A stretch of DNA of 50,774 nucleotides from Clostridia bacterium (GTDB taxonomy: Bacteria; Bacillota; Clostridia; Oscillospirales; Acutalibacteraceae), in the NCBI GenBank assembly GCA_017549285.1, contig JAFYVE010000010.1, positions 1 through 50,774 of the forward strand, in the 5' to 3' direction. Position 1 is the stretch's first letter. Every line of letters starts with the position of its first letter. Made by a program: the position numbers and the translations under genes. Under the pieces are notes generated by a model. The model made no database searches and was not told the origin of the DNA. It was given only the letters and a program-made list of their open reading frames with translations. Shown piece by piece: positions 1-50,774 of this stretch.

Positions 1-2091
1 CAAATGCTTTTTCAGGGGTTTATCGTTATACATGTAGGTCAGCGAAGGAACGTCAAATCCTGTGATCCACATATCAACGACAACGGCAATATGGAAATTG
101 GACTTATTCTGCTTGAACGCTGCGTCCAATTCTTCGGAACGCTTTCCATTCTTTACACCGCCGAGGTAATTATACATATCCGGCTGATCGTTGCTGCCGA
201 CACTGGCTACCATTGCCATAAAGGGCATTGGTTTCAGCTCACGCAGTTCTTCTTCGGATACTGCAATACCTTCGGGTGCCTTCTTCTCTACAAACCACTC
301 CGGATACTTCTCTTGGAATATTCTCAGAAGTGCATAGGCGATTGTCCTGCTGGAACACACAACCATCGCTTTTTGAATCCTATCCGGATCCTTTTCGCAC
401 GAAGAAACATAGTGATCGTGAATATCCACCGCAAGACGTTCCAGACGAGAGGGCTCGCCAAGAATGATTTCCATAGAGCTCATGGCCTTCTTGCTGGCTT
501 CGATATCATCAGCCGTAGCACCATCCTCTGCGCACTTCTTGTAGTAAGCCTCAATCTGTTCTACCTTTTCCTGGTCCAACAGAACTTTTGCAATGCGAGG
601 ATGATACTTAATCGGAACAGTCAGGCCGTCTGCGACCGCCTGATCCATCGTATAACGATCGATTTCTTCACCGAATGTCTGATATGTTTCCGCAATAGGC
701 GTGCCGCTGAAACCAACGAAGGTTGCCTGTGGAAACGCCTCCTTCAGCACTTTTGCGTAGGGCTTGGACAACATGGCACGCATATTTTCATCAGTATCCT
801 TGCTGAACTGAATCCTTTTCGCATGCTCCAGTTGGGTTCTGTGCGCTTCGTCGGAAAAACAAATGATGTTGGAACGGCTATTGATCAGGCCGATCTTGTC
901 ATCTTCTCTATCGCAGAATTTCTGGATGGTGCAAATGTAAAATCCGCCACTTTCACGTGCGCCAAGTTCTTCTCTTAGCGCTCTGCGGCTGGAAACAACC
1001 GTCACTTCGCCAAGATTCAAAAACTCTTTGCTCTTGGTGAACAGTTTTGCGCCCTGCTTCTGCAGCTCGTCACGGTCCACGATCATAACAATCGTGGGCG
1101 AGCCAATCTCTGGCACATGGGTACAACGCAGCGCCAACTGTCGAGCAAGGAAAGCCATGGTATATGTCTTGCCACAACCGGTTGCACCGAAATATGTGCC
1201 GCCTTTACCGCTCTTTTCGACGACGGATTTTATAATACTCTGCTTCAAAAGACGGGCCGCGAAGAACTGCGGATAACGACACACGATCTCACGTTCGTCA
1301 CTGTCGTATTCGCTATCCTGGAAGTAAATGTAGTCTCGGAAGATTTCCAAGAATCTTGCGGGCGCATAAACGCCTTTTATCATTGTCTCCAGCTCATCAA
1401 AAGGCAACGTGGAAACCTTGTCACCGTCATTGACACGGCGCCAAGCGTAGAAATGCTCATAAGGTGTACGAACTGTACCCAGCCGAGTTTTTACTCCATC
1501 CGAAATGCACGCCAACGGGCAGTAATGCAGCAAGTGGGGAATATCGCGCCAGTAGCGGATATTGATCTGTTCCCAGGCATCATAAATCGTTGCATTGACA
1601 TCGGCCGGATTTTTCAGCTCAATAACACACAGAGGCATACCGTTGACAAACAGAATGACGTCTGGGCGACGGTTCTCCTTTTGCCCATTATTGGTGTACT
1701 CCACAGTAAACTGATTAACGGCGCGGAAAAGGTTATTTTCCGGATTCTCAAAGTCGATCAGATTAACCATTCTTGGGAGGCCTGCTTGCGGAGTGAATTG
1801 AACGCCGTCCACCATCCAGCCATAGACTTTATGAAGTGTAGCAAAATCTGATTCCGCACCCACAAGGCGCACAGTGTCCATAATCTGACGCACTTCTTCT
1901 GCCGTCAGATCCGGATTGTTCTTGCTCAGAAACTGCTCCATGTCGTCCATATACAGGACATCCCTCTTGGAGTCACGCGGAATGCTGTTTCCGGCAAGAT
2001 ATTGCCACCCTTCGTCCTCCAGGAACGAAAGGAATGCGTATTCGTATTCAGATTCGCAATAGTGGCCGTTATAATTCTGTAATTTAGCCAT
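1..2091 (-). CDS. hsdR: Type I restriction enzyme endonuclease/translocase subunit HsdR (3' end outside window)
   Basis: HsdR is the motor and nuclease subunit of a type I restriction-modification complex; it translocates unmodified DNA using ATP and cuts it. The protein begins MAKLQNYNGHYCESEYEYAF. A PD-ExK nuclease core is visible (RPDVILF at about residue 142, then IELKNP near 158). A helicase Walker A GATGCGKT lies near 302, a DEAH box (FSDEAH) near 414, followed by the SF2 motif FVGFSGTP. The ATG at 2091 is preceded by GGGAGG. It is the last gene seen of the operon, 20 nt downstream of the kinase gene. The reading frame is open to the left edge of the window, so the C-terminal helicase part and the HsdM-binding region are not visible. 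The missing part is a window effect and gives no evidence of a broken gene. Confidence 0.95.
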   Translation of the reverse strand, partial: MAKLQNYNGHYCESEYEYAFLSFLEDEGWQYLAGNSIPRDSKRDVLYMDDMEQFLSKNNPDLTAEEVRQIMDTVRLVGAESDFATLHKVYGWMVDGVQFTPQAGLPRMVNLIDFENPENNLFRAVNQFTVEYTNNGQKENRRPDVILFVNGMPLCVIELKNPADVNATIYDAWEQINIRYWRDIPHLLHYCPLACISDGVKTRLGTVRTPYEHFYAWRRVNDGDKVSTLPFDELETMIKGVYAPARFLEIFRDYIYFQDSEYDSDEREIVCRYPQFFAARLLKQSIIKSVVEKSGKGGTYFGATGCGKTYTMAFLARQLALRCTHVPEIGSPTIVMIVDRDELQKQGAKLFTKSKEFLNLGEVTVVSSRRALREELGARESGGFYICTIQKFCDREDDKIGLINSRSNIICFSDEAHRTQLEHAKRIQFSKDTDENMRAMLSKPYAKVLKEAFPQATFVGFSGTPIAETYQTFGEEIDRYTMDQAVADGLTVPIKYHPRIAKVLLDQEKVEQIEAYYKKCAEDGATADDIEASKKAMSSMEIILGEPSRLERLAVDIHDHYVSSCEKDPDRIQKAMVVCSSRTIAYALLRIFQEKYPEWFVEKKAPEGIAVSEEELRELKPMPFMAMVASVGSNDQPDMYNYLGGVKNGKRSEELDAAFKQNKSNFHIAVVVDMWITGFDVPSLTYMYNDKPLKKHL

Positions 2092-2111
2092 AGTTGCCTC
2101 CCATTTCCAAA

Positions 2112-3314
2112 CTACTTTTGATGTTCAAGTTCTGCAAAACACGCTTTTACAGCGTTAGCAAGTTCATCCAGTGTTTGGAATCTTTTTGTTTTATCAGGAT
2201 TGGTACCTTTATTCATAAAGGCTTTTATTGCTGGGTTATCTATTTTTGCCCAGTTGGATTTTCCTGTCATAACGTATGCAAATAGCAACGTCATCGCATA
2301 TACTTCGTGCAAAAATCCGTAATTGGCAAATCCCTCTGTTTTTAGCGCAGGATCATTTAACGACCCCTTAAATTCGGTGTTTTCGGAGGTTAGATCGCTC
2401 TCCACGATTTTGACCAATCCAAAATCCGATAGCTTTACAACCAACGTATCATCATATTGTTTTAGTAGCACATTCTTAGGACTAATGTCTCTGTGATAAA
2501 TACACTTAGAGTGAAGGTATCCAAATGCGCGGAGCAACTGCATAATAATATTTTTGCGCTCCTGCAGTGTCATGGATTGATTGTTCATGCTGATATATTT
2601 TTCGAGACTTAAATCCATCAGCTCCATGGTGTATTCATGTTTTTCTTCGTTATACGAATACACTTCGACAATATACGGGGAATGAAGTGCTTTCATTTCC
2701 TCAAATTCCCGCTTAAACCGCTGAAGCTCCTTTTCGTTCAGATCCGGCTTCGCTCTTTTTACAACAAAATCCTTTTGATAGAATGGGTCTGTATAACGAA
2801 AGGCCCTGGCATACGAGCCTTCACCAAGTCCTTTCAAATTCGCGAAGACTGGTTGGCTTTCACGGCTAAACGCGATCGATTCCGTTAGTTGAAAAATTGG
2901 CTCCACATAACACAAAACAATTCGTTCCATGTGCGGAGGGATTGTGCTGCCGCCGCTGTTAGATAAGAAGTCTCTGCATTGTTTAATCAAGGAATCATAA
3001 TACTCATCTATCGAAAAAGCCCACTCGGTCTTTTTTAGGTTTCCTTGCAACGTTATGGTGAGCTCAATAAGGAAAATCAGGCTTCTGCTCGGTTCTGCCC
3101 AAAAATGTGCGCCGTGTTCTCCTGAGGGGAGACGCTCATTCATAGTTCTGAACAACTGGATATAGCCACCATGAAGCCACGAAAAAATTGTTTTCAATTT
3201 TTCGTTACCAATATTGCCATATAGATCTTCATATTCAAAACTGGTGAAGCCGTTATTATTTAATTCTCTTATAACGGTTTCAAGAACGTTATCTATATTC
3301 AATCTAAAACTCAC
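2112..3314 (-). CDS. Eukaryotic-like Ser/Thr protein kinase embedded in the restriction operon
   Basis: A 400-residue cytoplasmic protein with no membrane segment. Residues 1-150 form an N-terminal region I do not recognise. A complete kinase domain follows: glycine loop GLGEGS (162-167), ATP-binding lysine in FVVKRAK (K186), a candidate helix-C glutamate (about 204), HRDISPKN catalytic loop (D276, N281) and DFG (297-299). All residues needed for phosphotransfer are therefore present. The start is GTG at 3314, four nt after the hsdS stop, with GGAGGAAGGG inside the end of hsdS. The stop is 20 nt from the hsdR start. It is thus translationally embedded between the specificity and restriction subunits. 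Kinases occur in defence systems such as BREX/Pgl (PglW) and the staphylococcal Stk2 abortive system. A role here in sensing phage or controlling the HsdR complex is inference; the substrate is unknown. Confidence 0.9.
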   Translation of the reverse strand: MSFRLNIDNVLETVIRELNNNGFTSFEYEDLYGNIGNEKLKTIFSWLHGGYIQLFRTMNERLPSGEHGAHFWAEPSRSLIFLIELTITLQGNLKKTEWAFSIDEYYDSLIKQCRDFLSNSGGSTIPPHMERIVLCYVEPIFQLTESIAFSRESQPVFANLKGLGEGSYARAFRYTDPFYQKDFVVKRAKPDLNEKELQRFKREFEEMKALHSPYIVEVYSYNEEKHEYTMELMDLSLEKYISMNNQSMTLQERKNIIMQLLRAFGYLHSKCIYHRDISPKNVLLKQYDDTLVVKLSDFGLVKIVESDLTSENTEFKGSLNDPALKTEGFANYGFLHEVYAMTLLFAYVMTGKSNWAKIDNPAIKAFMNKGTNPDKTKRFQTLDELANAVKACFAELEHQK

Positions 3315-3318
3315 GTGC

Positions 3319-4446
3319 TTATGTCCCTTCCTCCAACGCCCCCCGAATCAGGATCGGGCAAATGTCTTTGATCTGAGCCTTTAATTGCTCATTGATGCTT
3401 CTACGCAGGGTGTATACCTTGTACAAATCAACAACGGATCTCTGCATTTTCTCATCCGGCAACGGAATTCCTATTTCATAGAAACGTTCAAGGTCAAGAT
3501 TTGTGCGGATACTCGAATCACTCATAAACCATCCACGACGGTCGCTTTCTTTGCGGGAAAACCACATCATAATATACTCCAGCAGGACTGCTCCGTCTTT
3601 AATTTCAAAAACTGTGTATGCAGGCGAAATGATAATCGGCTCATCCTTGTCGAACAAAGCAATTCGAATACATTCATCGCGACCTGTCTGCATACCGGAA
3701 TATACGAACTGACCTTTTCTGACGATTTTATATTTAGTGAGGTCTACACCATTGGTATCAGCCACAGAAGGCATAAATTGTTTGAAAATATTTATGCCTT
3801 GGACATCAACGATCTCCCCAGTACTGTTTCGATTATCTACTTCAGCCAGTAGGTCACGCATAGGGACCATTGAAGCATTGTGCTTGATGTTATCAAGCAG
3901 CGCATCAAACGTTAGTTTCAAATCCTCCAGCCCGCGCTCGTAGCTCTGCTGGTTGGCGACCATGGCATTGTAGATGTCAACATATTTCTGCTGTGTGGGA
4001 AGATCGGGGAGTTCAATATCGATATCGCACACATCATCCCAATTAAAGAATTCTGTTGAGCTTCCCCACGAACTGTACATCACAAAGCGGTCCATTTCTG
4101 GTCTGTGAAAATACATGTACAACCACTCGTTTAACAACTTGTTTTTGCAATCATCCCTTATACGAAACAGGGTGTAATCTTCTGTGCAAATAACGTTATC
4201 ACTTGTGGTGTTGTACGCAATGCAAAATTTTCCTCCATGTCGAGACGTACGATGGTTATACACAAAGTCTCCAGGATGTATAATACTAAACTTCGTTAAA
4301 TCACGACCATTTAAATCCGCCCTTGTCGACATAAGCAGTTTATCATTGCTTACGCCAACCGCGTATTCGACACCATATTTCAGATCGGCATTCTTATTAT
4401 CTAACCGCTCGATTAATTCGCCAAGTTTGCATTTAGTCAATGCCAT
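3319..4446 (-). CDS. hsdS: Type I restriction-modification specificity subunit HsdS
   Basis: HsdS recognises the bipartite DNA target for both HsdM and HsdR. The 375-residue protein has two target-recognition regions. The first contains DLTKFSIIHPGDFVYN and the second DLTKYKIVRKGQFVYS. Each is followed by a helical spacer (LPTQQKYVDIYNAM... and LPDEKMQRSVVDLYKV...), giving the usual pseudo-duplicated layout. I chose the ATG at 4446 (MALTKCKLGELIE): it has AGGGGG upstream and overlaps the hsdM stop by 14 bp, the usual coupled arrangement. A longer upstream extension would lie wholly inside hsdM in another frame and is unlikely. Target-recognition halves vary quickly, so the recognised sequence cannot be predicted from here. 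Confidence 0.93.
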   Translation of the reverse strand: MALTKCKLGELIERLDNKNADLKYGVEYAVGVSNDKLLMSTRADLNGRDLTKFSIIHPGDFVYNHRTSRHGGKFCIAYNTTSDNVICTEDYTLFRIRDDCKNKLLNEWLYMYFHRPEMDRFVMYSSWGSSTEFFNWDDVCDIDIELPDLPTQQKYVDIYNAMVANQQSYERGLEDLKLTFDALLDNIKHNASMVPMRDLLAEVDNRNSTGEIVDVQGINIFKQFMPSVADTNGVDLTKYKIVRKGQFVYSGMQTGRDECIRIALFDKDEPIIISPAYTVFEIKDGAVLLEYIMMWFSRKESDRRGWFMSDSSIRTNLDLERFYEIGIPLPDEKMQRSVVDLYKVYTLRRSINEQLKAQIKDICPILIRGALEEGT

Positions 4447-6037
4447 ATCCAATCCCCCTGAACGCATCCTCCAGCAGCTTCTGTGACTGTTTTTCCTGTG
4501 CAAGGACATTGCGCATTTCTGCCTGAATGCGACTAATTTCAGTGCCGTAATCAATATCTAAGTCGTGATCAATGAATTCAATGTACTTGCTAGGGACAAG
4601 ACTCCAGCCATGCTTTTCAATTTCTTCAATACCAACACTGCGATACAGTTCAGGCACCTCATAGTGCACTCCGTCTGTACCTTCCGTCTGCCATGTGTGA
4701 TAAATATCTGAAGCTCTTTTGATTTGTGTATCATTCAAGAACACTTTCTTTTTGCCTTCACCCTTAACGGGGTTTTCTATCCATGTGCGCAGATCCATGA
4801 AGAGGATTTCATTCTCACGATTACGAAGGGTTCTGCCGTGATAATTGCCTCCCTTTTTATTCTGGTTCAAAATCCACAAGGTAACGCTGATGTCCGTTGT
4901 AATAAACATTTCACGTGGCAGAATGATAATGGCTTCCACCTTATCATTCTGAATAAGCTTTTTGCGGATTTCCAAGGTGTCGCCATCACCAAGAGCGCCG
5001 TTTGCAAGAAGGAATCCTGCAACACCTTTGGTTGCTCTCAAATGGGAAAGCATGTGCAAAATCCATGCGTAGTTTGCGTTACTCTCAGGCGGAGTAACAT
5101 AGTCTGACCAGCGAGCATCGTTCTTCAGATTGGGATCATACCAGCCTTTTAGGTTGAAGGGCGGGTTTGCCATAATGTAGTCGAAGTAAATTCCCTTATG
5201 CAGATCGTGGGTAAAGGTGGAATCTGCTTCCTCTCCCAAATGGTGGCTGAGTCCACGTAGAGCAAGGTTCATCTTTGCCAGACGGTAGGTGGCGGGTTCT
5301 TTCTCCTGACCGTAAATATTAATACGGCTGATATCGCCCTGCTTCTCTCTGATCAAATCGGCACTCTGGATAAACATACCACCGGAGCCGCAGCAGGGAT
5401 CGTACAGAGTTCCATCGAAAGGTTCGATCATAGCAGCGATCAACTGAACAGCGTCATGAGGTGTGTAGAATTCGCCTTCTTCTTTGGTTGCGTTGACCGC
5501 AAACTCCTTCAGGAAATATTCGTATACGCGGCCGATCAAATCCTTTTCTTCCCCAAATGCCTTGTGGCTGATCTTATTGACCTCATCAACAATCTTCTTA
5601 ATATCATTGGGAGCTAAATTGCGGGTGGTAAAAGTACCCTCCACAAAACAGCCCTTCAGTTGCTTACTGCTGGTTGCCAGGCTATGCAGCGCAGTATCCA
5701 GCGCAACATTCAACTGCGGAGCGGGTGTGTTGATAATAGTAGACCAACGAGCCTCCACCGGCAGATTGTAGGTTCCGTCTGTGAAAGTGGCATCATCAAA
5801 AAAAGCTGCAAAAATTTCCTCATCATCGGGATCCAAACCTTGTGCGATCAGCTCCTGGCGTAACTTCTGAATACCATCCTCAAACTTCTCGCCAATAAAG
5901 CGCAGGAACACCAGTGTCAGCATCATATCACGCTTCTCAAAGAAGGAACCGGAATTGCGCGCCTGACGCAAAATATCTCTACATTTGAACAGAATAGAGT
6001 CCAAATTGATTTTTTCTTCTACTTTTTTCTTAGCCAT
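4433..6037 (-). CDS. hsdM: Type I restriction-modification DNA N6-adenine methyltransferase HsdM
   Basis: The modification subunit transfers a methyl group from S-adenosylmethionine to adenine in the target set by HsdS. It has 534 residues, normal for the family. The N-terminal helical HsdM_N region (residues 10-150) is followed by SAM motif I (LYDPCCGSGGMF) and the amino-methylase catalytic motif IV NPPF (IMANPPFNLKGW). The start chosen is ATG at 6037 (MAKKKVEEKINLD), with AAGGAAGG eight nt upstream; a TTG eight codons earlier would overlap abiEii and lacks a good ribosome site. Fourteen nt separate it from the abiEii stop, and it overlaps hsdS. This places it in the middle of one long minus-strand transcript starting at abiEi. 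Confidence 0.96.
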   Translation of the reverse strand: MAKKKVEEKINLDSILFKCRDILRQARNSGSFFEKRDMMLTLVFLRFIGEKFEDGIQKLRQELIAQGLDPDDEEIFAAFFDDATFTDGTYNLPVEARWSTIINTPAPQLNVALDTALHSLATSSKQLKGCFVEGTFTTRNLAPNDIKKIVDEVNKISHKAFGEEKDLIGRVYEYFLKEFAVNATKEEGEFYTPHDAVQLIAAMIEPFDGTLYDPCCGSGGMFIQSADLIREKQGDISRINIYGQEKEPATYRLAKMNLALRGLSHHLGEEADSTFTHDLHKGIYFDYIMANPPFNLKGWYDPNLKNDARWSDYVTPPESNANYAWILHMLSHLRATKGVAGFLLANGALGDGDTLEIRKKLIQNDKVEAIIILPREMFITTDISVTLWILNQNKKGGNYHGRTLRNRENEILFMDLRTWIENPVKGEGKKKVFLNDTQIKRASDIYHTWQTEGTDGVHYEVPELYRSVGIEEIEKHGWSLVPSKYIEFIDHDLDIDYGTEISRIQAEMRNVLAQEKQSQKLLEDAFRGIGYGID

Positions 6038-6051
6038 GGAATATACCTTCC

Positions 6052-6948
6052 TTATCTCCAACTTGTAGTTTTAGATTCCCAATTACTTAGGGTTTCGTTT
6101 TCTGCTATAATCGCTTCCCAGACCGGCAGGAGGAAGGTTTTGATGCCTTCCATTACCTCTGCAAAGGCCATGTCGGGATTTCCGAGTGTTTTGAGGAAGT
6201 AGCGCCACTTAACCTGCATATCCTCATCCTCTGCAAGGGCGAGGACGCGGTCGAAGCTATCCTTTTCATATGCTGTGCCGCGGTTTTGCAGGGTCTCTTG
6301 GATTGCGGTCTGCAGCTTCATGCCTTCGAAATCAAAGGATCGGGACAGATAATAAATGTCGTAAAAATCCTTCATGCGGCCGGTCAGCTCGAAGCGCTGC
6401 AGGATGGCATCAAACTTTTCGGCAATGGTACTCTCCAGGGAATATGTCAAGATTTCGGGTTTGGCATAACCCTCAAGCTGTGTCTGAATATTTCGACGCT
6501 CAGCACGCGGTACGATCACGTCGCCAACGCCAATATCAACATTGAAGGGTACGCGAACATTCTTTATGTATCCGGTGATCTGCGTGCTGACACCATGGTA
6601 TTTGCGCTGCACTGCAATCGGTTCGGTCTTGCCGGACTTGAATGTTACAAAGTCATTGCCGGTATCAACTGCCAGGATTTCAGCTATAATTTCATCCATG
6701 CGGGCGAGATCGTTGTTGAGACCGCGCATCAGAAAATCCACGTCTACTGTTGCTCGGCTCTCGAAGTTGGTCAGCGTGTAAATGAACAGACCACCCTTAA
6801 GCACGAAGTTCTCCGCGTACTTAGAGCCAGCCAACCGGCGCAGAAATTCCTCCTGGAAAAATAGCTGCAGGCACTGCTGATAACTAATGCCGGATAATTT
6901 TGCTTTGTTTTTCAGTTTTGCAAGAACGGATGCCGCCATATCTGCCAT
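6052..6948 (-). CDS. abiEii: AbiEii/AbiGii-family nucleotidyltransferase toxin
   Basis: Toxin half of a type IV-like AbiE abortive infection pair. Family members are nucleotidyltransferases that halt growth on phage infection, and relatives modify tRNA. Of about 298 residues, the nucleotidyltransferase signature is near the start: VLKGG (49-53) followed by RATVDVDF with the paired Asp 69/71. A helical C-terminal half follows. The start is taken at the ATG in the TGATG overlap with the abiEi stop, with AGGAGTG upstream. A GTG three codons earlier is possible but sits on the ribosome site. The gene runs straight into hsdM after 14 nt, so toxin, antitoxin and restriction genes share one transcript. 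The nucleotide specificity and target are not visible from sequence. Confidence 0.9.
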   Translation of the reverse strand: MADMAASVLAKLKNKAKLSGISYQQCLQLFFQEEFLRRLAGSKYAENFVLKGGLFIYTLTNFESRATVDVDFLMRGLNNDLARMDEIIAEILAVDTGNDFVTFKSGKTEPIAVQRKYHGVSTQITGYIKNVRVPFNVDIGVGDVIVPRAERRNIQTQLEGYAKPEILTYSLESTIAEKFDAILQRFELTGRMKDFYDIYYLSRSFDFEGMKLQTAIQETLQNRGTAYEKDSFDRVLALAEDEDMQVKWRYFLKTLGNPDMAFAEVMEGIKTFLLPVWEAIIAENETLSNWESKTTSWR

Positions 6949-7547
6949 CACAGCCACACTCCTATCAAGTCTTTTGCCAGCTTCTTCACGCGCAGAGGTC
7001 CGGCATATTCCATCAGCTTCGGGATGCTCTTTTCCGGATCTGCGATATATTTTTGAATTGCTTTGTTGAATATCTCTTTGTCCATCTTATTGCGATAGCG
7101 CAGGCAATCGCAAATCAGACGCTCCTTATCATAGATGCGAATGGAGTGACCATCCATGGTTCCGGTTGTCAGCCCCAGCTCCAGTACGGCGGGCTCCACG
7201 TAATACGGTTTTACGAAGGGGTAATCAATTTTGAATCGGGATTTGCCGGAGTCTTTGCTGACTGCCAGGTGCCAGTCGCCTGGAGTACGATCGCTATAAC
7301 CGTAATAGCGAAGCGCTGTGTCCATGCAGAGTATGGCATCAGGGAATAGACGAATCACGGTGCCTACTTCGCTGAAATCGTCCGGATTGATCCACTGATA
7401 ATAGCCTCTGCGGATTTTTTCCACATAGCCGTCTGCGATCAGCTTTTCACGTTGCGGATAGAATATCTTTTCCTCTGCAAGCTGCGTAGTGCGCATCATG
7501 CCGCCGTACTTATCGAATATGCTCTTATAATATTGGACATCGTGCAT
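6948..7547 (-). CDS. abiEi: AbiEi-family antitoxin / transcriptional repressor
   Basis: AbiEi proteins neutralise AbiEii and repress their own promoter through an N-terminal winged helix. Here residues 5-60 (YYKSIFDKYGGMMRTTQLAE... to RRGYYQW) fit that DNA-binding domain. The C-terminal part (CLRYRNKMDKEIFNKAI...) fits the AbiEi antitoxin domain that follows it. Length is 199 residues. The ATG at 7547 has AAAGGAC upstream. It is the first gene of the operon and lies 60-90 bp from a near-consensus promoter. A small inverted repeat, CCGCT-AA-AGCGG, sits in the leader and could be the operator. Autoregulation is known for the family; the operator assignment is inference. Confidence 0.9.
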   Translation of the reverse strand: MHDVQYYKSIFDKYGGMMRTTQLAEEKIFYPQREKLIADGYVEKIRRGYYQWINPDDFSEVGTVIRLFPDAILCMDTALRYYGYSDRTPGDWHLAVSKDSGKSRFKIDYPFVKPYYVEPAVLELGLTTGTMDGHSIRIYDKERLICDCLRYRNKMDKEIFNKAIQKYIADPEKSIPKLMEYAGPLRVKKLAKDLIGVWL

Positions 7548-7581
7548 AGCTCACAGTCCTTTCTAAATTCAATCTAATTGA

Positions 7582-7593
7582 CCGCTAAAGCGG
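7582..7593. promoter_or_regulatory. Small inverted repeat in the abiEi leader, possible AbiEi operator
   Basis: CCGCTAAAGCGG has 5-bp arms around AA and lies just downstream of the -10 box of the abiEi promoter, about 35 bp before the start codon. AbiEi proteins bind inverted repeats at their own promoter. That this repeat is the site is inference. Confidence 0.4.
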
Positions 7594-7610
7594 ATATTTT
7601 TGTATTATCT

Positions 7611-7639
7611 ATTATAGCCAAAGTACACCGAATAGTCAA
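7611..7639 (-). promoter_or_regulatory. Promoter of the abiEi-abiEii-hsdM-hsdS-kinase-hsdR operon
   Basis: On the minus strand: TTGACT (7639-7634), a 17-bp spacer, then a perfect TATAAT (7616-7611). It is the only strong promoter seen upstream of the six-gene defence operon. Confidence 0.8.
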
Positions 7640-7687
7640 TACAATTTTGAAAACAAATTCACTTTCGAGCGGACATTTTGAAAATGT

Positions 7688-7718
7688 GGTGCCATTTTTG
7701 GCACCCTGCGTGGTGCCA
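7688..7718. repeat. Cluster of three GGTGCC/GGCACC half-sites spaced 12 bp apart (left cluster)
   Basis: GGTGCCA at 7688, GGCACC at 7700 and GGTGCCA at 7712: the same hexamer in alternating orientation, each step exactly 12 bp. A matching cluster sits at 8267-8297, on the other side of the excisionase-like gene. GGTGCCA is also the last seven bases of the tRNA-Arg remnant at 8475-8481. Integrase or excisionase binding sites are the likely meaning, by inference. Confidence 0.65.
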
Positions 7719-7865
7719 CGCGATCAGGACTTGCTGTGAAATCTGCGAAAGTTACGGAAAACAGCTTGGCTTTGACCCTAAAATCCTTAAAAATACGGAT
7801 TTTATGCAAGAAACGGATATTGCAGACCCCTTCAAGGGGATAGGCCAGAAAAGTGTTAGGTCTAT

Positions 7866-7903
7866 AAAAATGGAACCTCCAACATTCTTGACATTGGAGG
7901 TTC
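7866..7903 (-). terminator. Rho-independent terminator of the excisionase-like gene
   Basis: Perfect 10-bp stem GAACCTCCAA / TTGGAGGTTC (7873-7882 / 7894-7903), followed on the minus strand by TTTTT (7870-7866). It lies 15 nt after the stop codon of the small HTH gene. Confidence 0.8.
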
Positions 7904-7918
7904 ATCCACTATAAATGC

Positions 7919-8143
7919 TTACATTTCATTATTCTGCGTCGGATTATTCACTGTTTTTTCGCCGTTAATCAAATCGTACAGTGATTCCATATCAACAAGT
8001 ATTTTCTTTCCTGTGTAGATACACTTGACAATACCGTTGTTGCAGAGCGTTCTGATGCAATGTGCAGTAATGGCAGAGTCTGCATCGAGCTCAAGGATTT
8101 CCGATACTGCTTCTGCTATCGTTCTCATTCTGTGTAATGCCAT
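7919..8143 (-). CDS. Small excisionase-like helix-turn-helix protein
   Basis: A 74-residue protein beginning MALHRMRTIAEAVSEI. It resembles the short clostridial helix-turn-helix/excisionase proteins with an AxxEI...D..TAxTxxxIRxLxxxGxI...G.K.LV pattern, which occur near integrases of mobile elements. Here ITAHCIRTLCNNGIVKCIYTGKKILVDMESL matches this winged-helix layout (written across residues 24-54). The ATG at 8143 has AAAGGAGGG seven nt upstream, and the gene ends in its own terminator. It stands between two 12-bp-spaced GGTGCC clusters and close to the tRNA remnant, as expected for a directionality factor of the island. An alternative is a simple transcriptional regulator. No integrase is present in the window; it would lie beyond the left edge. 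Confidence 0.65.
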   Translation of the reverse strand: MALHRMRTIAEAVSEILELDADSAITAHCIRTLCNNGIVKCIYTGKKILVDMESLYDLINGEKTVNNPTQNNEM

Positions 8144-8266
8144 TATAATACCCTCCTTTCATGGGAGGCAATTATCGCAGACAAATTTCATAAAGTCCAG
8201 TAGATCATGTGATTGTTAGCAAACCGTTAACATGCAATTTTGATCGGCGGTGAATCCTTTAAAATT

Positions 8267-8297
8267 GGCACCTTTTTTGGTGCCATACACGGTGCCA
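8267..8297. repeat. Cluster of three GGCACC/GGTGCC half-sites spaced 12 bp apart (right cluster)
   Basis: GGCACC at 8267, GGTGCCA at 8279 and GGTGCCA at 8291, again in strict 12-bp steps. It is the counterpart of 7688-7718, with a different order of orientations. Confidence 0.65.
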
Positions 8298-8437
8298 TGT
8301 TCTAATATCCCAACGGAGATCTCGTCGATATTGTAAAAGATATCGAACTTGTGTGTAATTTCTGCAAAAAACCTCCAGGATATGCCCAACATAGAATATG
8401 TGGATACTGTAAATCCCGCAGAGGCGTTAGCTCTGTC

Positions 8438-8481
8438 CTCCTAAGGGTTAGTTGTGAGTTCGATTCTCGCTGGGGGTGCCA
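8438..8481 (+). other. Detached 3' part of a tRNA-Arg(CCT) gene, probable attR of the defence island
   Basis: CTCCTAA matches the anticodon loop of a tRNA-Arg(CCT). Downstream is a good T arm (GTGAG-TTCGATT-CTCGC, all five pairs formed, one G-T), a 3' acceptor strand TGGGGGT, discriminator G and CCA. There is no matching 5' acceptor strand (ACCCCCA), no D arm and no proper 5' anticodon strand upstream, so this is only a 3' fragment. It is followed within six bases by a strong terminator, as a native tRNA gene would be. Elements integrating into tRNA 3' ends rebuild the gene at one side and leave such a fragment at the other. This suggests that the island lies to the left, with the intact tRNA beyond the window. 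Confidence 0.6.
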
Positions 8482-8486
8482 ATCTT

Positions 8487-8530
8487 AAAAAGCCGAGAAG
8501 CCTTGATTTTACTAGGCTTTTCGGCTTTTT
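8487..8530 (+). terminator. Terminator of the original tRNA-Arg transcription unit
   Basis: Sixteen-bp stem starting AAAAAGCCGAGAAGCC (8487-8502), pairing with 8515-8530, which ends in a T run; one G-T pair. It lies directly downstream of the tRNA 3' fragment. Confidence 0.85.
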
Positions 8531-8576
8531 ATGTTTTTAAAACAAGCGAAAAAACACCAAAAATCGCACGTTTTTT

Positions 8577-8741
8577 CATTAGCAGAAAGCCTTTTTTGCT
8601 AATGAAATTTGTATGCTGAAAAATTCAAATCAAATTTTTGCAAAATTATTCTGCTAATGGAAATTAGCAGATTTTTCGGTTTTCTGCTAATGAAAACCCC
8701 CGTTCTGCTAATATACGATTTTAGAATATTTGTTTGCTAAT
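8577..8741. repeat. Seven TGCTAAT/ATTAGCA repeats in an AT-rich intergenic region
   Basis: The core TGCTAAT occurs on the plus strand at 8597, 8652, 8685, 8706 and 8735, and as ATTAGCA at 8578 and 8663. Most copies extend to TTCTGCTAATG. Two pairs form inverted repeats: CATTAGCA...TGCTAATG (8577-8604) and TCTGCTAAT-ggaa-ATTAGCAGA (8650-8671, perfect 9-bp arms). The stretch 8531-8884 has no gene. The repeats look like a multi-site binding region, either for a regulator of the downstream sigma factor or for an integration/replication protein. Function unknown. Confidence 0.75.
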
Positions 8742-8884
8742 GAAGGCGATAGTTATTAAGTTAGTGTTGTCATATGCTAAAATATAATTTTCAAGATACA
8801 TTGTTTTTGATAAAAAATAATGTTAAACTTTATGTAAGATGAGGTATATAAAATCGGTTTATATAAGTGAGAGGAGGTTTTTTA

Positions 8885-9469
8885 ATGGAAGATAAACAAA
8901 TAATAAAGCTTTTCTTTGCCAGAGCAGAAGACGCACTCCGTATTCTGAGTGAGCGTTACGGAAAAACATTATACAGAATCGCAATGAATATTCTCGGCAA
9001 TCATCACGATGCAGAAGAAACAACAAATGATACATATCTTGCCATTTGGAATGCAATACCACCTAAAGAACCTGACCCTTTGGCTCCTTATGTATACCGA
9101 ACAGGAAGAAATACGGCTTTAAAAAAGCTGGAATATCTCTCAGCCGAAAAACGAAACAGCAGTTATAATTTATCTCTGGATGAGCTTTCGGCTTGTCTGC
9201 CCGACGAAGACATTGAGCATATTTTCAATGCACAGGAAATTGCTGATTCCGTAAATGAATTTCTGAAAAAAGATACCGCTGTAAACAGATATATTTTTAT
9301 ACGCAGATACTGGTACGGAGATTCCGTGGAAGATATATCAAAAGATCTACAGATGAAAAGCGGCACCGTATCGGTAAGACTCAACCGCATAAGAACAAAA
9401 TTAAAAGAACATCTTATTAAGGAGGGTTACTACTATGAAACGCAAACAGGTATTGGAAGTTCTGGATAA
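8885..9469 (+). CDS. ECF-type RNA polymerase sigma factor
   Basis: A 194-residue sigma-70 family protein with region 2 (about residues 8-75, RIAMNILGNHHDAEETTNDTYLAIWN, shown over two stretches: RIAMNILGNHHDAEE then TTNDTYLAIWN) and region 4 (about 115-180), with the helix-turn-helix SVEDISKDLQMKSGTVSVRL. ECF sigma factors direct RNA polymerase to stress or envelope genes and are usually held by an anti-sigma factor encoded next door. The start chosen is MEDKQ (ATG 8885), since GAGAGGAGG lies eight nt before it; an earlier in-frame start overlaps this site. The 3' end overlaps the following serpin gene by 35 bp, implying translational coupling and a functional pair. The TGCTAAT repeat array lies upstream. 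Confidence 0.9.
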   Translation: MEDKQIIKLFFARAEDALRILSERYGKTLYRIAMNILGNHHDAEETTNDTYLAIWNAIPPKEPDPLAPYVYRTGRNTALKKLEYLSAEKRNSSYNLSLDELSACLPDEDIEHIFNAQEIADSVNEFLKKDTAVNRYIFIRRYWYGDSVEDISKDLQMKSGTVSVRLNRIRTKLKEHLIKEGYYYETQTGIGSSG

Positions 9470-10862
9470 AATAGACGACAGATACATCAAGGAATCTGAA
9501 AAGGCTCCGAAAAAGATAAAAAAAACATATTGGATAGGTGCGGTTGCGGCTGTTCTGGCAATAGCGATCTGCATAAGTTCTGTTACTGATTCCGCATTAA
9601 CAACCGCAAAGGCAATTGCTCTCCCCGATGAAGCAAGAGTCAGGGAACATCCCGACCTTGATGATTATAAGGACAGAGAAAGCTATATGGCTGATGTTGA
9701 AAAGTGGGATTCTGAAACAAAGAGCAGAAAAGCAATAAAAGAAAATGCCGTGATTTCATTGTCACCGTTTTTCACACAGGCTTCGGCTGAATTCCTTGCT
9801 TCGCAGAACAATGAAAATGCCTTATGGTCACCAATAAACGCTTATATCGGTCTTTCTATGCTTGCAGAAATAACCGACGATGACAGCCGTAATGAAATTT
9901 TAGATTTGTTCGGTGTAAGCGATATTGAAACACTCAGAAAACAGGTCAGCGCAATATGGGAATCTATTTATGAAGGTGACAAAAATGAAGTATCAACATT
10001 GGCAAATTCACTCTGGCTGAAAAAAGGACTTGAATACAATCAGGAAACCATGAATAATCTTGCTTATCACTACTATGCATCTGTATATCAATGCGACCTC
10101 GGAAGTAAAAAGGCTGATAAATCAATCGGTGAATGGCTTGACGACAACACGGGCGGATTATTGAAAGACAGCACAGATAAAATTGACTTGTCTTACGATA
10201 CTGTTCTTGCATTATATTCAACGCTGTTTTTTCAGGCAAAATGGAGCAATGAATTCAATGCTGACTATAACACCGAGAATGTTTTTCACGGTGTCAACGG
10301 TGATACAAACGCAACATATATGAACAAAAACCTTTGTCAGATGAACTATTACTGGCATGATGATTTCAGTGCTGTGTGTTTATATCTTAAAAACGGCAGC
10401 ACTATGTGGTTTATTCTTCCCGATGAAGACAAAACTCCTGCAGATATTTTAAAAGACGGTGCTTACGGAGAATTGATTTCATCAGGCAACGGTGAAGACG
10501 GCTGGCAGAACAAAAAATATCTGAAGGTCAATTTATCCGTTCCTAAATTTGATGTTTCCTCTTCTTTGAATTTAAAAGACGGACTTAACAGAATGGGCGT
10601 GTCAGAAGTATTTGATATTGAAAGCTCCGATTTTACGGCTATCACATCAGATACGCCCGTGTATGTTTCAGCCGTTAATCAGTCTGCGAGAGTTGAAATT
10701 GACGAAAAAGGTGTAAAAGCAGCGGCTTATATAGAAATCCCCGGTGACGGTGAAGCTATGCCGCCCGAAGAAATAGTTGATTTTATTCTTGACAGACCTT
10801 TTGTTTTTGTGATTTCAAAAGACAGATTACCTCTTTTCACAGGCGTAATAAATAATATATAA
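9435..10862 (+). CDS. Membrane-anchored serpin with an anti-sigma-like N-terminus
   Basis: 475 residues. Residues 1-32 (MKRKQVLEVLDKIDDRYIKE...) are cytoplasmic and resemble the short N-terminal segment of clostridial proteins encoded with ECF sigma factors. Residues 33-49 are one membrane helix. Residues 105-475 are a full serpin outside the cell: the LWSPINAYIGLSMLAE region, the reactive-loop hinge E-K-G-V-K-A-A-A (424-431) and the C-terminal signature DRPFVFVISKDRLPLFTGVI. The alanine-rich hinge is typical of inhibitory serpins. Counting from the hinge puts P1 near Glu440, with Ala441-Met442 after it, but the exact bond is uncertain. Serpins trap serine or cysteine proteases; secreted serpins of the related gut bacterium Eubacterium siraeum (siropins) inhibit host proteases. 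The overlap with the ECF gene suggests a membrane anti-sigma factor whose sensor is the serpin. That link is inference. Confidence 0.88.
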   Translation: MKRKQVLEVLDKIDDRYIKESEKAPKKIKKTYWIGAVAAVLAIAICISSVTDSALTTAKAIALPDEARVREHPDLDDYKDRESYMADVEKWDSETKSRKAIKENAVISLSPFFTQASAEFLASQNNENALWSPINAYIGLSMLAEITDDDSRNEILDLFGVSDIETLRKQVSAIWESIYEGDKNEVSTLANSLWLKKGLEYNQETMNNLAYHYYASVYQCDLGSKKADKSIGEWLDDNTGGLLKDSTDKIDLSYDTVLALYSTLFFQAKWSNEFNADYNTENVFHGVNGDTNATYMNKNLCQMNYYWHDDFSAVCLYLKNGSTMWFILPDEDKTPADILKDGAYGELISSGNGEDGWQNKKYLKVNLSVPKFDVSSSLNLKDGLNRMGVSEVFDIESSDFTAITSDTPVYVSAVNQSARVEIDEKGVKAAAYIEIPGDGEAMPPEEIVDFILDRPFVFVISKDRLPLFTGVINNI

Positions 10863-10969
10863 TATTTTCTGATTACATTGAAATTCCGTCATATAAATTA
10901 CGACTGCATCTTGATTTTTCTGACGTAATATAATAAAATATATAATATTTTGTAATCAGGAGTATTCTT

Positions 10970-12184
10970 ATGAATAACAATCAGAAATTATCCGTAAGAT
11001 GGATATATATGGCAGTCGGCGTGATTGCGATGCTTTTTGCAGGGGTGCTGTATGCCTGGTCAATACTGAAATCCCCTCTTGCAGGTGAATTCAGCTGGGG
11101 CACATCGGAACTTGCCCTTAACTTCACTTTGGCAATGACATTTTTCTGTGTCGGAGGACTTTTGGGGGCTCAGATTTCAAAACGTCTCGGTCACCGCACG
11201 GCTCTTATTTCGGCAGGTGTACTCTCTGCGGCAGGTTTTGCTCTTACTGCAGTTTTAAACAATGTTTCAGTTGTGATGCTTTATATCACTTACGGTGTAC
11301 TTGCAGGGCTCGGAATAGGAATCGCTTACAACGTTGTTATTGCTACGGTAAGTTCATGTTTTCCCGACAAAAAAGGACTTTGTTCAGGCTGTCTTATGAT
11401 GGGATTCGGTGCTTCTGCCCTCATTCTCGGCAATCTTGCAGATGTTATGTTCAGAAGCACTCTCGGATGGCGTACAACATACATAATTCTCGGCGTTTCA
11501 ATTCTCGTTGTGTTATCAGTTGCGGGAATTATACTCAGAAAGCCCTCCCCCGATGTTGTTTTCCCCGAAGCAAAAGGCTCAAAAGCTCAGAGCAATAATG
11601 ACAATCAGGATTTTACATCAAAACAGATGCTTTGCAAACCCTCATTCTGGATGGCATTTATCTGCATTTCATTCCTTGCCGCAGTCGGCAGTTCAGTTAT
11701 AAGTTTTGCAAAAGACCTTGCAATTTCCGTCAATGCCCCCGAAGCTCTTGCTGTTTCACTTGTAGGTATTCTTTCCGTATGCAACGGTGTAGGACGTATT
11801 ATTACGGGTGCAGTATTTGATGTTATCGGATGCAGAAAAACTATGATATGTGCTAACATTCTCACAATCTGTGCCGCAGGTGTCACCTTACTTGCAGTTT
11901 CAATAAATGCACTCCCCCTGTGCATTATCGGTGTGTGCCTTACGGGTATGTCATACGGTGCCTGCCCCACCATCACTTCAGCATTTACTTCAACATTCTT
12001 CGGTATGAAGCACTTTTCAAACAATATGGCACTTATGACCTTTACTGTTATGGTCGGCTCATTCGTTGCAACGGCATCAAACAAGGTGCTTGAAGCAACA
12101 GGCGGCTACACAGCCACATTTATAATGCTTTTAGCTCTGACCTTTGCGGCTCTTGTACTGAATATATTTATACGAAAGAAATAA
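10970..12184 (+). CDS. OFA-family MFS transporter (oxalate/formate or monocarboxylate antiporter-like)
   Basis: A 404-residue membrane protein with about 12 hydrophobic helices. The N-terminus (IYMAVGVIAMLFAGVLYAWS) and the conserved G-rich helix (GVLAGLGIGIAYNVVIATVS) match the OFA branch of the major facilitator superfamily, which includes OxlT and lactate/pyruvate carriers. The substrate cannot be assigned, but a small carboxylate is most likely. The ATG at 10970 has CAGGAG upstream. The gene stands alone between the serpin gene and a convergent phosphatase, with a shared terminator at its 3' end. Confidence 0.85.
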   Translation: MNNNQKLSVRWIYMAVGVIAMLFAGVLYAWSILKSPLAGEFSWGTSELALNFTLAMTFFCVGGLLGAQISKRLGHRTALISAGVLSAAGFALTAVLNNVSVVMLYITYGVLAGLGIGIAYNVVIATVSSCFPDKKGLCSGCLMMGFGASALILGNLADVMFRSTLGWRTTYIILGVSILVVLSVAGIILRKPSPDVVFPEAKGSKAQSNNDNQDFTSKQMLCKPSFWMAFICISFLAAVGSSVISFAKDLAISVNAPEALAVSLVGILSVCNGVGRIITGAVFDVIGCRKTMICANILTICAAGVTLLAVSINALPLCIIGVCLTGMSYGACPTITSAFTSTFFGMKHFSNNMALMTFTVMVGSFVATASNKVLEATGGYTATFIMLLALTFAALVLNIFIRKK

Positions 12185-12195
12185 GTTAAAAAGTT

Positions 12196-12224
12196 AACCG
12201 TCGGAGAGAAATCCCCCGACGGTT
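12196..12224. terminator. Bidirectional terminator between convergent genes
   Basis: Nine-bp stem AACCGTCGG / CCGACGGTT with an 11-nt loop, followed by TTTTT on the plus strand. It serves the MFS gene and possibly the facing phosphatase gene. Confidence 0.8.
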
Positions 12225-12235
12225 TTTCATATAAT

Positions 12236-12994
12236 TCAAAGCAATGTCACAAATTCTTTATAAGCTGTGGGGTTGGCAAAGACTACGTCCTGAGGTTTGC
12301 CGAAGCTGATTTCATCCCCATCAAAATTCAACGCAACACCGCCTGCTTCTCTGAGAATCAGCGTACCTGCGGCAATGTCCCAGGGCTGAAGCTCTTTTTC
12401 AAAGAAGACTTCACATCTTCCGCAGGCTATAGTGCATATATCGTAAGCAGCAGAGCCGCTTCTGCGTATATCACGGCAAAAATCGAAAACTTTTCTTAAA
12501 AGTGTAAATGTTGCATCCGTGTTTTCAGGATGATAAGGCGATGTACCGAAAAGTGCAAGTCCGTCTGAAAGAGGACGGTCGCTGACACTTATTTTTTCAC
12601 CATTGAGATATGCACCCTTGCCTTTTTCTGCGGTGAAAATTTCGTTTGTGTAGGGGTTATAAACAACACCTGCAATAACATCATTCTCCTTACAGAGTGC
12701 CACGGAAATACAACTGCAACGGAAGTCCTGCATAAAATTTGTTGTGCCGTCAATTGGGTCAATTATGAAACGCAGAGCTGTGCTTTCAAAATTGTTTTCG
12801 CCCTCTTCCCCCACAAATTCAGCCTCAGGGAAAGCATTGCCGAGCTCTTCAAAAAGAAAATCCTGAACGGCAACGTCATACTTTGTAACAAAGTTTTTCT
12901 TGCCTTCCTTGGCTGTTACGGCGTTTTCCTGATTGTGCGCAGAAAGAACAATCTCCCCTGCTTCCTTTACAATTTCAATAATTCTGTTAAGCAT
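12236..12994 (-). CDS. Inositol monophosphatase-family phosphatase (SuhB-like)
   Basis: A 252-residue Mg-dependent sugar-phosphate phosphatase. It shows the metal-binding Glu in VGEEGE, the family signature DPIDGTTNF (about residues 78-86) and the second metal motif WDIAAGTLILREAGG. These residues coordinate the metals and water for hydrolysis of inositol-1-phosphate or related esters. The family also includes fructose-1,6-bisphosphatases and PAP phosphatases, so the substrate is open. It is a single gene with its own promoter (13027-13056), convergent with the MFS gene. Confidence 0.88.
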   Translation of the reverse strand: MLNRIIEIVKEAGEIVLSAHNQENAVTAKEGKKNFVTKYDVAVQDFLFEELGNAFPEAEFVGEEGENNFESTALRFIIDPIDGTTNFMQDFRCSCISVALCKENDVIAGVVYNPYTNEIFTAEKGKGAYLNGEKISVSDRPLSDGLALFGTSPYHPENTDATFTLLRKVFDFCRDIRRSGSAAYDICTIACGRCEVFFEKELQPWDIAAGTLILREAGGVALNFDGDEISFGKPQDVVFANPTAYKEFVTLL

Positions 12995-13026
12995 AAAATA
13001 TCATTTTCCTTTATATTCATAAATTT

Positions 13027-13056
13027 ATAATAGCACAATCAGTCTGTAAAAATCAA
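13027..13056 (-). promoter_or_regulatory. Promoter of the inositol monophosphatase-family gene
   Basis: Minus strand TTGATT (13056-13051), an 18-bp spacer and TATTAT (13032-13027), about 33 bp before the ATG. Confidence 0.55.
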
Positions 13057-13087
13057 TATTTAATCACGTATAACCTTTTGAATTATG

Positions 13088-13116
13088 TTGACAACTATGA
13101 ACAATTATTTTATTAT
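13088..13116 (+). promoter_or_regulatory. Promoter of the GH18-like gene
   Basis: TTGACA (13088-13093), 17-bp spacer, TATTAT (13111-13116), 30 bp before the chosen ATG at 13147. Confidence 0.65.
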
Positions 13117-13146
13117 TGTATTACAAAAAACAAAAGGGGAATAATT

Positions 13147-14172
13147 ATGACAGTTTTTCTTTCACAGGTAACAGCGTTCTTTACGGCAATTATTCTTGTT
13201 GTAACGAATTTCCTCGGCATAAACATCGATATGAGTGACAAAAAAGTTGATGATTTCAAAGTAACAACCTACATAAGAGGCGAATATGTGCAGTCTCCCG
13301 ACAGTCTTTACCCCGAAGATTTTGACATTGTGACAGATGTCATTTTATTTGAATGTGCCTCATTCAATGCAGAGGGTGAAGTCATCTGCAACGAGCCTGT
13401 GCTTTCAACAGCACTTGACAATATCCGTGACGTGATCGGTGACAGAGATGTAAATATCACGCTCAATCTTATCGGTCCGTGGGGTATAACAGACTCTGAT
13501 ATATGGGAAGAACAGATGGAAGCTCAGAGTATTGAACACAACAAAGCCTTCACAAGCGGTGTGCTTGAAGATAACATCATCGAAGTGCTTGAAAAATATG
13601 GTTTTGACGGTGTTCATTTTGACTATGAATACCCCCTTTCAGACAATGCATGGAAGCATTATAACAAATTCCTTGTTTCTCTCGATAAAAAGCTCGGAGA
13701 TTACACTCTCGGTGTTGCAGGCAATGCCTGGAATATTAAATTCTCAACAGCTGCAATTGCTGCAATCGACTCGTTTGAAGTTATGCTTTATGATATGATT
13801 GACGACGAAGGCAGACACGCAACTTATGAAGACACAATCTCTGCGGCGGCAAGTATCGGCATCTACGGGATGCCCCTTGATAAGGTAAATATCGGTCTTG
13901 CATTCTATTCCAGACCTACAGATATGTCGGCTTATTGGTACGGCTACAACGGTTGCTACGACGGTATTGATGAAAACGGCTGGTATCATTGTGACGAAAC
14001 TGACAAGGATTTCTGGTTCAATACACCCGATGTTATTGCCGCAAAGACAGATTATGCAATAAAACACACATTCGGCGGTGTTATGATATGGCACTATAAC
14101 TGCGACCTACCCTCAAGCCACGAAGACTCACTTCTCAGAGCAGTCGGAGATACAGTCAAGAAAAACTATTAA
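13147..14172 (+). CDS. Glycoside hydrolase family 18-like protein, membrane anchored
   Basis: A 341-residue protein with an N-terminal hydrophobic segment (residues 5-25) and a GH18-type TIM barrel outside the cell. The active-site strand is DGVHFDYEYP (154-163). The family motif is DxxDxDxE; here the first inner Asp is His157, while Asp159 and the catalytic Glu161 remain. The barrel also shows VMLYDMIDDEG and the C-terminal GVMIWHYNCD strand, typical of the fold. GH18 enzymes cut chitin, peptidoglycan-like or N-glycan chitobiose bonds. The residue change makes specificity unclear, and a carbohydrate-binding, non-chitinase role is possible. The start is ATG 13147, with AAAGGGG upstream; a longer reading frame begins inside the promoter and is rejected. 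Confidence 0.8.
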   Translation: MTVFLSQVTAFFTAIILVVTNFLGINIDMSDKKVDDFKVTTYIRGEYVQSPDSLYPEDFDIVTDVILFECASFNAEGEVICNEPVLSTALDNIRDVIGDRDVNITLNLIGPWGITDSDIWEEQMEAQSIEHNKAFTSGVLEDNIIEVLEKYGFDGVHFDYEYPLSDNAWKHYNKFLVSLDKKLGDYTLGVAGNAWNIKFSTAAIAAIDSFEVMLYDMIDDEGRHATYEDTISAAASIGIYGMPLDKVNIGLAFYSRPTDMSAYWYGYNGCYDGIDENGWYHCDETDKDFWFNTPDVIAAKTDYAIKHTFGGVMIWHYNCDLPSSHEDSLLRAVGDTVKKNY

Positions 14173-14197
14173 AATAAACGATAATTTGTAAGGGTTC

Positions 14198-14218
14198 ATC
14201 CCGACAAATTGTTGTTTG
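14198..14218 (-). repeat. Solo end of the MITE-like repeat family
   Basis: On the minus strand AAACAACAATTTGTCGGGAT resembles the conserved ends of the intergenic repeats found at 27980, 35512 and 42648. Only one end is seen here. It lies just after the GH18-like gene. Confidence 0.4.
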
Positions 14219-14302
14219 CCGCAATCCCGACATAAAGAAATATTGCATATATAATATGTATATTTAATAAGAAAATATGTTGAAAAATAAATCAAAAAAA
14301 GG

Positions 14303-14332
14303 TTGACAATACCTGTCCCGATGTTATATAAT
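14303..14332 (+). promoter_or_regulatory. Promoter of the rpmH operon
   Basis: TTGACA (14303-14308), 18-bp spacer, TATAAT (14327-14332). A leader of about 85 nt follows. It contains a perfect hairpin GTGCCG-TTA-CGGCAC and a weaker CAGGG...CCCTG hairpin before the GGGGG-rich ribosome site of rpmH. Confidence 0.8.
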
Positions 14333-14424
14333 ACTATTTCGCAGGGGCTAATTATGCCCTGACATCTAAAAATACAGATTATGTGCCGTTACGGCACTTA
14401 TAAACGAATGGGGGTTAAATCATT

Positions 14425-14559
14425 ATGAAGAGAACATATCAGCCCAAGAAGAGACACACACAGAAGGTTCACGGTTTCCGTGCAAGAATGTCAACAAGAA
14501 ACGGCCGCAAGGTTCTTGCTCGCCGCAGAGCAAAAGGCAGAAAATCACTTGCTGTTTAA
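14425..14559 (+). CDS. rpmH: 50S ribosomal protein L34
   Basis: A 44-residue, highly basic protein: [20 protein letters not shown] followed by [20 protein letters not shown]. This is the standard L34 sequence. It is part of the large ribosomal subunit and binds 23S rRNA. It opens the conserved rpmH-rnpA-yidD-yidC-jag cluster, here with a strong promoter 93 bp upstream. It is shorter than most gene callers' default cut-off. In most Firmicutes dnaA lies upstream in the opposite direction; here a GH18-like gene occupies that place. Confidence 0.97.
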
Positions 14560-14570
14560 TTGCTTGATTC

Positions 14571-14930
14571 ATGGCAATGAATTCTGTTGAAACATTAAAA
14601 ACGAACAGCGACTTCCGCCGTGCTTATGCACGGGGTAAGTCCTACACAAATCCTGCGTTGGTGATGTATGTAAGAAAGAACCGCGCGGGTTCTTGTCGTA
14701 TTGGGATAACTGCAAGCAAAAAGATAGGAAATGCCGTTCAGAGGAACAGAGCAAGGCGAGTTATAAGAGAAGCCTTCAGACAGATAAATCTTCCGCTAAA
14801 CGGTCATTTTGACATAGTTTTTGTCGCAAGAACAAAGACCGTGTTCAAAAAAAGTACAGATATCTACAATATAATGTTACCGATGATGAAAGAAGCCGGT
14901 GTGTTACAGAATGAAGAAGCTCATTCTTAA
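14571..14930 (+). CDS. rnpA: Ribonuclease P protein component
   Basis: The protein subunit of RNase P, which helps the catalytic RNA remove 5' leaders from pre-tRNAs. The 119 residues include the early segment [17 protein letters not shown], the conserved RNR box ([20 protein letters not shown]) and [10 protein letters not shown], all standard. No clear ribosome site is present; initiation at ATG 14571 or ATG 14577 is equally plausible, probably by coupling to rpmH 12-18 nt upstream. The 3' end overlaps yidD by 20 bp. Confidence 0.95.
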
Positions 14931-15153
14931 AGCCATCGGCTTTTATCAAAGGAAGATTTCGCCTTTATTTCCGCCGATGTGCAGATATTATCCAACATGT
15001 TCAGCCTATATGATTGAGGCTGTTGAAAAATACGGTGCCTTCAGAGGTGTTTTTCTGGGTATAAAACGATTATCCAGATGCAACATCCTTTTTCCGGGAG
15101 GAGTAGACCCGGTTCCCGACCTCAAAGAGAAATATAAGAAAAAGCATCGTTAA
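14911..15153 (+). CDS. yidD: Membrane protein insertion efficiency factor YidD
   Basis: An 80-residue protein with the invariant core [11 protein letters not shown] and GGVDPVPDL. YidD is a small membrane-associated protein that assists YidC-dependent insertion of membrane proteins. The ATG at 14911 lies inside the end of rnpA in another frame, the usual arrangement; an upstream in-frame GTG lacks the family's N-terminus ([18 protein letters not shown]). yidC follows after 32 nt. Confidence 0.95.
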
Positions 15154-15185
15154 AAAAGAATACAAAAAGAAAGGACACCGCAATT

Positions 15186-16160
15186 ATGAGTGGACTTTAT
15201 GATGCACTTGCCGTACCTTTTGGTTACGTGCTTCATTTATTTTATAATTTATTTGATAACTACCTTATTTCCCTTTTTGTGCTGACACTCCTTGTTAAGC
15301 TCCTTCTTCTGCCCTCATCAATCAGTCAGCAGAAGAATTCTGCAAAGCAGACAAGACTTCAGCCCAAATTAAACAGAATAAGACAGAAATATTCAAACGG
15401 CGGACAGCCCACAAGAGAGATGCAGATGAAGATTCAGGAAGAGACACAGGCTCTCTACCAGAAAGAAGGCTTCAGCCCCATGTCAGGCGGTTGTGCACCT
15501 CTTCTTATCCAGTTCCCCATCATGATCGGTCTTTACGGCGTTGTTTACACTCCCCTTTCAAAGGTGCTTAACATCAGCACAGACCTTGTCAACAAGGCTG
15601 TTACAGCTCTTAATGTCACTCCTGTAGAAACAGGACGAGGAAATGCCATGAACAGAGTTGAAATTCAGCTTCTCAGTGACATCAATGCAAACAATATGCC
15701 CGATTTCCTTGCTCCTTATGCAGACGATATTTTAAGACTCAAGGAACAATTCATGCTTTTCGGCAAACTCGACCTTACACAGATTCCTCAGTGGAAAGAG
15801 CCTTCAATTCTCTGGCTTATTCCCGCATTGGTTCTTGTTCTCGGTCTTGCAACAAGCCTTATCATGTTCCAGAAACAGAAGCAGACAAACCCCGAAATGG
15901 CAAAGAACCCCTCAATGGGCTGTATGACATTCATGTCTCCTCTTATGTCTGTATGGTTCACATTCCTTTTCCCTGCAGGCGTTGGTGTTTACTGGATTAT
16001 GTCAAGCTTCTTCCAGCTTGTTCAGACAATTCTTCTCAACGCAACACATAATCCTCAGAAAGTTATTGCAAGATCAATGATTGACGAAACTGTTGAACGC
16101 CGTTCAAGAGAAGCAAGCATTATCAAGTTAAAAGAGTTCGAGGAAAAAAATTCGGACTGA
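15186..16160 (+). CDS. yidC: Membrane protein insertase YidC/OxaA/SpoIIIJ
   Basis: An insertase that places membrane proteins into the bilayer, alone or with SecYEG. The 324-residue protein has the Gram-positive layout with five core helices. The first helix (NYLISLFVLTLLVKLLLLP) is followed by a cytoplasmic helical hairpin (QPKLNRIRQKYSNGG...REMQMKIQEETQALYQKEG). Next comes the hallmark GCAPLLIQFPIMIGLYGVV, and then helices near residues 205-280. The C-terminal tail is short and charged. AAAGGA lies upstream of ATG 15186. No lipoprotein signal is obvious. Jag follows after 21 nt, as in related genomes. Confidence 0.95.
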   Translation: MSGLYDALAVPFGYVLHLFYNLFDNYLISLFVLTLLVKLLLLPSSISQQKNSAKQTRLQPKLNRIRQKYSNGGQPTREMQMKIQEETQALYQKEGFSPMSGGCAPLLIQFPIMIGLYGVVYTPLSKVLNISTDLVNKAVTALNVTPVETGRGNAMNRVEIQLLSDINANNMPDFLAPYADDILRLKEQFMLFGKLDLTQIPQWKEPSILWLIPALVLVLGLATSLIMFQKQKQTNPEMAKNPSMGCMTFMSPLMSVWFTFLFPAGVGVYWIMSSFFQLVQTILLNATHNPQKVIARSMIDETVERRSREASIIKLKEFEEKNSD

Positions 16161-16181
16161 TAAATATAAGAAGGTGAAAAA

Positions 16182-17129
16182 ATGATCAAAGAAGCTATCG
16201 CTACAGCAGCAACGAGAGACGAAGCCATTCAGAAGGCTAAAGCTGCACTCAATGCGCCTCTTGACGCCGATGTCAAGTTTGAAATTATTCAGGATGCACA
16301 GAAAAAAGTGCTCGGTCTTTTCGGCGGTAAGGATGCAAAAGTCAGAGCTTATTATGAAGCTCCCGACGAAGTAAAAGCTGAACCCAAAAAGGTTGAATCA
16401 GCTCCCGCAAAAGCTCCCGTTAAAGCTCAGGAAGTTCCTGCAAAGAAGGAAGAAAAGAAGGAGTTAAGCTCCGAAGATGATGCAGCAATAAGAAATTATC
16501 TTACAACCATCATCAAAGGTATGGGTATTGAAGATATTCAGATCACATCCCACGAAGAAGACGAAGAAACAGTTTACGAGCTCATCACAAGTGAAAGCCA
16601 CGGCGCTCTTATCGGCCGTCACGGTGAAACACTTGATTCAATCCAGTATATCGTACGTCTTTTCGCAAACAAGAACACAAGCGGTAAAAAGAAGGTTTCT
16701 CTCAACGTAGGTGACTACAGAGAAAAGAGAGCAGAAAGCCTCAAGGAATTTGCAGCACGTTCAGCGGCTCAGGTTCTCAAATACGGCAGAAACGTAAAGC
16801 TCGATCCTATGAATCCTTATGAGAGAAGAATTATCCATACAGCTATTCAGGCTATTGAAGGTGTTACATCACACTCAGTAGGATATGATTCAGAAAGAAG
16901 AGTTATCATCACTCTTGAAGAAGGTGTTCAGCCCACACACGGTGACAGACGCAGAGGCGGCAACCGTGGAGGCAAAGGCGGTTACAACCGTGGCAGAGGT
17001 GGCAACAGAGGCGCTAAGCCCGCTTACAAGCCCGAAGTTGCAGCAGACAGAGCTCCCAGAAGTGATGTTGCAGGGTCATCAAGATACGGCAAGATTGAAG
17101 TAAAAAAAGCTCCTGCTGAAGAAGAATAA
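16182..17129 (+). CDS. jag: RNA-binding protein Jag/KhpB (Jag-N, KH, R3H) with Arg-Gly-rich tail
   Basis: Jag (KhpB) is an RNA-binding protein linked to cell elongation and division in Firmicutes. In 315 residues the Jag-N domain is at about 1-60 (ATRDEAIQKAKAALN, KKVLGLFGGKDAKVRAYYE). A linker rich in Ala, Pro, Lys and Glu follows. Next comes a KH domain with the GALIGRHGETLDSIQYIV loop (about 143-160), then an R3H domain (about 185-250, MNPYERRIIHTAIQ). A tail from about residue 251 carries many RG/GGN repeats (RRRGGNRGGKGGYNRGRGG). The Arg-Gly tail is not part of the usual short Jag and would add RNA contacts. It is the last gene of the operon, followed by a terminator. Confidence 0.93.
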   Translation: MIKEAIATAATRDEAIQKAKAALNAPLDADVKFEIIQDAQKKVLGLFGGKDAKVRAYYEAPDEVKAEPKKVESAPAKAPVKAQEVPAKKEEKKELSSEDDAAIRNYLTTIIKGMGIEDIQITSHEEDEETVYELITSESHGALIGRHGETLDSIQYIVRLFANKNTSGKKKVSLNVGDYREKRAESLKEFAARSAAQVLKYGRNVKLDPMNPYERRIIHTAIQAIEGVTSHSVGYDSERRVIITLEEGVQPTHGDRRRGGNRGGKGGYNRGRGGNRGAKPAYKPEVAADRAPRSDVAGSSRYGKIEVKKAPAEEE

Positions 17130-17176
17130 TCCGGGACTGCTCACTAAGCGAAGACCAAAAGAAACAAAACAAACAA

Positions 17177-17213
17177 AAAGCGGATTGCAGAGAACAACTT
17201 TGCAATCCGTTTT
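17177..17213 (+). terminator. Terminator of the rpmH-jag operon
   Basis: Stem CGGATTGCA (17181-17189) with TGCAATCCG (17201-17209), A-rich before and T-rich after. The stretch 17214-17310 holds no recognisable gene. Confidence 0.75.
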
Positions 17214-17310
17214 ATGTTTCTTTTTATCCGTTTTTTCCGTCTCAGCATATAAACATACGCTTATCGTCGGAAGAAAACGGATTCTTCATCTTATTGAGAC
17301 AGTCCCTGTT

Positions 17311-18015
17311 TCATGCATTCAATATCATCATAATAAGATACAGCAACGGCTGATGAACAACATATATTATCAGCGAATATCTTCCTATTGCAGAAAGTAC
17401 GGGAACCTTTATTGTGTAAAACTGTCGGGGTAATTTCTGATTTTTAATATAATACCCGATTGCCGTACCCGTTATAAAAACAAACAACCACGGCAACAAC
17501 GGGAAATAATCATAGCTTACAAATTCTTTGGTATGAAAGCCAAGAAGCCAAAGATTATCGTTTGCAGGGATAAAAGAATTAACAGCAATTTCTGATATTA
17601 CAGACAGAACAATGCCTGATATAAGAATAATCCACGCAGGTATTTTATCAGAAACCTTTTTTAAAAGCCCGTAAAGAAGCATACAGACGCCTAAAAGATG
17701 CAGAATACCGAAGATTATCGGCATATCGATAATAAATGTCACAACCGAAATTATAACGGCAATTACAAGCGTTTCCAGACCTCTTTTTATGTTGCTTTTT
17801 GAAAAATGAGAAGATATTCCGCAAAGCACAACAAATGTTGTGGCAGTTACAATCTGAACAACATCTGCAACCGTGTTATTGATATACTTATCGGGTACTC
17901 CGAGAAAATTGACGGCATCATAAAGAAAATGATATGCAACCATAAAAATGATTGCAAACCCTCTCAGACCATCAAGAATTTCAATCCGACCTTTTTTATC
18001 TTTCCTAATTTTCAT
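17311..18015 (-). CDS. Heparan-alpha-glucosaminide N-acetyltransferase-like (DUF1624) membrane acyltransferase
   Basis: A 234-residue integral membrane protein with about seven helices. The N-terminal segment RIEILDGLRGFAIIFMVAYH matches the catalytic-domain family of heparan-alpha-glucosaminide N-acetyltransferase (DUF1624, acyltransferase-3 like), including the His in MVAYHFLYD thought to act in acyl transfer. A second family feature is the FGILHLLGVCMLLYG helix. Bacterial members are mostly uncharacterised and may acylate cell-surface sugars. The start ATG overlaps the stop of the upstream gene (TAATG), placing it third in a minus-strand operon starting at 20137. Confidence 0.8.
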   Translation of the reverse strand: MKIRKDKKGRIEILDGLRGFAIIFMVAYHFLYDAVNFLGVPDKYINNTVADVVQIVTATTFVVLCGISSHFSKSNIKRGLETLVIAVIISVVTFIIDMPIIFGILHLLGVCMLLYGLLKKVSDKIPAWIILISGIVLSVISEIAVNSFIPANDNLWLLGFHTKEFVSYDYFPLLPWLFVFITGTAIGYYIKNQKLPRQFYTIKVPVLSAIGRYSLIIYVVHQPLLYLIMMILNA

Positions 18016-18506
18016 TAATTCTCAAGGTCCATTTCCATATGAGTGAATTTCTGTCCCCACGCATTAGCCCATTTTTCGCAGTAAAGCTTATAATAAGAAA
18101 TGTTTTTCTTCTTTCTGTATCCGCCGAATACGTTACACCATATTGCAGAAGGAATCGCAATAACAATATAGTACAAAGGTCCGAGAAGAAGGCATTGCCA
18201 GGTATGACCGTATTCGTGGATACGGGTATTGTATGTCCACTTTTTGCTTTTGTGTTGGTCTTTCATAAAAATAAACAGACCGAGTGACAGACCACCCTGA
18301 TTCCACGGAAGATATACAATATATGAATAACCGAAACGCTGCCAACGGCGTTTTTTTATTTTTGTGCAGATAAGAAAAATAATTCCGCCGATAATATTTA
18401 CGGGCAGTCCCCATGTCCACTGAACAAAATAGAAAAGAAAATCAAGAATGCTGTTTTTTGTATTTTTTTCTTTTTTGTCGGGAGCCTTTTTTGTTATATC
18501 AATCAT
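18015..18506 (-). CDS. Membrane protein with HEYGH zinc-peptidase-like motif, unknown function
   Basis: 163 residues, with one or two N-terminal membrane helices (about 24-47), a short loop with a candidate re-entrant segment, then RIHEYGHTWQCLLLGPLYYIV. HEYGH is an HExxH motif, the zinc site of many metallopeptidases, and is followed at once by a hydrophobic helix and a PSAIWC turn. Similar HEYGHT.QS..LG proteins occur as uncharacterised genes in Clostridia and Bacteroidetes. Whether it binds zinc or cuts peptides is not known; no second metal ligand is evident. It overlaps the upstream transporter by 4 nt (ATGA) and the downstream acyltransferase by 1-2 nt, so the three are translated together. 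Confidence 0.6.
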   Translation of the reverse strand: MIDITKKAPDKKEKNTKNSILDFLFYFVQWTWGLPVNIIGGIIFLICTKIKKRRWQRFGYSYIVYLPWNQGGLSLGLFIFMKDQHKSKKWTYNTRIHEYGHTWQCLLLGPLYYIVIAIPSAIWCNVFGGYRKKKNISYYKLYCEKWANAWGQKFTHMEMDLEN

Positions 18507-20137
18507 TTTTTCTCATTCTCCTTTTCAACAAGAATATCATATCTGCCGTCTTCATTGAGTTCAAGCTTATATCCGTTTATTTCGCTCTTACCGAGCCATG
18601 TATTTTCGAGTTTCTGACCTGAAATGAGTTCAAATCTTTTAATCTGTTCTTTTGTAAGGCAGACACTTCCGTATTTATGCTTTGCTGCGACAGCGGCACG
18701 GATAAGAGTATGGTCTTCTTTTGTCATTTTAAAATTACGCAAAAGAATAAGTGAAATAATTGCCGCAACAATGGGAATTATCGCAACACAGATTCTTACA
18801 CCCGTAATTGCAGTTGAAGTCTGTGCAAAAAGAAGTCCTGTTGCCTTTTCATATTCTGCAACCGTGTCCCCTGTAACAAGACCGAAGCCCTGAAGAGTAA
18901 AACCTACAAGAGCCGCCATAACACCTGCTATACTCTTTTTTATAAGTGTGCTGAAAGTTGCAATAACGCCTTCCCTTCTTCTTCCGGTTATCATTTCATC
19001 AACGTCAGTAAGGTCGGGGAAAATATTTGTTGAAACAAAGCCGAGACCTGACATACCAAAGGGATAAAGCACCATACTCAGCATCATTAAAATTGTCCAC
19101 AGAGGTGATGTACCACCCGTCTGCATAATAAGACCGATTGCAAGACCTGCAACCATAAGAGGTGTTACAATACCACCGCACTTTTTCTTGCCGTGTTTCA
19201 TTGTAAGCGCATAATTAAGCGGAAATGCTGCTGCTTCGGCAACACCTGCAACCGCATTATAAAGAGCATATCTGTTATACTGATTTGCAAGATATTTGAT
19301 ATAGTAAACCTTGGAATTTGCATAAAATCCCGTTGCAAACTGATATGCAAGACTCATAAAGAAGTATTGTCTGAATGATTTGTTTTTAAATACAAGAACA
19401 TATTCTCTGATGATATATTTTATATCAAGAGGCTCATTTTTCATATTGAGTGAGCTTGGCTCTCTTGTTTTTGAATATGTAAGAAATACCGCTACAGAGA
19501 AAAAGAGCGATAAAACAAGACCGATAACAAGAAACGGCATTTTGTTCGCTGATGTAAGATTATCACTTGCACCGAAAATTGCAAAAATAACAACAGCAAT
19601 TCCGAATGCAGGAACCATACCTGCTGAATTGAAAAGATAGCCGACGGAATTATACTGTGTTCTCAGATTATATTCGGGAGCAAGTTCAGGAAGCATCGCA
19701 GTATGCGGAACACATATAACCGTAAATGCTGTCTTATAAAGCATATAAATAAGAGTGTAATAAACAACACAGAGTGCAGGGTTAAGTTTACCGTTAAGAC
19801 CGAATGAATTCCACATAAGAGTATATGAAACAAACATCAGAGGTAATCCCCACAGAAGATAACGTCTGTGCTTACCCGTTGCAGAACGTGTTCTGTCCGT
19901 TATAATACCCATTACAGGGTCTGTGACAGCATCCCATATTGTTGCAAGCATAACAATAATGCCTGCCTGCTGTAAAGATATATTTACAACGTCGGTCAGG
20001 AAAACGGTAAAATACATACTTATAATATAACCTGCTCCGCCGAGATACATATTTGCATAGCTGTAATTTATCATAGGCAGTATGGTTGTTTTGAAATCAC
20101 CCTGAACGCCTATCAGTTTTTTCAGTTTTTCACCCAT
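18503..20137 (-). CDS. GPH-family (MelB-like) sugar:cation symporter
   Basis: A 544-residue transporter with about 12 helices. The cytoplasmic loop DAVTDPVMGIITDRT..RSATGKHRRYLLWG is the hallmark of the glycoside-pentoside-hexuronide:cation symporter family. A cytoplasmic tail from about residue 465 carries a small globular region (NFKMTKEDHTLIRAAVAAKH...), common in clostridial members. The substrate is not predictable but is probably a glycoside or oligosaccharide. The ATG at 20137 has AGGAAGTGAG upstream, and the promoter lies at 20168-20196. First gene of an operon with the HEYGH protein and the acyltransferase-like protein. Confidence 0.88.
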   Translation of the reverse strand: MGEKLKKLIGVQGDFKTTILPMINYSYANMYLGGAGYIISMYFTVFLTDVVNISLQQAGIIVMLATIWDAVTDPVMGIITDRTRSATGKHRRYLLWGLPLMFVSYTLMWNSFGLNGKLNPALCVVYYTLIYMLYKTAFTVICVPHTAMLPELAPEYNLRTQYNSVGYLFNSAGMVPAFGIAVVIFAIFGASDNLTSANKMPFLVIGLVLSLFFSVAVFLTYSKTREPSSLNMKNEPLDIKYIIREYVLVFKNKSFRQYFFMSLAYQFATGFYANSKVYYIKYLANQYNRYALYNAVAGVAEAAAFPLNYALTMKHGKKKCGGIVTPLMVAGLAIGLIMQTGGTSPLWTILMMLSMVLYPFGMSGLGFVSTNIFPDLTDVDEMITGRRREGVIATFSTLIKKSIAGVMAALVGFTLQGFGLVTGDTVAEYEKATGLLFAQTSTAITGVRICVAIIPIVAAIISLILLRNFKMTKEDHTLIRAAVAAKHKYGSVCLTKEQIKRFELISGQKLENTWLGKSEINGYKLELNEDGRYDILVEKENEKK

Positions 20138-20167
20138 AAACTCACTTCCTGATGTTTACTTTTTTCC

Positions 20168-20196
20168 ATTATAGCACCATAGAATGATACAGTCAA
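20168..20196 (-). promoter_or_regulatory. Promoter of the GPH transporter / HEYGH / acyltransferase operon
   Basis: Minus strand TTGACT (20196-20191), 17-bp spacer, TATAAT (20173-20168). The -35 box directly abuts the terminator of the upstream gene, separating the two transporter genes into two units. Confidence 0.8.
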
Positions 20197-20201
20197 CAAC
20201 A

Positions 20202-20227
20202 AAAGGGACAGTATGAACTGTCCCTTT
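20202..20227 (-). terminator. Terminator of the second GPH-type transporter gene
   Basis: Perfect 11-bp stem AAAGGGACAGT / ACTGTCCCTTT with a 4-nt loop, then TTGTTGTT on the minus strand; 7 nt after the stop codon. Confidence 0.85.
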
Positions 20228-20234
20228 ATGATTA

Positions 20235-21749
20235 TTAATCTTTAATTTCTGTCTTTGTATATTCTGCAATTTCTTCCTGAGAAGCATTCTGCATAAATTC
20301 TGCTTTTGCTTTTCTTCTTTCAAACAGGTCTTTATACATCTGAGTTCTGACTTTACCTGAAAGAGGGTAGAAAAACTTGGGAACAATACCAAGGCTCGAA
20401 GAAATGATAGGAATACCTGTACCGAGAGCAAAAATCCACCATTTTGTCTTGTCTGTCTGAGTACCTACTTCCTTACCCTGAATATATCCGATTTTGTCCA
20501 TTACTATGTTTGTTACAAAACTCATAACAGCCTGCTGGATTTTGCTGATTGTTGACATTGTAACACCGGTCATAGCTTCTGAACGGTAACCGTTTTTCCA
20601 TTCGCAATAGTCCATTGACTCGTTGCTGATTTCTGCAGGAATAACACGTCTGAGACCGTAAACGCACATCTCGAAAATTTCTTCAAGTCCCATAAGGGGA
20701 AGAATGACGCCTTTACGCATAAAGTTCTTGTTGATTGAACCTATGCCGAAAACTGTAAGCCACAGCATATCAGTCCATGCATCCTCAAAAATCCACAGAG
20801 CCTTTGTTGAAAATCTCTTTCTGAGGGGTTCAACGAAGCTGTAAGAAATAAACTTAACGGGGAAAGCGGGAATACCGACGATGGTTTTCCATGTAATCGA
20901 ACCGATAACATCAACATAGAAGTTTGTTCGGCTCTTGCTGATTGAGAAGCCTGAAAGGAAATTTGAAATCAGGCAGATAAGCATAGGCTTGTTGTTGATA
21001 ACTGATTTCAGTGACTGCTTGACTGTAGGTTTACTGATAGTCTGCCTTACACGCTCTTTACTGTGCATGTAATAGTAAAGAACAAACACAACTGAAAGTG
21101 CGGAACAGCCAATACCGAATACAGCAAAAAGTTTAGGAAGTTCAACCTTGACAACCTTATTGATTACAAGGTCATAGAAAATACCGAAAATCTGTTTCGG
21201 AAGGTCTTCACAGACATGGCTGGCAAGGTTTGCAAGGGCTATGAGTCGGGATCGTTCAATCGGCTCAGGCGTCATGGTTGACAGGAAGCCCGTTTTGGCA
21301 ACAGCCGTGAATGTTGTTGCAGTTTCCGTAATAAGTGACATTGCGAAGAAGAAAATGAACTTCGGAAGATAGTCACCGGGGGTATTCGGGAAGATAAAAG
21401 GAATCAGCCAGTACCACATACCGAGAAGTGAAAGGGGAATTTCTCCGAGAAGAACATAAGGTTTGAATTTACCCCATCTTGTTCTTGTCTTTTCAACGAT
21501 AACACCGATGAAGGTGTCATTGATAGCATCCCATACTGTTGAAATTGATGACTGAAGTGCCAGCAGACCGAAGTCAATCTTGACGACATCATATATGTAA
21601 CGCTCTTTGAAATCATCAATATTCATTGATGCAGCAGCATCGTTAAGGACGTATGCAAGTGTTTCGCGTTTACCGACGTATCGTCTGTTTTTAAGCACGA
21701 CGGAACTGTCGGTTTCAGCCAGAACAGTATTAGTTTTTGTCTCCGGCAT
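20235..21749 (-). CDS. GPH-type MFS sugar transporter
   Basis: A 504-residue multi-pass protein of the same superfamily as its neighbour. The family loop appears as DAINDTFIGVIVEKT..RTRWGKFKPYVLLGE, with the Asp pair and the GK(F/H)RP element. Compared with typical MelB proteins it has an extended hydrophilic N-terminus (about 35 residues) and a longer C-terminal tail rich in charged residues (ERRKAKAEFMQNASQEEIAEYTK). No substrate is suggested by the sequence. Single-gene unit closed by a strong terminator. Its 5' region faces the promoter of the next transporter on the plus strand. Confidence 0.85.
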   Translation of the reverse strand: MPETKTNTVLAETDSSVVLKNRRYVGKRETLAYVLNDAAASMNIDDFKERYIYDVVKIDFGLLALQSSISTVWDAINDTFIGVIVEKTRTRWGKFKPYVLLGEIPLSLLGMWYWLIPFIFPNTPGDYLPKFIFFFAMSLITETATTFTAVAKTGFLSTMTPEPIERSRLIALANLASHVCEDLPKQIFGIFYDLVINKVVKVELPKLFAVFGIGCSALSVVFVLYYYMHSKERVRQTISKPTVKQSLKSVINNKPMLICLISNFLSGFSISKSRTNFYVDVIGSITWKTIVGIPAFPVKFISYSFVEPLRKRFSTKALWIFEDAWTDMLWLTVFGIGSINKNFMRKGVILPLMGLEEIFEMCVYGLRRVIPAEISNESMDYCEWKNGYRSEAMTGVTMSTISKIQQAVMSFVTNIVMDKIGYIQGKEVGTQTDKTKWWIFALGTGIPIISSSLGIVPKFFYPLSGKVRTQMYKDLFERRKAKAEFMQNASQEEIAEYTKTEIKD

Positions 21750-21860
21750 ATTTTCACCGCCTTATATTTTATATAAGTTATTATAATTGATAAAGAGAAT
21801 AATTGCAATAGTATTTCTTATCTTTTCATTAAAATAATATAACAAATATACAAAAACAAG

Positions 21861-21889
21861 TTGACTATTTATTCAGAGATTGATATAAT
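21861..21889 (+). promoter_or_regulatory. Promoter of the 628-residue MFS transporter
   Basis: TTGACT (21861-21866), 17-bp spacer, TATAAT (21884-21889). Confidence 0.8.
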
Positions 21890-21945
21890 TAACAAAGATA
21901 CAGTATAAACCAACTGTATATTTTCAAAGAAAGGACAGGTGTCAT

Positions 21946-23832
21946 ATGTCTGACAAAAAAGCAAAGTCCGGTGCAATGAAGCTTGACTATAAAAAAACCA
22001 TCCTTACAGGCTTTGGTTTTCTCGCAACATCAATTGCATGGGCAATTTATGACCCTTATATCACAAAAATCCTCAACAACCTTCTTTCATCAAATGCAAC
22101 GATTACGTCATGGAGTAATTATCTCGTTGAAAAGCTTCCAATTCTTGCAAGACTTGCGGAAGCTCAGGGTGAAGAAGTCGCTCTTGCAGGTGGCGGGTTC
22201 ACACTCGTACCGTTGTTCATCGGTTTCATTATGACTTTTGATAACATCTTCGGTGTTATCTTCCAGCCCACATTCGGCAAACTTTCAGACAGCTGCCATT
22301 CAAAACTCGGTAAGCGCCGTCCCTTTATAGTCGGCTGTGCTCCGATTTCGGCACTTCTGTTTTTCCTTATTCCCATTATCGCAAACGGAACAAAGTCACT
22401 CCCCCTTACAATGTTCTGCATCATTCTCTTCGTTTTCAGTATGTCACTCTGGCGTGCTCCCGTTGTTGCATTGATGCCTGACCTTACTCCCCCTGCTCTG
22501 AGAAGTGAAGGTAACGCAGTTATCAACCTTATGGGCGGTCTCGGCGGCGCAGTAGGTATGGTTGCAGGTACTCTTGCAATTGCACTCTGCACACTTTTCA
22601 CAGGTGCAACAAAAGCTCAGATTACAGCTAACGAAGCTCTTTCATTCCCCTATGTTTTCGCTATCGGTGCACTCGTTATGATTGCAGGTATGCTTGTTCT
22701 TCTCTTCTTTGTAAAGGAAGAAGACACAAGTATCAAGCTTAAAGGCGAAGCTAATGCTTATGCAGATGCAGCAGCAAGAAAAAAAGCCGAAAAAGAAGCA
22801 AAGAAAGCTGAAAAAGAAGCAAGAAAAGCTATGGTGCTTTCAAAGAGCGAAAGAAAGAGCCTTGTATTTATGCTCATCTGCCTCTTCTTCCTCTTCTGCG
22901 GTACAAACGCTATCACAACATTCTTCTCACTCTTTGCTCAGGAAATTCTTCATAAGATTACTTCCGAAGCTACAAAGCTTATGCTTATATTCCTTGTTTT
23001 CTCTGCTCTTGCAGCTATTCCCGCAGGTAAAGTGGGTAAGAAAATCGGCAGAAAGAAGACAATTATGGCAGGTCTTTGCGTATTCCTTGCAGCATTTATG
23101 ATTTTCTTCGGCATTTTTGTTGGTATGCTCGGTGCAAAGAATCTTTCAATCAACAATTACGTTACAGTAAACAATGCATATATTGCCGTAAACGATCAGA
23201 TCAACGGCTACAATGCTGTTCTTGCTGATGAAGCAAAGGAAAACGGAACGACTCTTACAGATGATGATGTTATCACAATGGATGGCTATATTGCATATCA
23301 CAACGCAATTGAAACAGGTGCAGATACTTCAGCATTTGTAAATTACGCTGAATTTGATAAGTATATTGCAGAAACAACAGGTGCTGATGCATCAGTTCTT
23401 CACGAAGGTGTTATGAACGTTGTAAAGGTTGTTCTTGAAACAGAAACAGCAAACTTCTCAGAAGCTATGCAGACAGTTTCAGATACAGTCAAGGATATCA
23501 CAAAGGTTCTCGGAATTCTCATATTCCCTGTTCTTGTTCTCGGCGGTGCTGCTAATATGTTCATCACTGTTAACACACTTCCCCTTGTTCTTGATATCGG
23601 CGGTATCGAAAAAGTCGGTACATTCACAGGCTATTACTACACCGCAACATTCTCAGCTCAGATTGCTTCTCCCATTCTTTACGGTTTCATTAGAATGTTT
23701 GCGGGAACTTATATGTCGCTGTTCTATTACAGCCCCGTTGCTTTCGTTATAGCCCTTGTTATGATTCTCTTCGTTAAACACGGTGAAGCTGTACCTGACG
23801 AAATAGTCAAGGCTGCAGCTCAGGATGATTAA
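21946..23832 (+). CDS. MFS transporter of the GPH/SLC45 (sucrose-type) branch with two large inserts
   Basis: 628 residues. The first half resembles sugar carriers of the SLC45/GPH type (GFGFLATSIAWAIYDPYITKIL; DNIFGVIFQPTFGKLSD...KLGKRRPFI). Two features enlarge it. A cytoplasmic Lys/Ala/Glu-rich helix at about 270-292 (KKAEKEAKKAEKEARKA) joins the halves. A hydrophilic segment of about 130 residues at about 400-530, with many Asn, Thr and Asp, is predicted outside the cell between helices of the second half. The segment could bind glycans or a partner; that is inference. The ATG at 21946 has AAAGGACAGG upstream. With two GPH carriers and a GH3 enzyme beside it, uptake of oligosaccharides is likely. 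Confidence 0.85.
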   Translation: MSDKKAKSGAMKLDYKKTILTGFGFLATSIAWAIYDPYITKILNNLLSSNATITSWSNYLVEKLPILARLAEAQGEEVALAGGGFTLVPLFIGFIMTFDNIFGVIFQPTFGKLSDSCHSKLGKRRPFIVGCAPISALLFFLIPIIANGTKSLPLTMFCIILFVFSMSLWRAPVVALMPDLTPPALRSEGNAVINLMGGLGGAVGMVAGTLAIALCTLFTGATKAQITANEALSFPYVFAIGALVMIAGMLVLLFFVKEEDTSIKLKGEANAYADAAARKKAEKEAKKAEKEARKAMVLSKSERKSLVFMLICLFFLFCGTNAITTFFSLFAQEILHKITSEATKLMLIFLVFSALAAIPAGKVGKKIGRKKTIMAGLCVFLAAFMIFFGIFVGMLGAKNLSINNYVTVNNAYIAVNDQINGYNAVLADEAKENGTTLTDDDVITMDGYIAYHNAIETGADTSAFVNYAEFDKYIAETTGADASVLHEGVMNVVKVVLETETANFSEAMQTVSDTVKDITKVLGILIFPVLVLGGAANMFITVNTLPLVLDIGGIEKVGTFTGYYYTATFSAQIASPILYGFIRMFAGTYMSLFYYSPVAFVIALVMILFVKHGEAVPDEIVKAAAQDD

Positions 23833-23861
23833 TCAGGCTTAATCATTAAATAAAAAATCAG

Positions 23862-23891
23862 GCGGACTGCAGATTAATTTCTGCAATCCGC
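23862..23891 (+). terminator. Terminator of the 628-residue transporter gene
   Basis: Stem GCGGACTGCAGA / TCTGCAATCCGC (one mismatch) followed by TTTTATTTTA. Confidence 0.8.
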
Positions 23892-23904
23892 TTTTATTTT
23901 ACTC

Positions 23905-24203
23905 TGATAAAAAACAAAAAGAAATAACCCTCAACCGCTTTTTTCATTCCTGCAGTTGAGGGTTATTTCTGTTCACTTTTGAAATCAAGTTTCATTTTTT
24001 ACCATCTCTTTCATAATATTTTTTGATACTCTTTCTTACTCTCACTGCTGAACTGAAACTTGCATTTTGAAAATCTATTTAATTCCCGTAAAGTGAGAAG
24101 CACTTTTGTTCTAATGCAGTTTTTCTGAAAAGTATCTTACGGCTCATTTATTGATTTTTATTGAGCCTTCGGTCAGCTGTACATTGGTATCACCCTTCCT
24201 TGT
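23905..24203 (-). ncRNA. Candidate small RNA or small-ORF transcript
   Basis: A transcription unit with no annotated gene. On the minus strand, TTGAAA (24238-24233), a 17-bp spacer and TATTAT (24215-24210) form a promoter. About 280 nt downstream a perfect 15-bp hairpin (23955-23969 with 23921-23935) is followed by TTTTTGTTTTTT, a strong terminator. The only reading frames are very short: MYS after a good AAGGAAGGGTGAT site, and a 22-codon frame starting MSRKILFRKTALEQK without a ribosome site. A structured RNA, or a leader-type peptide, is possible. Confidence 0.4.
23921..23969 (-). terminator. Strong hairpin terminator in the intergenic region
   Basis: Perfect 15-bp arms GAAATAACCCTCAAC / GTTGAGGGTTATTTC with T5GT6 on the minus strand. 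It closes the candidate small transcript. Confidence 0.75.
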
Positions 24204-24314
24204 GTCTATATAATAGCATAGATATTTACTCTTTTCAAGACGCAATACTGTACAAAGTTAACTAAATTTATTTGTTTATATCAGAGATTTTGTATATATT
24301 GTCATTATAAATTA

Positions 24315-24383
24315 TTGACAGATACAGATAAATATGCTATTATAAATATGTTGGGGCTTGTAAGAAGTTATCTTACAAGCCCC
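24315..24383 (+). promoter_or_regulatory. Promoter immediately followed by a perfect hairpin (tiny transcript or relic)
   Basis: TTGACA (24315-24320), 17-bp spacer, TATTAT (24338-24343), then ten bases later a perfect 13-bp hairpin GGGGCTTGTAAGA / TCTTACAAGCCCC (24353-24383) followed by GTTTTGTTT. Any transcript from this promoter would be about 40 nt long. Confidence 0.45.
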
Positions 24384-24387
24384 GTTT

Positions 24388-24572
24388 TGTTTACAATTCA
24401 GAATTTATCGGGATAGTTAGGAGTGTTGAGTTAGGAGTTAGGAGTTTCGGAAGTCCTGCGGACTTGGATTATAAAATCGGGGTTTAAGGGGCTTGCCCCT
24501 TCCTTCACTCCTCACTCATCATTCCTAACTCCTCACTTTGTAATTTGTCGAGGGAACCTCGACAAATTATTG
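24388..24572. repeat. MITE-like intergenic repeat, variant interior
   Basis: The ends match the repeat family: AATTCAGAATTTATCGGGAT on the left, and AAACAATAATTTGTCGAGG on the minus strand at the right, next to the GH3 stop codon. The interior differs from the full copies: it holds TTAGGAGT words on the left (24418-24447) and their complements ACTCCTAA-like on the right (24505-24535), plus GGGGCTTGCCCC. Confidence 0.6.
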
Positions 24573-24574
24573 TT

Positions 24575-26950
24575 TTACAGTCTCTGCATCATTTCAAGTA
24601 TTCTCTTTGCACACAATTCAAGTTCTGCTCTTGAGAGTTCACCTTTTTCAACTGCAGCTTTGAGTTCATCGGGATAACCGACGGGCATTTTAAGATCGTT
24701 ACCGGCCTTGACCTCTTTTACGGGGTCATTTTTTACGCCCCAGTCAGTTTCAACCATACCCCTGAAGCCCCATTCATAACGGAGGATACCTGTGAGAAGT
24801 TCCCAGCTTTCGGATGTATGCTGACCGTTAATAAGGTTATATGAAGACATAACAGTTATGGGGTCTGATTCCTTTACTGCAATTTCAAAGCCCTTAAGAT
24901 AAATTTCACGGAGTGCTCTTTCAGAAAGTCTTGAATCGTTCTGATAACGATTTGCTTCCTTGTTGTTACAAGCAAAATGCTTCATTGAAACAGCAATTTT
25001 ACTTGACTGCATACCTCTGATTGCTGCTGCCGCTGATTTACCTGCAACAAGCGGGTCTTCGGAATAATATTCAAAGTTTCTTCCGCAGAGGGGGTCACGG
25101 TGAATATTGAGAGCAGGTGTGAGCCATATACCGATATTGTTTTCTCTGACTTCAGCACCGCCTGCAGCACCAACCTCGTAAATCAGGTCAGGATCCCATG
25201 AACACGCAAGGAGTGTAGCGCAGGGCCAGGCTGTTGTGGGAATGCCCGTTTCAGTATTAAGACGAAGACCTGCAGGGCCGTCTGCTGTGGGAACAGCAGG
25301 AGTATTGAGTCTGTGTCCGATGGGACCGAAACATCCCGTATTTGCAACACCTGTGGGAGGCTGACCTCCTACAAAATCACAGATTTCTTCGAGTGTGAAC
25401 TGCTTGATAAATTCTTCAATTGTGCATTTCACACCGATATCATCAAATTTCACAAGCTCTGCCGGTGCATCTGCAACCATTTCGGGTACGGGTTCATAAT
25501 AAAAGCTCTCTTCACCCATAGGAAGTTCTTCATATGTTCCGTCTGCGAGCATTCTTTTTGCAAGTTTGCTGGGCTTACACCACTGTTTCAGCTGTTCAAC
25601 CACTCTGTCTTCTTCAACAACATATTCGAATGTGAGTTTTTCTGTATCTCTTACTGATGTGCCCATATGGAATGTGTAAGCACCTTTTTCGAGAACATAT
25701 GCAGTCTTATGAATCTTGCCGAGGTCGTCAAAACTTGCCATTGAATTTATATCAAAACTCATAACAACTGTTTCCGATTCACCGGGAGCAAGAAGTTTTG
25801 TCTTTTTATATGCGGCAAGCTCTTTTGCAGGTTTTCCGAGTTTACCCTGAGGTGCAGAATAATAAAGCTGAACAACTTCCCTACCTGCAACATCACCGAT
25901 ATTTTTAACTGTTACAACAGCAACAATTTTGCCTTCACTTTCAAGACAAGCCTTTCCGCTGAAACTGAATTTCGTGTATGAAAGACCGAAACCGAAAGGA
26001 TATCTTACGTATTTATCGGCACCGGGGATTGTTTCAAAATAACGGTATCCTACATAGATATCATCTGAATAATCGCAATACCAGAAGCTCTCCCAGAAAT
26101 CGTCCTTACAAGGATAGCAATCATATGTTGTTGCGATTGTGTCAACCATTTTACCCGAGGGATTGACATCACCGCAAAGAATATCTGCAATAGCACTTCC
26201 GCCTTCGATACCACCCTGCCATCCGAAAAGGATTGCCTGAACTTTATCGTTTTCTGCAAAATATTCACAATCCATTGTTGCACCTGAGTTAATAACGATA
26301 ATAACCTTGCTGAAAAGCTCGGTTGCTCTGTCAATGAGGTGTTTTTCAAGGTCAGAGAGATAATAGTCACCGCCCTGAGGTCTTCTGTCAACACCTTCTG
26401 CAGAGAAACGGCTGAGAGTAATAATTGCCGTATCTGCATTTTCTGATGCTGATTTTATAAGTTCATCGGGCACTTCTGCTTCAGTTACATGCATTGCCGC
26501 AAAAGTGTCATATGTCATATCGTCACGGAGCTGACAGAATTCCATATTGTTGACTATATCCCAGCGTGCATTTATCTGCTCCTCTGTAAGCACATTAACG
26601 CTTTCACGCTTTACGTATTCCTTATAAAAATCAACAAGGGGCATATAAATTTTTACTTTGCCCTCTTTTTCCTTTTCTTCAAAGCCTTCGTAAATATTTC
26701 TTACATAAGGGCAATTCACATCACCGCTTCCTCCACCGCCTTTGATGTATTCAATGGTAGCCTTGCCGAAAAGTGCAATTTTTTCACTCTCTGCCAGAGG
26801 AAGTGCATTATTGTTGTTTTTAAGAAGTACCATACCCTGTGAAGCGGCATTTCTTGAAAGAGCGATATGCTCAGGAGATGCCGTCACACGTCTGCCGTCT
26901 TTACCGAGAGGAAGACAGGGCTGAAATCTGAATCTTGCGTATTTATCCAT
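24575..26950 (-). CDS. GH3 beta-glucosidase-type enzyme with permuted domain order
   Basis: A 791-residue cytoplasmic-type enzyme without signal peptide. In common GH3 enzymes the TIM-barrel domain comes first. Here the sequence opens with the alpha/beta sandwich domain (SRNAASQGMVLLKN, KGGGGSGDVN at 70-79). A fibronectin-III-like region follows (SFSGKACLESEGKI...GREVVQLYYSAP, about 325-430), and the barrel is last (TADGPAGLRLN; SMKHFACNNKE; SYNLINGQH). The nucleophile is Asp736 in MVETDWG. The same inverted order is known in Ruminococcus albus beta-glucosidase. It removes beta-linked sugars, probably glucose or xylose, from imported oligosaccharides. ATG 26950 has AAGGA eight nt upstream; an ATG three codons earlier overlaps that site. 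Confidence 0.92.
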   Translation of the reverse strand: MDKYARFRFQPCLPLGKDGRRVTASPEHIALSRNAASQGMVLLKNNNNALPLAESEKIALFGKATIEYIKGGGGSGDVNCPYVRNIYEGFEEKEKEGKVKIYMPLVDFYKEYVKRESVNVLTEEQINARWDIVNNMEFCQLRDDMTYDTFAAMHVTEAEVPDELIKSASENADTAIITLSRFSAEGVDRRPQGGDYYLSDLEKHLIDRATELFSKVIIVINSGATMDCEYFAENDKVQAILFGWQGGIEGGSAIADILCGDVNPSGKMVDTIATTYDCYPCKDDFWESFWYCDYSDDIYVGYRYFETIPGADKYVRYPFGFGLSYTKFSFSGKACLESEGKIVAVVTVKNIGDVAGREVVQLYYSAPQGKLGKPAKELAAYKKTKLLAPGESETVVMSFDINSMASFDDLGKIHKTAYVLEKGAYTFHMGTSVRDTEKLTFEYVVEEDRVVEQLKQWCKPSKLAKRMLADGTYEELPMGEESFYYEPVPEMVADAPAELVKFDDIGVKCTIEEFIKQFTLEEICDFVGGQPPTGVANTGCFGPIGHRLNTPAVPTADGPAGLRLNTETGIPTTAWPCATLLACSWDPDLIYEVGAAGGAEVRENNIGIWLTPALNIHRDPLCGRNFEYYSEDPLVAGKSAAAAIRGMQSSKIAVSMKHFACNNKEANRYQNDSRLSERALREIYLKGFEIAVKESDPITVMSSYNLINGQHTSESWELLTGILRYEWGFRGMVETDWGVKNDPVKEVKAGNDLKMPVGYPDELKAAVEKGELSRAELELCAKRILEMMQRL

Positions 26951-27043
26951 AAGAATCATCCTTTTTTATAATATGTTCCTATTATATACTCATAAAAACT
27001 TACCGTCAAGCAAGAAACCAATTTTTTTAATTCTTTCATTGAG

Positions 27044-27072
27044 TTGTATGTAACACATATTTATGATATAAT
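27044..27072 (+). promoter_or_regulatory. Promoter of the YitT-family gene
   Basis: TTGTAT (27044-27049), 17-bp spacer, TATAAT (27067-27072), 20 bp before the start codon. Confidence 0.6.
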
Positions 27073-27092
27073 AACTTAAAGGGAGGATTATT

Positions 27093-27989
27093 ATGAGAAA
27101 AAAAATCAATCTTAAAAATGAACTCAGAAATATAAAATGGTGGTATTTTATTCTTCTTACAATTGCAGGTTTTATCAATTCATTCGGCGTTACCGTTTTC
27201 CTTGCTCCCGTAAAACTTTACGACAGCGGAATTTCCGGCACCTCGATGCTTCTTTCACAGATAACTCCCGAATGGATGTCACTTTCCGTATTTCTGCTTA
27301 TTCTTAACATACCGCTTTTCATTCTGGGCTACAAAAAACAAGGACTTTCTTTCACAATTTGCTCACTCTATGCAGTAGGAATATATTCGCTGGGAGCCTG
27401 GCTGATAACAGATATTCTGCCTGTTGATGTAAGCATGGCTTCTCCGCTTGCAGGTGATGATTTACTGCTTTGTGCCATTTTCGGCGGTCTTATTTCAGGT
27501 GTGGGAAGCGGTCTTACAATCCGTTTCGGCGGTGCGATTGACGGTATTGAGGTTATGGCAGTTATTTTTGCAAAGAAACTTAATATAACCGTCGGCACAT
27601 TCTGTATGATTTACAATATCATTCTGTATGTTATCTGCGGTTTTGTCAGAAACAGCTGGATTCTTCCTCTTTACTCCATTGTTACTTATGCTGCCGCACT
27701 CAAGACGGTTGACTTTATTGTTGAAGGTCTTGACCGTTCAAAAGGTGTTATGATTGTAACCGAAAAACCTGATGAAGTAAGTGCTGTGCTTTCTGCCGCT
27801 TTCGAACAGGGCACAACAAATATTCCCGCAAGAGGCGGATATTCAAACAGAGAAAAGACCGTGATTTACTTTGTTGTAAACAGATTCCAGATTTCAAAAA
27901 TGAGAGAAATTGTTCACCTTGTAGACCCCGATGCATACCTTACAATCACCGAGGTTGCAGATGTGTTCGGAGGAGAAAACAAACAATAA
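27093..27989 (+). CDS. YitT-family membrane protein with DUF2179 domain
   Basis: 298 residues. Five or so membrane helices (about 15-200) carry the family features (GFINSFGVTVFLAPVKLYDSG; RFGGAIDGIEVMAVIFAKK). A cytoplasmic DUF2179 domain of about 80 residues follows (KGVMIVTEKPDEVSAVL; ARGGYSNREKTVIYFVVNR; DPDAYLTITEVADVFG). Function is unproven for the family; a transporter with a ligand-binding tail is assumed. AAAGGGAGG precedes the ATG. The stop codon TAA lies inside the conserved end of a MITE-like repeat, so the repeat may have supplied or displaced the native 3' end. Confidence 0.88.
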   Translation: MRKKINLKNELRNIKWWYFILLTIAGFINSFGVTVFLAPVKLYDSGISGTSMLLSQITPEWMSLSVFLLILNIPLFILGYKKQGLSFTICSLYAVGIYSLGAWLITDILPVDVSMASPLAGDDLLLCAIFGGLISGVGSGLTIRFGGAIDGIEVMAVIFAKKLNITVGTFCMIYNIILYVICGFVRNSWILPLYSIVTYAAALKTVDFIVEGLDRSKGVMIVTEKPDEVSAVLSAAFEQGTTNIPARGGYSNREKTVIYFVVNRFQISKMREIVHLVDPDAYLTITEVADVFGGENKQ

Positions 27990-28117
27990 TTTGTCGGGCT
28001 GATTCAATGAACAATTTACAGTGATTTGCAATAACCGCCTGTATCGCTACAACTGCACGATTGTAAATTGTACATTGTACATTGTTAATTGGCTCCATAA
28101 ATTCTGATTTAACAAAC
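27980..28117. repeat. MITE-like intergenic repeat, short copy
   Basis: It begins AACAATAATTTGTCGGGC over the yitT stop codon and ends with ATAAATTCTGATTTAACAAA, the two family ends in inverted orientation. The interior carries GATTCAATGAACAATTTACA and a GTACATTGTACATTGTT-type tract, shared with the copy at 40450. Confidence 0.65.
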
Positions 28118-28141
28118 AACGGGCACCCTCGGGTGTCCGTT
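28118..28141. terminator. Terminator hairpin between convergent yitT-family and GH39-like genes
   Basis: Stem AACGGGCACC / GGTGTCCGTT (one G-T pair) with a CTCG-type loop and T-rich flanks on both strands. Confidence 0.65.
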
Positions 28142-28149
28142 GTTGTCTG

Positions 28150-30696
28150 TTATTTTCTTATTGTCGGATTAATTGATATTGATGAAATATCAGGTGCATA
28201 AGTCACACCGTCATTGAATTTGTTTGCACCGTCATTTGAAAATGTCAGAAAATTTTCGCCTTCATTGAGGTCAATATTCGTCGTGACAGTTGTGAATGAA
28301 TCGTGAGAATATGTATTTCTGCAATAAAGATTCTCACTCTTTTCACCGTTTACGGAAATGGTTATAAAATCTTCAACAAGGTCAACATTGTAGGAATGAA
28401 CACCGTTTTCACGGTTGTTTGAATATGTTATTGTGAGCTTGTATGTCCCCTTTTCGGGTGCATTTATTTTATATTCAGCTTTTCCGCCCTCTGATGAAAT
28501 ACCCGTGATGTGATTTCTGCCGAGTGTTTCATTTGTTCCGATTTCTGCACCGTCCGAAAGTTCTGCAGAATCAGGCAACTCAAAAAACCAATCATCAATT
28601 ACATCTGAAACAAAAATATTCATAAGCATTTTTTCAGGCATTTCAATATAGTTGATACCTCGTCTGAGATAAACTTTACTGTCATCTGATTCAATATTCA
28701 CTTCGGCACCGTCTATATTGCATACACCTTCAACAGAAGAGAAAAGTGTGAAATATCCGTCATAGGGTGCTACTGCAAGATAAGTGTTTTTTCTGTCATC
28801 ATCTTCTTCAAAATAAACAGAAACCCTGTCTTCTGCTTTTCTTACAAGAACACTGTCAAGCACAATCGTTCCTTTTTTATGGGCAAATTTCAGAGTATGT
28901 TCACCCTTTGTAAGCTCTGTTATAAAGTCATATGTGTCTGTAATTTCACTTCTTATAGTGTTAGGGAAAGAAAACACTTTTTCTTCCCCGTCAAGAGTAA
29001 AAACAGACTCGGAAAATGTTCTGTCTGCACTTGTGGGGCCGTCGTTTGAATTACCGTAAATAATACGGAGCTGATATTTTCCGTCTTCGGGTACGGTAAT
29101 TTTCATTTCGACGCCGTCGCCTTCTTTTTCCATTCCGCCGACCATACCGTTGACTTCACCCGTTGTGGCATATGCACTGTCATAAGTGTAAGCATCACCC
29201 GTGAGAGTGCCGTGCTCGGCTTCGTATCTTACCCAGAGGTTATCATTTTCAAATTCTTCAACATCTTCACAATGGGTAACTGTGATACGGTATGCCGTGT
29301 CGTCATCCATATCGAGTGAAACAGAGAGATTCTTTCCGCACTTTTCGGAATAGATTTTCACCTCTTCAGGTTCATAAACCTTGCCGAGAATACCCTGATA
29401 TGTGACGGCTTCAATCTTAACTTCAACATTTTTGCCGTAAAGTGCAGTATTGCTGAGATTTTCAACAAGAACTCTGCCCTTGTAATCGGCACCCGAAACG
29501 AGAATATCGAGCTTATCTTTTTCATCTGAAATAGTGCCAAGCCCCATAAACTGCTGATAGCGGAGTTCTCTTTTTTCTTTCACAGCTTTTCCGAGGTCAG
29601 AATGAAGAATATCCTTGATTTCACTCTTCATTGTCTGACCCTGCATGCTTGTATACCATCTGTAGACCCACCACGCAGAGTTGGGAGTGTTGTAATCGGC
29701 ACAGGTACTGCAGAGATTATCTGCAAAGAGCCAGTATGCCTGATTTGAATAAACCTTTGTGTTTTCCGTACGGACTATGTACTTGAGCATTATGTTGGGG
29801 TTGCCGTTGTCCTGCATTCTGCCGTATTCGGTTATGATAATCGGTATAGATGTATCAATACCGTACTTTTCTTCGATTGAATAAAGGTCCTTTACATTTA
29901 CTTCCCAGTCATAGATTGAACGGTCACCGAGTTCGTGATAAATGATCACATCGGGATTGCAGTTGTTTTCGGATGTGAATTTAAGGAATGCATCTGTTTT
30001 CCACGAGCTGTATTCATAGTTACCCGGTCCGCCGATAACAGCATCGGGGTCGAGTGATTTGACATAATCATAAGTCATTTTCCACGCTTCATAGAAAGTC
30101 TTCTGCCCCTGCTCATTCCAGTCGTGCCAACCGTTTTCACCGTCTGTTGTCCATTCACCGAACCACACACCGTTATCGCATTCATTGAAAATACAGTAAA
30201 CGAGCTTGTCGGCATATCCGGTGTTTTTCATTTCATTGATTGACTGTTCAACAAGGGGAAAATAGGTTTCCGTAAGGAATTTTTTCCAGTCATAAGTACC
30301 GTTTTTCTTCATTTCGGTGATATCACCGTCGGCATAATACCAGGTTGAGAACATATCCTGAAGATAGACAACGATGTAGTCACAATGACCCGTTCTCAGA
30401 AGTGAGGGTGCTACATCACCCACTTCACCGATAGGGTGCTGAAGACCGCCCTGAGTTTTTGCCGAAACTGAAGAAACATCAAGACTTTCAACCATATTGT
30501 GTGACGGAACACCGTCTTCGGCAATGCCGTAAAGATAACCTGATGCACCGTTTGTGACTTCACCCGTGAGATTTTCGGTATCAAAACGGACTGTGGGCAT
30601 AAACATTCCTGCAGATATACCCATATATACCGGTAATGCTATGATAACTGCAAGAACAAGTGAAATTATTGCTATTATCTTTTTGCATTTTGACAT
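28150..30696 (-). CDS. Membrane-anchored GH39-like glycoside hydrolase with carbohydrate-binding modules
   Basis: 848 residues. A membrane anchor or signal helix lies at about 6-30. A clan GH-A barrel follows, with acid/base Glu172 (CIFNECDNG) and nucleophile Glu290 (PIIITEYGRM); their spacing and context fit a GH39-like (beta-xylosidase-type) enzyme, though GH5-like families are alternatives. A beta-rich linker (about 390-490) precedes two jelly-roll modules of CBM6/CBM35 type: YEAEHGTLTG...GKYQLRIIYGN near 490-635, and GGKAEYKINAPEKGTYKLTI near 735-845. The enzyme would act on plant or mucin glycans at the cell surface. The start ATG 30696 has GAGGTGA five nt upstream; it lies 10 nt after the rqcH stop and is probably co-transcribed, an odd partner for rqcH. 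Confidence 0.8.
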   Translation of the reverse strand: MSKCKKIIAIISLVLAVIIALPVYMGISAGMFMPTVRFDTENLTGEVTNGASGYLYGIAEDGVPSHNMVESLDVSSVSAKTQGGLQHPIGEVGDVAPSLLRTGHCDYIVVYLQDMFSTWYYADGDITEMKKNGTYDWKKFLTETYFPLVEQSINEMKNTGYADKLVYCIFNECDNGVWFGEWTTDGENGWHDWNEQGQKTFYEAWKMTYDYVKSLDPDAVIGGPGNYEYSSWKTDAFLKFTSENNCNPDVIIYHELGDRSIYDWEVNVKDLYSIEEKYGIDTSIPIIITEYGRMQDNGNPNIMLKYIVRTENTKVYSNQAYWLFADNLCSTCADYNTPNSAWWVYRWYTSMQGQTMKSEIKDILHSDLGKAVKEKRELRYQQFMGLGTISDEKDKLDILVSGADYKGRVLVENLSNTALYGKNVEVKIEAVTYQGILGKVYEPEEVKIYSEKCGKNLSVSLDMDDDTAYRITVTHCEDVEEFENDNLWVRYEAEHGTLTGDAYTYDSAYATTGEVNGMVGGMEKEGDGVEMKITVPEDGKYQLRIIYGNSNDGPTSADRTFSESVFTLDGEEKVFSFPNTIRSEITDTYDFITELTKGEHTLKFAHKKGTIVLDSVLVRKAEDRVSVYFEEDDDRKNTYLAVAPYDGYFTLFSSVEGVCNIDGAEVNIESDDSKVYLRRGINYIEMPEKMLMNIFVSDVIDDWFFELPDSAELSDGAEIGTNETLGRNHITGISSEGGKAEYKINAPEKGTYKLTITYSNNRENGVHSYNVDLVEDFITISVNGEKSENLYCRNTYSHDSFTTVTTNIDLNEGENFLTFSNDGANKFNDGVTYAPDISSISINPTIRK

Positions 30697-30706
30697 TTCA
30701 TTCACC

Positions 30707-32443
30707 TCAGTCAATTTCGGGAATTTCAGGTTTTACAAGCACAGAATTATAAACGTGATAAATAACAAAACCGGGCTTTGCGCCGACAGGTTTTTTAAGA
30801 TTCCGTACCTCTGTATAATCGACCTCAACAGCACCTGCTTCTCTGCCGGAACTGTAATATGCCGCAACCTTTGCCGCATATTCCATAGCTTTTTCGGTAG
30901 CCTCTCTGCCGTCAAGGGAGAGAATTACGTGTGAGCCGGGTGCTTTCTGTATATGGAACCACAAATCTGATTTCATCGCAGTTTTAAGGGACAGTTTATC
31001 GTTCTGAATGTTGTTTCTGCCCACATAGACTTTAAAACCGTCGGGAGCATCAAACTCAAGAGGCGGCATAGGCTGACTTTTCTTGATTTTGCCCTGATTT
31101 TTCTGTTTTACAAATCCGCCGTCAGAAAGCTCCTGTCTTATTTCGCTGATTTCACGCTCTGTTTCGGCACGGCTGAGCTCATCCAAAACGGTTCTCAGAT
31201 AAACAAGCTCTTCTCTGCCCTCTGCAATAAGTTTTGTCAGCATTTCTTCTGCAGTTCTGAGCTTTCTGTACTCTTTATAATATCTCTGTGCATTCTCTGT
31301 AGGTGTCAGTTCAGGCTTTACGGGAATTGCAACAGTTTTATAATCATCGTAATAATTCTCAAGCTCATAAACAGTTGAGCCCTTATTCAGTCTGTAAAGA
31401 TTTGCATTGATAAGCTCTGCAAAAATCTTTTTCTCTTCCCTGTCCTTACACTCTTCAAGTTCAGCCATCTGATTGCTGATTTTCTTTGCAAGACGCTCAA
31501 TAAGGTTGTTTATATTCTTGAAAAGGTCTTCTGCCTTTGATTTTGTTCTTGCAAGGCGTTCACGTTCAAAATAGAATCTTTCAAGGGTTTCCGAAAGGGA
31601 TTCATAAGAAAGATACTGAGCCGCTGAGCCATACTGAGTAATGGGTACAAAGGAAAAATCAAGGAGTTTTCCATCTGCATCTGCAACAGCATTTGGTGAA
31701 ACAGTTCTGTGAAGAACTGTATTTTTCAGCATTTCAAATTCAAATGCAAGTTTCACTTTCTGATTGTCGGAAAGTTCATCAGCAACAGCATCAATGCCTG
31801 CCGTTCTGAAAGCGATTTCACGGCAGAGTACGGGCGACATACCCTCCATTGACGAAAGTATTGCATTGTTAAGCTTTGTATTTTTGCTTGTGATAGCGTA
31901 AAGGATATCCTCGGCAGAATCTTCAATAATGCTCAGTTTATTCTGCTTCGGAGGAAGCTCATAAGGAAGAGAGGGCAGAACTTCACGCACCGATGACTTT
32001 GTATTATCAACACGCTTTACGGCATCGATTATCACATCATTTTCATCAAGGAGGATAATGTTGCTGTACTGCGCCATAATTTCAATTACGAGAGTTCTTG
32101 TTACTCTGTCACCGAGCTCATTGACAGAGCTGAAAACGAGCTTCAGAATTCTGTCAAGACCTTCCTGTTGAATATCAAGAAGGGTCGCACCGCCGAGATG
32201 CTTACGAAGAAGCATACACAGCATAGGCGGTTTGGGGGGATTTTCAATCTGCTGTGTTGTAAGATGCAGTCTGGGTGCATTGCCTGAAGCAGACATAAGG
32301 AGTCTGTATGCTCCGCTTCTCGTCCTCATTGTGAAGACAAGCTCCGTTTTCTGCGTCTGATGTATTTTATCCACCTTTGAGCCGATAAGAACTTCCTTGA
32401 GTTCTTCACTCAGAAGATGGAGAAAAATTCCGTCTAATGCCAT
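30707..32443 (-). CDS. rqcH: Ribosome-associated quality control factor RqcH (NFACT family)
   Basis: RqcH binds stalled 50S subunits carrying peptidyl-tRNA and recruits tRNA-Ala to add C-terminal alanine tails. The 578-residue protein shows the NFACT-N domain (MALDGIFLHLLSEELKEVL, SKVDKIHQ, RLHLT at about 1-200). A helix-hairpin-helix region (about 205-235) and a coiled coil (about 290-430, KSKAEDLFKNINNLIERLAK...) follow. The NFACT-R domain carries DLWFHIQKAPGSHVIL and the conserved Y-S/V-D-Y motif (AVEVDYTEVRNLKK). Older databases call it fibronectin-binding protein. The start adjoins the Nif3-like stop, so it is part of a DUF1858-trmK-nif3-rqcH operon. Confidence 0.93.
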   Translation of the reverse strand: MALDGIFLHLLSEELKEVLIGSKVDKIHQTQKTELVFTMRTRSGAYRLLMSASGNAPRLHLTTQQIENPPKPPMLCMLLRKHLGGATLLDIQQEGLDRILKLVFSSVNELGDRVTRTLVIEIMAQYSNIILLDENDVIIDAVKRVDNTKSSVREVLPSLPYELPPKQNKLSIIEDSAEDILYAITSKNTKLNNAILSSMEGMSPVLCREIAFRTAGIDAVADELSDNQKVKLAFEFEMLKNTVLHRTVSPNAVADADGKLLDFSFVPITQYGSAAQYLSYESLSETLERFYFERERLARTKSKAEDLFKNINNLIERLAKKISNQMAELEECKDREEKKIFAELINANLYRLNKGSTVYELENYYDDYKTVAIPVKPELTPTENAQRYYKEYRKLRTAEEMLTKLIAEGREELVYLRTVLDELSRAETEREISEIRQELSDGGFVKQKNQGKIKKSQPMPPLEFDAPDGFKVYVGRNNIQNDKLSLKTAMKSDLWFHIQKAPGSHVILSLDGREATEKAMEYAAKVAAYYSSGREAGAVEVDYTEVRNLKKPVGAKPGFVIYHVYNSVLVKPEIPEID

Positions 32444-33196
32444 TTATACCACCGTTTTGCAAGGACTTTCTTCAGATGCAATATAAACTTCTGTATCGGG
32501 GAAAGCCTCTTTCAATTTTTCGCTTAATTTCTTTATAACAGGCACTTCTGTGCTGAAATGCCCTGCCACAATAAGATTTATACCGAGTCTCCCCGCTTCA
32601 AGTCTTTCGTGATGCTTTGCTTCGCCTGTGACAAATGTATCACAGCCCGCATAAAAAGCTTCGGGAATATATTCACCGCCTGCGCCGCCGCAAACAGCAA
32701 CTTTATTAACGATTCTTCCAGAATCATAAACTTCGGCACCGTTACCGAGTTTCTTCGCAACAAAAGATGAAAAATCTGTTGCAGACTGCTCTTTCACATT
32801 ACCCATTCTCATAAAAGGAGCACCCTCTGCAAAGAGCTTTTCACAGTCTGTAAGACCGAGAATTTTGCTCAGCACGTCATTTACTCCGCCATCTGCCATA
32901 TCGAGATTTGTGTGTGCGGAAATGACGGTTATGTCATTTTTTATCGCATTGTAAAGAGGTGTTTCGCCGTAAACCCTCTTCACGGGTGAAAAAATGAGAG
33001 GATGATGGCAGATAATAAGGTTACAGCCATTTTCTGTTGCCTGCTCAATCACATCATTTGTGCAGTCAAGACAAAGCATAACCGATGTCACATCTTTATT
33101 CATTTCACCGCACATAAATCCGCTGTTGTCCCACTCACATTGTGTGTTATAGGGAGCAACTGAATCAAGGAACTCATATATTTCCTTTATTTTCAT
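32444..33196 (-). CDS. Nif3-like dinuclear metal-binding protein (YqfO family)
   Basis: A 250-residue member of the conserved Nif3/DUF34 family. The metal ligands are visible: ICHHPL, ISAHTNLD and, near the C-terminus, GHFSTE. Members form hexameric rings with two metals per subunit; a GTP cyclohydrolase or hydrolase role has been proposed but not settled. The longer Firmicute forms carry an extra inserted domain; this protein has the short form. It overlaps the trmK stop by 4 nt and follows it, the usual trmK-nif3 pairing. Confidence 0.92.
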   Translation of the reverse strand: MKIKEIYEFLDSVAPYNTQCEWDNSGFMCGEMNKDVTSVMLCLDCTNDVIEQATENGCNLIICHHPLIFSPVKRVYGETPLYNAIKNDITVISAHTNLDMADGGVNDVLSKILGLTDCEKLFAEGAPFMRMGNVKEQSATDFSSFVAKKLGNGAEVYDSGRIVNKVAVCGGAGGEYIPEAFYAGCDTFVTGEAKHHERLEAGRLGINLIVAGHFSTEVPVIKKLSEKLKEAFPDTEVYIASEESPCKTVV

Positions 33197-33876
33197 AATA
33201 ATTCACTCCATTTACCGATGCCCTCAAGCACCTTGCCGAAAACAGCAGCATCTTCTGCCTTTCCTGACATCATAAGTCCGTCAAAACGTGACTTTACATA
33301 GAAAATCTGTCTTTTTATATAGCCCTTTTCGCTTTCGGTTTCACCTGTTGCTTGGTTACCGAAGTAATAATAAAAATCGTCACGGCTGTGGTCCTTGCCG
33401 TCATAGTAAGCACTTATAACAACGTAATCCCTGCCCGTATCGGTGCAGAATTTCTCCGTGTCTATGTAAAAACCGTTTTCACAAAGGAATTTTCTCACAT
33501 CGTATGAATGTGTCATAGGCTGAAGCACAAGATGAATTTCTTCGTGCTTTATCCATTCGGCTTTTCCTAAAATTTCAGCAATCAGAGTGCCGCCCATACC
33601 GCAGATTATGATTTCCTCGGTATCAGGAGAAATTTCCATAAGCCCGTCTGAAAGACAGGTGTCGATTTTACCCTCAAGGGCATATTTCTTTATAGTTTTT
33701 TCGGCATTTTCAAGAGGCCCTTTGCCTATATCTGCAGCCGTTACCCTGTCAGTAACCCCGTTCATAACAAGAAATGCCGGCAGATAACCGTGATCTGTGC
33801 CGACATCTACTGTTTTACGGGAACTTCTTACAAGCTCTGCCGCAGTTCTGAGCCTTTCTGTCAGAACGATATTCAT
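33193..33876 (-). CDS. trmK: tRNA (adenine-22-N1)-methyltransferase TrmK
   Basis: A 227-residue class I SAM-dependent methyltransferase that methylates A22 in tRNAs such as tRNA-Ser. Motifs: TVDVGTDHGYLPAFLV (SAM site, about 22-37), AADIGKGPLENAE, and IIICGMGGTLIAEIL (about 89-103), specific for the TrmK/YqfN family. The C-terminal half is a coiled helical domain. The start ATG overlaps the stop of the DUF1858 gene (TAATG) and the 3' end overlaps the Nif3-like gene (ATGA), indicating tight translational coupling. Confidence 0.93.
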   Translation of the reverse strand: MNIVLTERLRTAAELVRSSRKTVDVGTDHGYLPAFLVMNGVTDRVTAADIGKGPLENAEKTIKKYALEGKIDTCLSDGLMEISPDTEEIIICGMGGTLIAEILGKAEWIKHEEIHLVLQPMTHSYDVRKFLCENGFYIDTEKFCTDTGRDYVVISAYYDGKDHSRDDFYYYFGNQATGETESEKGYIKRQIFYVKSRFDGLMMSGKAEDAAVFGKVLEGIGKWSELL

Positions 33877-34067
33877 TACTTATTTGCGTTGAGCTTTGCA
33901 ACGAGTTCATCAGCGTTTACACCGTGAACCATACAAGCCTGTTCAACTGTTTCGCTTCTTGCTGAAGGACAGCCAAGACAATGCATACCCATTTCAAGGA
34001 AGTAAGGTGCAAGTGTGGGGTAATTGTCGAGGATTTCACCGATAACTGATTTTCTTGTAATTTCCAT
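33876..34067 (-). CDS. DUF1858 small protein with CxxC
   Basis: 63 residues: TRKSVIGEILDNYPTLAPYF, then MGMHCLGCPSARSETVEQAC, and a helical end. This is the DUF1858 fold, often linked to iron-sulfur or redox proteins through its CLGC motif and an additional Cys. The role here is unknown. ATG with AAAGGAGAA upstream. It is the first gene of the trmK operon and is coupled to trmK by a TAATG overlap. Confidence 0.85.
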   Translation of the reverse strand: MEITRKSVIGEILDNYPTLAPYFLEMGMHCLGCPSARSETVEQACMVHGVNADELVAKLNANK

Positions 34068-34088
34068 TGTATATTTCTCCTTTAATGT

Positions 34089-35030
34089 TTATTTATCACA
34101 ATTTGTTTTTGCTATAAGATACTTGGGTCTGTCCTTAACCTCAGTATATATTCTTGCAAGATACTCACCTGCTATACCCAGACTTATAAGGATAAGTCCG
34201 CCTACAAAGAGGATTGCAAAGAGAGTTACCTTCATTGTAAGAAGGAATACTGCACCAATGACAGCATACTGAACAATAACACATACCGTATAGACAACAC
34301 TTAAAAACAGCAGAAGAATACCTAAATAAAGCGGAATTCTCAAAGGACTTGCAGTATAACCGATAATTCCGTCCATAGCATATTTAAAGAGCTTTGTAAC
34401 GGACCACTTTGTGTCACCTGCGGCTCTTTCTCTGTTTTCGTGTGGGAACCATTTAACATTGAAACCGACCCAGCTGAAAATACCCTTTGTGAAACGGATA
34501 TTCTCTTTCATTGAAAGAATTGAATCAATGACTTGTCTGGTCATAACACGGTAATCCTGAGCACCGTCATCAATATATGTTTCGGAAATTCTGTTTACTA
34601 TTTTATAGAATATACTTGAAAGCACACTCTTGAATCTGAGTTCACCTTTTCTGTCAACACGTCTGCAGGCGGCTACATCATAGCCATCTTCATCAACAGC
34701 CTTGAGCATTTCGGGAATAAGCTCGGGAGAATGCTGTAAATCGGCATCAATAAAACAGGCAAAATCACCTGTACAATGTTCAAGACCTGCAAGCATACCT
34801 GCCTCTTTGCCGAAGTTTCTTGAAAACGAAATATATTTTACCCTCTCGTCTTTCTTTGCAAAGGCTTCAACTATATTCTGTGTTGCATCACGGCTGCCGT
34901 CATTTACAAAAATGAATTCAAATTCGTAATTCTCACAACCTGCAGCAACCTTTGTGATTTCATCATAAAATGCGGGAAGAACTGCCTCTTCGTTATAACA
35001 GGGCACGATAACCGACAGTTTTTTCATCAT
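34089..35030 (-). CDS. Family 2 membrane glycosyltransferase (GtrB/DPM1-like)
   Basis: 313 residues. The GT2 catalytic domain is at about 1-215: LSVIVPCYNEEAVLPAFYDE, donor/metal motif FIDADLQHSPE, and the acceptor-side motif AQDYRVMTRQ. Two C-terminal membrane helices follow (about 225-300). This layout is that of polyprenyl-phosphate glycosyltransferases such as GtrB, which load a sugar on undecaprenyl phosphate for cell-wall or O-antigen-type decoration. I start at ATG 35030 (AAGGA six nt upstream); a start 27 codons earlier has no site. It is followed after 21 nt by the DUF1858 gene and may be co-transcribed. Confidence 0.9.
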   Translation of the reverse strand: MMKKLSVIVPCYNEEAVLPAFYDEITKVAAGCENYEFEFIFVNDGSRDATQNIVEAFAKKDERVKYISFSRNFGKEAGMLAGLEHCTGDFACFIDADLQHSPELIPEMLKAVDEDGYDVAACRRVDRKGELRFKSVLSSIFYKIVNRISETYIDDGAQDYRVMTRQVIDSILSMKENIRFTKGIFSWVGFNVKWFPHENRERAAGDTKWSVTKLFKYAMDGIIGYTASPLRIPLYLGILLLFLSVVYTVCVIVQYAVIGAVFLLTMKVTLFAILFVGGLILISLGIAGEYLARIYTEVKDRPKYLIAKTNCDK

Positions 35031-35096
35031 ATCACATCCTTGCATAATAGTATAACACATTATTATAATAAAATAAATAGTTTTAATAAAATTATA

Positions 35097-35125
35097 TTGA
35101 CTAAATTGCATTTTACAGTTAAAAT
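35097..35125 (+). promoter_or_regulatory. Promoter of the small hypothetical gene at 35145
   Basis: TTGACT (35097-35102), 17-bp spacer, TAAAAT (35120-35125), 20 bp before the GTG start. Confidence 0.6.
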
Positions 35126-35144
35126 ATTGAATGGTGATTAAAAA

Positions 35145-35477
35145 GTGGAATTTTTAGATAAATTAAAAGCAAAAAGAGAAGCAAAAAAGAAAAAGAACAA
35201 GGCATCACGAGGTCAGTTTGAAAAAATTGTTGTCGGCGGTAACACGCTACCCATACTCAATTTCTATATGTTCACTTCAAAAGAACAGCAGAAACGCTAT
35301 GTTGAACTCGCATCTGTCGATGAACTCCCCGAATTACACTATTCAGAAGTGAATATGGAAGTTTTCCTGACAACAAAGAAGCTCGCAATCAAAGCAAAGT
35401 TTGAAGATGCTTTCCCGAAGGGCAAATTCAAGGTTTATAAATTTGAAATCCTTGAAATAAGTGAATACTATATTTAA
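35145..35477 (+). CDS. Hypothetical protein, basic N-terminus
   Basis: 110 residues that I do not recognise. The first 25 residues are lysine-rich (KLKAKREAKKKKNKASRG), followed by a compact alpha/beta region without membrane segments. A GTG start with GGTGAT upstream, a clear promoter at 35097-35125 and a strong terminator overlapping the stop make it a believable single gene. The basic tail suggests nucleic-acid or ribosome contact, but that is a guess. Confidence 0.65.
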   Translation: MEFLDKLKAKREAKKKKNKASRGQFEKIVVGGNTLPILNFYMFTSKEQQKRYVELASVDELPELHYSEVNMEVFLTTKKLAIKAKFEDAFPKGKFKVYKFEILEISEYYI

Positions 35478-35499
35478 AAAGAGCCGTAAGGCTCTTTTT
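35476..35499 (+). terminator. Terminator of the hypothetical gene
   Basis: Perfect stem AAAAAGAGCC / GGCTCTTTTT with GTAA loop; it overlaps the stop codon region. Confidence 0.85.
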
Positions 35500-35511
35500 G
35501 CTTTTGCTATG

Positions 35512-35793
35512 CAAACAATAATTTATCGAGGTCTTTCAATGAACAATGTACAATGTACAATGATTTCAGGAAAAACAAATTATGTAGGGACCGATGCCCA
35601 CATCGGTCCGATTGCGGAGTGTAACGGAGCAATAACGATTGAAAATCGTTCAATTACAATCAACCAAATAAATTAATTTGTTTTGTTAACGGAAATCAGA
35701 GATTTCCGATTTGTCTTCGACAAATGCGGACCGATGTGGGCATCGGTCCCTACGATTGGTTTATTCAAACATCCCGACAAATTCTGATTTGTC
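35512..35793. repeat. MITE-like intergenic repeat, full copy A
   Basis: About 282 bp, non-coding. It starts CAAACAATAATTTATCGAGG and ends CCCGACAAATTCTGATTTGTC. Inside lies a perfect 27-bp inverted repeat (35584-35610 with 35727-35753). Each arm is itself a hairpin built on GGACCGATG/CATCGGTCC. Also inside are a GAACAATGTACAATGTACAA tract and AACGATTGAAAATCGTT. The reverse complement of copy B (42648-42946) matches along the whole length, with scattered differences and small indels. Confidence 0.85.
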
Positions 35794-35798
35794 AACAA

Positions 35799-35827
35799 AA
35801 CATCCCCGACACGAGGTCGGGGATGTT
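35799..35827 (-). terminator. Terminator of the parB-serS operon
   Basis: Stem AACATCCCCGAC / GTCGGGGATGTT (12 bp) with 5-nt loop and T-rich flanks on both strands, 9 nt after the serS stop. Confidence 0.8.
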
Positions 35828-35835
35828 TTTGTTTA

Positions 35836-37122
35836 TCAGTTCTTGGGAACGATTTTTTCTGCGCCGCCCATATAAGGTCTGAGTGCTACGGGGATATTTA
35901 CGCTGCCGTCAGCATTGAGGTTATTTTCAAGGAATGCGATAAGCATTCTGGGAGGAGCAACAACTGTATTATTGAGAGTGTGAGCAAGGTACTTTTCTGT
36001 CTTGCCTTTTACTCTGATTGAAAGTCTTCTTGCCTGAGCATCACCGAGGTTTGAACAAGAGCCGACCTCGAAATATTTCTGCTGTCTGGGTGACCATGCT
36101 TCAACGTCAACTGACTTTACTTTAAGGTCTGCAAGGTCGCCTGAGCAACATTCGAGAGTTCTTACGGGGATATCGAGTGAACGGAAGAGGTCAACAGTAT
36201 TCTGCCAGAGAACATCGAACCACTTGGGGCTTTCTTCGGGCTTACATACAACAACCATTTCCTGTTTCTCGAACTGATGGATTCTGTAAACGCCTCTTTC
36301 TTCAATACCGTGAGCTCCCTTTTCCTTACGGAAACAGGGTGAATAACTTGTGAGTGTGAGAGGAAGCTGTTCTTCGGGAATCATCTGGTCGATGAACTTA
36401 CCGATCATTGAGTGTTCGCTTGTGCCGATAAGGTAAAGGTCTTCGCCTTCGATTTTATACATCATAGCTTCCATTTCTGCGAAGCTCATAACACCTGTAA
36501 CAACGTCTGCACGGATCATGAAAGGAGGAACAACATATGTGAAGCCTCTTTCAATCATAAAATCTCTTGCGTATGAAATAACTGCTGAGTGAAGTCTTGC
36601 GATGTCACCCATAAGGTAATAAAAACCGTTACCTGCAACACGTCTTGCAGAGTCAAGGTCGATACCGCAGAATCTTTCCATAATGTCTGTATGATAAGGA
36701 ACTTCAAAATCGGGTGTTACGGGTTCACCGTACTTCTGAACTTCAACATTTTCTGAGTCATCCTTACCTACGGGAACTGAGGGATCGATAATATTGGGAA
36801 TAATCATCATTATCTTCTTGATTTTTTCTGAAAGCTCAGTTTCCTTTGCTTCACAGTCTGCCAGTTCCTGAGCCTGCTGAGCAACAAGTTTCTTTGCTTC
36901 TTCAGCTTCTTCCTTCTTGCCCTGAGCCATAAACATACCTATCTGTTTTGAAACCTTGTTTCTTGAAGCTCTGAGGTTGTCCGCATTTGTTTTGTTTTCT
37001 CTGTATTCCTTATCAAGGGCAATTACTTCATCAACGAGAGGAAGCTTGCTGTCCTGAAACTTCTTTTTTATATTTTCTTTTACAACATCGGGATTTTCTC
37101 TTAAAAATTTAATATCAATCAT
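35836..37122 (-). CDS. serS: Seryl-tRNA synthetase
   Basis: A 428-residue class II synthetase that charges tRNA-Ser. The N-terminal antiparallel coiled-coil arm (about 25-105) carries YRENKTNADNLRASRNKVSK and EEAEEAKKLVAQQAQELADC. The catalytic core has motif 2 (PCFRKEKGAHGIEERGVYRI) and motif 3 (GSCSNLGDAQARRLSIRVKG). Length and start (MIDIKFLRENPDVVKENI) are typical. It follows parB by 15 nt on the same transcript; no T-box is visible because it is not first in its operon. Confidence 0.97.
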   Translation of the reverse strand: MIDIKFLRENPDVVKENIKKKFQDSKLPLVDEVIALDKEYRENKTNADNLRASRNKVSKQIGMFMAQGKKEEAEEAKKLVAQQAQELADCEAKETELSEKIKKIMMIIPNIIDPSVPVGKDDSENVEVQKYGEPVTPDFEVPYHTDIMERFCGIDLDSARRVAGNGFYYLMGDIARLHSAVISYARDFMIERGFTYVVPPFMIRADVVTGVMSFAEMEAMMYKIEGEDLYLIGTSEHSMIGKFIDQMIPEEQLPLTLTSYSPCFRKEKGAHGIEERGVYRIHQFEKQEMVVVCKPEESPKWFDVLWQNTVDLFRSLDIPVRTLECCSGDLADLKVKSVDVEAWSPRQQKYFEVGSCSNLGDAQARRLSIRVKGKTEKYLAHTLNNTVVAPPRMLIAFLENNLNADGSVNIPVALRPYMGGAEKIVPKN

Positions 37123-37137
37123 TTTCTGTGGTCTCCT

Positions 37138-37998
37138 TTATTCATCAAAAAGTTTGGCAAGCTTTACAAGGTCTTCTTTATCAAAAAATTCAAATTCAAG
37201 CTTACCGCCCTTGCCTGATTCTTTTACAACAACTTTTCTGCCGAGTGCATCTGAAAGTGATAATTCAACTTCATCATAGAATGTGTCACGTTTTTTTACT
37301 TTTTTAGTTTTCGTTTCATTCAATGAGTTTATCTGTTTTACAAGTTTCTCTGTTTCACGGACTGAAAGTTTTTTTGTTATTACTTCGTCTGCAATCTCTT
37401 CAATAAGTGACTTCTCTTCAAGCCCTAAGAGTGCTCTTGCATGACCTGCCGTAAGGAAGTCATCACTTACAAGTCCTCTTACCCTTTCGGGCAGAGTCAT
37501 AAGACGGAGAGTATTTGTAACGGCTGAACGGGACTTACCGAGCTTCTGCGCCGCCTGTTCCTGAGTAAATGAATATTCTTCAATAAGTCTGCTGATACCC
37601 TCTGCCTCTTCAATGGGATTAAGGTCTTCTCTCTGCAGATTTTCAATAAGTGCAATAACAGCAACTTCGGAATCAGTCAGAGCTCTTACGATAACGGGAA
37701 CTTCGGTAAGACCTGCAAGTCTTGAAGCTCTCCATCTTCTTTCACCTGCAACAAGCTGATAAGTGCCGCCTGCAAGTGCTCTTACAATAAGAGGCTGAAG
37801 AACACCGTGTTCTGTGATACTGTCTGCAAGTTCTGAAAGAGCAGCATCATCAAAATACTGTCTGGGCTGATTCTTATTGGGTTCTATATCATTAAGTCTG
37901 AGAGTTATAACGCTTCTGCCTTCATCAAGTTCTTCAACTGAATTATCGGCAAAAAGTGCATCAAAGCCTTTTCCCAGACCGCCTTTTTTAGGTGGCAT
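37138..37998 (-). CDS. parB: Chromosome partitioning protein ParB/Spo0J family
   Basis: 286 residues. The N-terminal GLGKGFDALFAD segment is followed by the ParB CTP-binding/nuclease-like domain (NKNQPRQYF; VAGERRWRASRLAG with the GERR motif; ENLQREDLNPIEEAEG). Next is the KorB-type helix-turn-helix (TQEQAAQKLGKSRSAVTNTLRL) and a C-terminal dimer domain. ParB loads on parS, spreads, and with ParA/SMC organises the origin region. Start at ATG 37998 with GGGAGGG upstream; a 14-codon upstream extension would run into the leader hairpin. No parA is adjacent, which is unusual, since parA normally precedes parB directly. Confidence 0.92.
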   Translation of the reverse strand: MPPKKGGLGKGFDALFADNSVEELDEGRSVITLRLNDIEPNKNQPRQYFDDAALSELADSITEHGVLQPLIVRALAGGTYQLVAGERRWRASRLAGLTEVPVIVRALTDSEVAVIALIENLQREDLNPIEEAEGISRLIEEYSFTQEQAAQKLGKSRSAVTNTLRLMTLPERVRGLVSDDFLTAGHARALLGLEEKSLIEEIADEVITKKLSVRETEKLVKQINSLNETKTKKVKKRDTFYDEVELSLSDALGRKVVVKESGKGGKLEFEFFDKEDLVKLAKLFDE

Positions 37999-38026
37999 TT
38001 CTTTTCCCTCCCGGAAAAATAAAATT

Positions 38027-38055
38027 AAAGGGCAAGACATTACATCTTACCCTTT
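38027..38055 (-). terminator. Hairpin in the parB leader: glgD terminator or attenuator
   Basis: AAAGGGCAAGA / TCTTACCCTTT (one mismatch), followed on the minus strand by TAATTTTATTTTT. It lies downstream of both the glgD stop and the parB promoter, so it could end glgD transcription or attenuate parB. Confidence 0.5.
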
Positions 38056-38084
38056 ATTATACATTATACTTTTTATATTGTCAA
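38056..38084 (-). promoter_or_regulatory. Promoter of parB-serS
   Basis: Minus strand TTGACA (38084-38079), exactly 17 bp, TATAAT (38061-38056): full consensus. Confidence 0.85.
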
Positions 38085-38087
38085 TTA

Positions 38088-39203
38088 TTAAATGGTAATG
38101 TTTTTACCGATGTAGATGGGATATGTGCTGTCGCCCGAAATTGATTTTCTGGGTCTTATCACACCGTTCTTATCCATAATCACGCAGTTGAGATTTGCAT
38201 CTTCACCGATGTAGCAGGACTGCATAATGACTGAATTCTTTACAACAGCACCCTTTGCAACCTGAACACCTCTGAAGAGAATTGAATTTTCAACTTCACC
38301 TTCAACTTTACAGCCGTCTGCAAGAACTGAGTTCTTGGCATTTGAACCGATGCCGTAAATTGCGGGCATATCATCGTGAACCTTTGTGTAAACGGGGTTG
38401 TTTCTGTTGAAAACATCTGCACTGATTGCGGGGTCAAGAAGATCCATATTTGTATCATAATATGTCTGCATTGAATCGATAACAGAACAGTATGTATCAA
38501 TTTCATAGCCGTAAACATTAAGCTTATCAAGGTTTTTCATTATGACTTCTTTTTCAAAGATATCATAATCACCTGCAGTAGCCTGAACAACAAGTCTTTC
38601 AAGAAGTGACTTCTTCATAATGATGATATTGACACCGTATGTGCCTTCACCGGCTTCAGCCTGAGGAGGAACTGCCATTTTCTTTATTCTGCCGTCTGCT
38701 TCGGGCTTGAATTTCATAAGATTTGCGAGCTGAGGATACTTGCCGTTCTTATAACATACTGTGATATCTGATTCTTTTGCTTCGTGGAACTTTATAAGCT
38801 TTGAGAAATCCATATTACAGATGATATTTGTGTCGCAGAGAAGGACATATTCTTCCTTTGATGCCTGAATAAAATCCATCGTGTTTCTGAGAGCTTCAAG
38901 TCTGCCTGAATACTGACCGCCACCGAAGTTATAGGGAGGAAGAATGAAAAGTCCTGCATTCTTTCTTGAAAGATCCCATGACTTACCTGAACCGACATGA
39001 TCCATAAGTGAACGGTAGTTGTTCTTTGCGATAACACCGACTTTGATTATGCCGCTGTTAACCATATTTGAAAGGGGAAAATCAATGAAACGGTATCTTC
39101 CGCCGAAAGGAACAGAACCTGCAGTACGAAGGGCTGTAAGGTCACTGATATTGTCATTGTATGCATCTGAATAAAGAATACCTAAAACGTTCTTGCCTGT
39201 CAT
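38088..39203 (-). CDS. glgD: Glucose-1-phosphate adenylyltransferase subunit GlgD
   Basis: 371 residues. It resembles GlgC, but the N-terminal loop is [20 protein letters not shown] instead of the GGQGSRLG-type phosphate loop. This change defines the regulatory or non-catalytic GlgD subunit of Firmicutes. Other conserved parts are [19 protein letters not shown], the GWxxGTAD region replaced by [13 protein letters not shown], and a C-terminal left-handed beta-helix ([21 protein letters not shown], split over residues 290-310). It pairs with GlgC to make ADP-glucose for glycogen. The start overlaps the glgC stop by 4 nt (ATGA). Confidence 0.94.
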
Positions 39204-40420
39204 ACTTCGGCACCTCCTTCTACATTTTCAACCACCATTGTCTGTGCTTTTACCTTTGCGTTTTCACCTATTGTGAGATTGGGACCTACAACTGCAACGC
39301 CCCACTTATCTCTGTCGGCACATTCCTGAGGATCTTCACCTACAACTGCACCTGATTTTACAACTGCATTTTCTGCAATCATAGCATACTGAACTTTTGC
39401 GCCTTTTTCAATCTTAGCACCGGGCATAACGATTGAATATTTGACCTCTGCTCCTTCTTCAACAGTAACATTTGAGAAAAGAACCGAATAATCAACAGTA
39501 CCTTCAACGTGGCTTCCGCCTGTGATAAGTGAATTCTGGATTTCAGCTGTGGGAGCAACATACTGAGGAGGATTGACGGGATTGTTTGAGTAAATCTTCC
39601 ATGATTTATCTGAAAGGTCGATATTTGCAACGGGATTAAGAAGGTCAAGGTTAGCTTCCCAGAGACTGTCGATTGTTCCTACATCTTTCCAATAACCGTC
39701 AAACGGAAAAGCAACCATAACTTCGCCTGCATTGTGCATTGCGGGGATAACATCCTTACCGAAGTCATTTGATGAGCCTTCCTTGGCTTCGTCAGCAATA
39801 AGATATTCACGGAGTTTGCTCCATGTGAACATATAAACACCCATTGAAGCCTTGTTGCTCTTGGGATTCTTGGGCTTTTCTTCAAAAGCTGTGATCTTAC
39901 CGTCATCATCAACAAACATAAGACCGAATCTTGATGCTTCTTCCCAGGGCACTTCAAGCATAGCAATTGTACATGCTGCACCCTTTTCCTTATGATAATC
40001 AAGCATCTTTGCATAGTCCATCTTATAGATATGGTCACCTGAAAGGACTGCAACGTATTCGGGATTATATCTGTCAATAAAGTTTATGTTCTGATAAATA
40101 GCATTAGCTGTACCTCTGTACCAGTCTGTACCCTGAATCTGCTGATAGGGTGAGAGAATATGAACACCGCCGTTTGCTCTGTCAAGGTCCCACGCCTGAC
40201 CGTTGCCGATGTAGTCATTGAGCTCAAGAGGCTGATACTGTGTGAGAACACCGACTGTATCAATACCTGAATTTATACAGTTGGAGAGGGGGAAGTCAAT
40301 AATTCTGTACTTACCTCCGTAAGGAACGGCAGGTTTTGCCACGTTTTTAGTAAGGATACCCAGTCTGCTGCCCTGACCGCCTGCAAGCAGCATAGCCAGA
40401 CATTCTGTTTTTCTTGCCAT
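39200..40420 (-). CDS. glgC: Glucose-1-phosphate adenylyltransferase, catalytic subunit GlgC
   Basis: The enzyme makes ADP-glucose from ATP and glucose-1-phosphate, the committed step of glycogen synthesis. 406 residues: nucleotide loop [46 protein letters not shown], the catalytic Asp in [22 protein letters not shown], and a C-terminal beta-helix for allosteric control ([20 protein letters not shown]). I start at ATG 40420 ([11 protein letters not shown]) with AAAGGA upstream; an ATG six codons earlier begins in the ribosome site. It is coupled to glgD. Confidence 0.96.
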
Positions 40421-40449
40421 TGAAATCAATCCTTTCATTTAGTATATAC

Positions 40450-40560
40450 ATTAAATAAATAATTTACAATTTACAATTTACAATGTACAATTATTCAATG
40501 CAACCACTGAAAAACTACAATCTGCACGATTGTAAATTGTACATTGTACATTGTTCATTA
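40450..40560. repeat. MITE-like intergenic repeat, degenerate short copy
   Basis: It lies between glgB and glgC. It contains TTTACAATTTACAATGTACA on the left and TTGTACATTGTACATTGTTC on the right, forming a long imperfect inverted repeat. The CTGCACGATTGTAAATTGTA stretch is shared with the copy at 27980. The family ends are poorly kept. Confidence 0.55.
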
Positions 40561-40566
40561 CAATAA

Positions 40567-42456
40567 TTATACTCTTCTGTACTTAAGATATATTGTCGAA
40601 AGCGGGGGCAGAGTCATATCAATACTCTGTTCCATACCGTGCATAAGCTGTTTCTTTGTTCTGTAAACACGCTTTTTGCTCAATCCCTTACCGCCGAATT
40701 CCTTGCTGTCCGAATTGAATACAACATCATAAGCACCCTTTTCAGGAACGCCTATCACATATGAATCCCTTGCGACATTCGTAAAGTTACAAACGGCAAC
40801 AATCGTTTCGCCCTTTTCGTTCATTCGCTGGAATGCGATTACGGAGTTGTCACAGTCATCGCTGACAAGCCATTTGAAACCTTCCCACGAATAATCAATT
40901 TCCCACATAGGAGAATTTTCTTTATAGAAGTGATTCAGAGCCTTTGTATACTTCTGAAGATTCTTATGTGCATCGTAATCAAGTAAGAACCAGTCAAGCT
41001 GTTTCTTTTCGTCCCATTCGATGAACTGACCGAATTCCTGTCCCATAAAGAGAAGCTTCTTGCCGGGATGAGCATACATATAACCGAGGAATGCTCTGAG
41101 TGAATGGAACTTATCATCATATTCGCCGGGCATTTTATCAAGAAGTGACTTCTTGCCGTGTACGACTTCATCGTGAGAAATCGGCAGGATGAAATTCTCT
41201 GAAAATGCATAGAAGAATGAGAATGTGATAAGGTCGTGATTATATTTTCTGAAATAGCCGTCAAGACCGAAATATCTTAAGATATCGTTCATCCAGCCCA
41301 TATTCCATTTAAAATTGAAGCCGAGACCGCCGATTGCGGTAGGCTTTGTGACAAGAGGCCACGCCGTGCTTTCTTCGGCAATCATCAATACTTCGGGATG
41401 CTCACGGAAAACAACCTCATTGAGCTTTCTGAGGAATGCAACGGCTTCAAGATTTTCTCTTCCGCCTTTTTCGTTTGCAACCCACTGACCGTCATTTCTG
41501 CCGTAGTCAAGATAAAGCATTGAAGCTACAGCATCAACACGGATACCGTCAATGTGATATTCCCTGAGCCAGAATTCGGCACTTGAAAGAAGAAAGCTTC
41601 TTACTTCCTTTTTACCGTAATCAAAAACTCTTGTGCCCCATTCATAATGTTCGCCCTTGCGGGGGTCAGCATATTCATAACAGGGTGTGCCGTCAAACTC
41701 ATAAAGTCCTGCTGCATCTTTCGGAAAATGTGCAGGTACCCAGTCAAGAATAACACCAATTCCGTTATTGTGACACTTATTTATAAGGTATGCAAGGTCT
41801 TCGGGAGTGCCGTATCTCGATGTGGGAGCAAAATAGCCCGTTACCTGATAACCCCATGAGCCGTCAAACGGATATTCCGTAAGCGGAAGAAATTCAATGT
41901 GAGTGTATCCCATCTCTTTTACATAAGGCACAATCGCATCTGCAAGGTCACGGTATGAATAGAAATTGCCGTCATCGTGCATTCTCCATGAGCCTGCGTG
42001 AACTTCGTAAATGTTCACGGGTGAAGCATAAACAGACTTTTTCTTTTTTTCAGCCTGCCACTCATCATCATTCCACTCAAAAATTGAAATATCATAGAAT
42101 TTTGATGCTGTATCAGGTCTTGTTTCCGTGTGAAAACCGTAAGGGTCGGCTTTCATAAAAGTTTTTCCGTTTTTCGCTGTTATGCAGTATTTATACGAAT
42201 CATAAACATTTACACCGTCAACAACAGCTTCCCATATGTCACCGCCGTTTATGCGGTACATATTATCTGCCGTTTCACTCCAGCTGTTGAAAGAACCGGA
42301 AACAGACACAGCCACTGCATTCGGCGCCCACACTCTGAAAACGGTTTTTCCGTCATCGGTACGGTGTGCACCGAGAAATTCATATGCACGTGCGTTACTT
42401 CCCTCATGGAAAAGGTACATCGGAACACGGTATTCTTCTTTTACAGTATGTTCCAT
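40567..42456 (-). CDS. glgB: 1,4-alpha-glucan branching enzyme GlgB
   Basis: A GH13 enzyme that introduces alpha-1,6 branches into glycogen. 629 residues: CBM48 domain (about 25-120, [20 protein letters not shown]), barrel with IYEVHAGSW and [20 protein letters not shown], catalytic Asp308 ([11 protein letters not shown]), Glu361 (IAEEST) and the third carboxylate in SHDEVVHG, then an all-beta C-terminal domain. GGAGGTGGG precedes ATG 42456. It has its own promoter (42502-42530) and is separated from glgC by a repeat. Confidence 0.96.
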
Positions 42457-42501
42457 AATAAACCCACCTCCATAATCATACTTATAGTTATATATGATAT
42501 T

Positions 42502-42530
42502 ATTTTAGCACCTTTTTTTAAAGATTTCAA
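42502..42530 (-). promoter_or_regulatory. Promoter of glgB
   Basis: Minus strand TTGAAA (42530-42525), 17-bp spacer, TAAAAT (42507-42502), with an AT-rich leader of about 40 nt. Confidence 0.65.
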
Positions 42531-42647
42531 GCACTTTTTTGACCATATTGCAAGACAGTATGCTGATATTTTTTGACTCAATTTGTAATATTTGCACAAA
42601 CAAAGAAATATTTTCCCACAAGGAAAAGTAAAAATCAGATATATTAA

Positions 42648-42946
42648 GACAAATCAGAATTTGTCGGGATGTTTGAACCGGGTGTAGGGACCGATGCCTA
42701 CATCGGTCTGCATTTGTCGAAGACAAATCGGAAATCTCTGATTTCCGCATAACGAACAAATTGATTCATTGAGATTGTTACAATAGAACGATTTTCAATC
42801 GTTATTGCTCCGTTACACTACGCAATCGGACCGATGTGGGCATCGGTCCCTACATGATTTGTTTTTCCTGAAATCATTGTACATTGTAAATTGTACATTG
42901 TAAATTATACATTGTTCATTGAAAGACCTCGACAAATTATTGTTTA
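42648..42946. repeat. MITE-like intergenic repeat, full copy B (inverted relative to copy A)
   Basis: About 299 bp. It begins GACAAATCAGAATTTGTCGG and ends CTCGACAAATTATTGTTTAC. Both ends read inward as CA(G/T)AATTTGTCG(A/G)G, imperfect terminal inverted repeats. The arms GTAGGGACCGATGCCTACAT and its partner GATGTGGGCATCGGTCCCTA are the same inner inverted repeat as in copy A, with one or two changes. No reading frame of note. Confidence 0.85.
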
Positions 42947-42976
42947 CAAAAAAAACGGACACCTTTCGGCATCCGT
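42947..42976 (-). terminator. Terminator of the blaI-blaR1-like operon
   Basis: On the minus strand ACGGATGCC-GAAA-GGTGTCCGT (two G-U pairs, GAAA loop) followed by eight T. It directly abuts repeat copy B. Confidence 0.8.
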
Positions 42977-42992
42977 ATATTCAAAAATATTC

Positions 42993-45773
42993 TTAACTTC
43001 CTGCATAGGGTGAAGATATCCCCTGCTCACCCCAGTACGGCATCATTTCATTTCCCGATTTCAGCACTATATTTCCGTCTTCAACAATAACATCATAAGA
43101 CCTTTGTGTCGGTACTTCTCCGTATACGAATTTTTCACCCGTTATCTGAAGTGTTCCGTTCTCATCCCACATGAACTGAATATTATTTATGTCACAATTG
43201 AAAGTGTTACTGTATTTCAGTTCACCTTTATCATATGCATTAAAAACAAAAGTGAAAAGTCCAGATGTCGGTCCGTAAGTCAGAACACAGTTTTCTTCAT
43301 ATATGTCGCCATCAATATCCCACAAAACTTTATCAATATAGTATCTCTCAAAACCCGAATGCGTGAAAACTGCTTCATCAGGAATGCATGATTCAGCTTC
43401 CCCGTCCGTTTTGTATTTATATTCAGGCACGGGTGTTGATTCATCTGCCACAAAAATAAGATTTTCACCCGATTTTCTGAACATATATTTATTTTCCTCA
43501 TTATCGGAAATAATCAGAAGCTTGTCGGTATAATCCTGATATGTCCCGTTAACAACAAAATCTGAAAGTCTTGAAAGGCTGAAAAATACAGTTTTCGCAG
43601 TCGGATTCAAAGAAATATATGCGGAATCATTTTCCGTTATAAATGAATATGAATGGAAGCCCTCAACAGGTTCATCAACAGTTACAGGCGGATGCAACAA
43701 TGCAACAGCATTTTTGTAGTCGTCATATGATACGTGATAATATCTTTCCTCGTCACCGTATCTCACAACAGCATAGGCAAACAGAGAACCTTTTTTACGC
43801 TCATAAACACTCACTCTGTATTCTTCATCAACTACAAACTCCACAGAGCCGGGTGAAGAAAGCTCTTCAATCGGCGGCAGACTTCTGTTCCAGTCAGCGT
43901 CTCTCAGATAAATACCCAGGTCATAACCGTACGCTTCACCCACAAGAATTCCCGATTCAACCTTACCGCTTGCAGGATAATGAACAGCAGTTATACTGTA
44001 TTTATCAGGCATTTCTGTCACTATTTTTGCCGCAGTCGTATAATCAAGTTTTTCAAGATAATCATATTTATTGTCGTAATAATCCGTTTCAGGTTCGGGC
44101 AGAATAACATCATTGTTTTCTTTCAGAAGAATCTTACCCGTCTGACCGTCCACTTCAATTTTCTCGATTATATCCCCTGTTTTATAGACCTCTGTTGTAT
44201 AAATTATAACGCCCCTGTCCTTGTCATAATCGGTACGGTAAATATATCTTATGCCGTTTTCAAGGGTTTCGTAATAGCCTATATCATAATCATATTTATA
44301 AAAGCTTTCATTTTCAGTAATTTTGTTTGACACTTCAACAGACACACCGACATCCGTCAGTAAAACATGAGGCACTTCGCTGTAATGACAGACTTCTGCA
44401 TCTCTGCCGATGTTTTTAAGGTAAGCCTCGGCATAAGCAACGCATTGTGGCCACAAACCGGCATTGTCTTTTTCGTTATAATCAAGTATGCGGGAATGAT
44501 ACTCTTTAGGGAACATTTCTTTTATTGAATCATAAAACTTTTCCCCGTCCATAGGATAATCATAATCCGAGAGCACATAGTCGTCATCATTATTTATAAA
44601 GGTGTAAACTGCTGGTGTCCGATGCCCCGTCTGCTCCATAAAATAGCCGTTTTTGAAGCCGAAGCCTGCAAATTCCTCCAAGAGATAAACAGTGACATTG
44701 TCGCCCTCTTCTTCAACACCGTATATAATATGCCCCTCTGCAACACATTCCGTATTATACAGCTCTCCTGACGAATTGATTTCGAGAATTGTCTGAGAAA
44801 CGGCTTTATCAAGTTCAGGATTGCTGTCTTTGAGTTCAGACTTCGGATTTGTCAGGAAACATACAGCAACAACGATACATGAAATCACCGCAACAATAAT
44901 AATCCACAGAGTCGGTTTTTTATAACTGAGAACGGACTTGATTCTGTCCTTAACTCCCGTTTCACCGAATGCGAGAGGACAAGCCGAAATTGTGCGTCTT
45001 GATACACTGCAGTTGATAAGTGCTTCGGAATATGGTTTTCTTGCCTCCGTCCCCATTTCCTTTATGACTTTTTCGTCACATGCGAGTTCAATGTCACGGC
45101 ACAGAAGTATGTATGCCAACCACATAACAGGATTGAACCAATAGACAGTACAAAGCATAAAGCCCAAGGGTTTCCACCAATGGTCACGGCGTCTGAGATG
45201 TGCCTTTTCGTGAGCAATGACATATTCCATATCACTCTCAGCCATACCCGACGGCAGAAAAATACGGGGTCTGAAAAGTCCGAGAATAAAGGGCGTATCG
45301 ATTCTGTCGCAGAGCCATATATTATCTTTTAAAACTACTCCTTCACGCACTTTTCTGCTAAGACGGATAAAACTCACAGCCGAATACACAAGCATTGCAA
45401 AAATGCCGATAAGCCACACAATAACAGTTACAAAAAGAACAACCTGCAAAGGATTCACACTGTTTGTGACATCAGGTGCAAAAGTTTCCGATATTATAGG
45501 GTTGACCGTGCTGTTAAGGGACGGTATACCGCTGTGTATTGTCGGAGACTGAGAATAAATTATATCGTGAGGAACGGTATCCGTACTCGGAATAAGACTG
45601 AAAATACTCTCAAATGAAAACGGACAGATAAGTCTGAAACCCACAAAAGCCCACAGAACGGCATTTATCCATTTTGGTGCTTTTTTAAGAAGAAAACGAA
45701 GCGCAATGACGGCAAGCACAAGCCAGCTGGCTGTTATACTCATATTGAAAAGAGATATAAACAAATCAGTCAT
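42993..45773 (-). CDS. BlaR1/MecR1-type M56 sensor metallopeptidase with large extracellular region
   Basis: 926 residues. The first 300 carry four membrane helices and the zinc-peptidase motif HEKAH (about 188-192), with the downstream ELACDEKV helix, as in BlaR1/MecR1. In those proteins an outside signal activates the cytoplasmic protease, which leads to BlaI removal. After the last helix (about 290-310) the remaining 600 residues lie outside. They are not a penicillin-binding domain: no SxxK/KTG pattern is evident, and the region instead looks like several mixed alpha/beta modules rich in Tyr, Asp and Glu. The sensed signal is therefore unknown. ATG 45773 has GAGGAGGG six nt upstream; the gene starts two nt after the blaI stop. 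Confidence 0.85.
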   Translation of the reverse strand: MTDLFISLFNMSITASWLVLAVIALRFLLKKAPKWINAVLWAFVGFRLICPFSFESIFSLIPSTDTVPHDIIYSQSPTIHSGIPSLNSTVNPIISETFAPDVTNSVNPLQVVLFVTVIVWLIGIFAMLVYSAVSFIRLSRKVREGVVLKDNIWLCDRIDTPFILGLFRPRIFLPSGMAESDMEYVIAHEKAHLRRRDHWWKPLGFMLCTVYWFNPVMWLAYILLCRDIELACDEKVIKEMGTEARKPYSEALINCSVSRRTISACPLAFGETGVKDRIKSVLSYKKPTLWIIIVAVISCIVVAVCFLTNPKSELKDSNPELDKAVSQTILEINSSGELYNTECVAEGHIIYGVEEEGDNVTVYLLEEFAGFGFKNGYFMEQTGHRTPAVYTFINNDDDYVLSDYDYPMDGEKFYDSIKEMFPKEYHSRILDYNEKDNAGLWPQCVAYAEAYLKNIGRDAEVCHYSEVPHVLLTDVGVSVEVSNKITENESFYKYDYDIGYYETLENGIRYIYRTDYDKDRGVIIYTTEVYKTGDIIEKIEVDGQTGKILLKENNDVILPEPETDYYDNKYDYLEKLDYTTAAKIVTEMPDKYSITAVHYPASGKVESGILVGEAYGYDLGIYLRDADWNRSLPPIEELSSPGSVEFVVDEEYRVSVYERKKGSLFAYAVVRYGDEERYYHVSYDDYKNAVALLHPPVTVDEPVEGFHSYSFITENDSAYISLNPTAKTVFFSLSRLSDFVVNGTYQDYTDKLLIISDNEENKYMFRKSGENLIFVADESTPVPEYKYKTDGEAESCIPDEAVFTHSGFERYYIDKVLWDIDGDIYEENCVLTYGPTSGLFTFVFNAYDKGELKYSNTFNCDINNIQFMWDENGTLQITGEKFVYGEVPTQRSYDVIVEDGNIVLKSGNEMMPYWGEQGISSPYAGS

Positions 45774-45775
45774 AT

Positions 45776-46138
45776 TCAACCCTCCTCAAAATCTGCAACC
45801 ATCCTGCGAAGCTCATCAACTTCCTCCCGTGTGAGCGATTTTCTCGAAGTAAATGCCGCTAAAAATGCAGGAAGCGAACCGCCGAATGTTTCATCAACGA
45901 ACTTTTCACTCTGAACTGAATAAAACTCATTTTTTGAAATAAGCGATGTGACAGTCCCCTTGTCGTTACGGAAAATCCCCTTGTCGCAAAGACGCTTGAG
46001 AACTGTGTATGTAGTCGTCTTCTTCCAGTTAAGTTCCTTTTCACTCAGTTTCACAAGCTCTGTTGTCGCAACCGGCTCATTCTGCCAGATAATATCCGCA
46101 AATCGGGACTCAATAGCACCCATCTGCATTTCACTCAT
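45776..46138 (-). CDS. BlaI/MecI/CopY-family repressor
   Basis: 120 residues: winged-helix DNA-binding domain (about 1-75, AIESRFADIIWQNEPVATTE; NWKKTTTYTVLKRLCDKGI) and a C-terminal dimer and cleavage region. The family represses its own operon and is inactivated by its M56 partner. The start is ATG 46138 with GGAGGTG; an upstream extension would span the operators and is rejected. The two perfect palindromes at 46160-46174 and 46187-46201 cover its promoter, matching autorepression. Confidence 0.92.
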   Translation of the reverse strand: MSEMQMGAIESRFADIIWQNEPVATTELVKLSEKELNWKKTTTYTVLKRLCDKGIFRNDKGTVTSLISKNEFYSVQSEKFVDETFGGSLPAFLAAFTSRKSLTREEVDELRRMVADFEEG

Positions 46139-46159
46139 AAAAACACCTCCGAATTTTAT

Positions 46160-46174
46160 TCTACAAGCTGTAGA
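46160..46174. promoter_or_regulatory. BlaI-type operator O1
   Basis: TCTACAAGCTGTAGA, a perfect palindrome of 6-bp arms around a 3-bp centre, with the TACA/TGTA core typical of BlaI/MecI operators. It lies between the -10 box and the ribosome site. Confidence 0.85.
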
Positions 46175-46184
46175 CTGCACTTCC

Positions 46185-46213
46185 ATTCTACACACTGTAG
46201 ACTAAAATGTCAA
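46185..46213 (-). promoter_or_regulatory. Promoter of the blaI-blaR1-like operon
   Basis: Minus strand TTGACA (46213-46208), 17-bp spacer, TAGAAT (46190-46185). Operator O2 overlaps the spacer and -10. Confidence 0.85.
46187..46201. promoter_or_regulatory. BlaI-type operator O2
   Basis: TCTACACACTGTAGA, with the same 6-bp arms as O1, centred 27 bp from it and overlapping the -10 box, so binding would block RNA polymerase. Confidence 0.85.
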
Positions 46214-46310
46214 GCCCCTTTGAAAAAAATATAAAAAAATTTAAAAAATTTTGCAAAAAAGTCTTGCAAATTCTGAAACAATGTGGTATTATATCAAACG
46301 TTCCAAACAT

Positions 46311-46386
46311 CCGGGTGTGGCGCAGTTGGGAGCGCGCTTGACTGGGGGTCAAGAGGCCGTGAGTTCAAGTCTCGCCACTCGGACCA
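46311..46386 (+). tRNA. tRNA-Pro(GGG)
   Basis: A 76-nt cloverleaf: acceptor CCGGGTG / CACTCGG with one G-T pair, discriminator A and encoded CCA; D arm GCGC...GCGC; anticodon stem CTTGA/TCAAG with 7-nt loop CTGGGGG, anticodon GGG at 46344-46346; T arm GTGAG-TTCAAGT-CTCGC. It is followed by a terminator and then by an integrated mobile element. Confidence 0.95.
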
Positions 46387-46387
46387 T

Positions 46388-46420
46388 AGTGAGTATTCAT
46401 TACACAAGTGAATACTCACT
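46388..46420 (+). terminator. Terminator of tRNA-Pro
   Basis: Perfect 12-bp stem AGTGAGTATTCA / TGAATACTCACT with 9-nt loop, then TTTTCTTTTTT. Confidence 0.85.
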
Positions 46421-46471
46421 TTTCTTTTTTACATTTCCTCATAATTAAATAATATATAATTGTTATGTATC

Positions 46472-46492
46472 GAGCAGGTTTGTAGCCTGCTC
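46472..46492 (+). terminator. Second plus-strand terminator facing the mobile element
   Basis: Stem GAGCAGG / CCTGCTC with 7-nt loop and a T run (46491-46500). It has U-tract polarity away from the chromosome and into the end of the recombinase gene. Confidence 0.65.
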
Positions 46493-46501
46493 TTTTTTTT
46501 G

Positions 46502-48178
46502 TTATGCCGTGAGATATTCTACGGCTACGCCTTGTCTTGCTTCGAGGATTATGTTTTCCTCTTTTACGGGATTTTCAATAACTCCGATGAAGCGGTAATG
46601 AATAATGATTTTCTGTGTTCTGTTCTTGCCCTTACCCTCAATGGAATGAACCTCAATTTTTTCAATCAGTTCATTCAGGAGAGCATGTGTCAATGTTTCC
46701 ATCTGCATGAACTTACGGACTGCTAATGTGAACTGTTCTTTGCTTGTACGGAGATTTTCTATCTCTGAAAGCTCCTCCTGATATTGCCTGATTTTTACCT
46801 TCAGTTCATCACGCTCTGCTTCATATTTCTGAGAGAGCTGCATAAAGCTTTCTTCATTAACAACTCCGTTGATATGCTTTTCAAAGAGTTTTTCGTACAT
46901 CAAGGCAACCTCTTTGGTTCTTGCGATTGATTTATCAATACTGCTTTCAAGAAACTTCTGCTGATTGAGTATGCTTTTATTGGTCTTTGCTTCAAGAATA
47001 TCTGCAAAGGCTTCTTCATCCTCACTGAGAAAGCTTGAAAGATTCCTCAGCTCAAGCATTACTATCTGTTCCAAGGAATCAGCTCTGACATAATGTGTAC
47101 CCTCACAAGTGCCTCTGCGACCTTTGTAATTGGAGCACATAAAATACTTGATGTCAGTATTCGGATGATTGACATTGAACCATAACGGACTTCCGCAATC
47201 GGCACAGTATAACAATCCGCAGAACATATTCTTTTCAGCGTGTTCGGGATTAGGTGCTCTGCGTTTTGCCTTTGCATTCATCTTCTGAACTGTTTCAAAG
47301 GTATCTCTGTCGATAATAGGCTCGTGAACATTCTTGAAAATCTTCCAATTCTCAATGGGATTGTTAAGACGGGTTTTGTTCTTAAAGTTCTTTGAATAAG
47401 TTTTGAAATTGATAACGTCACCGTAGTATTCCTGTTGTGCAAGAATCTTTTGAACAGTTGTCTTGCACCATTTATACGGGTCAGGCTGTGTTTTCTTTCC
47501 GCCCTTGTTAAGACCTTTACTCTGCCAATATGCCATCGGTATCATCACTTTGTTTTCCTGTAAGATGCGGGCAATAGTTTCATTACCTTTACCTTCAATG
47601 CACATTGCAAAGATACTTTTAACAACCTCAGCAGCTTCGGTATCAACAATCCATTTCTTTTTGTTATTCGGATCCTTCATATACCCGTAAGGCGGTTGAG
47701 ATAACGGCTCACCGAGATTACCCCTTATACGATGAGAGCAACGAACCTTTCTTGAGATATCTCTTGCATACATCTCATTCATAATATTTTTGAACGGTGC
47801 AATTTCATTATCACCGTCATTACTGTCAACCAAGTCATTGACAGCTATGAATCTGATGTTGTGCTCGGGAAAGAAGTTGTCCGTATAGTGACCGACAGAA
47901 ACATAATCTCTGCCCAGACGTGATAAGTCTTTTACCATTACGGTTGTTACATATCCCATTTCAATATCTTCAAGCATTGCCTGAAAACCGGGTCTGTTGA
48001 AATTTGTTCCCGTATAACCGTCATCAACATAATACTTTGTGTTGGTGAGCTTTAATTCCTTTGCTTTTTGTGATAGCAACTTTTTCTGATTACCTATCGA
48101 GTTACTTTCACATTCTTTACCGTCATCACGAGAGAGACGACAGTAGATGGCTGTTATGCCAAAATTATCTGACTGCAT
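46502..48178 (-). CDS. Large serine recombinase (TnpX/Tn4451 type) of an integrative element
   Basis: 558 residues. The catalytic resolvase domain (1-150) has the nucleophile Ser16 in IYCRLSRDDG and the DLSRLGRDYV arginine motif (84-93). The recombinase domain (about 165-290, PPYGYMKDPNNKKKWIVD) is followed by a zinc ribbon (CGLLYCADCGSPLW with CSNYKGRRGTC, about 325-365). A coiled-coil C-terminal region (about 390-490) completes the order. This is that of TnpX-like enzymes, which excise and insert elements through circular forms. GGGAGG precedes ATG 48178. It overlaps the TnpW-like gene by 14 nt and is the terminal gene of the element on this side. Confidence 0.95.
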   Translation of the reverse strand: MQSDNFGITAIYCRLSRDDGKECESNSIGNQKKLLSQKAKELKLTNTKYYVDDGYTGTNFNRPGFQAMLEDIEMGYVTTVMVKDLSRLGRDYVSVGHYTDNFFPEHNIRFIAVNDLVDSNDGDNEIAPFKNIMNEMYARDISRKVRCSHRIRGNLGEPLSQPPYGYMKDPNNKKKWIVDTEAAEVVKSIFAMCIEGKGNETIARILQENKVMIPMAYWQSKGLNKGGKKTQPDPYKWCKTTVQKILAQQEYYGDVINFKTYSKNFKNKTRLNNPIENWKIFKNVHEPIIDRDTFETVQKMNAKAKRRAPNPEHAEKNMFCGLLYCADCGSPLWFNVNHPNTDIKYFMCSNYKGRRGTCEGTHYVRADSLEQIVMLELRNLSSFLSEDEEAFADILEAKTNKSILNQQKFLESSIDKSIARTKEVALMYEKLFEKHINGVVNEESFMQLSQKYEAERDELKVKIRQYQEELSEIENLRTSKEQFTLAVRKFMQMETLTHALLNELIEKIEVHSIEGKGKNRTQKIIIHYRFIGVIENPVKEENIILEARQGVAVEYLTA

Positions 48179-48479
48179 TTATCCTCCCTTCTCCGGCAGT
48201 CGAATTTACATATTCTGTATTAAGTGTATTTATATCATCGGCAATTGTCAAATGTGCAAAATCGCTTCCGATAAAAGCTGATATTTTTTCTTTCATTGTT
48301 TTGTTTTCTTTGGTGCTGAATTTTTGGGTAACAATATATCTGACACCGTTGATTTCATATTCTTCGGTTTCAGGTTTTTCGCTTTTACCCAATACACATT
48401 CTGCACGGGTACCGCTCAGCACAGATAAACTTCTGAGCTTCACATACTCCCAAAAGGATACTATCTTTTCCGTCATCAT
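48165..48479 (-). CDS. TnpW-like transposon-encoded small protein
   Basis: 104 residues, with a central stretch EINGVRYIVTQKFSTKENKT and a following MKEKISAFIG helix that resemble TnpW-type proteins found beside TnpX-like recombinases in clostridial elements. The N-terminal 35 residues are less conserved. Its start overlaps the ParB-like stop (ATGA) and its end overlaps the recombinase start, so it is translated in a coupled block. Role unknown; an accessory recombination function is plausible. Confidence 0.7.
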   Translation of the reverse strand: MMTEKIVSFWEYVKLRSLSVLSGTRAECVLGKSEKPETEEYEINGVRYIVTQKFSTKENKTMKEKISAFIGSDFAHLTIADDINTLNTEYVNSTAGEGRINAVR

Positions 48480-49393
48480 CTCGCACCTCGATTTTTCTGC
48501 CTCATAAGATGTTTACCGTAATATTCAACAGCCCTTGCAAGGAAATCTTCCTTTTCCTTTACAGTAGCAGTAGGTTTCATATATTTACTGATTTTATCAT
48601 CGGGGATTTTAACTGTAACAACCTGATTTGCTTTCGGCTGTTTCATAATGGAAGATATTTCCTCTGAACTCAGCTTACCCTCCTGAGATAACTTTTTCAG
48701 CTTCTGTGCCTGTGAGAGTGAAGGAGTACAAAGCTCTGCTTCAATAAATTTAAACAAATCAGTTTGCTCTGTTTTTGTGAGATACGAAAGCTCAACACCG
48801 ACTGAAAAGGATATTTTGTTCTCATCCACCATTGCAAGAAGTTTGGGGATAAGCTTTGTCAGACGGATATATCTTTTCACCTGAGATGCACTGTCAGTAT
48901 CAGAAACCTCATCCGCAGATAACTTCGGTCCGACTTGGTCCGAAGTTAAATCTGTGCGTTTACCTTGCCTTTTAATGGCATCCATTTTCATCTTGTAGGC
49001 GAAGGCTTTCTCTGAGGGCAGAATATGCTCTCGGTGCAGATTACTGTCAACAAGGATAATGTCTGCTTCCTCTTTGCTTATGTCCAATACAACAACGGGC
49101 ACCTCTGTCAGCTTAAGCCTTGTTGCTGCAAGGTATCTTCTGTGTCCTGATATGATTTCATACACATCAGCCTTGCCATCTTTTCGCACCATAAGAGGCT
49201 GAATAATACCGTTTTCACGGATACTGTCCTCCAACAGCTTCATATCCTCCTCACGGTATTTGTACGGATTTTTGAGGTTAGGTACAATGCTACCTACAGC
49301 CATATTTACGATTTCGGTTGTCTGAGGCTTTACTGTCTCTGTTTCTTCTGTTTTTCCAAACAGTTCATCAATAAAATTTTCTTCTTTATTCAT
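48476..49393 (-). CDS. Mobile-element ParB/RepB-family protein
   Basis: 305 residues with a ParB nuclease-like/CTP domain (about 38-125: NPYKYREEDMKLLEDSIREN; EIISGHRRYLAATRL, with GHRR in place of GERR; VDSNLHREHILPSEKAFAYK). A helix-turn-helix region (about 165-220) and a C-terminal part without a clear dimer motif follow. It probably supports maintenance or regulation of the element. It differs clearly from the chromosomal ParB at 37138. It adjoins the relaxase stop with no gap and precedes the TnpW-like gene. Confidence 0.85.
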   Translation of the reverse strand: MNKEENFIDELFGKTEETETVKPQTTEIVNMAVGSIVPNLKNPYKYREEDMKLLEDSIRENGIIQPLMVRKDGKADVYEIISGHRRYLAATRLKLTEVPVVVLDISKEEADIILVDSNLHREHILPSEKAFAYKMKMDAIKRQGKRTDLTSDQVGPKLSADEVSDTDSASQVKRYIRLTKLIPKLLAMVDENKISFSVGVELSYLTKTEQTDLFKFIEAELCTPSLSQAQKLKKLSQEGKLSSEEISSIMKQPKANQVVTVKIPDDKISKYMKPTATVKEKEDFLARAVEYYGKHLMRQKNRGAR

Positions 49394-50524
49394 TTATCTA
49401 TTCCTTTCAAATTTCTTAGATTTTGTTCTTCCTTTAGCCTGATTTACCAGCTCGTCTATTTTCTCTTTACCGAAGAACCTTTGTAAGAGAGAATAATCCT
49501 TAATCTGCCTGATAAGTGACCTATTCTGTTCACGAAGCTCACTGTTTTCCCTTGCAAGAATTGAAACCCGTCGCTGTAAACTGTTGTTATGACCTCGTGC
49601 TGTTATTCGTGCTTCAACTGCTTTCAGATATTTTGCGAATACTGTTTTCACAAGAGTTTTCAGCTTTGATATCAACGGTTCTGCATATTTTGTTTTGTAC
49701 GCTTTGGCTGTCATAAGCGTTGTCGGTTCGGGTAATGTGAACTCATTACTGTTTAATTGCTCTATTAGATTTTCAATACCTCTGCCGTCATCATAGGTTT
49801 CAATCTGCTCTCTGACTGTTTTAAGTTCACATTGCTTTTCGGATATTTCATCTTTAAGAGCTTCAACCTCTTGACTACGCATTTTCTTTTCATAATCAAG
49901 AACCGACAGATGCTTTTCGTGAGTACCTTTCTGTTCCCACTCTACACCATATCTCTCCATAATTTTTGATAGCTCTTCTTTTTCGGACAGTACCCATTGA
50001 TTCCATTCTGTATCACCACGAGTACCACCCTTGAAGCCTTGCTTTGCAAGAGCCTGTTTTAACGATACTCTTGTTTCAAGACCACGCTTACTGCCGGTTG
50101 TGAATGGTACAAAGTCGATATGCAGATGAGGTGTAGCTTCATCCATATGAAGATGTGCAGAGAAAACACGGAGATTAGGATTTCTTTCCTGAAAGGTTTT
50201 GATATATTCTGTCAGTATTTTTTCGGCAAGTCTGCCTTCATCTGTTTCAGCATTCATATCATCCTTATTACCAATTTGCAGAATAACTTCGTGAAAGGGT
50301 TTTTCCTGTTTTCCTGACACTATCTTTTTATAGTAATCATCTATTCTTCGGTCAGTTCTGTTTTGTTTGGCATTGTAATCTTGCAGTGCTTTGTCAAAAA
50401 GCTCATGATACACATCCTTGATATCTTCGTTTATGAAAGATGTGTTCAAACAGCTTCTTGTCGGGTCGGTATTGAGAGCATTAAACTTTCTTTCATTGTG
50501 TCTTACAGAGCCTTTTCCAACCAT
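49394..50524 (-). CDS. MobV-family relaxase (plasmid recombination/mobilization protein)
   Basis: 376 residues. The relaxase domain contains the metal-binding motif HLHMDEATPHLHIDFVP (124-140), the hallmark HxDExTPHxH of MobV/Pre enzymes that nick oriT and allow mobilization by a helper conjugative element. Coiled coils follow (about 215-250 and 325-350). The N-terminal MVGKGSVRHNERKFN segment carries the basic helix seen in the family. With no type IV secretion genes in view, the element is probably mobilizable and not self-transmissible, though its other end is outside the window. Confidence 0.9.
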   Translation of the reverse strand: MVGKGSVRHNERKFNALNTDPTRSCLNTSFINEDIKDVYHELFDKALQDYNAKQNRTDRRIDDYYKKIVSGKQEKPFHEVILQIGNKDDMNAETDEGRLAEKILTEYIKTFQERNPNLRVFSAHLHMDEATPHLHIDFVPFTTGSKRGLETRVSLKQALAKQGFKGGTRGDTEWNQWVLSEKEELSKIMERYGVEWEQKGTHEKHLSVLDYEKKMRSQEVEALKDEISEKQCELKTVREQIETYDDGRGIENLIEQLNSNEFTLPEPTTLMTAKAYKTKYAEPLISKLKTLVKTVFAKYLKAVEARITARGHNNSLQRRVSILARENSELREQNRSLIRQIKDYSLLQRFFGKEKIDELVNQAKGRTKSKKFERNR

Positions 50525-50557
50525 AACACTTATACTTCTTCTAATATTCTCACATCC

Positions 50558-50764
50558 TTATTCTAAAATGAATTTTGTCTCAAGTTTTGTTACTTTTGTC
50601 AAAAGTAACGCAAAAGCACTTTTGACATCCATAGGGCTATCAAAAGATGCTGTTGCGCTCTCCGAGGGGGTTATAGGGCTTTGCCCTGCAATTTGCGAAT
50701 TGCCACCCAACAGGGCTGTTTTTGTAAAACCACCCTGTATCCCGTAAAACTTTATTCTCACCAT
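50558..50764 (-). other. Region upstream of mob, candidate oriT; possible 68-residue ORF
   Basis: A non-repetitive, structured stretch. GCAATTCGCAAATTGC (50683-50698 on the minus strand) has 6-bp arms, and GTTACTTTTG-T-CAAAAGTAAC (50589-50609) is a perfect 10-bp-arm hairpin. A 68-codon minus-strand frame (MVRIKFYGIQGGFTKTALLG) covers the region but has no ribosome site that I can see, and its composition looks like translated non-coding DNA. Sites nicked by MobV relaxases usually lie just upstream of mob, so oriT is the better guess. Confidence 0.4.
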
Positions 50765-50774
50765 TTATGAACCA

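Follow-up and report, generated by a model that had tools for sequence, protein, structure and literature searches.

An ECF sigma factor gene overlapping a gene for a membrane-anchored serpin: a putative serpin-based anti-sigma factor in Clostridia

A 50,774-nucleotide stretch of DNA from an Acutalibacteraceae genome (the window) carries an ECF-type sigma factor gene followed by a gene that joins a short N-terminus and a membrane helix to a serpin. Judged from sequence comparisons, the fusion protein very probably acts as a membrane anti-sigma factor whose sensor is the serpin. The initial annotation had proposed that the serpin is the anti-sigma factor of its neighbor. This proposal was supported by the gene overlap, a shared N-terminal module, co-inheritance, and separate fusions. 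ECF sigma factors with membrane sensor anti-sigma factors are a known kind of system, and a serpin as the sensor would be a new variation. No description of a serpin/anti-sigma fusion was found in the titles and opening lines of abstracts of the literature searched, which omits most subscription journals and preprints. The physiological role of bacterial serpins is said to remain open in excerpts of PMC8201313. If our reading is true, bacterial serpins gain a signaling job, and gut Clostridia possess a direct protease sensor, for example of host elastases or competitors' subtilisins. The pair would also be a natural design for a protease-triggered transcription switch. Three natural arrangements (fused, a separate serpin behind a sigma factor and its membrane partner, and a plain lipoprotein) make the question testable.

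The pair sits on contig 5 of 56 of a genome assembly (2.3 Mb, 88% complete) in which the fusion protein is the only serpin match. Its features are listed in the table. The sigma factor was assigned to the ECF type by the presence of Sigma-70 regions 2 and 4 within about 190 aa (Sigma70_r2, E 2.8e-10; Sigma70_r4_2, E 3.4e-6; TIGR02937, E 2.3e-19). A longer start of this gene at GTG 8867 was set aside, as the Shine–Dalgarno sequence aggagg (8872-8877) suits the ATG at 8885. Positions 9435-9469 are common to both genes, confirming the 35-bp overlap that had been read from the DNA. The Shine–Dalgarno sequence of the serpin fusion (aggaggg, 9420-9426) is located within the sigma gene, a layout as in translationally coupled genes. 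The 35-bp overlap is peculiar to this genome. It is 11 bp in seven close orthologues; the sigma frame of the window extends further to its stop than theirs.

Features of the sigma–serpin pair in the window
Feature	Residues	Positions	Strand	Basis
Candidate promoter of the pair, TGTAAG-N16-CGGTTT		8833..8860	+	Both hexamers exact in 7/8 aligned orthologous upstream regions
ECF-type sigma gene		8885..9469	+	194 aa; ATG 8885; Sigma-70 regions 2 and 4
Complete fusion gene (serpin preceded by N-terminus, helix, and stalk)		9435..10862	+	475 aa; ATG 9435
Cytoplasmic N-terminus, type-A sigma-partner module (putative anti-sigma domain)	1-32	9435..9530	+	N-terminal HMM; sigma tree
Single membrane helix	33-51 (about)	9531..9587	+	Hydropathy
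A-K-A, signal-peptidase-like site just past the helix	58-60	9606..9614	+	A-x-A in the window and 7 close orthologues
Serpin domain	119-474	9789..10856	+	PF00079, E 4.1e-64; PDB serpins by sequence
Hinge and reactive loop	424-453	10704..10793	+	Hinge pattern in 37/37 fused clade-A rows (picking rule favors hinge-like patterns)

Hydropathy, PF00079, and the hinge residues confirmed the 32-residue N-terminus, the one membrane helix, and the serpin with an inhibitory-type hinge described in the initial annotation. Residues 1-32 are charged, and a stalk (about 52-118) connects the helix to the serpin. The orientation follows the positive-inside rule: a lysine-rich stretch precedes the helix, placing the N-terminus inside the cell. 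An AlphaFold model of the fusion protein (on 11 sequences) was of low confidence, with a mean pLDDT of 53 and a pTM of 0.55; it contains a helix at residues 34-51. By sequence, the best solved relative of the serpin is a conserpin (E 9e-32). An A-x-A motif after the helix was present in 42 of 53 fused serpins, and 37.3 were expected from shuffled stalks. Since there was no excess, we dropped A-x-A as a general site-1 signature and kept it as an orthologue-level hint. The N-terminus has 32 aa and neither Cys nor His, unlike class I anti-sigma domains (ASDI), which in excerpts of the survey (PMC7406223) have at least 50 aa and, for some groups, a zinc motif H-x3-C-x2-C. According to the same excerpts, domains shorter than 50 residues were discarded in that survey (PMC7406223), so short N-termini like these would be left out.

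The initial annotation had suggested a search for such serpins beside ECF sigma genes, and the pairing was indeed recovered repeatedly. A scan of genome contigs for the fusion returned 11 loci: seven close orthologues (L002-L008; 71-79% identical from end to end; four records come from the rectum of roe deer or goat), an eighth orthologue (L009), which ends at a contig edge and is not in the upstream count, and three distant loci. An ECF sigma gene lies directly upstream in 7/7 close orthologues with upstream DNA. The same was found in 3/3 distant loci (32-37% identity; Erysipelotrichaceae and Lachnospiraceae), where the sigma–serpin gaps are -4, +46, and +47 bp; in these, too, a short N-terminus leads into a membrane helix.

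Serpins were found in 131 of 398 genomes of the family. From this sample, 30 loci and 99 further stretches were inspected, giving 142 distinct serpin reading frames including that of the window. The search for fused starts covered 60 bp upstream to 80 bp downstream of the sigma stop, and 39 of the 142 serpins are fused behind a sigma gene; six of the non-fused ones had less than 900 bp of upstream DNA. All 39 overlap the sigma gene by 4-35 bp (4 bp, n = 22; 8 bp, n = 7; 11 bp, n = 4; 23 bp, n = 3; 35, 10, and 14 bp, n = 1 each). The whole genome of the window has only 12 sigma-region-2 matches; with so few sigma genes and this rate of pairing, chance adjacency is not credible. In class- and phylum-wide samples, five of 58 loci, which were the best matches to a profile of the fused form, are fused (L218, L222, L223, L244, and L245). 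Two more are probably fused (L217, at a contig end, and L230, with a broken frame), and the rest are unfused. L263, taken as fused by a distance rule, was rejected and not counted; it is a lipoprotein 157 bp past a sigma gene. Serpin genes on plasmids were also searched for: 17 plasmid records matched, but identity stayed below 60% throughout, and no match reached 80% query coverage. Within the genus, a serpin was matched in two genomes out of 11, and the remaining nine have none. Besides the serpin of the window, the only one found in the genus is L013, which by eye carries both a signal peptide and a dockerin-like repeat.

A tree of 179 serpin domains (family, order, and genome-contig rows) was built with FastTree, rows with fewer than 300 serpin residues being removed before counting. 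Fused rows were labeled A when they were neither type B nor O, which put L125 into A; L137_12 was set to A by hand. All 37 A rows fell into one clade of 53. The initial annotation had named orthologues with signal peptides and no sigma neighbor as evidence against it. None of the seven close orthologues with upstream DNA is of this kind. In the wider clade of fused serpins, such contrary evidence was partly seen: 16 of the 53 rows, including L013, are labeled uncoupled (for at least L128 and L134 among them, the upstream DNA spans just some 0.5 kb). The seven type-B rows are in another clade, among mostly uncoupled serpins, and the four other fused rows are scattered. With 16 changes between fused and uncoupled on this tree, sigma–serpin coupling is labile. 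In AU tests on 75 of the rows (quick tree, no mixture), a single clade for A and B was rejected (p 9.8e-5), as was a grouping of all fused rows (p 1.2e-5). These rejections call for two or more fusion events, or else for a single fusion followed by numerous losses on another tree.

Serpins are also linked to sigma factors without being fused. Of 131 uncoupled serpins (120 of them with 1.4 kb or more of upstream DNA), 23 are preceded within 1.4 kb by a sigma gene that overlaps a partner gene of its own. Among these 23 partners, 22 have a helix (hydropathy at least 2.0) and three have a type-A N-terminus. The 39 fusions and these 23 neighbors indicated that serpins are tied to ECF systems in both ways. 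L045, L051, L061, L088, L097, L103, and others consist of an ECF sigma gene, a separate helix-bearing partner, and a downstream secreted serpin; in most of these loci the partner N-terminus is like MRSFEERKAEIFRRSEKR.

The N-termini of the fused serpins fall into several types. Type A, found in the window, has the consensus M-K-x-E-x-L-x-x-A-I-G-x-x-D, followed by a Lys-rich stretch and the helix. Type B (M-N-x-E-K-Y-x-x-E) is found on seven fused serpins. The N-termini of L014, L044, L046, and L167, and by eye also those of L084 and L125, are unlike both. A type-A HMM was made from fused serpins, with L084 and L125, which do not resemble type A, in the training set. It matched 22 of 60 non-serpin sigma partners at E<0.05 (18 at E<0.001). 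The type-B HMM matched one of the 60, L077, the partner of another sigma factor in the genome of the window. Only two of 126 N-termini of serpins labeled uncoupled were matched: L137_12, which is actually fused, and L119, at a contig end.

The sigma factor of the window was then used as a query against 100 family genomes, and related sigma factors were obtained at 33-49% identity. At the 23 related-sigma loci (L185-L207), two partners are serpins, one sigma factor has no partner in reach, and 20 partners are non-serpin proteins. These 20 are helix-bearing and usually overlap the sigma gene by 4 bp. The type-A N-terminus was matched in 19 of them at E<0.05, and that of L185 looks alike by eye. 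In a FastTree sigma tree of 108 rows, 104 of them different, one clade (support 99) comprises 62 rows; 61 of these have type A, the 62nd being L185. Type A changed twice on this tree, and serpin versus non-serpin changed 14 times. L125 carries a serpin of the type-A clade on the sigma factor and N-terminus of another clade; by its sequences, it is a natural domain swap. Partial distance correlations were calculated with 32 fused pairs that belong to neither type B nor type O, after removal of near-copies. The N-terminus correlated with the sigma factor given the serpin (0.48) and with the serpin given the sigma factor (0.31). Both values beat 2000 of 2000 permutations, indicating that shared descent of the whole operon explains part of the co-inheritance. 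The N-terminus on non-serpin ectodomains, the fit to the sigma tree, L125, and the correlations together mark the N-terminus as the sigma-facing part, a sigma-partner module. We infer that it binds the sigma factor. Ten non-serpin partners were scanned, and none reached a curated Pfam or NCBIfam cut-off. The type-A partners L188, L194, L197, L199, L200, L204, and L205 have external domains below these cut-offs and possibly represent a family of unexplored surface sensors.

On the serpin side, positions P17-P8 in the window are E-K-G-V-K-A-A-A-Y-I (residues 424-433). As in inhibitory serpins, P15 is Gly and P12-P10 are small; Val at P14 and Tyr at P9 are less typical. P17 Glu, P15 Gly, and small P12-P10 were present in 37/37 fused clade-A rows, a count read with a residue-picking rule that favors hinge-like patterns. 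In these rows P14 is Val (26) or Cys (11), and P9 is mostly Tyr (21) or Phe (12). Small P12-P10 were also found in 114 of 127 uncoupled serpins. In clade A without the seven close orthologues, the entropy was 0.8 bits for P17-P8, 2.34 for P7-P3', and 1.78 for the whole serpin. By the 17-residue rule, P1-P1' of the window is Glu440-Ala441. A small P1 (Ala, Ser, or Gly) was found in 32 of 37 fused clade-A rows, or 25 of 29 once the window and its seven close orthologues are set aside, versus 39 of 127 uncoupled serpins; Glu in the window is an exception to the small P1 of its relatives. At L137, two sigma–serpin pairs lie within 6.4 kb, one with P1 Ser and the other with P1 Lys (17-residue rule). 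The hinge and P1 patterns fit a bait loop under selection; protease inhibition itself is predicted.

We consider it probable that the pair is a one-signal transmembrane switch, with an anti-sigma N-terminus inside, a serpin bait outside, and release of the sigma factor upon loop cutting. The N-terminus of about 32 residues would hold the co-translated ECF sigma factor at the membrane, and the serpin would offer its reactive loop outside. A serine protease, which by the P1 trend of the family would prefer a small P1 and be elastase- or subtilisin-like, would cut the loop. The cut serpin would trap the protease and refold by loop insertion. Refolding would make the stalk next to the membrane accessible for cutting at site 1, perhaps by signal peptidase at A60/I61, and a site-2 M50 protease and Clp would then release the sigma factor. 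An M50 protease gene is present in this genome, as in 14/14 control genomes. The freed sigma factor would transcribe its own operon and other genes. The proposed proteolytic cascade has its nearest worked example in RsiV, and we infer loop cleavage as a good and the best explanation of the release. Val or Cys at P14 and Tyr or Phe at P9 are unusual for a fast inhibitor, which counts against a switch triggered by trapping. The P1 Glu of the window, the shortness of the N-terminus relative to class I domains, the labile coupling, the nine genomes of the genus lacking a serpin, and the few fusions in the class- and phylum-wide samples also speak against it. More tentatively, serpins may have become joined to anti-sigma modules on more than one occasion, as irreversible one-shot protease receptors, in which the conformational change that disarms the protease is also the transmembrane signal. 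Several pairs with different loops in some genomes could then be parallel channels reporting which protease is at the cell surface.

The conserved hinge and small P1 can also be read differently. The serpin might inhibit the cell's own site-1 or housekeeping surface protease, and the sigma factor would remain bound as long as the inhibitor is in excess and be freed once the protease outruns it. The anti-sigma role is kept here, the signal is the balance of protease and inhibitor, and the anti-sigma factor is destroyed elsewhere than in the loop. Conservation of both features over a diverse clade is easier to reconcile with a single bacterial target common to all than with host targets that vary. 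However, the tandem pairs of L137 differ at P1, and a serpin acts once, which is better suited to a one-shot trigger; we regard this inhibitor-balance explanation as rather unlikely. The atypical P14 and P9 residues would suit a non-inhibitory serpin that senses stress or a ligand (heat, bile, sugar, or peptide) without any protease, and animal serpins that bind ligands without inhibiting do exist. Non-inhibitory serpins usually lose the hinge pattern, whereas the fused clade-A rows all retain P17 Glu, P15 Gly, and small P12-P10 under a picking rule that favors such patterns, and a stress or ligand sensor seems improbable.

Signaling might also be absent altogether, the sigma factor and a membrane-anchored serpin merely sharing an operon and the N-terminus serving as a signal anchor only. 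Many relatives do resemble plain secreted lipoproteins, as 69 of 136 uncoupled rows fit a crude lipobox pattern. However, the N-terminal module is common to unrelated ectodomains and is inherited with the sigma factor more than with the serpin, and the sigma gene is overlapped in 39/39 fused family cases. A mere shared operon is thus very improbable, and the protease-triggered switch remains our preferred reading.

Such a switch resembles RsiV/sigma-V, the lysozyme receptor system of Bacillus subtilis, in having an ECF sigma factor and a single-pass anti-sigma factor with a short cytoplasmic N-terminus. Excerpts of PMC4183432 and PMC6066255 describe a helix at residues 37-59 of RsiV and a site 1 at A66/M67, which is opened by lysozyme binding outside and followed by site-2 cleavage. 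The external domain of RsiV recognizes a host defense enzyme, and its signal-peptidase site 1 lies just past the helix, to which A-K-A in the fusion protein is comparable. A difference is that a serpin replaces the lysozyme-binding domain; a Pfam scan with a cut-off of E 1 gave no hit to the RsiV domains DUF4179, DUF4163, and DUF3298. Unlike RsiV, the serpin would act irreversibly and once, as excerpts of PMC10090351 describe for serpins. The combination of one N-terminal module with varied external domains is also known from RsgI, which senses polysaccharides. In excerpts of PMC12203970, the SigI/RsgI systems of Clostridium thermocellum (nine in one genome) have a conserved sigma-binding N-terminus and divergent external sensors, and release occurs by intramembrane proteolysis. 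RsgI has an autocleaving periplasmic domain, and its sensors are carbohydrate-binding, glycosidase, peptidase-like, or unknown, with no serpin named in those excerpts (PMC12203970). The RsgI domain had no match in the fusion protein (Pfam, NCBIfam), and the SigI name was not among the best 25 of 67 NCBIfam hits of the sigma factor.

The serpin of Bifidobacterium breve is reportedly controlled by a two-component signal-transduction pair and autoregulated. There, the kinase pair is said to sense and the serpin to be the output, whereas the serpin is the proposed sensor here. The siropins of Eubacterium siraeum are likewise bacterial gut serpins with a small-residue hinge, and they are cut by human neutrophil elastase and proteinase 3 according to excerpts of PMC5127057. 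They were studied as free inhibitors, predicted to be intracellular (1) and extracellular (2), and the excerpts describe no sigma link (PMC5127057). Cellulosomal serpins such as PinA are clostridial and secreted, with no membrane anchor or sigma link in excerpts of PMC12484212, where cellulosomal serpins and RsgI are treated separately. The serpin of L013, from the same genus as the window, resembles them by eye.

Upstream of the sigma gene, about 85 bp are kept among eight orthologous regions that are otherwise divergent. L008 is the region with altered promoter hexamers. TGTAAG-N16-CGGTTT has a shape that we take to resemble ECF promoters. The promoter is possibly read by the pair's own sigma factor, which would make the operon autoregulated. 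Exact TGTAAG-N15-17-CGGTTT sites occur twice in the genome. No wider sigma regulon was predicted from this genome scan, since the sole site other than the pair's own falls inside a reading frame. With two mismatches allowed, the pattern had seven matches in the window versus 4.0 expected.

Further upstream, type I restriction-modification genes (specificity domain and HsdM) occupy 3319-7547 on the minus strand. An AbiEii-type toxin gene (PF08843, E 1e-44) within this minus-strand region overlaps HsdM, and the gene before it, which has no Pfam hit, may encode its antitoxin. By eye, about 8419-8483 on the plus strand resembles the 3' half of a tRNA gene; a search of 7500-8900 gave no complete one. 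L003 and L007 have similar tRNA-like ends ahead of their sigma genes, and an integration site may thus adjoin the pair. In 8573-8745, which separates the tRNA remnant from the sigma promoter, a 16-mer like TTTTCTGCTAATGAAA occurs in four direct copies, together with inverted copies.
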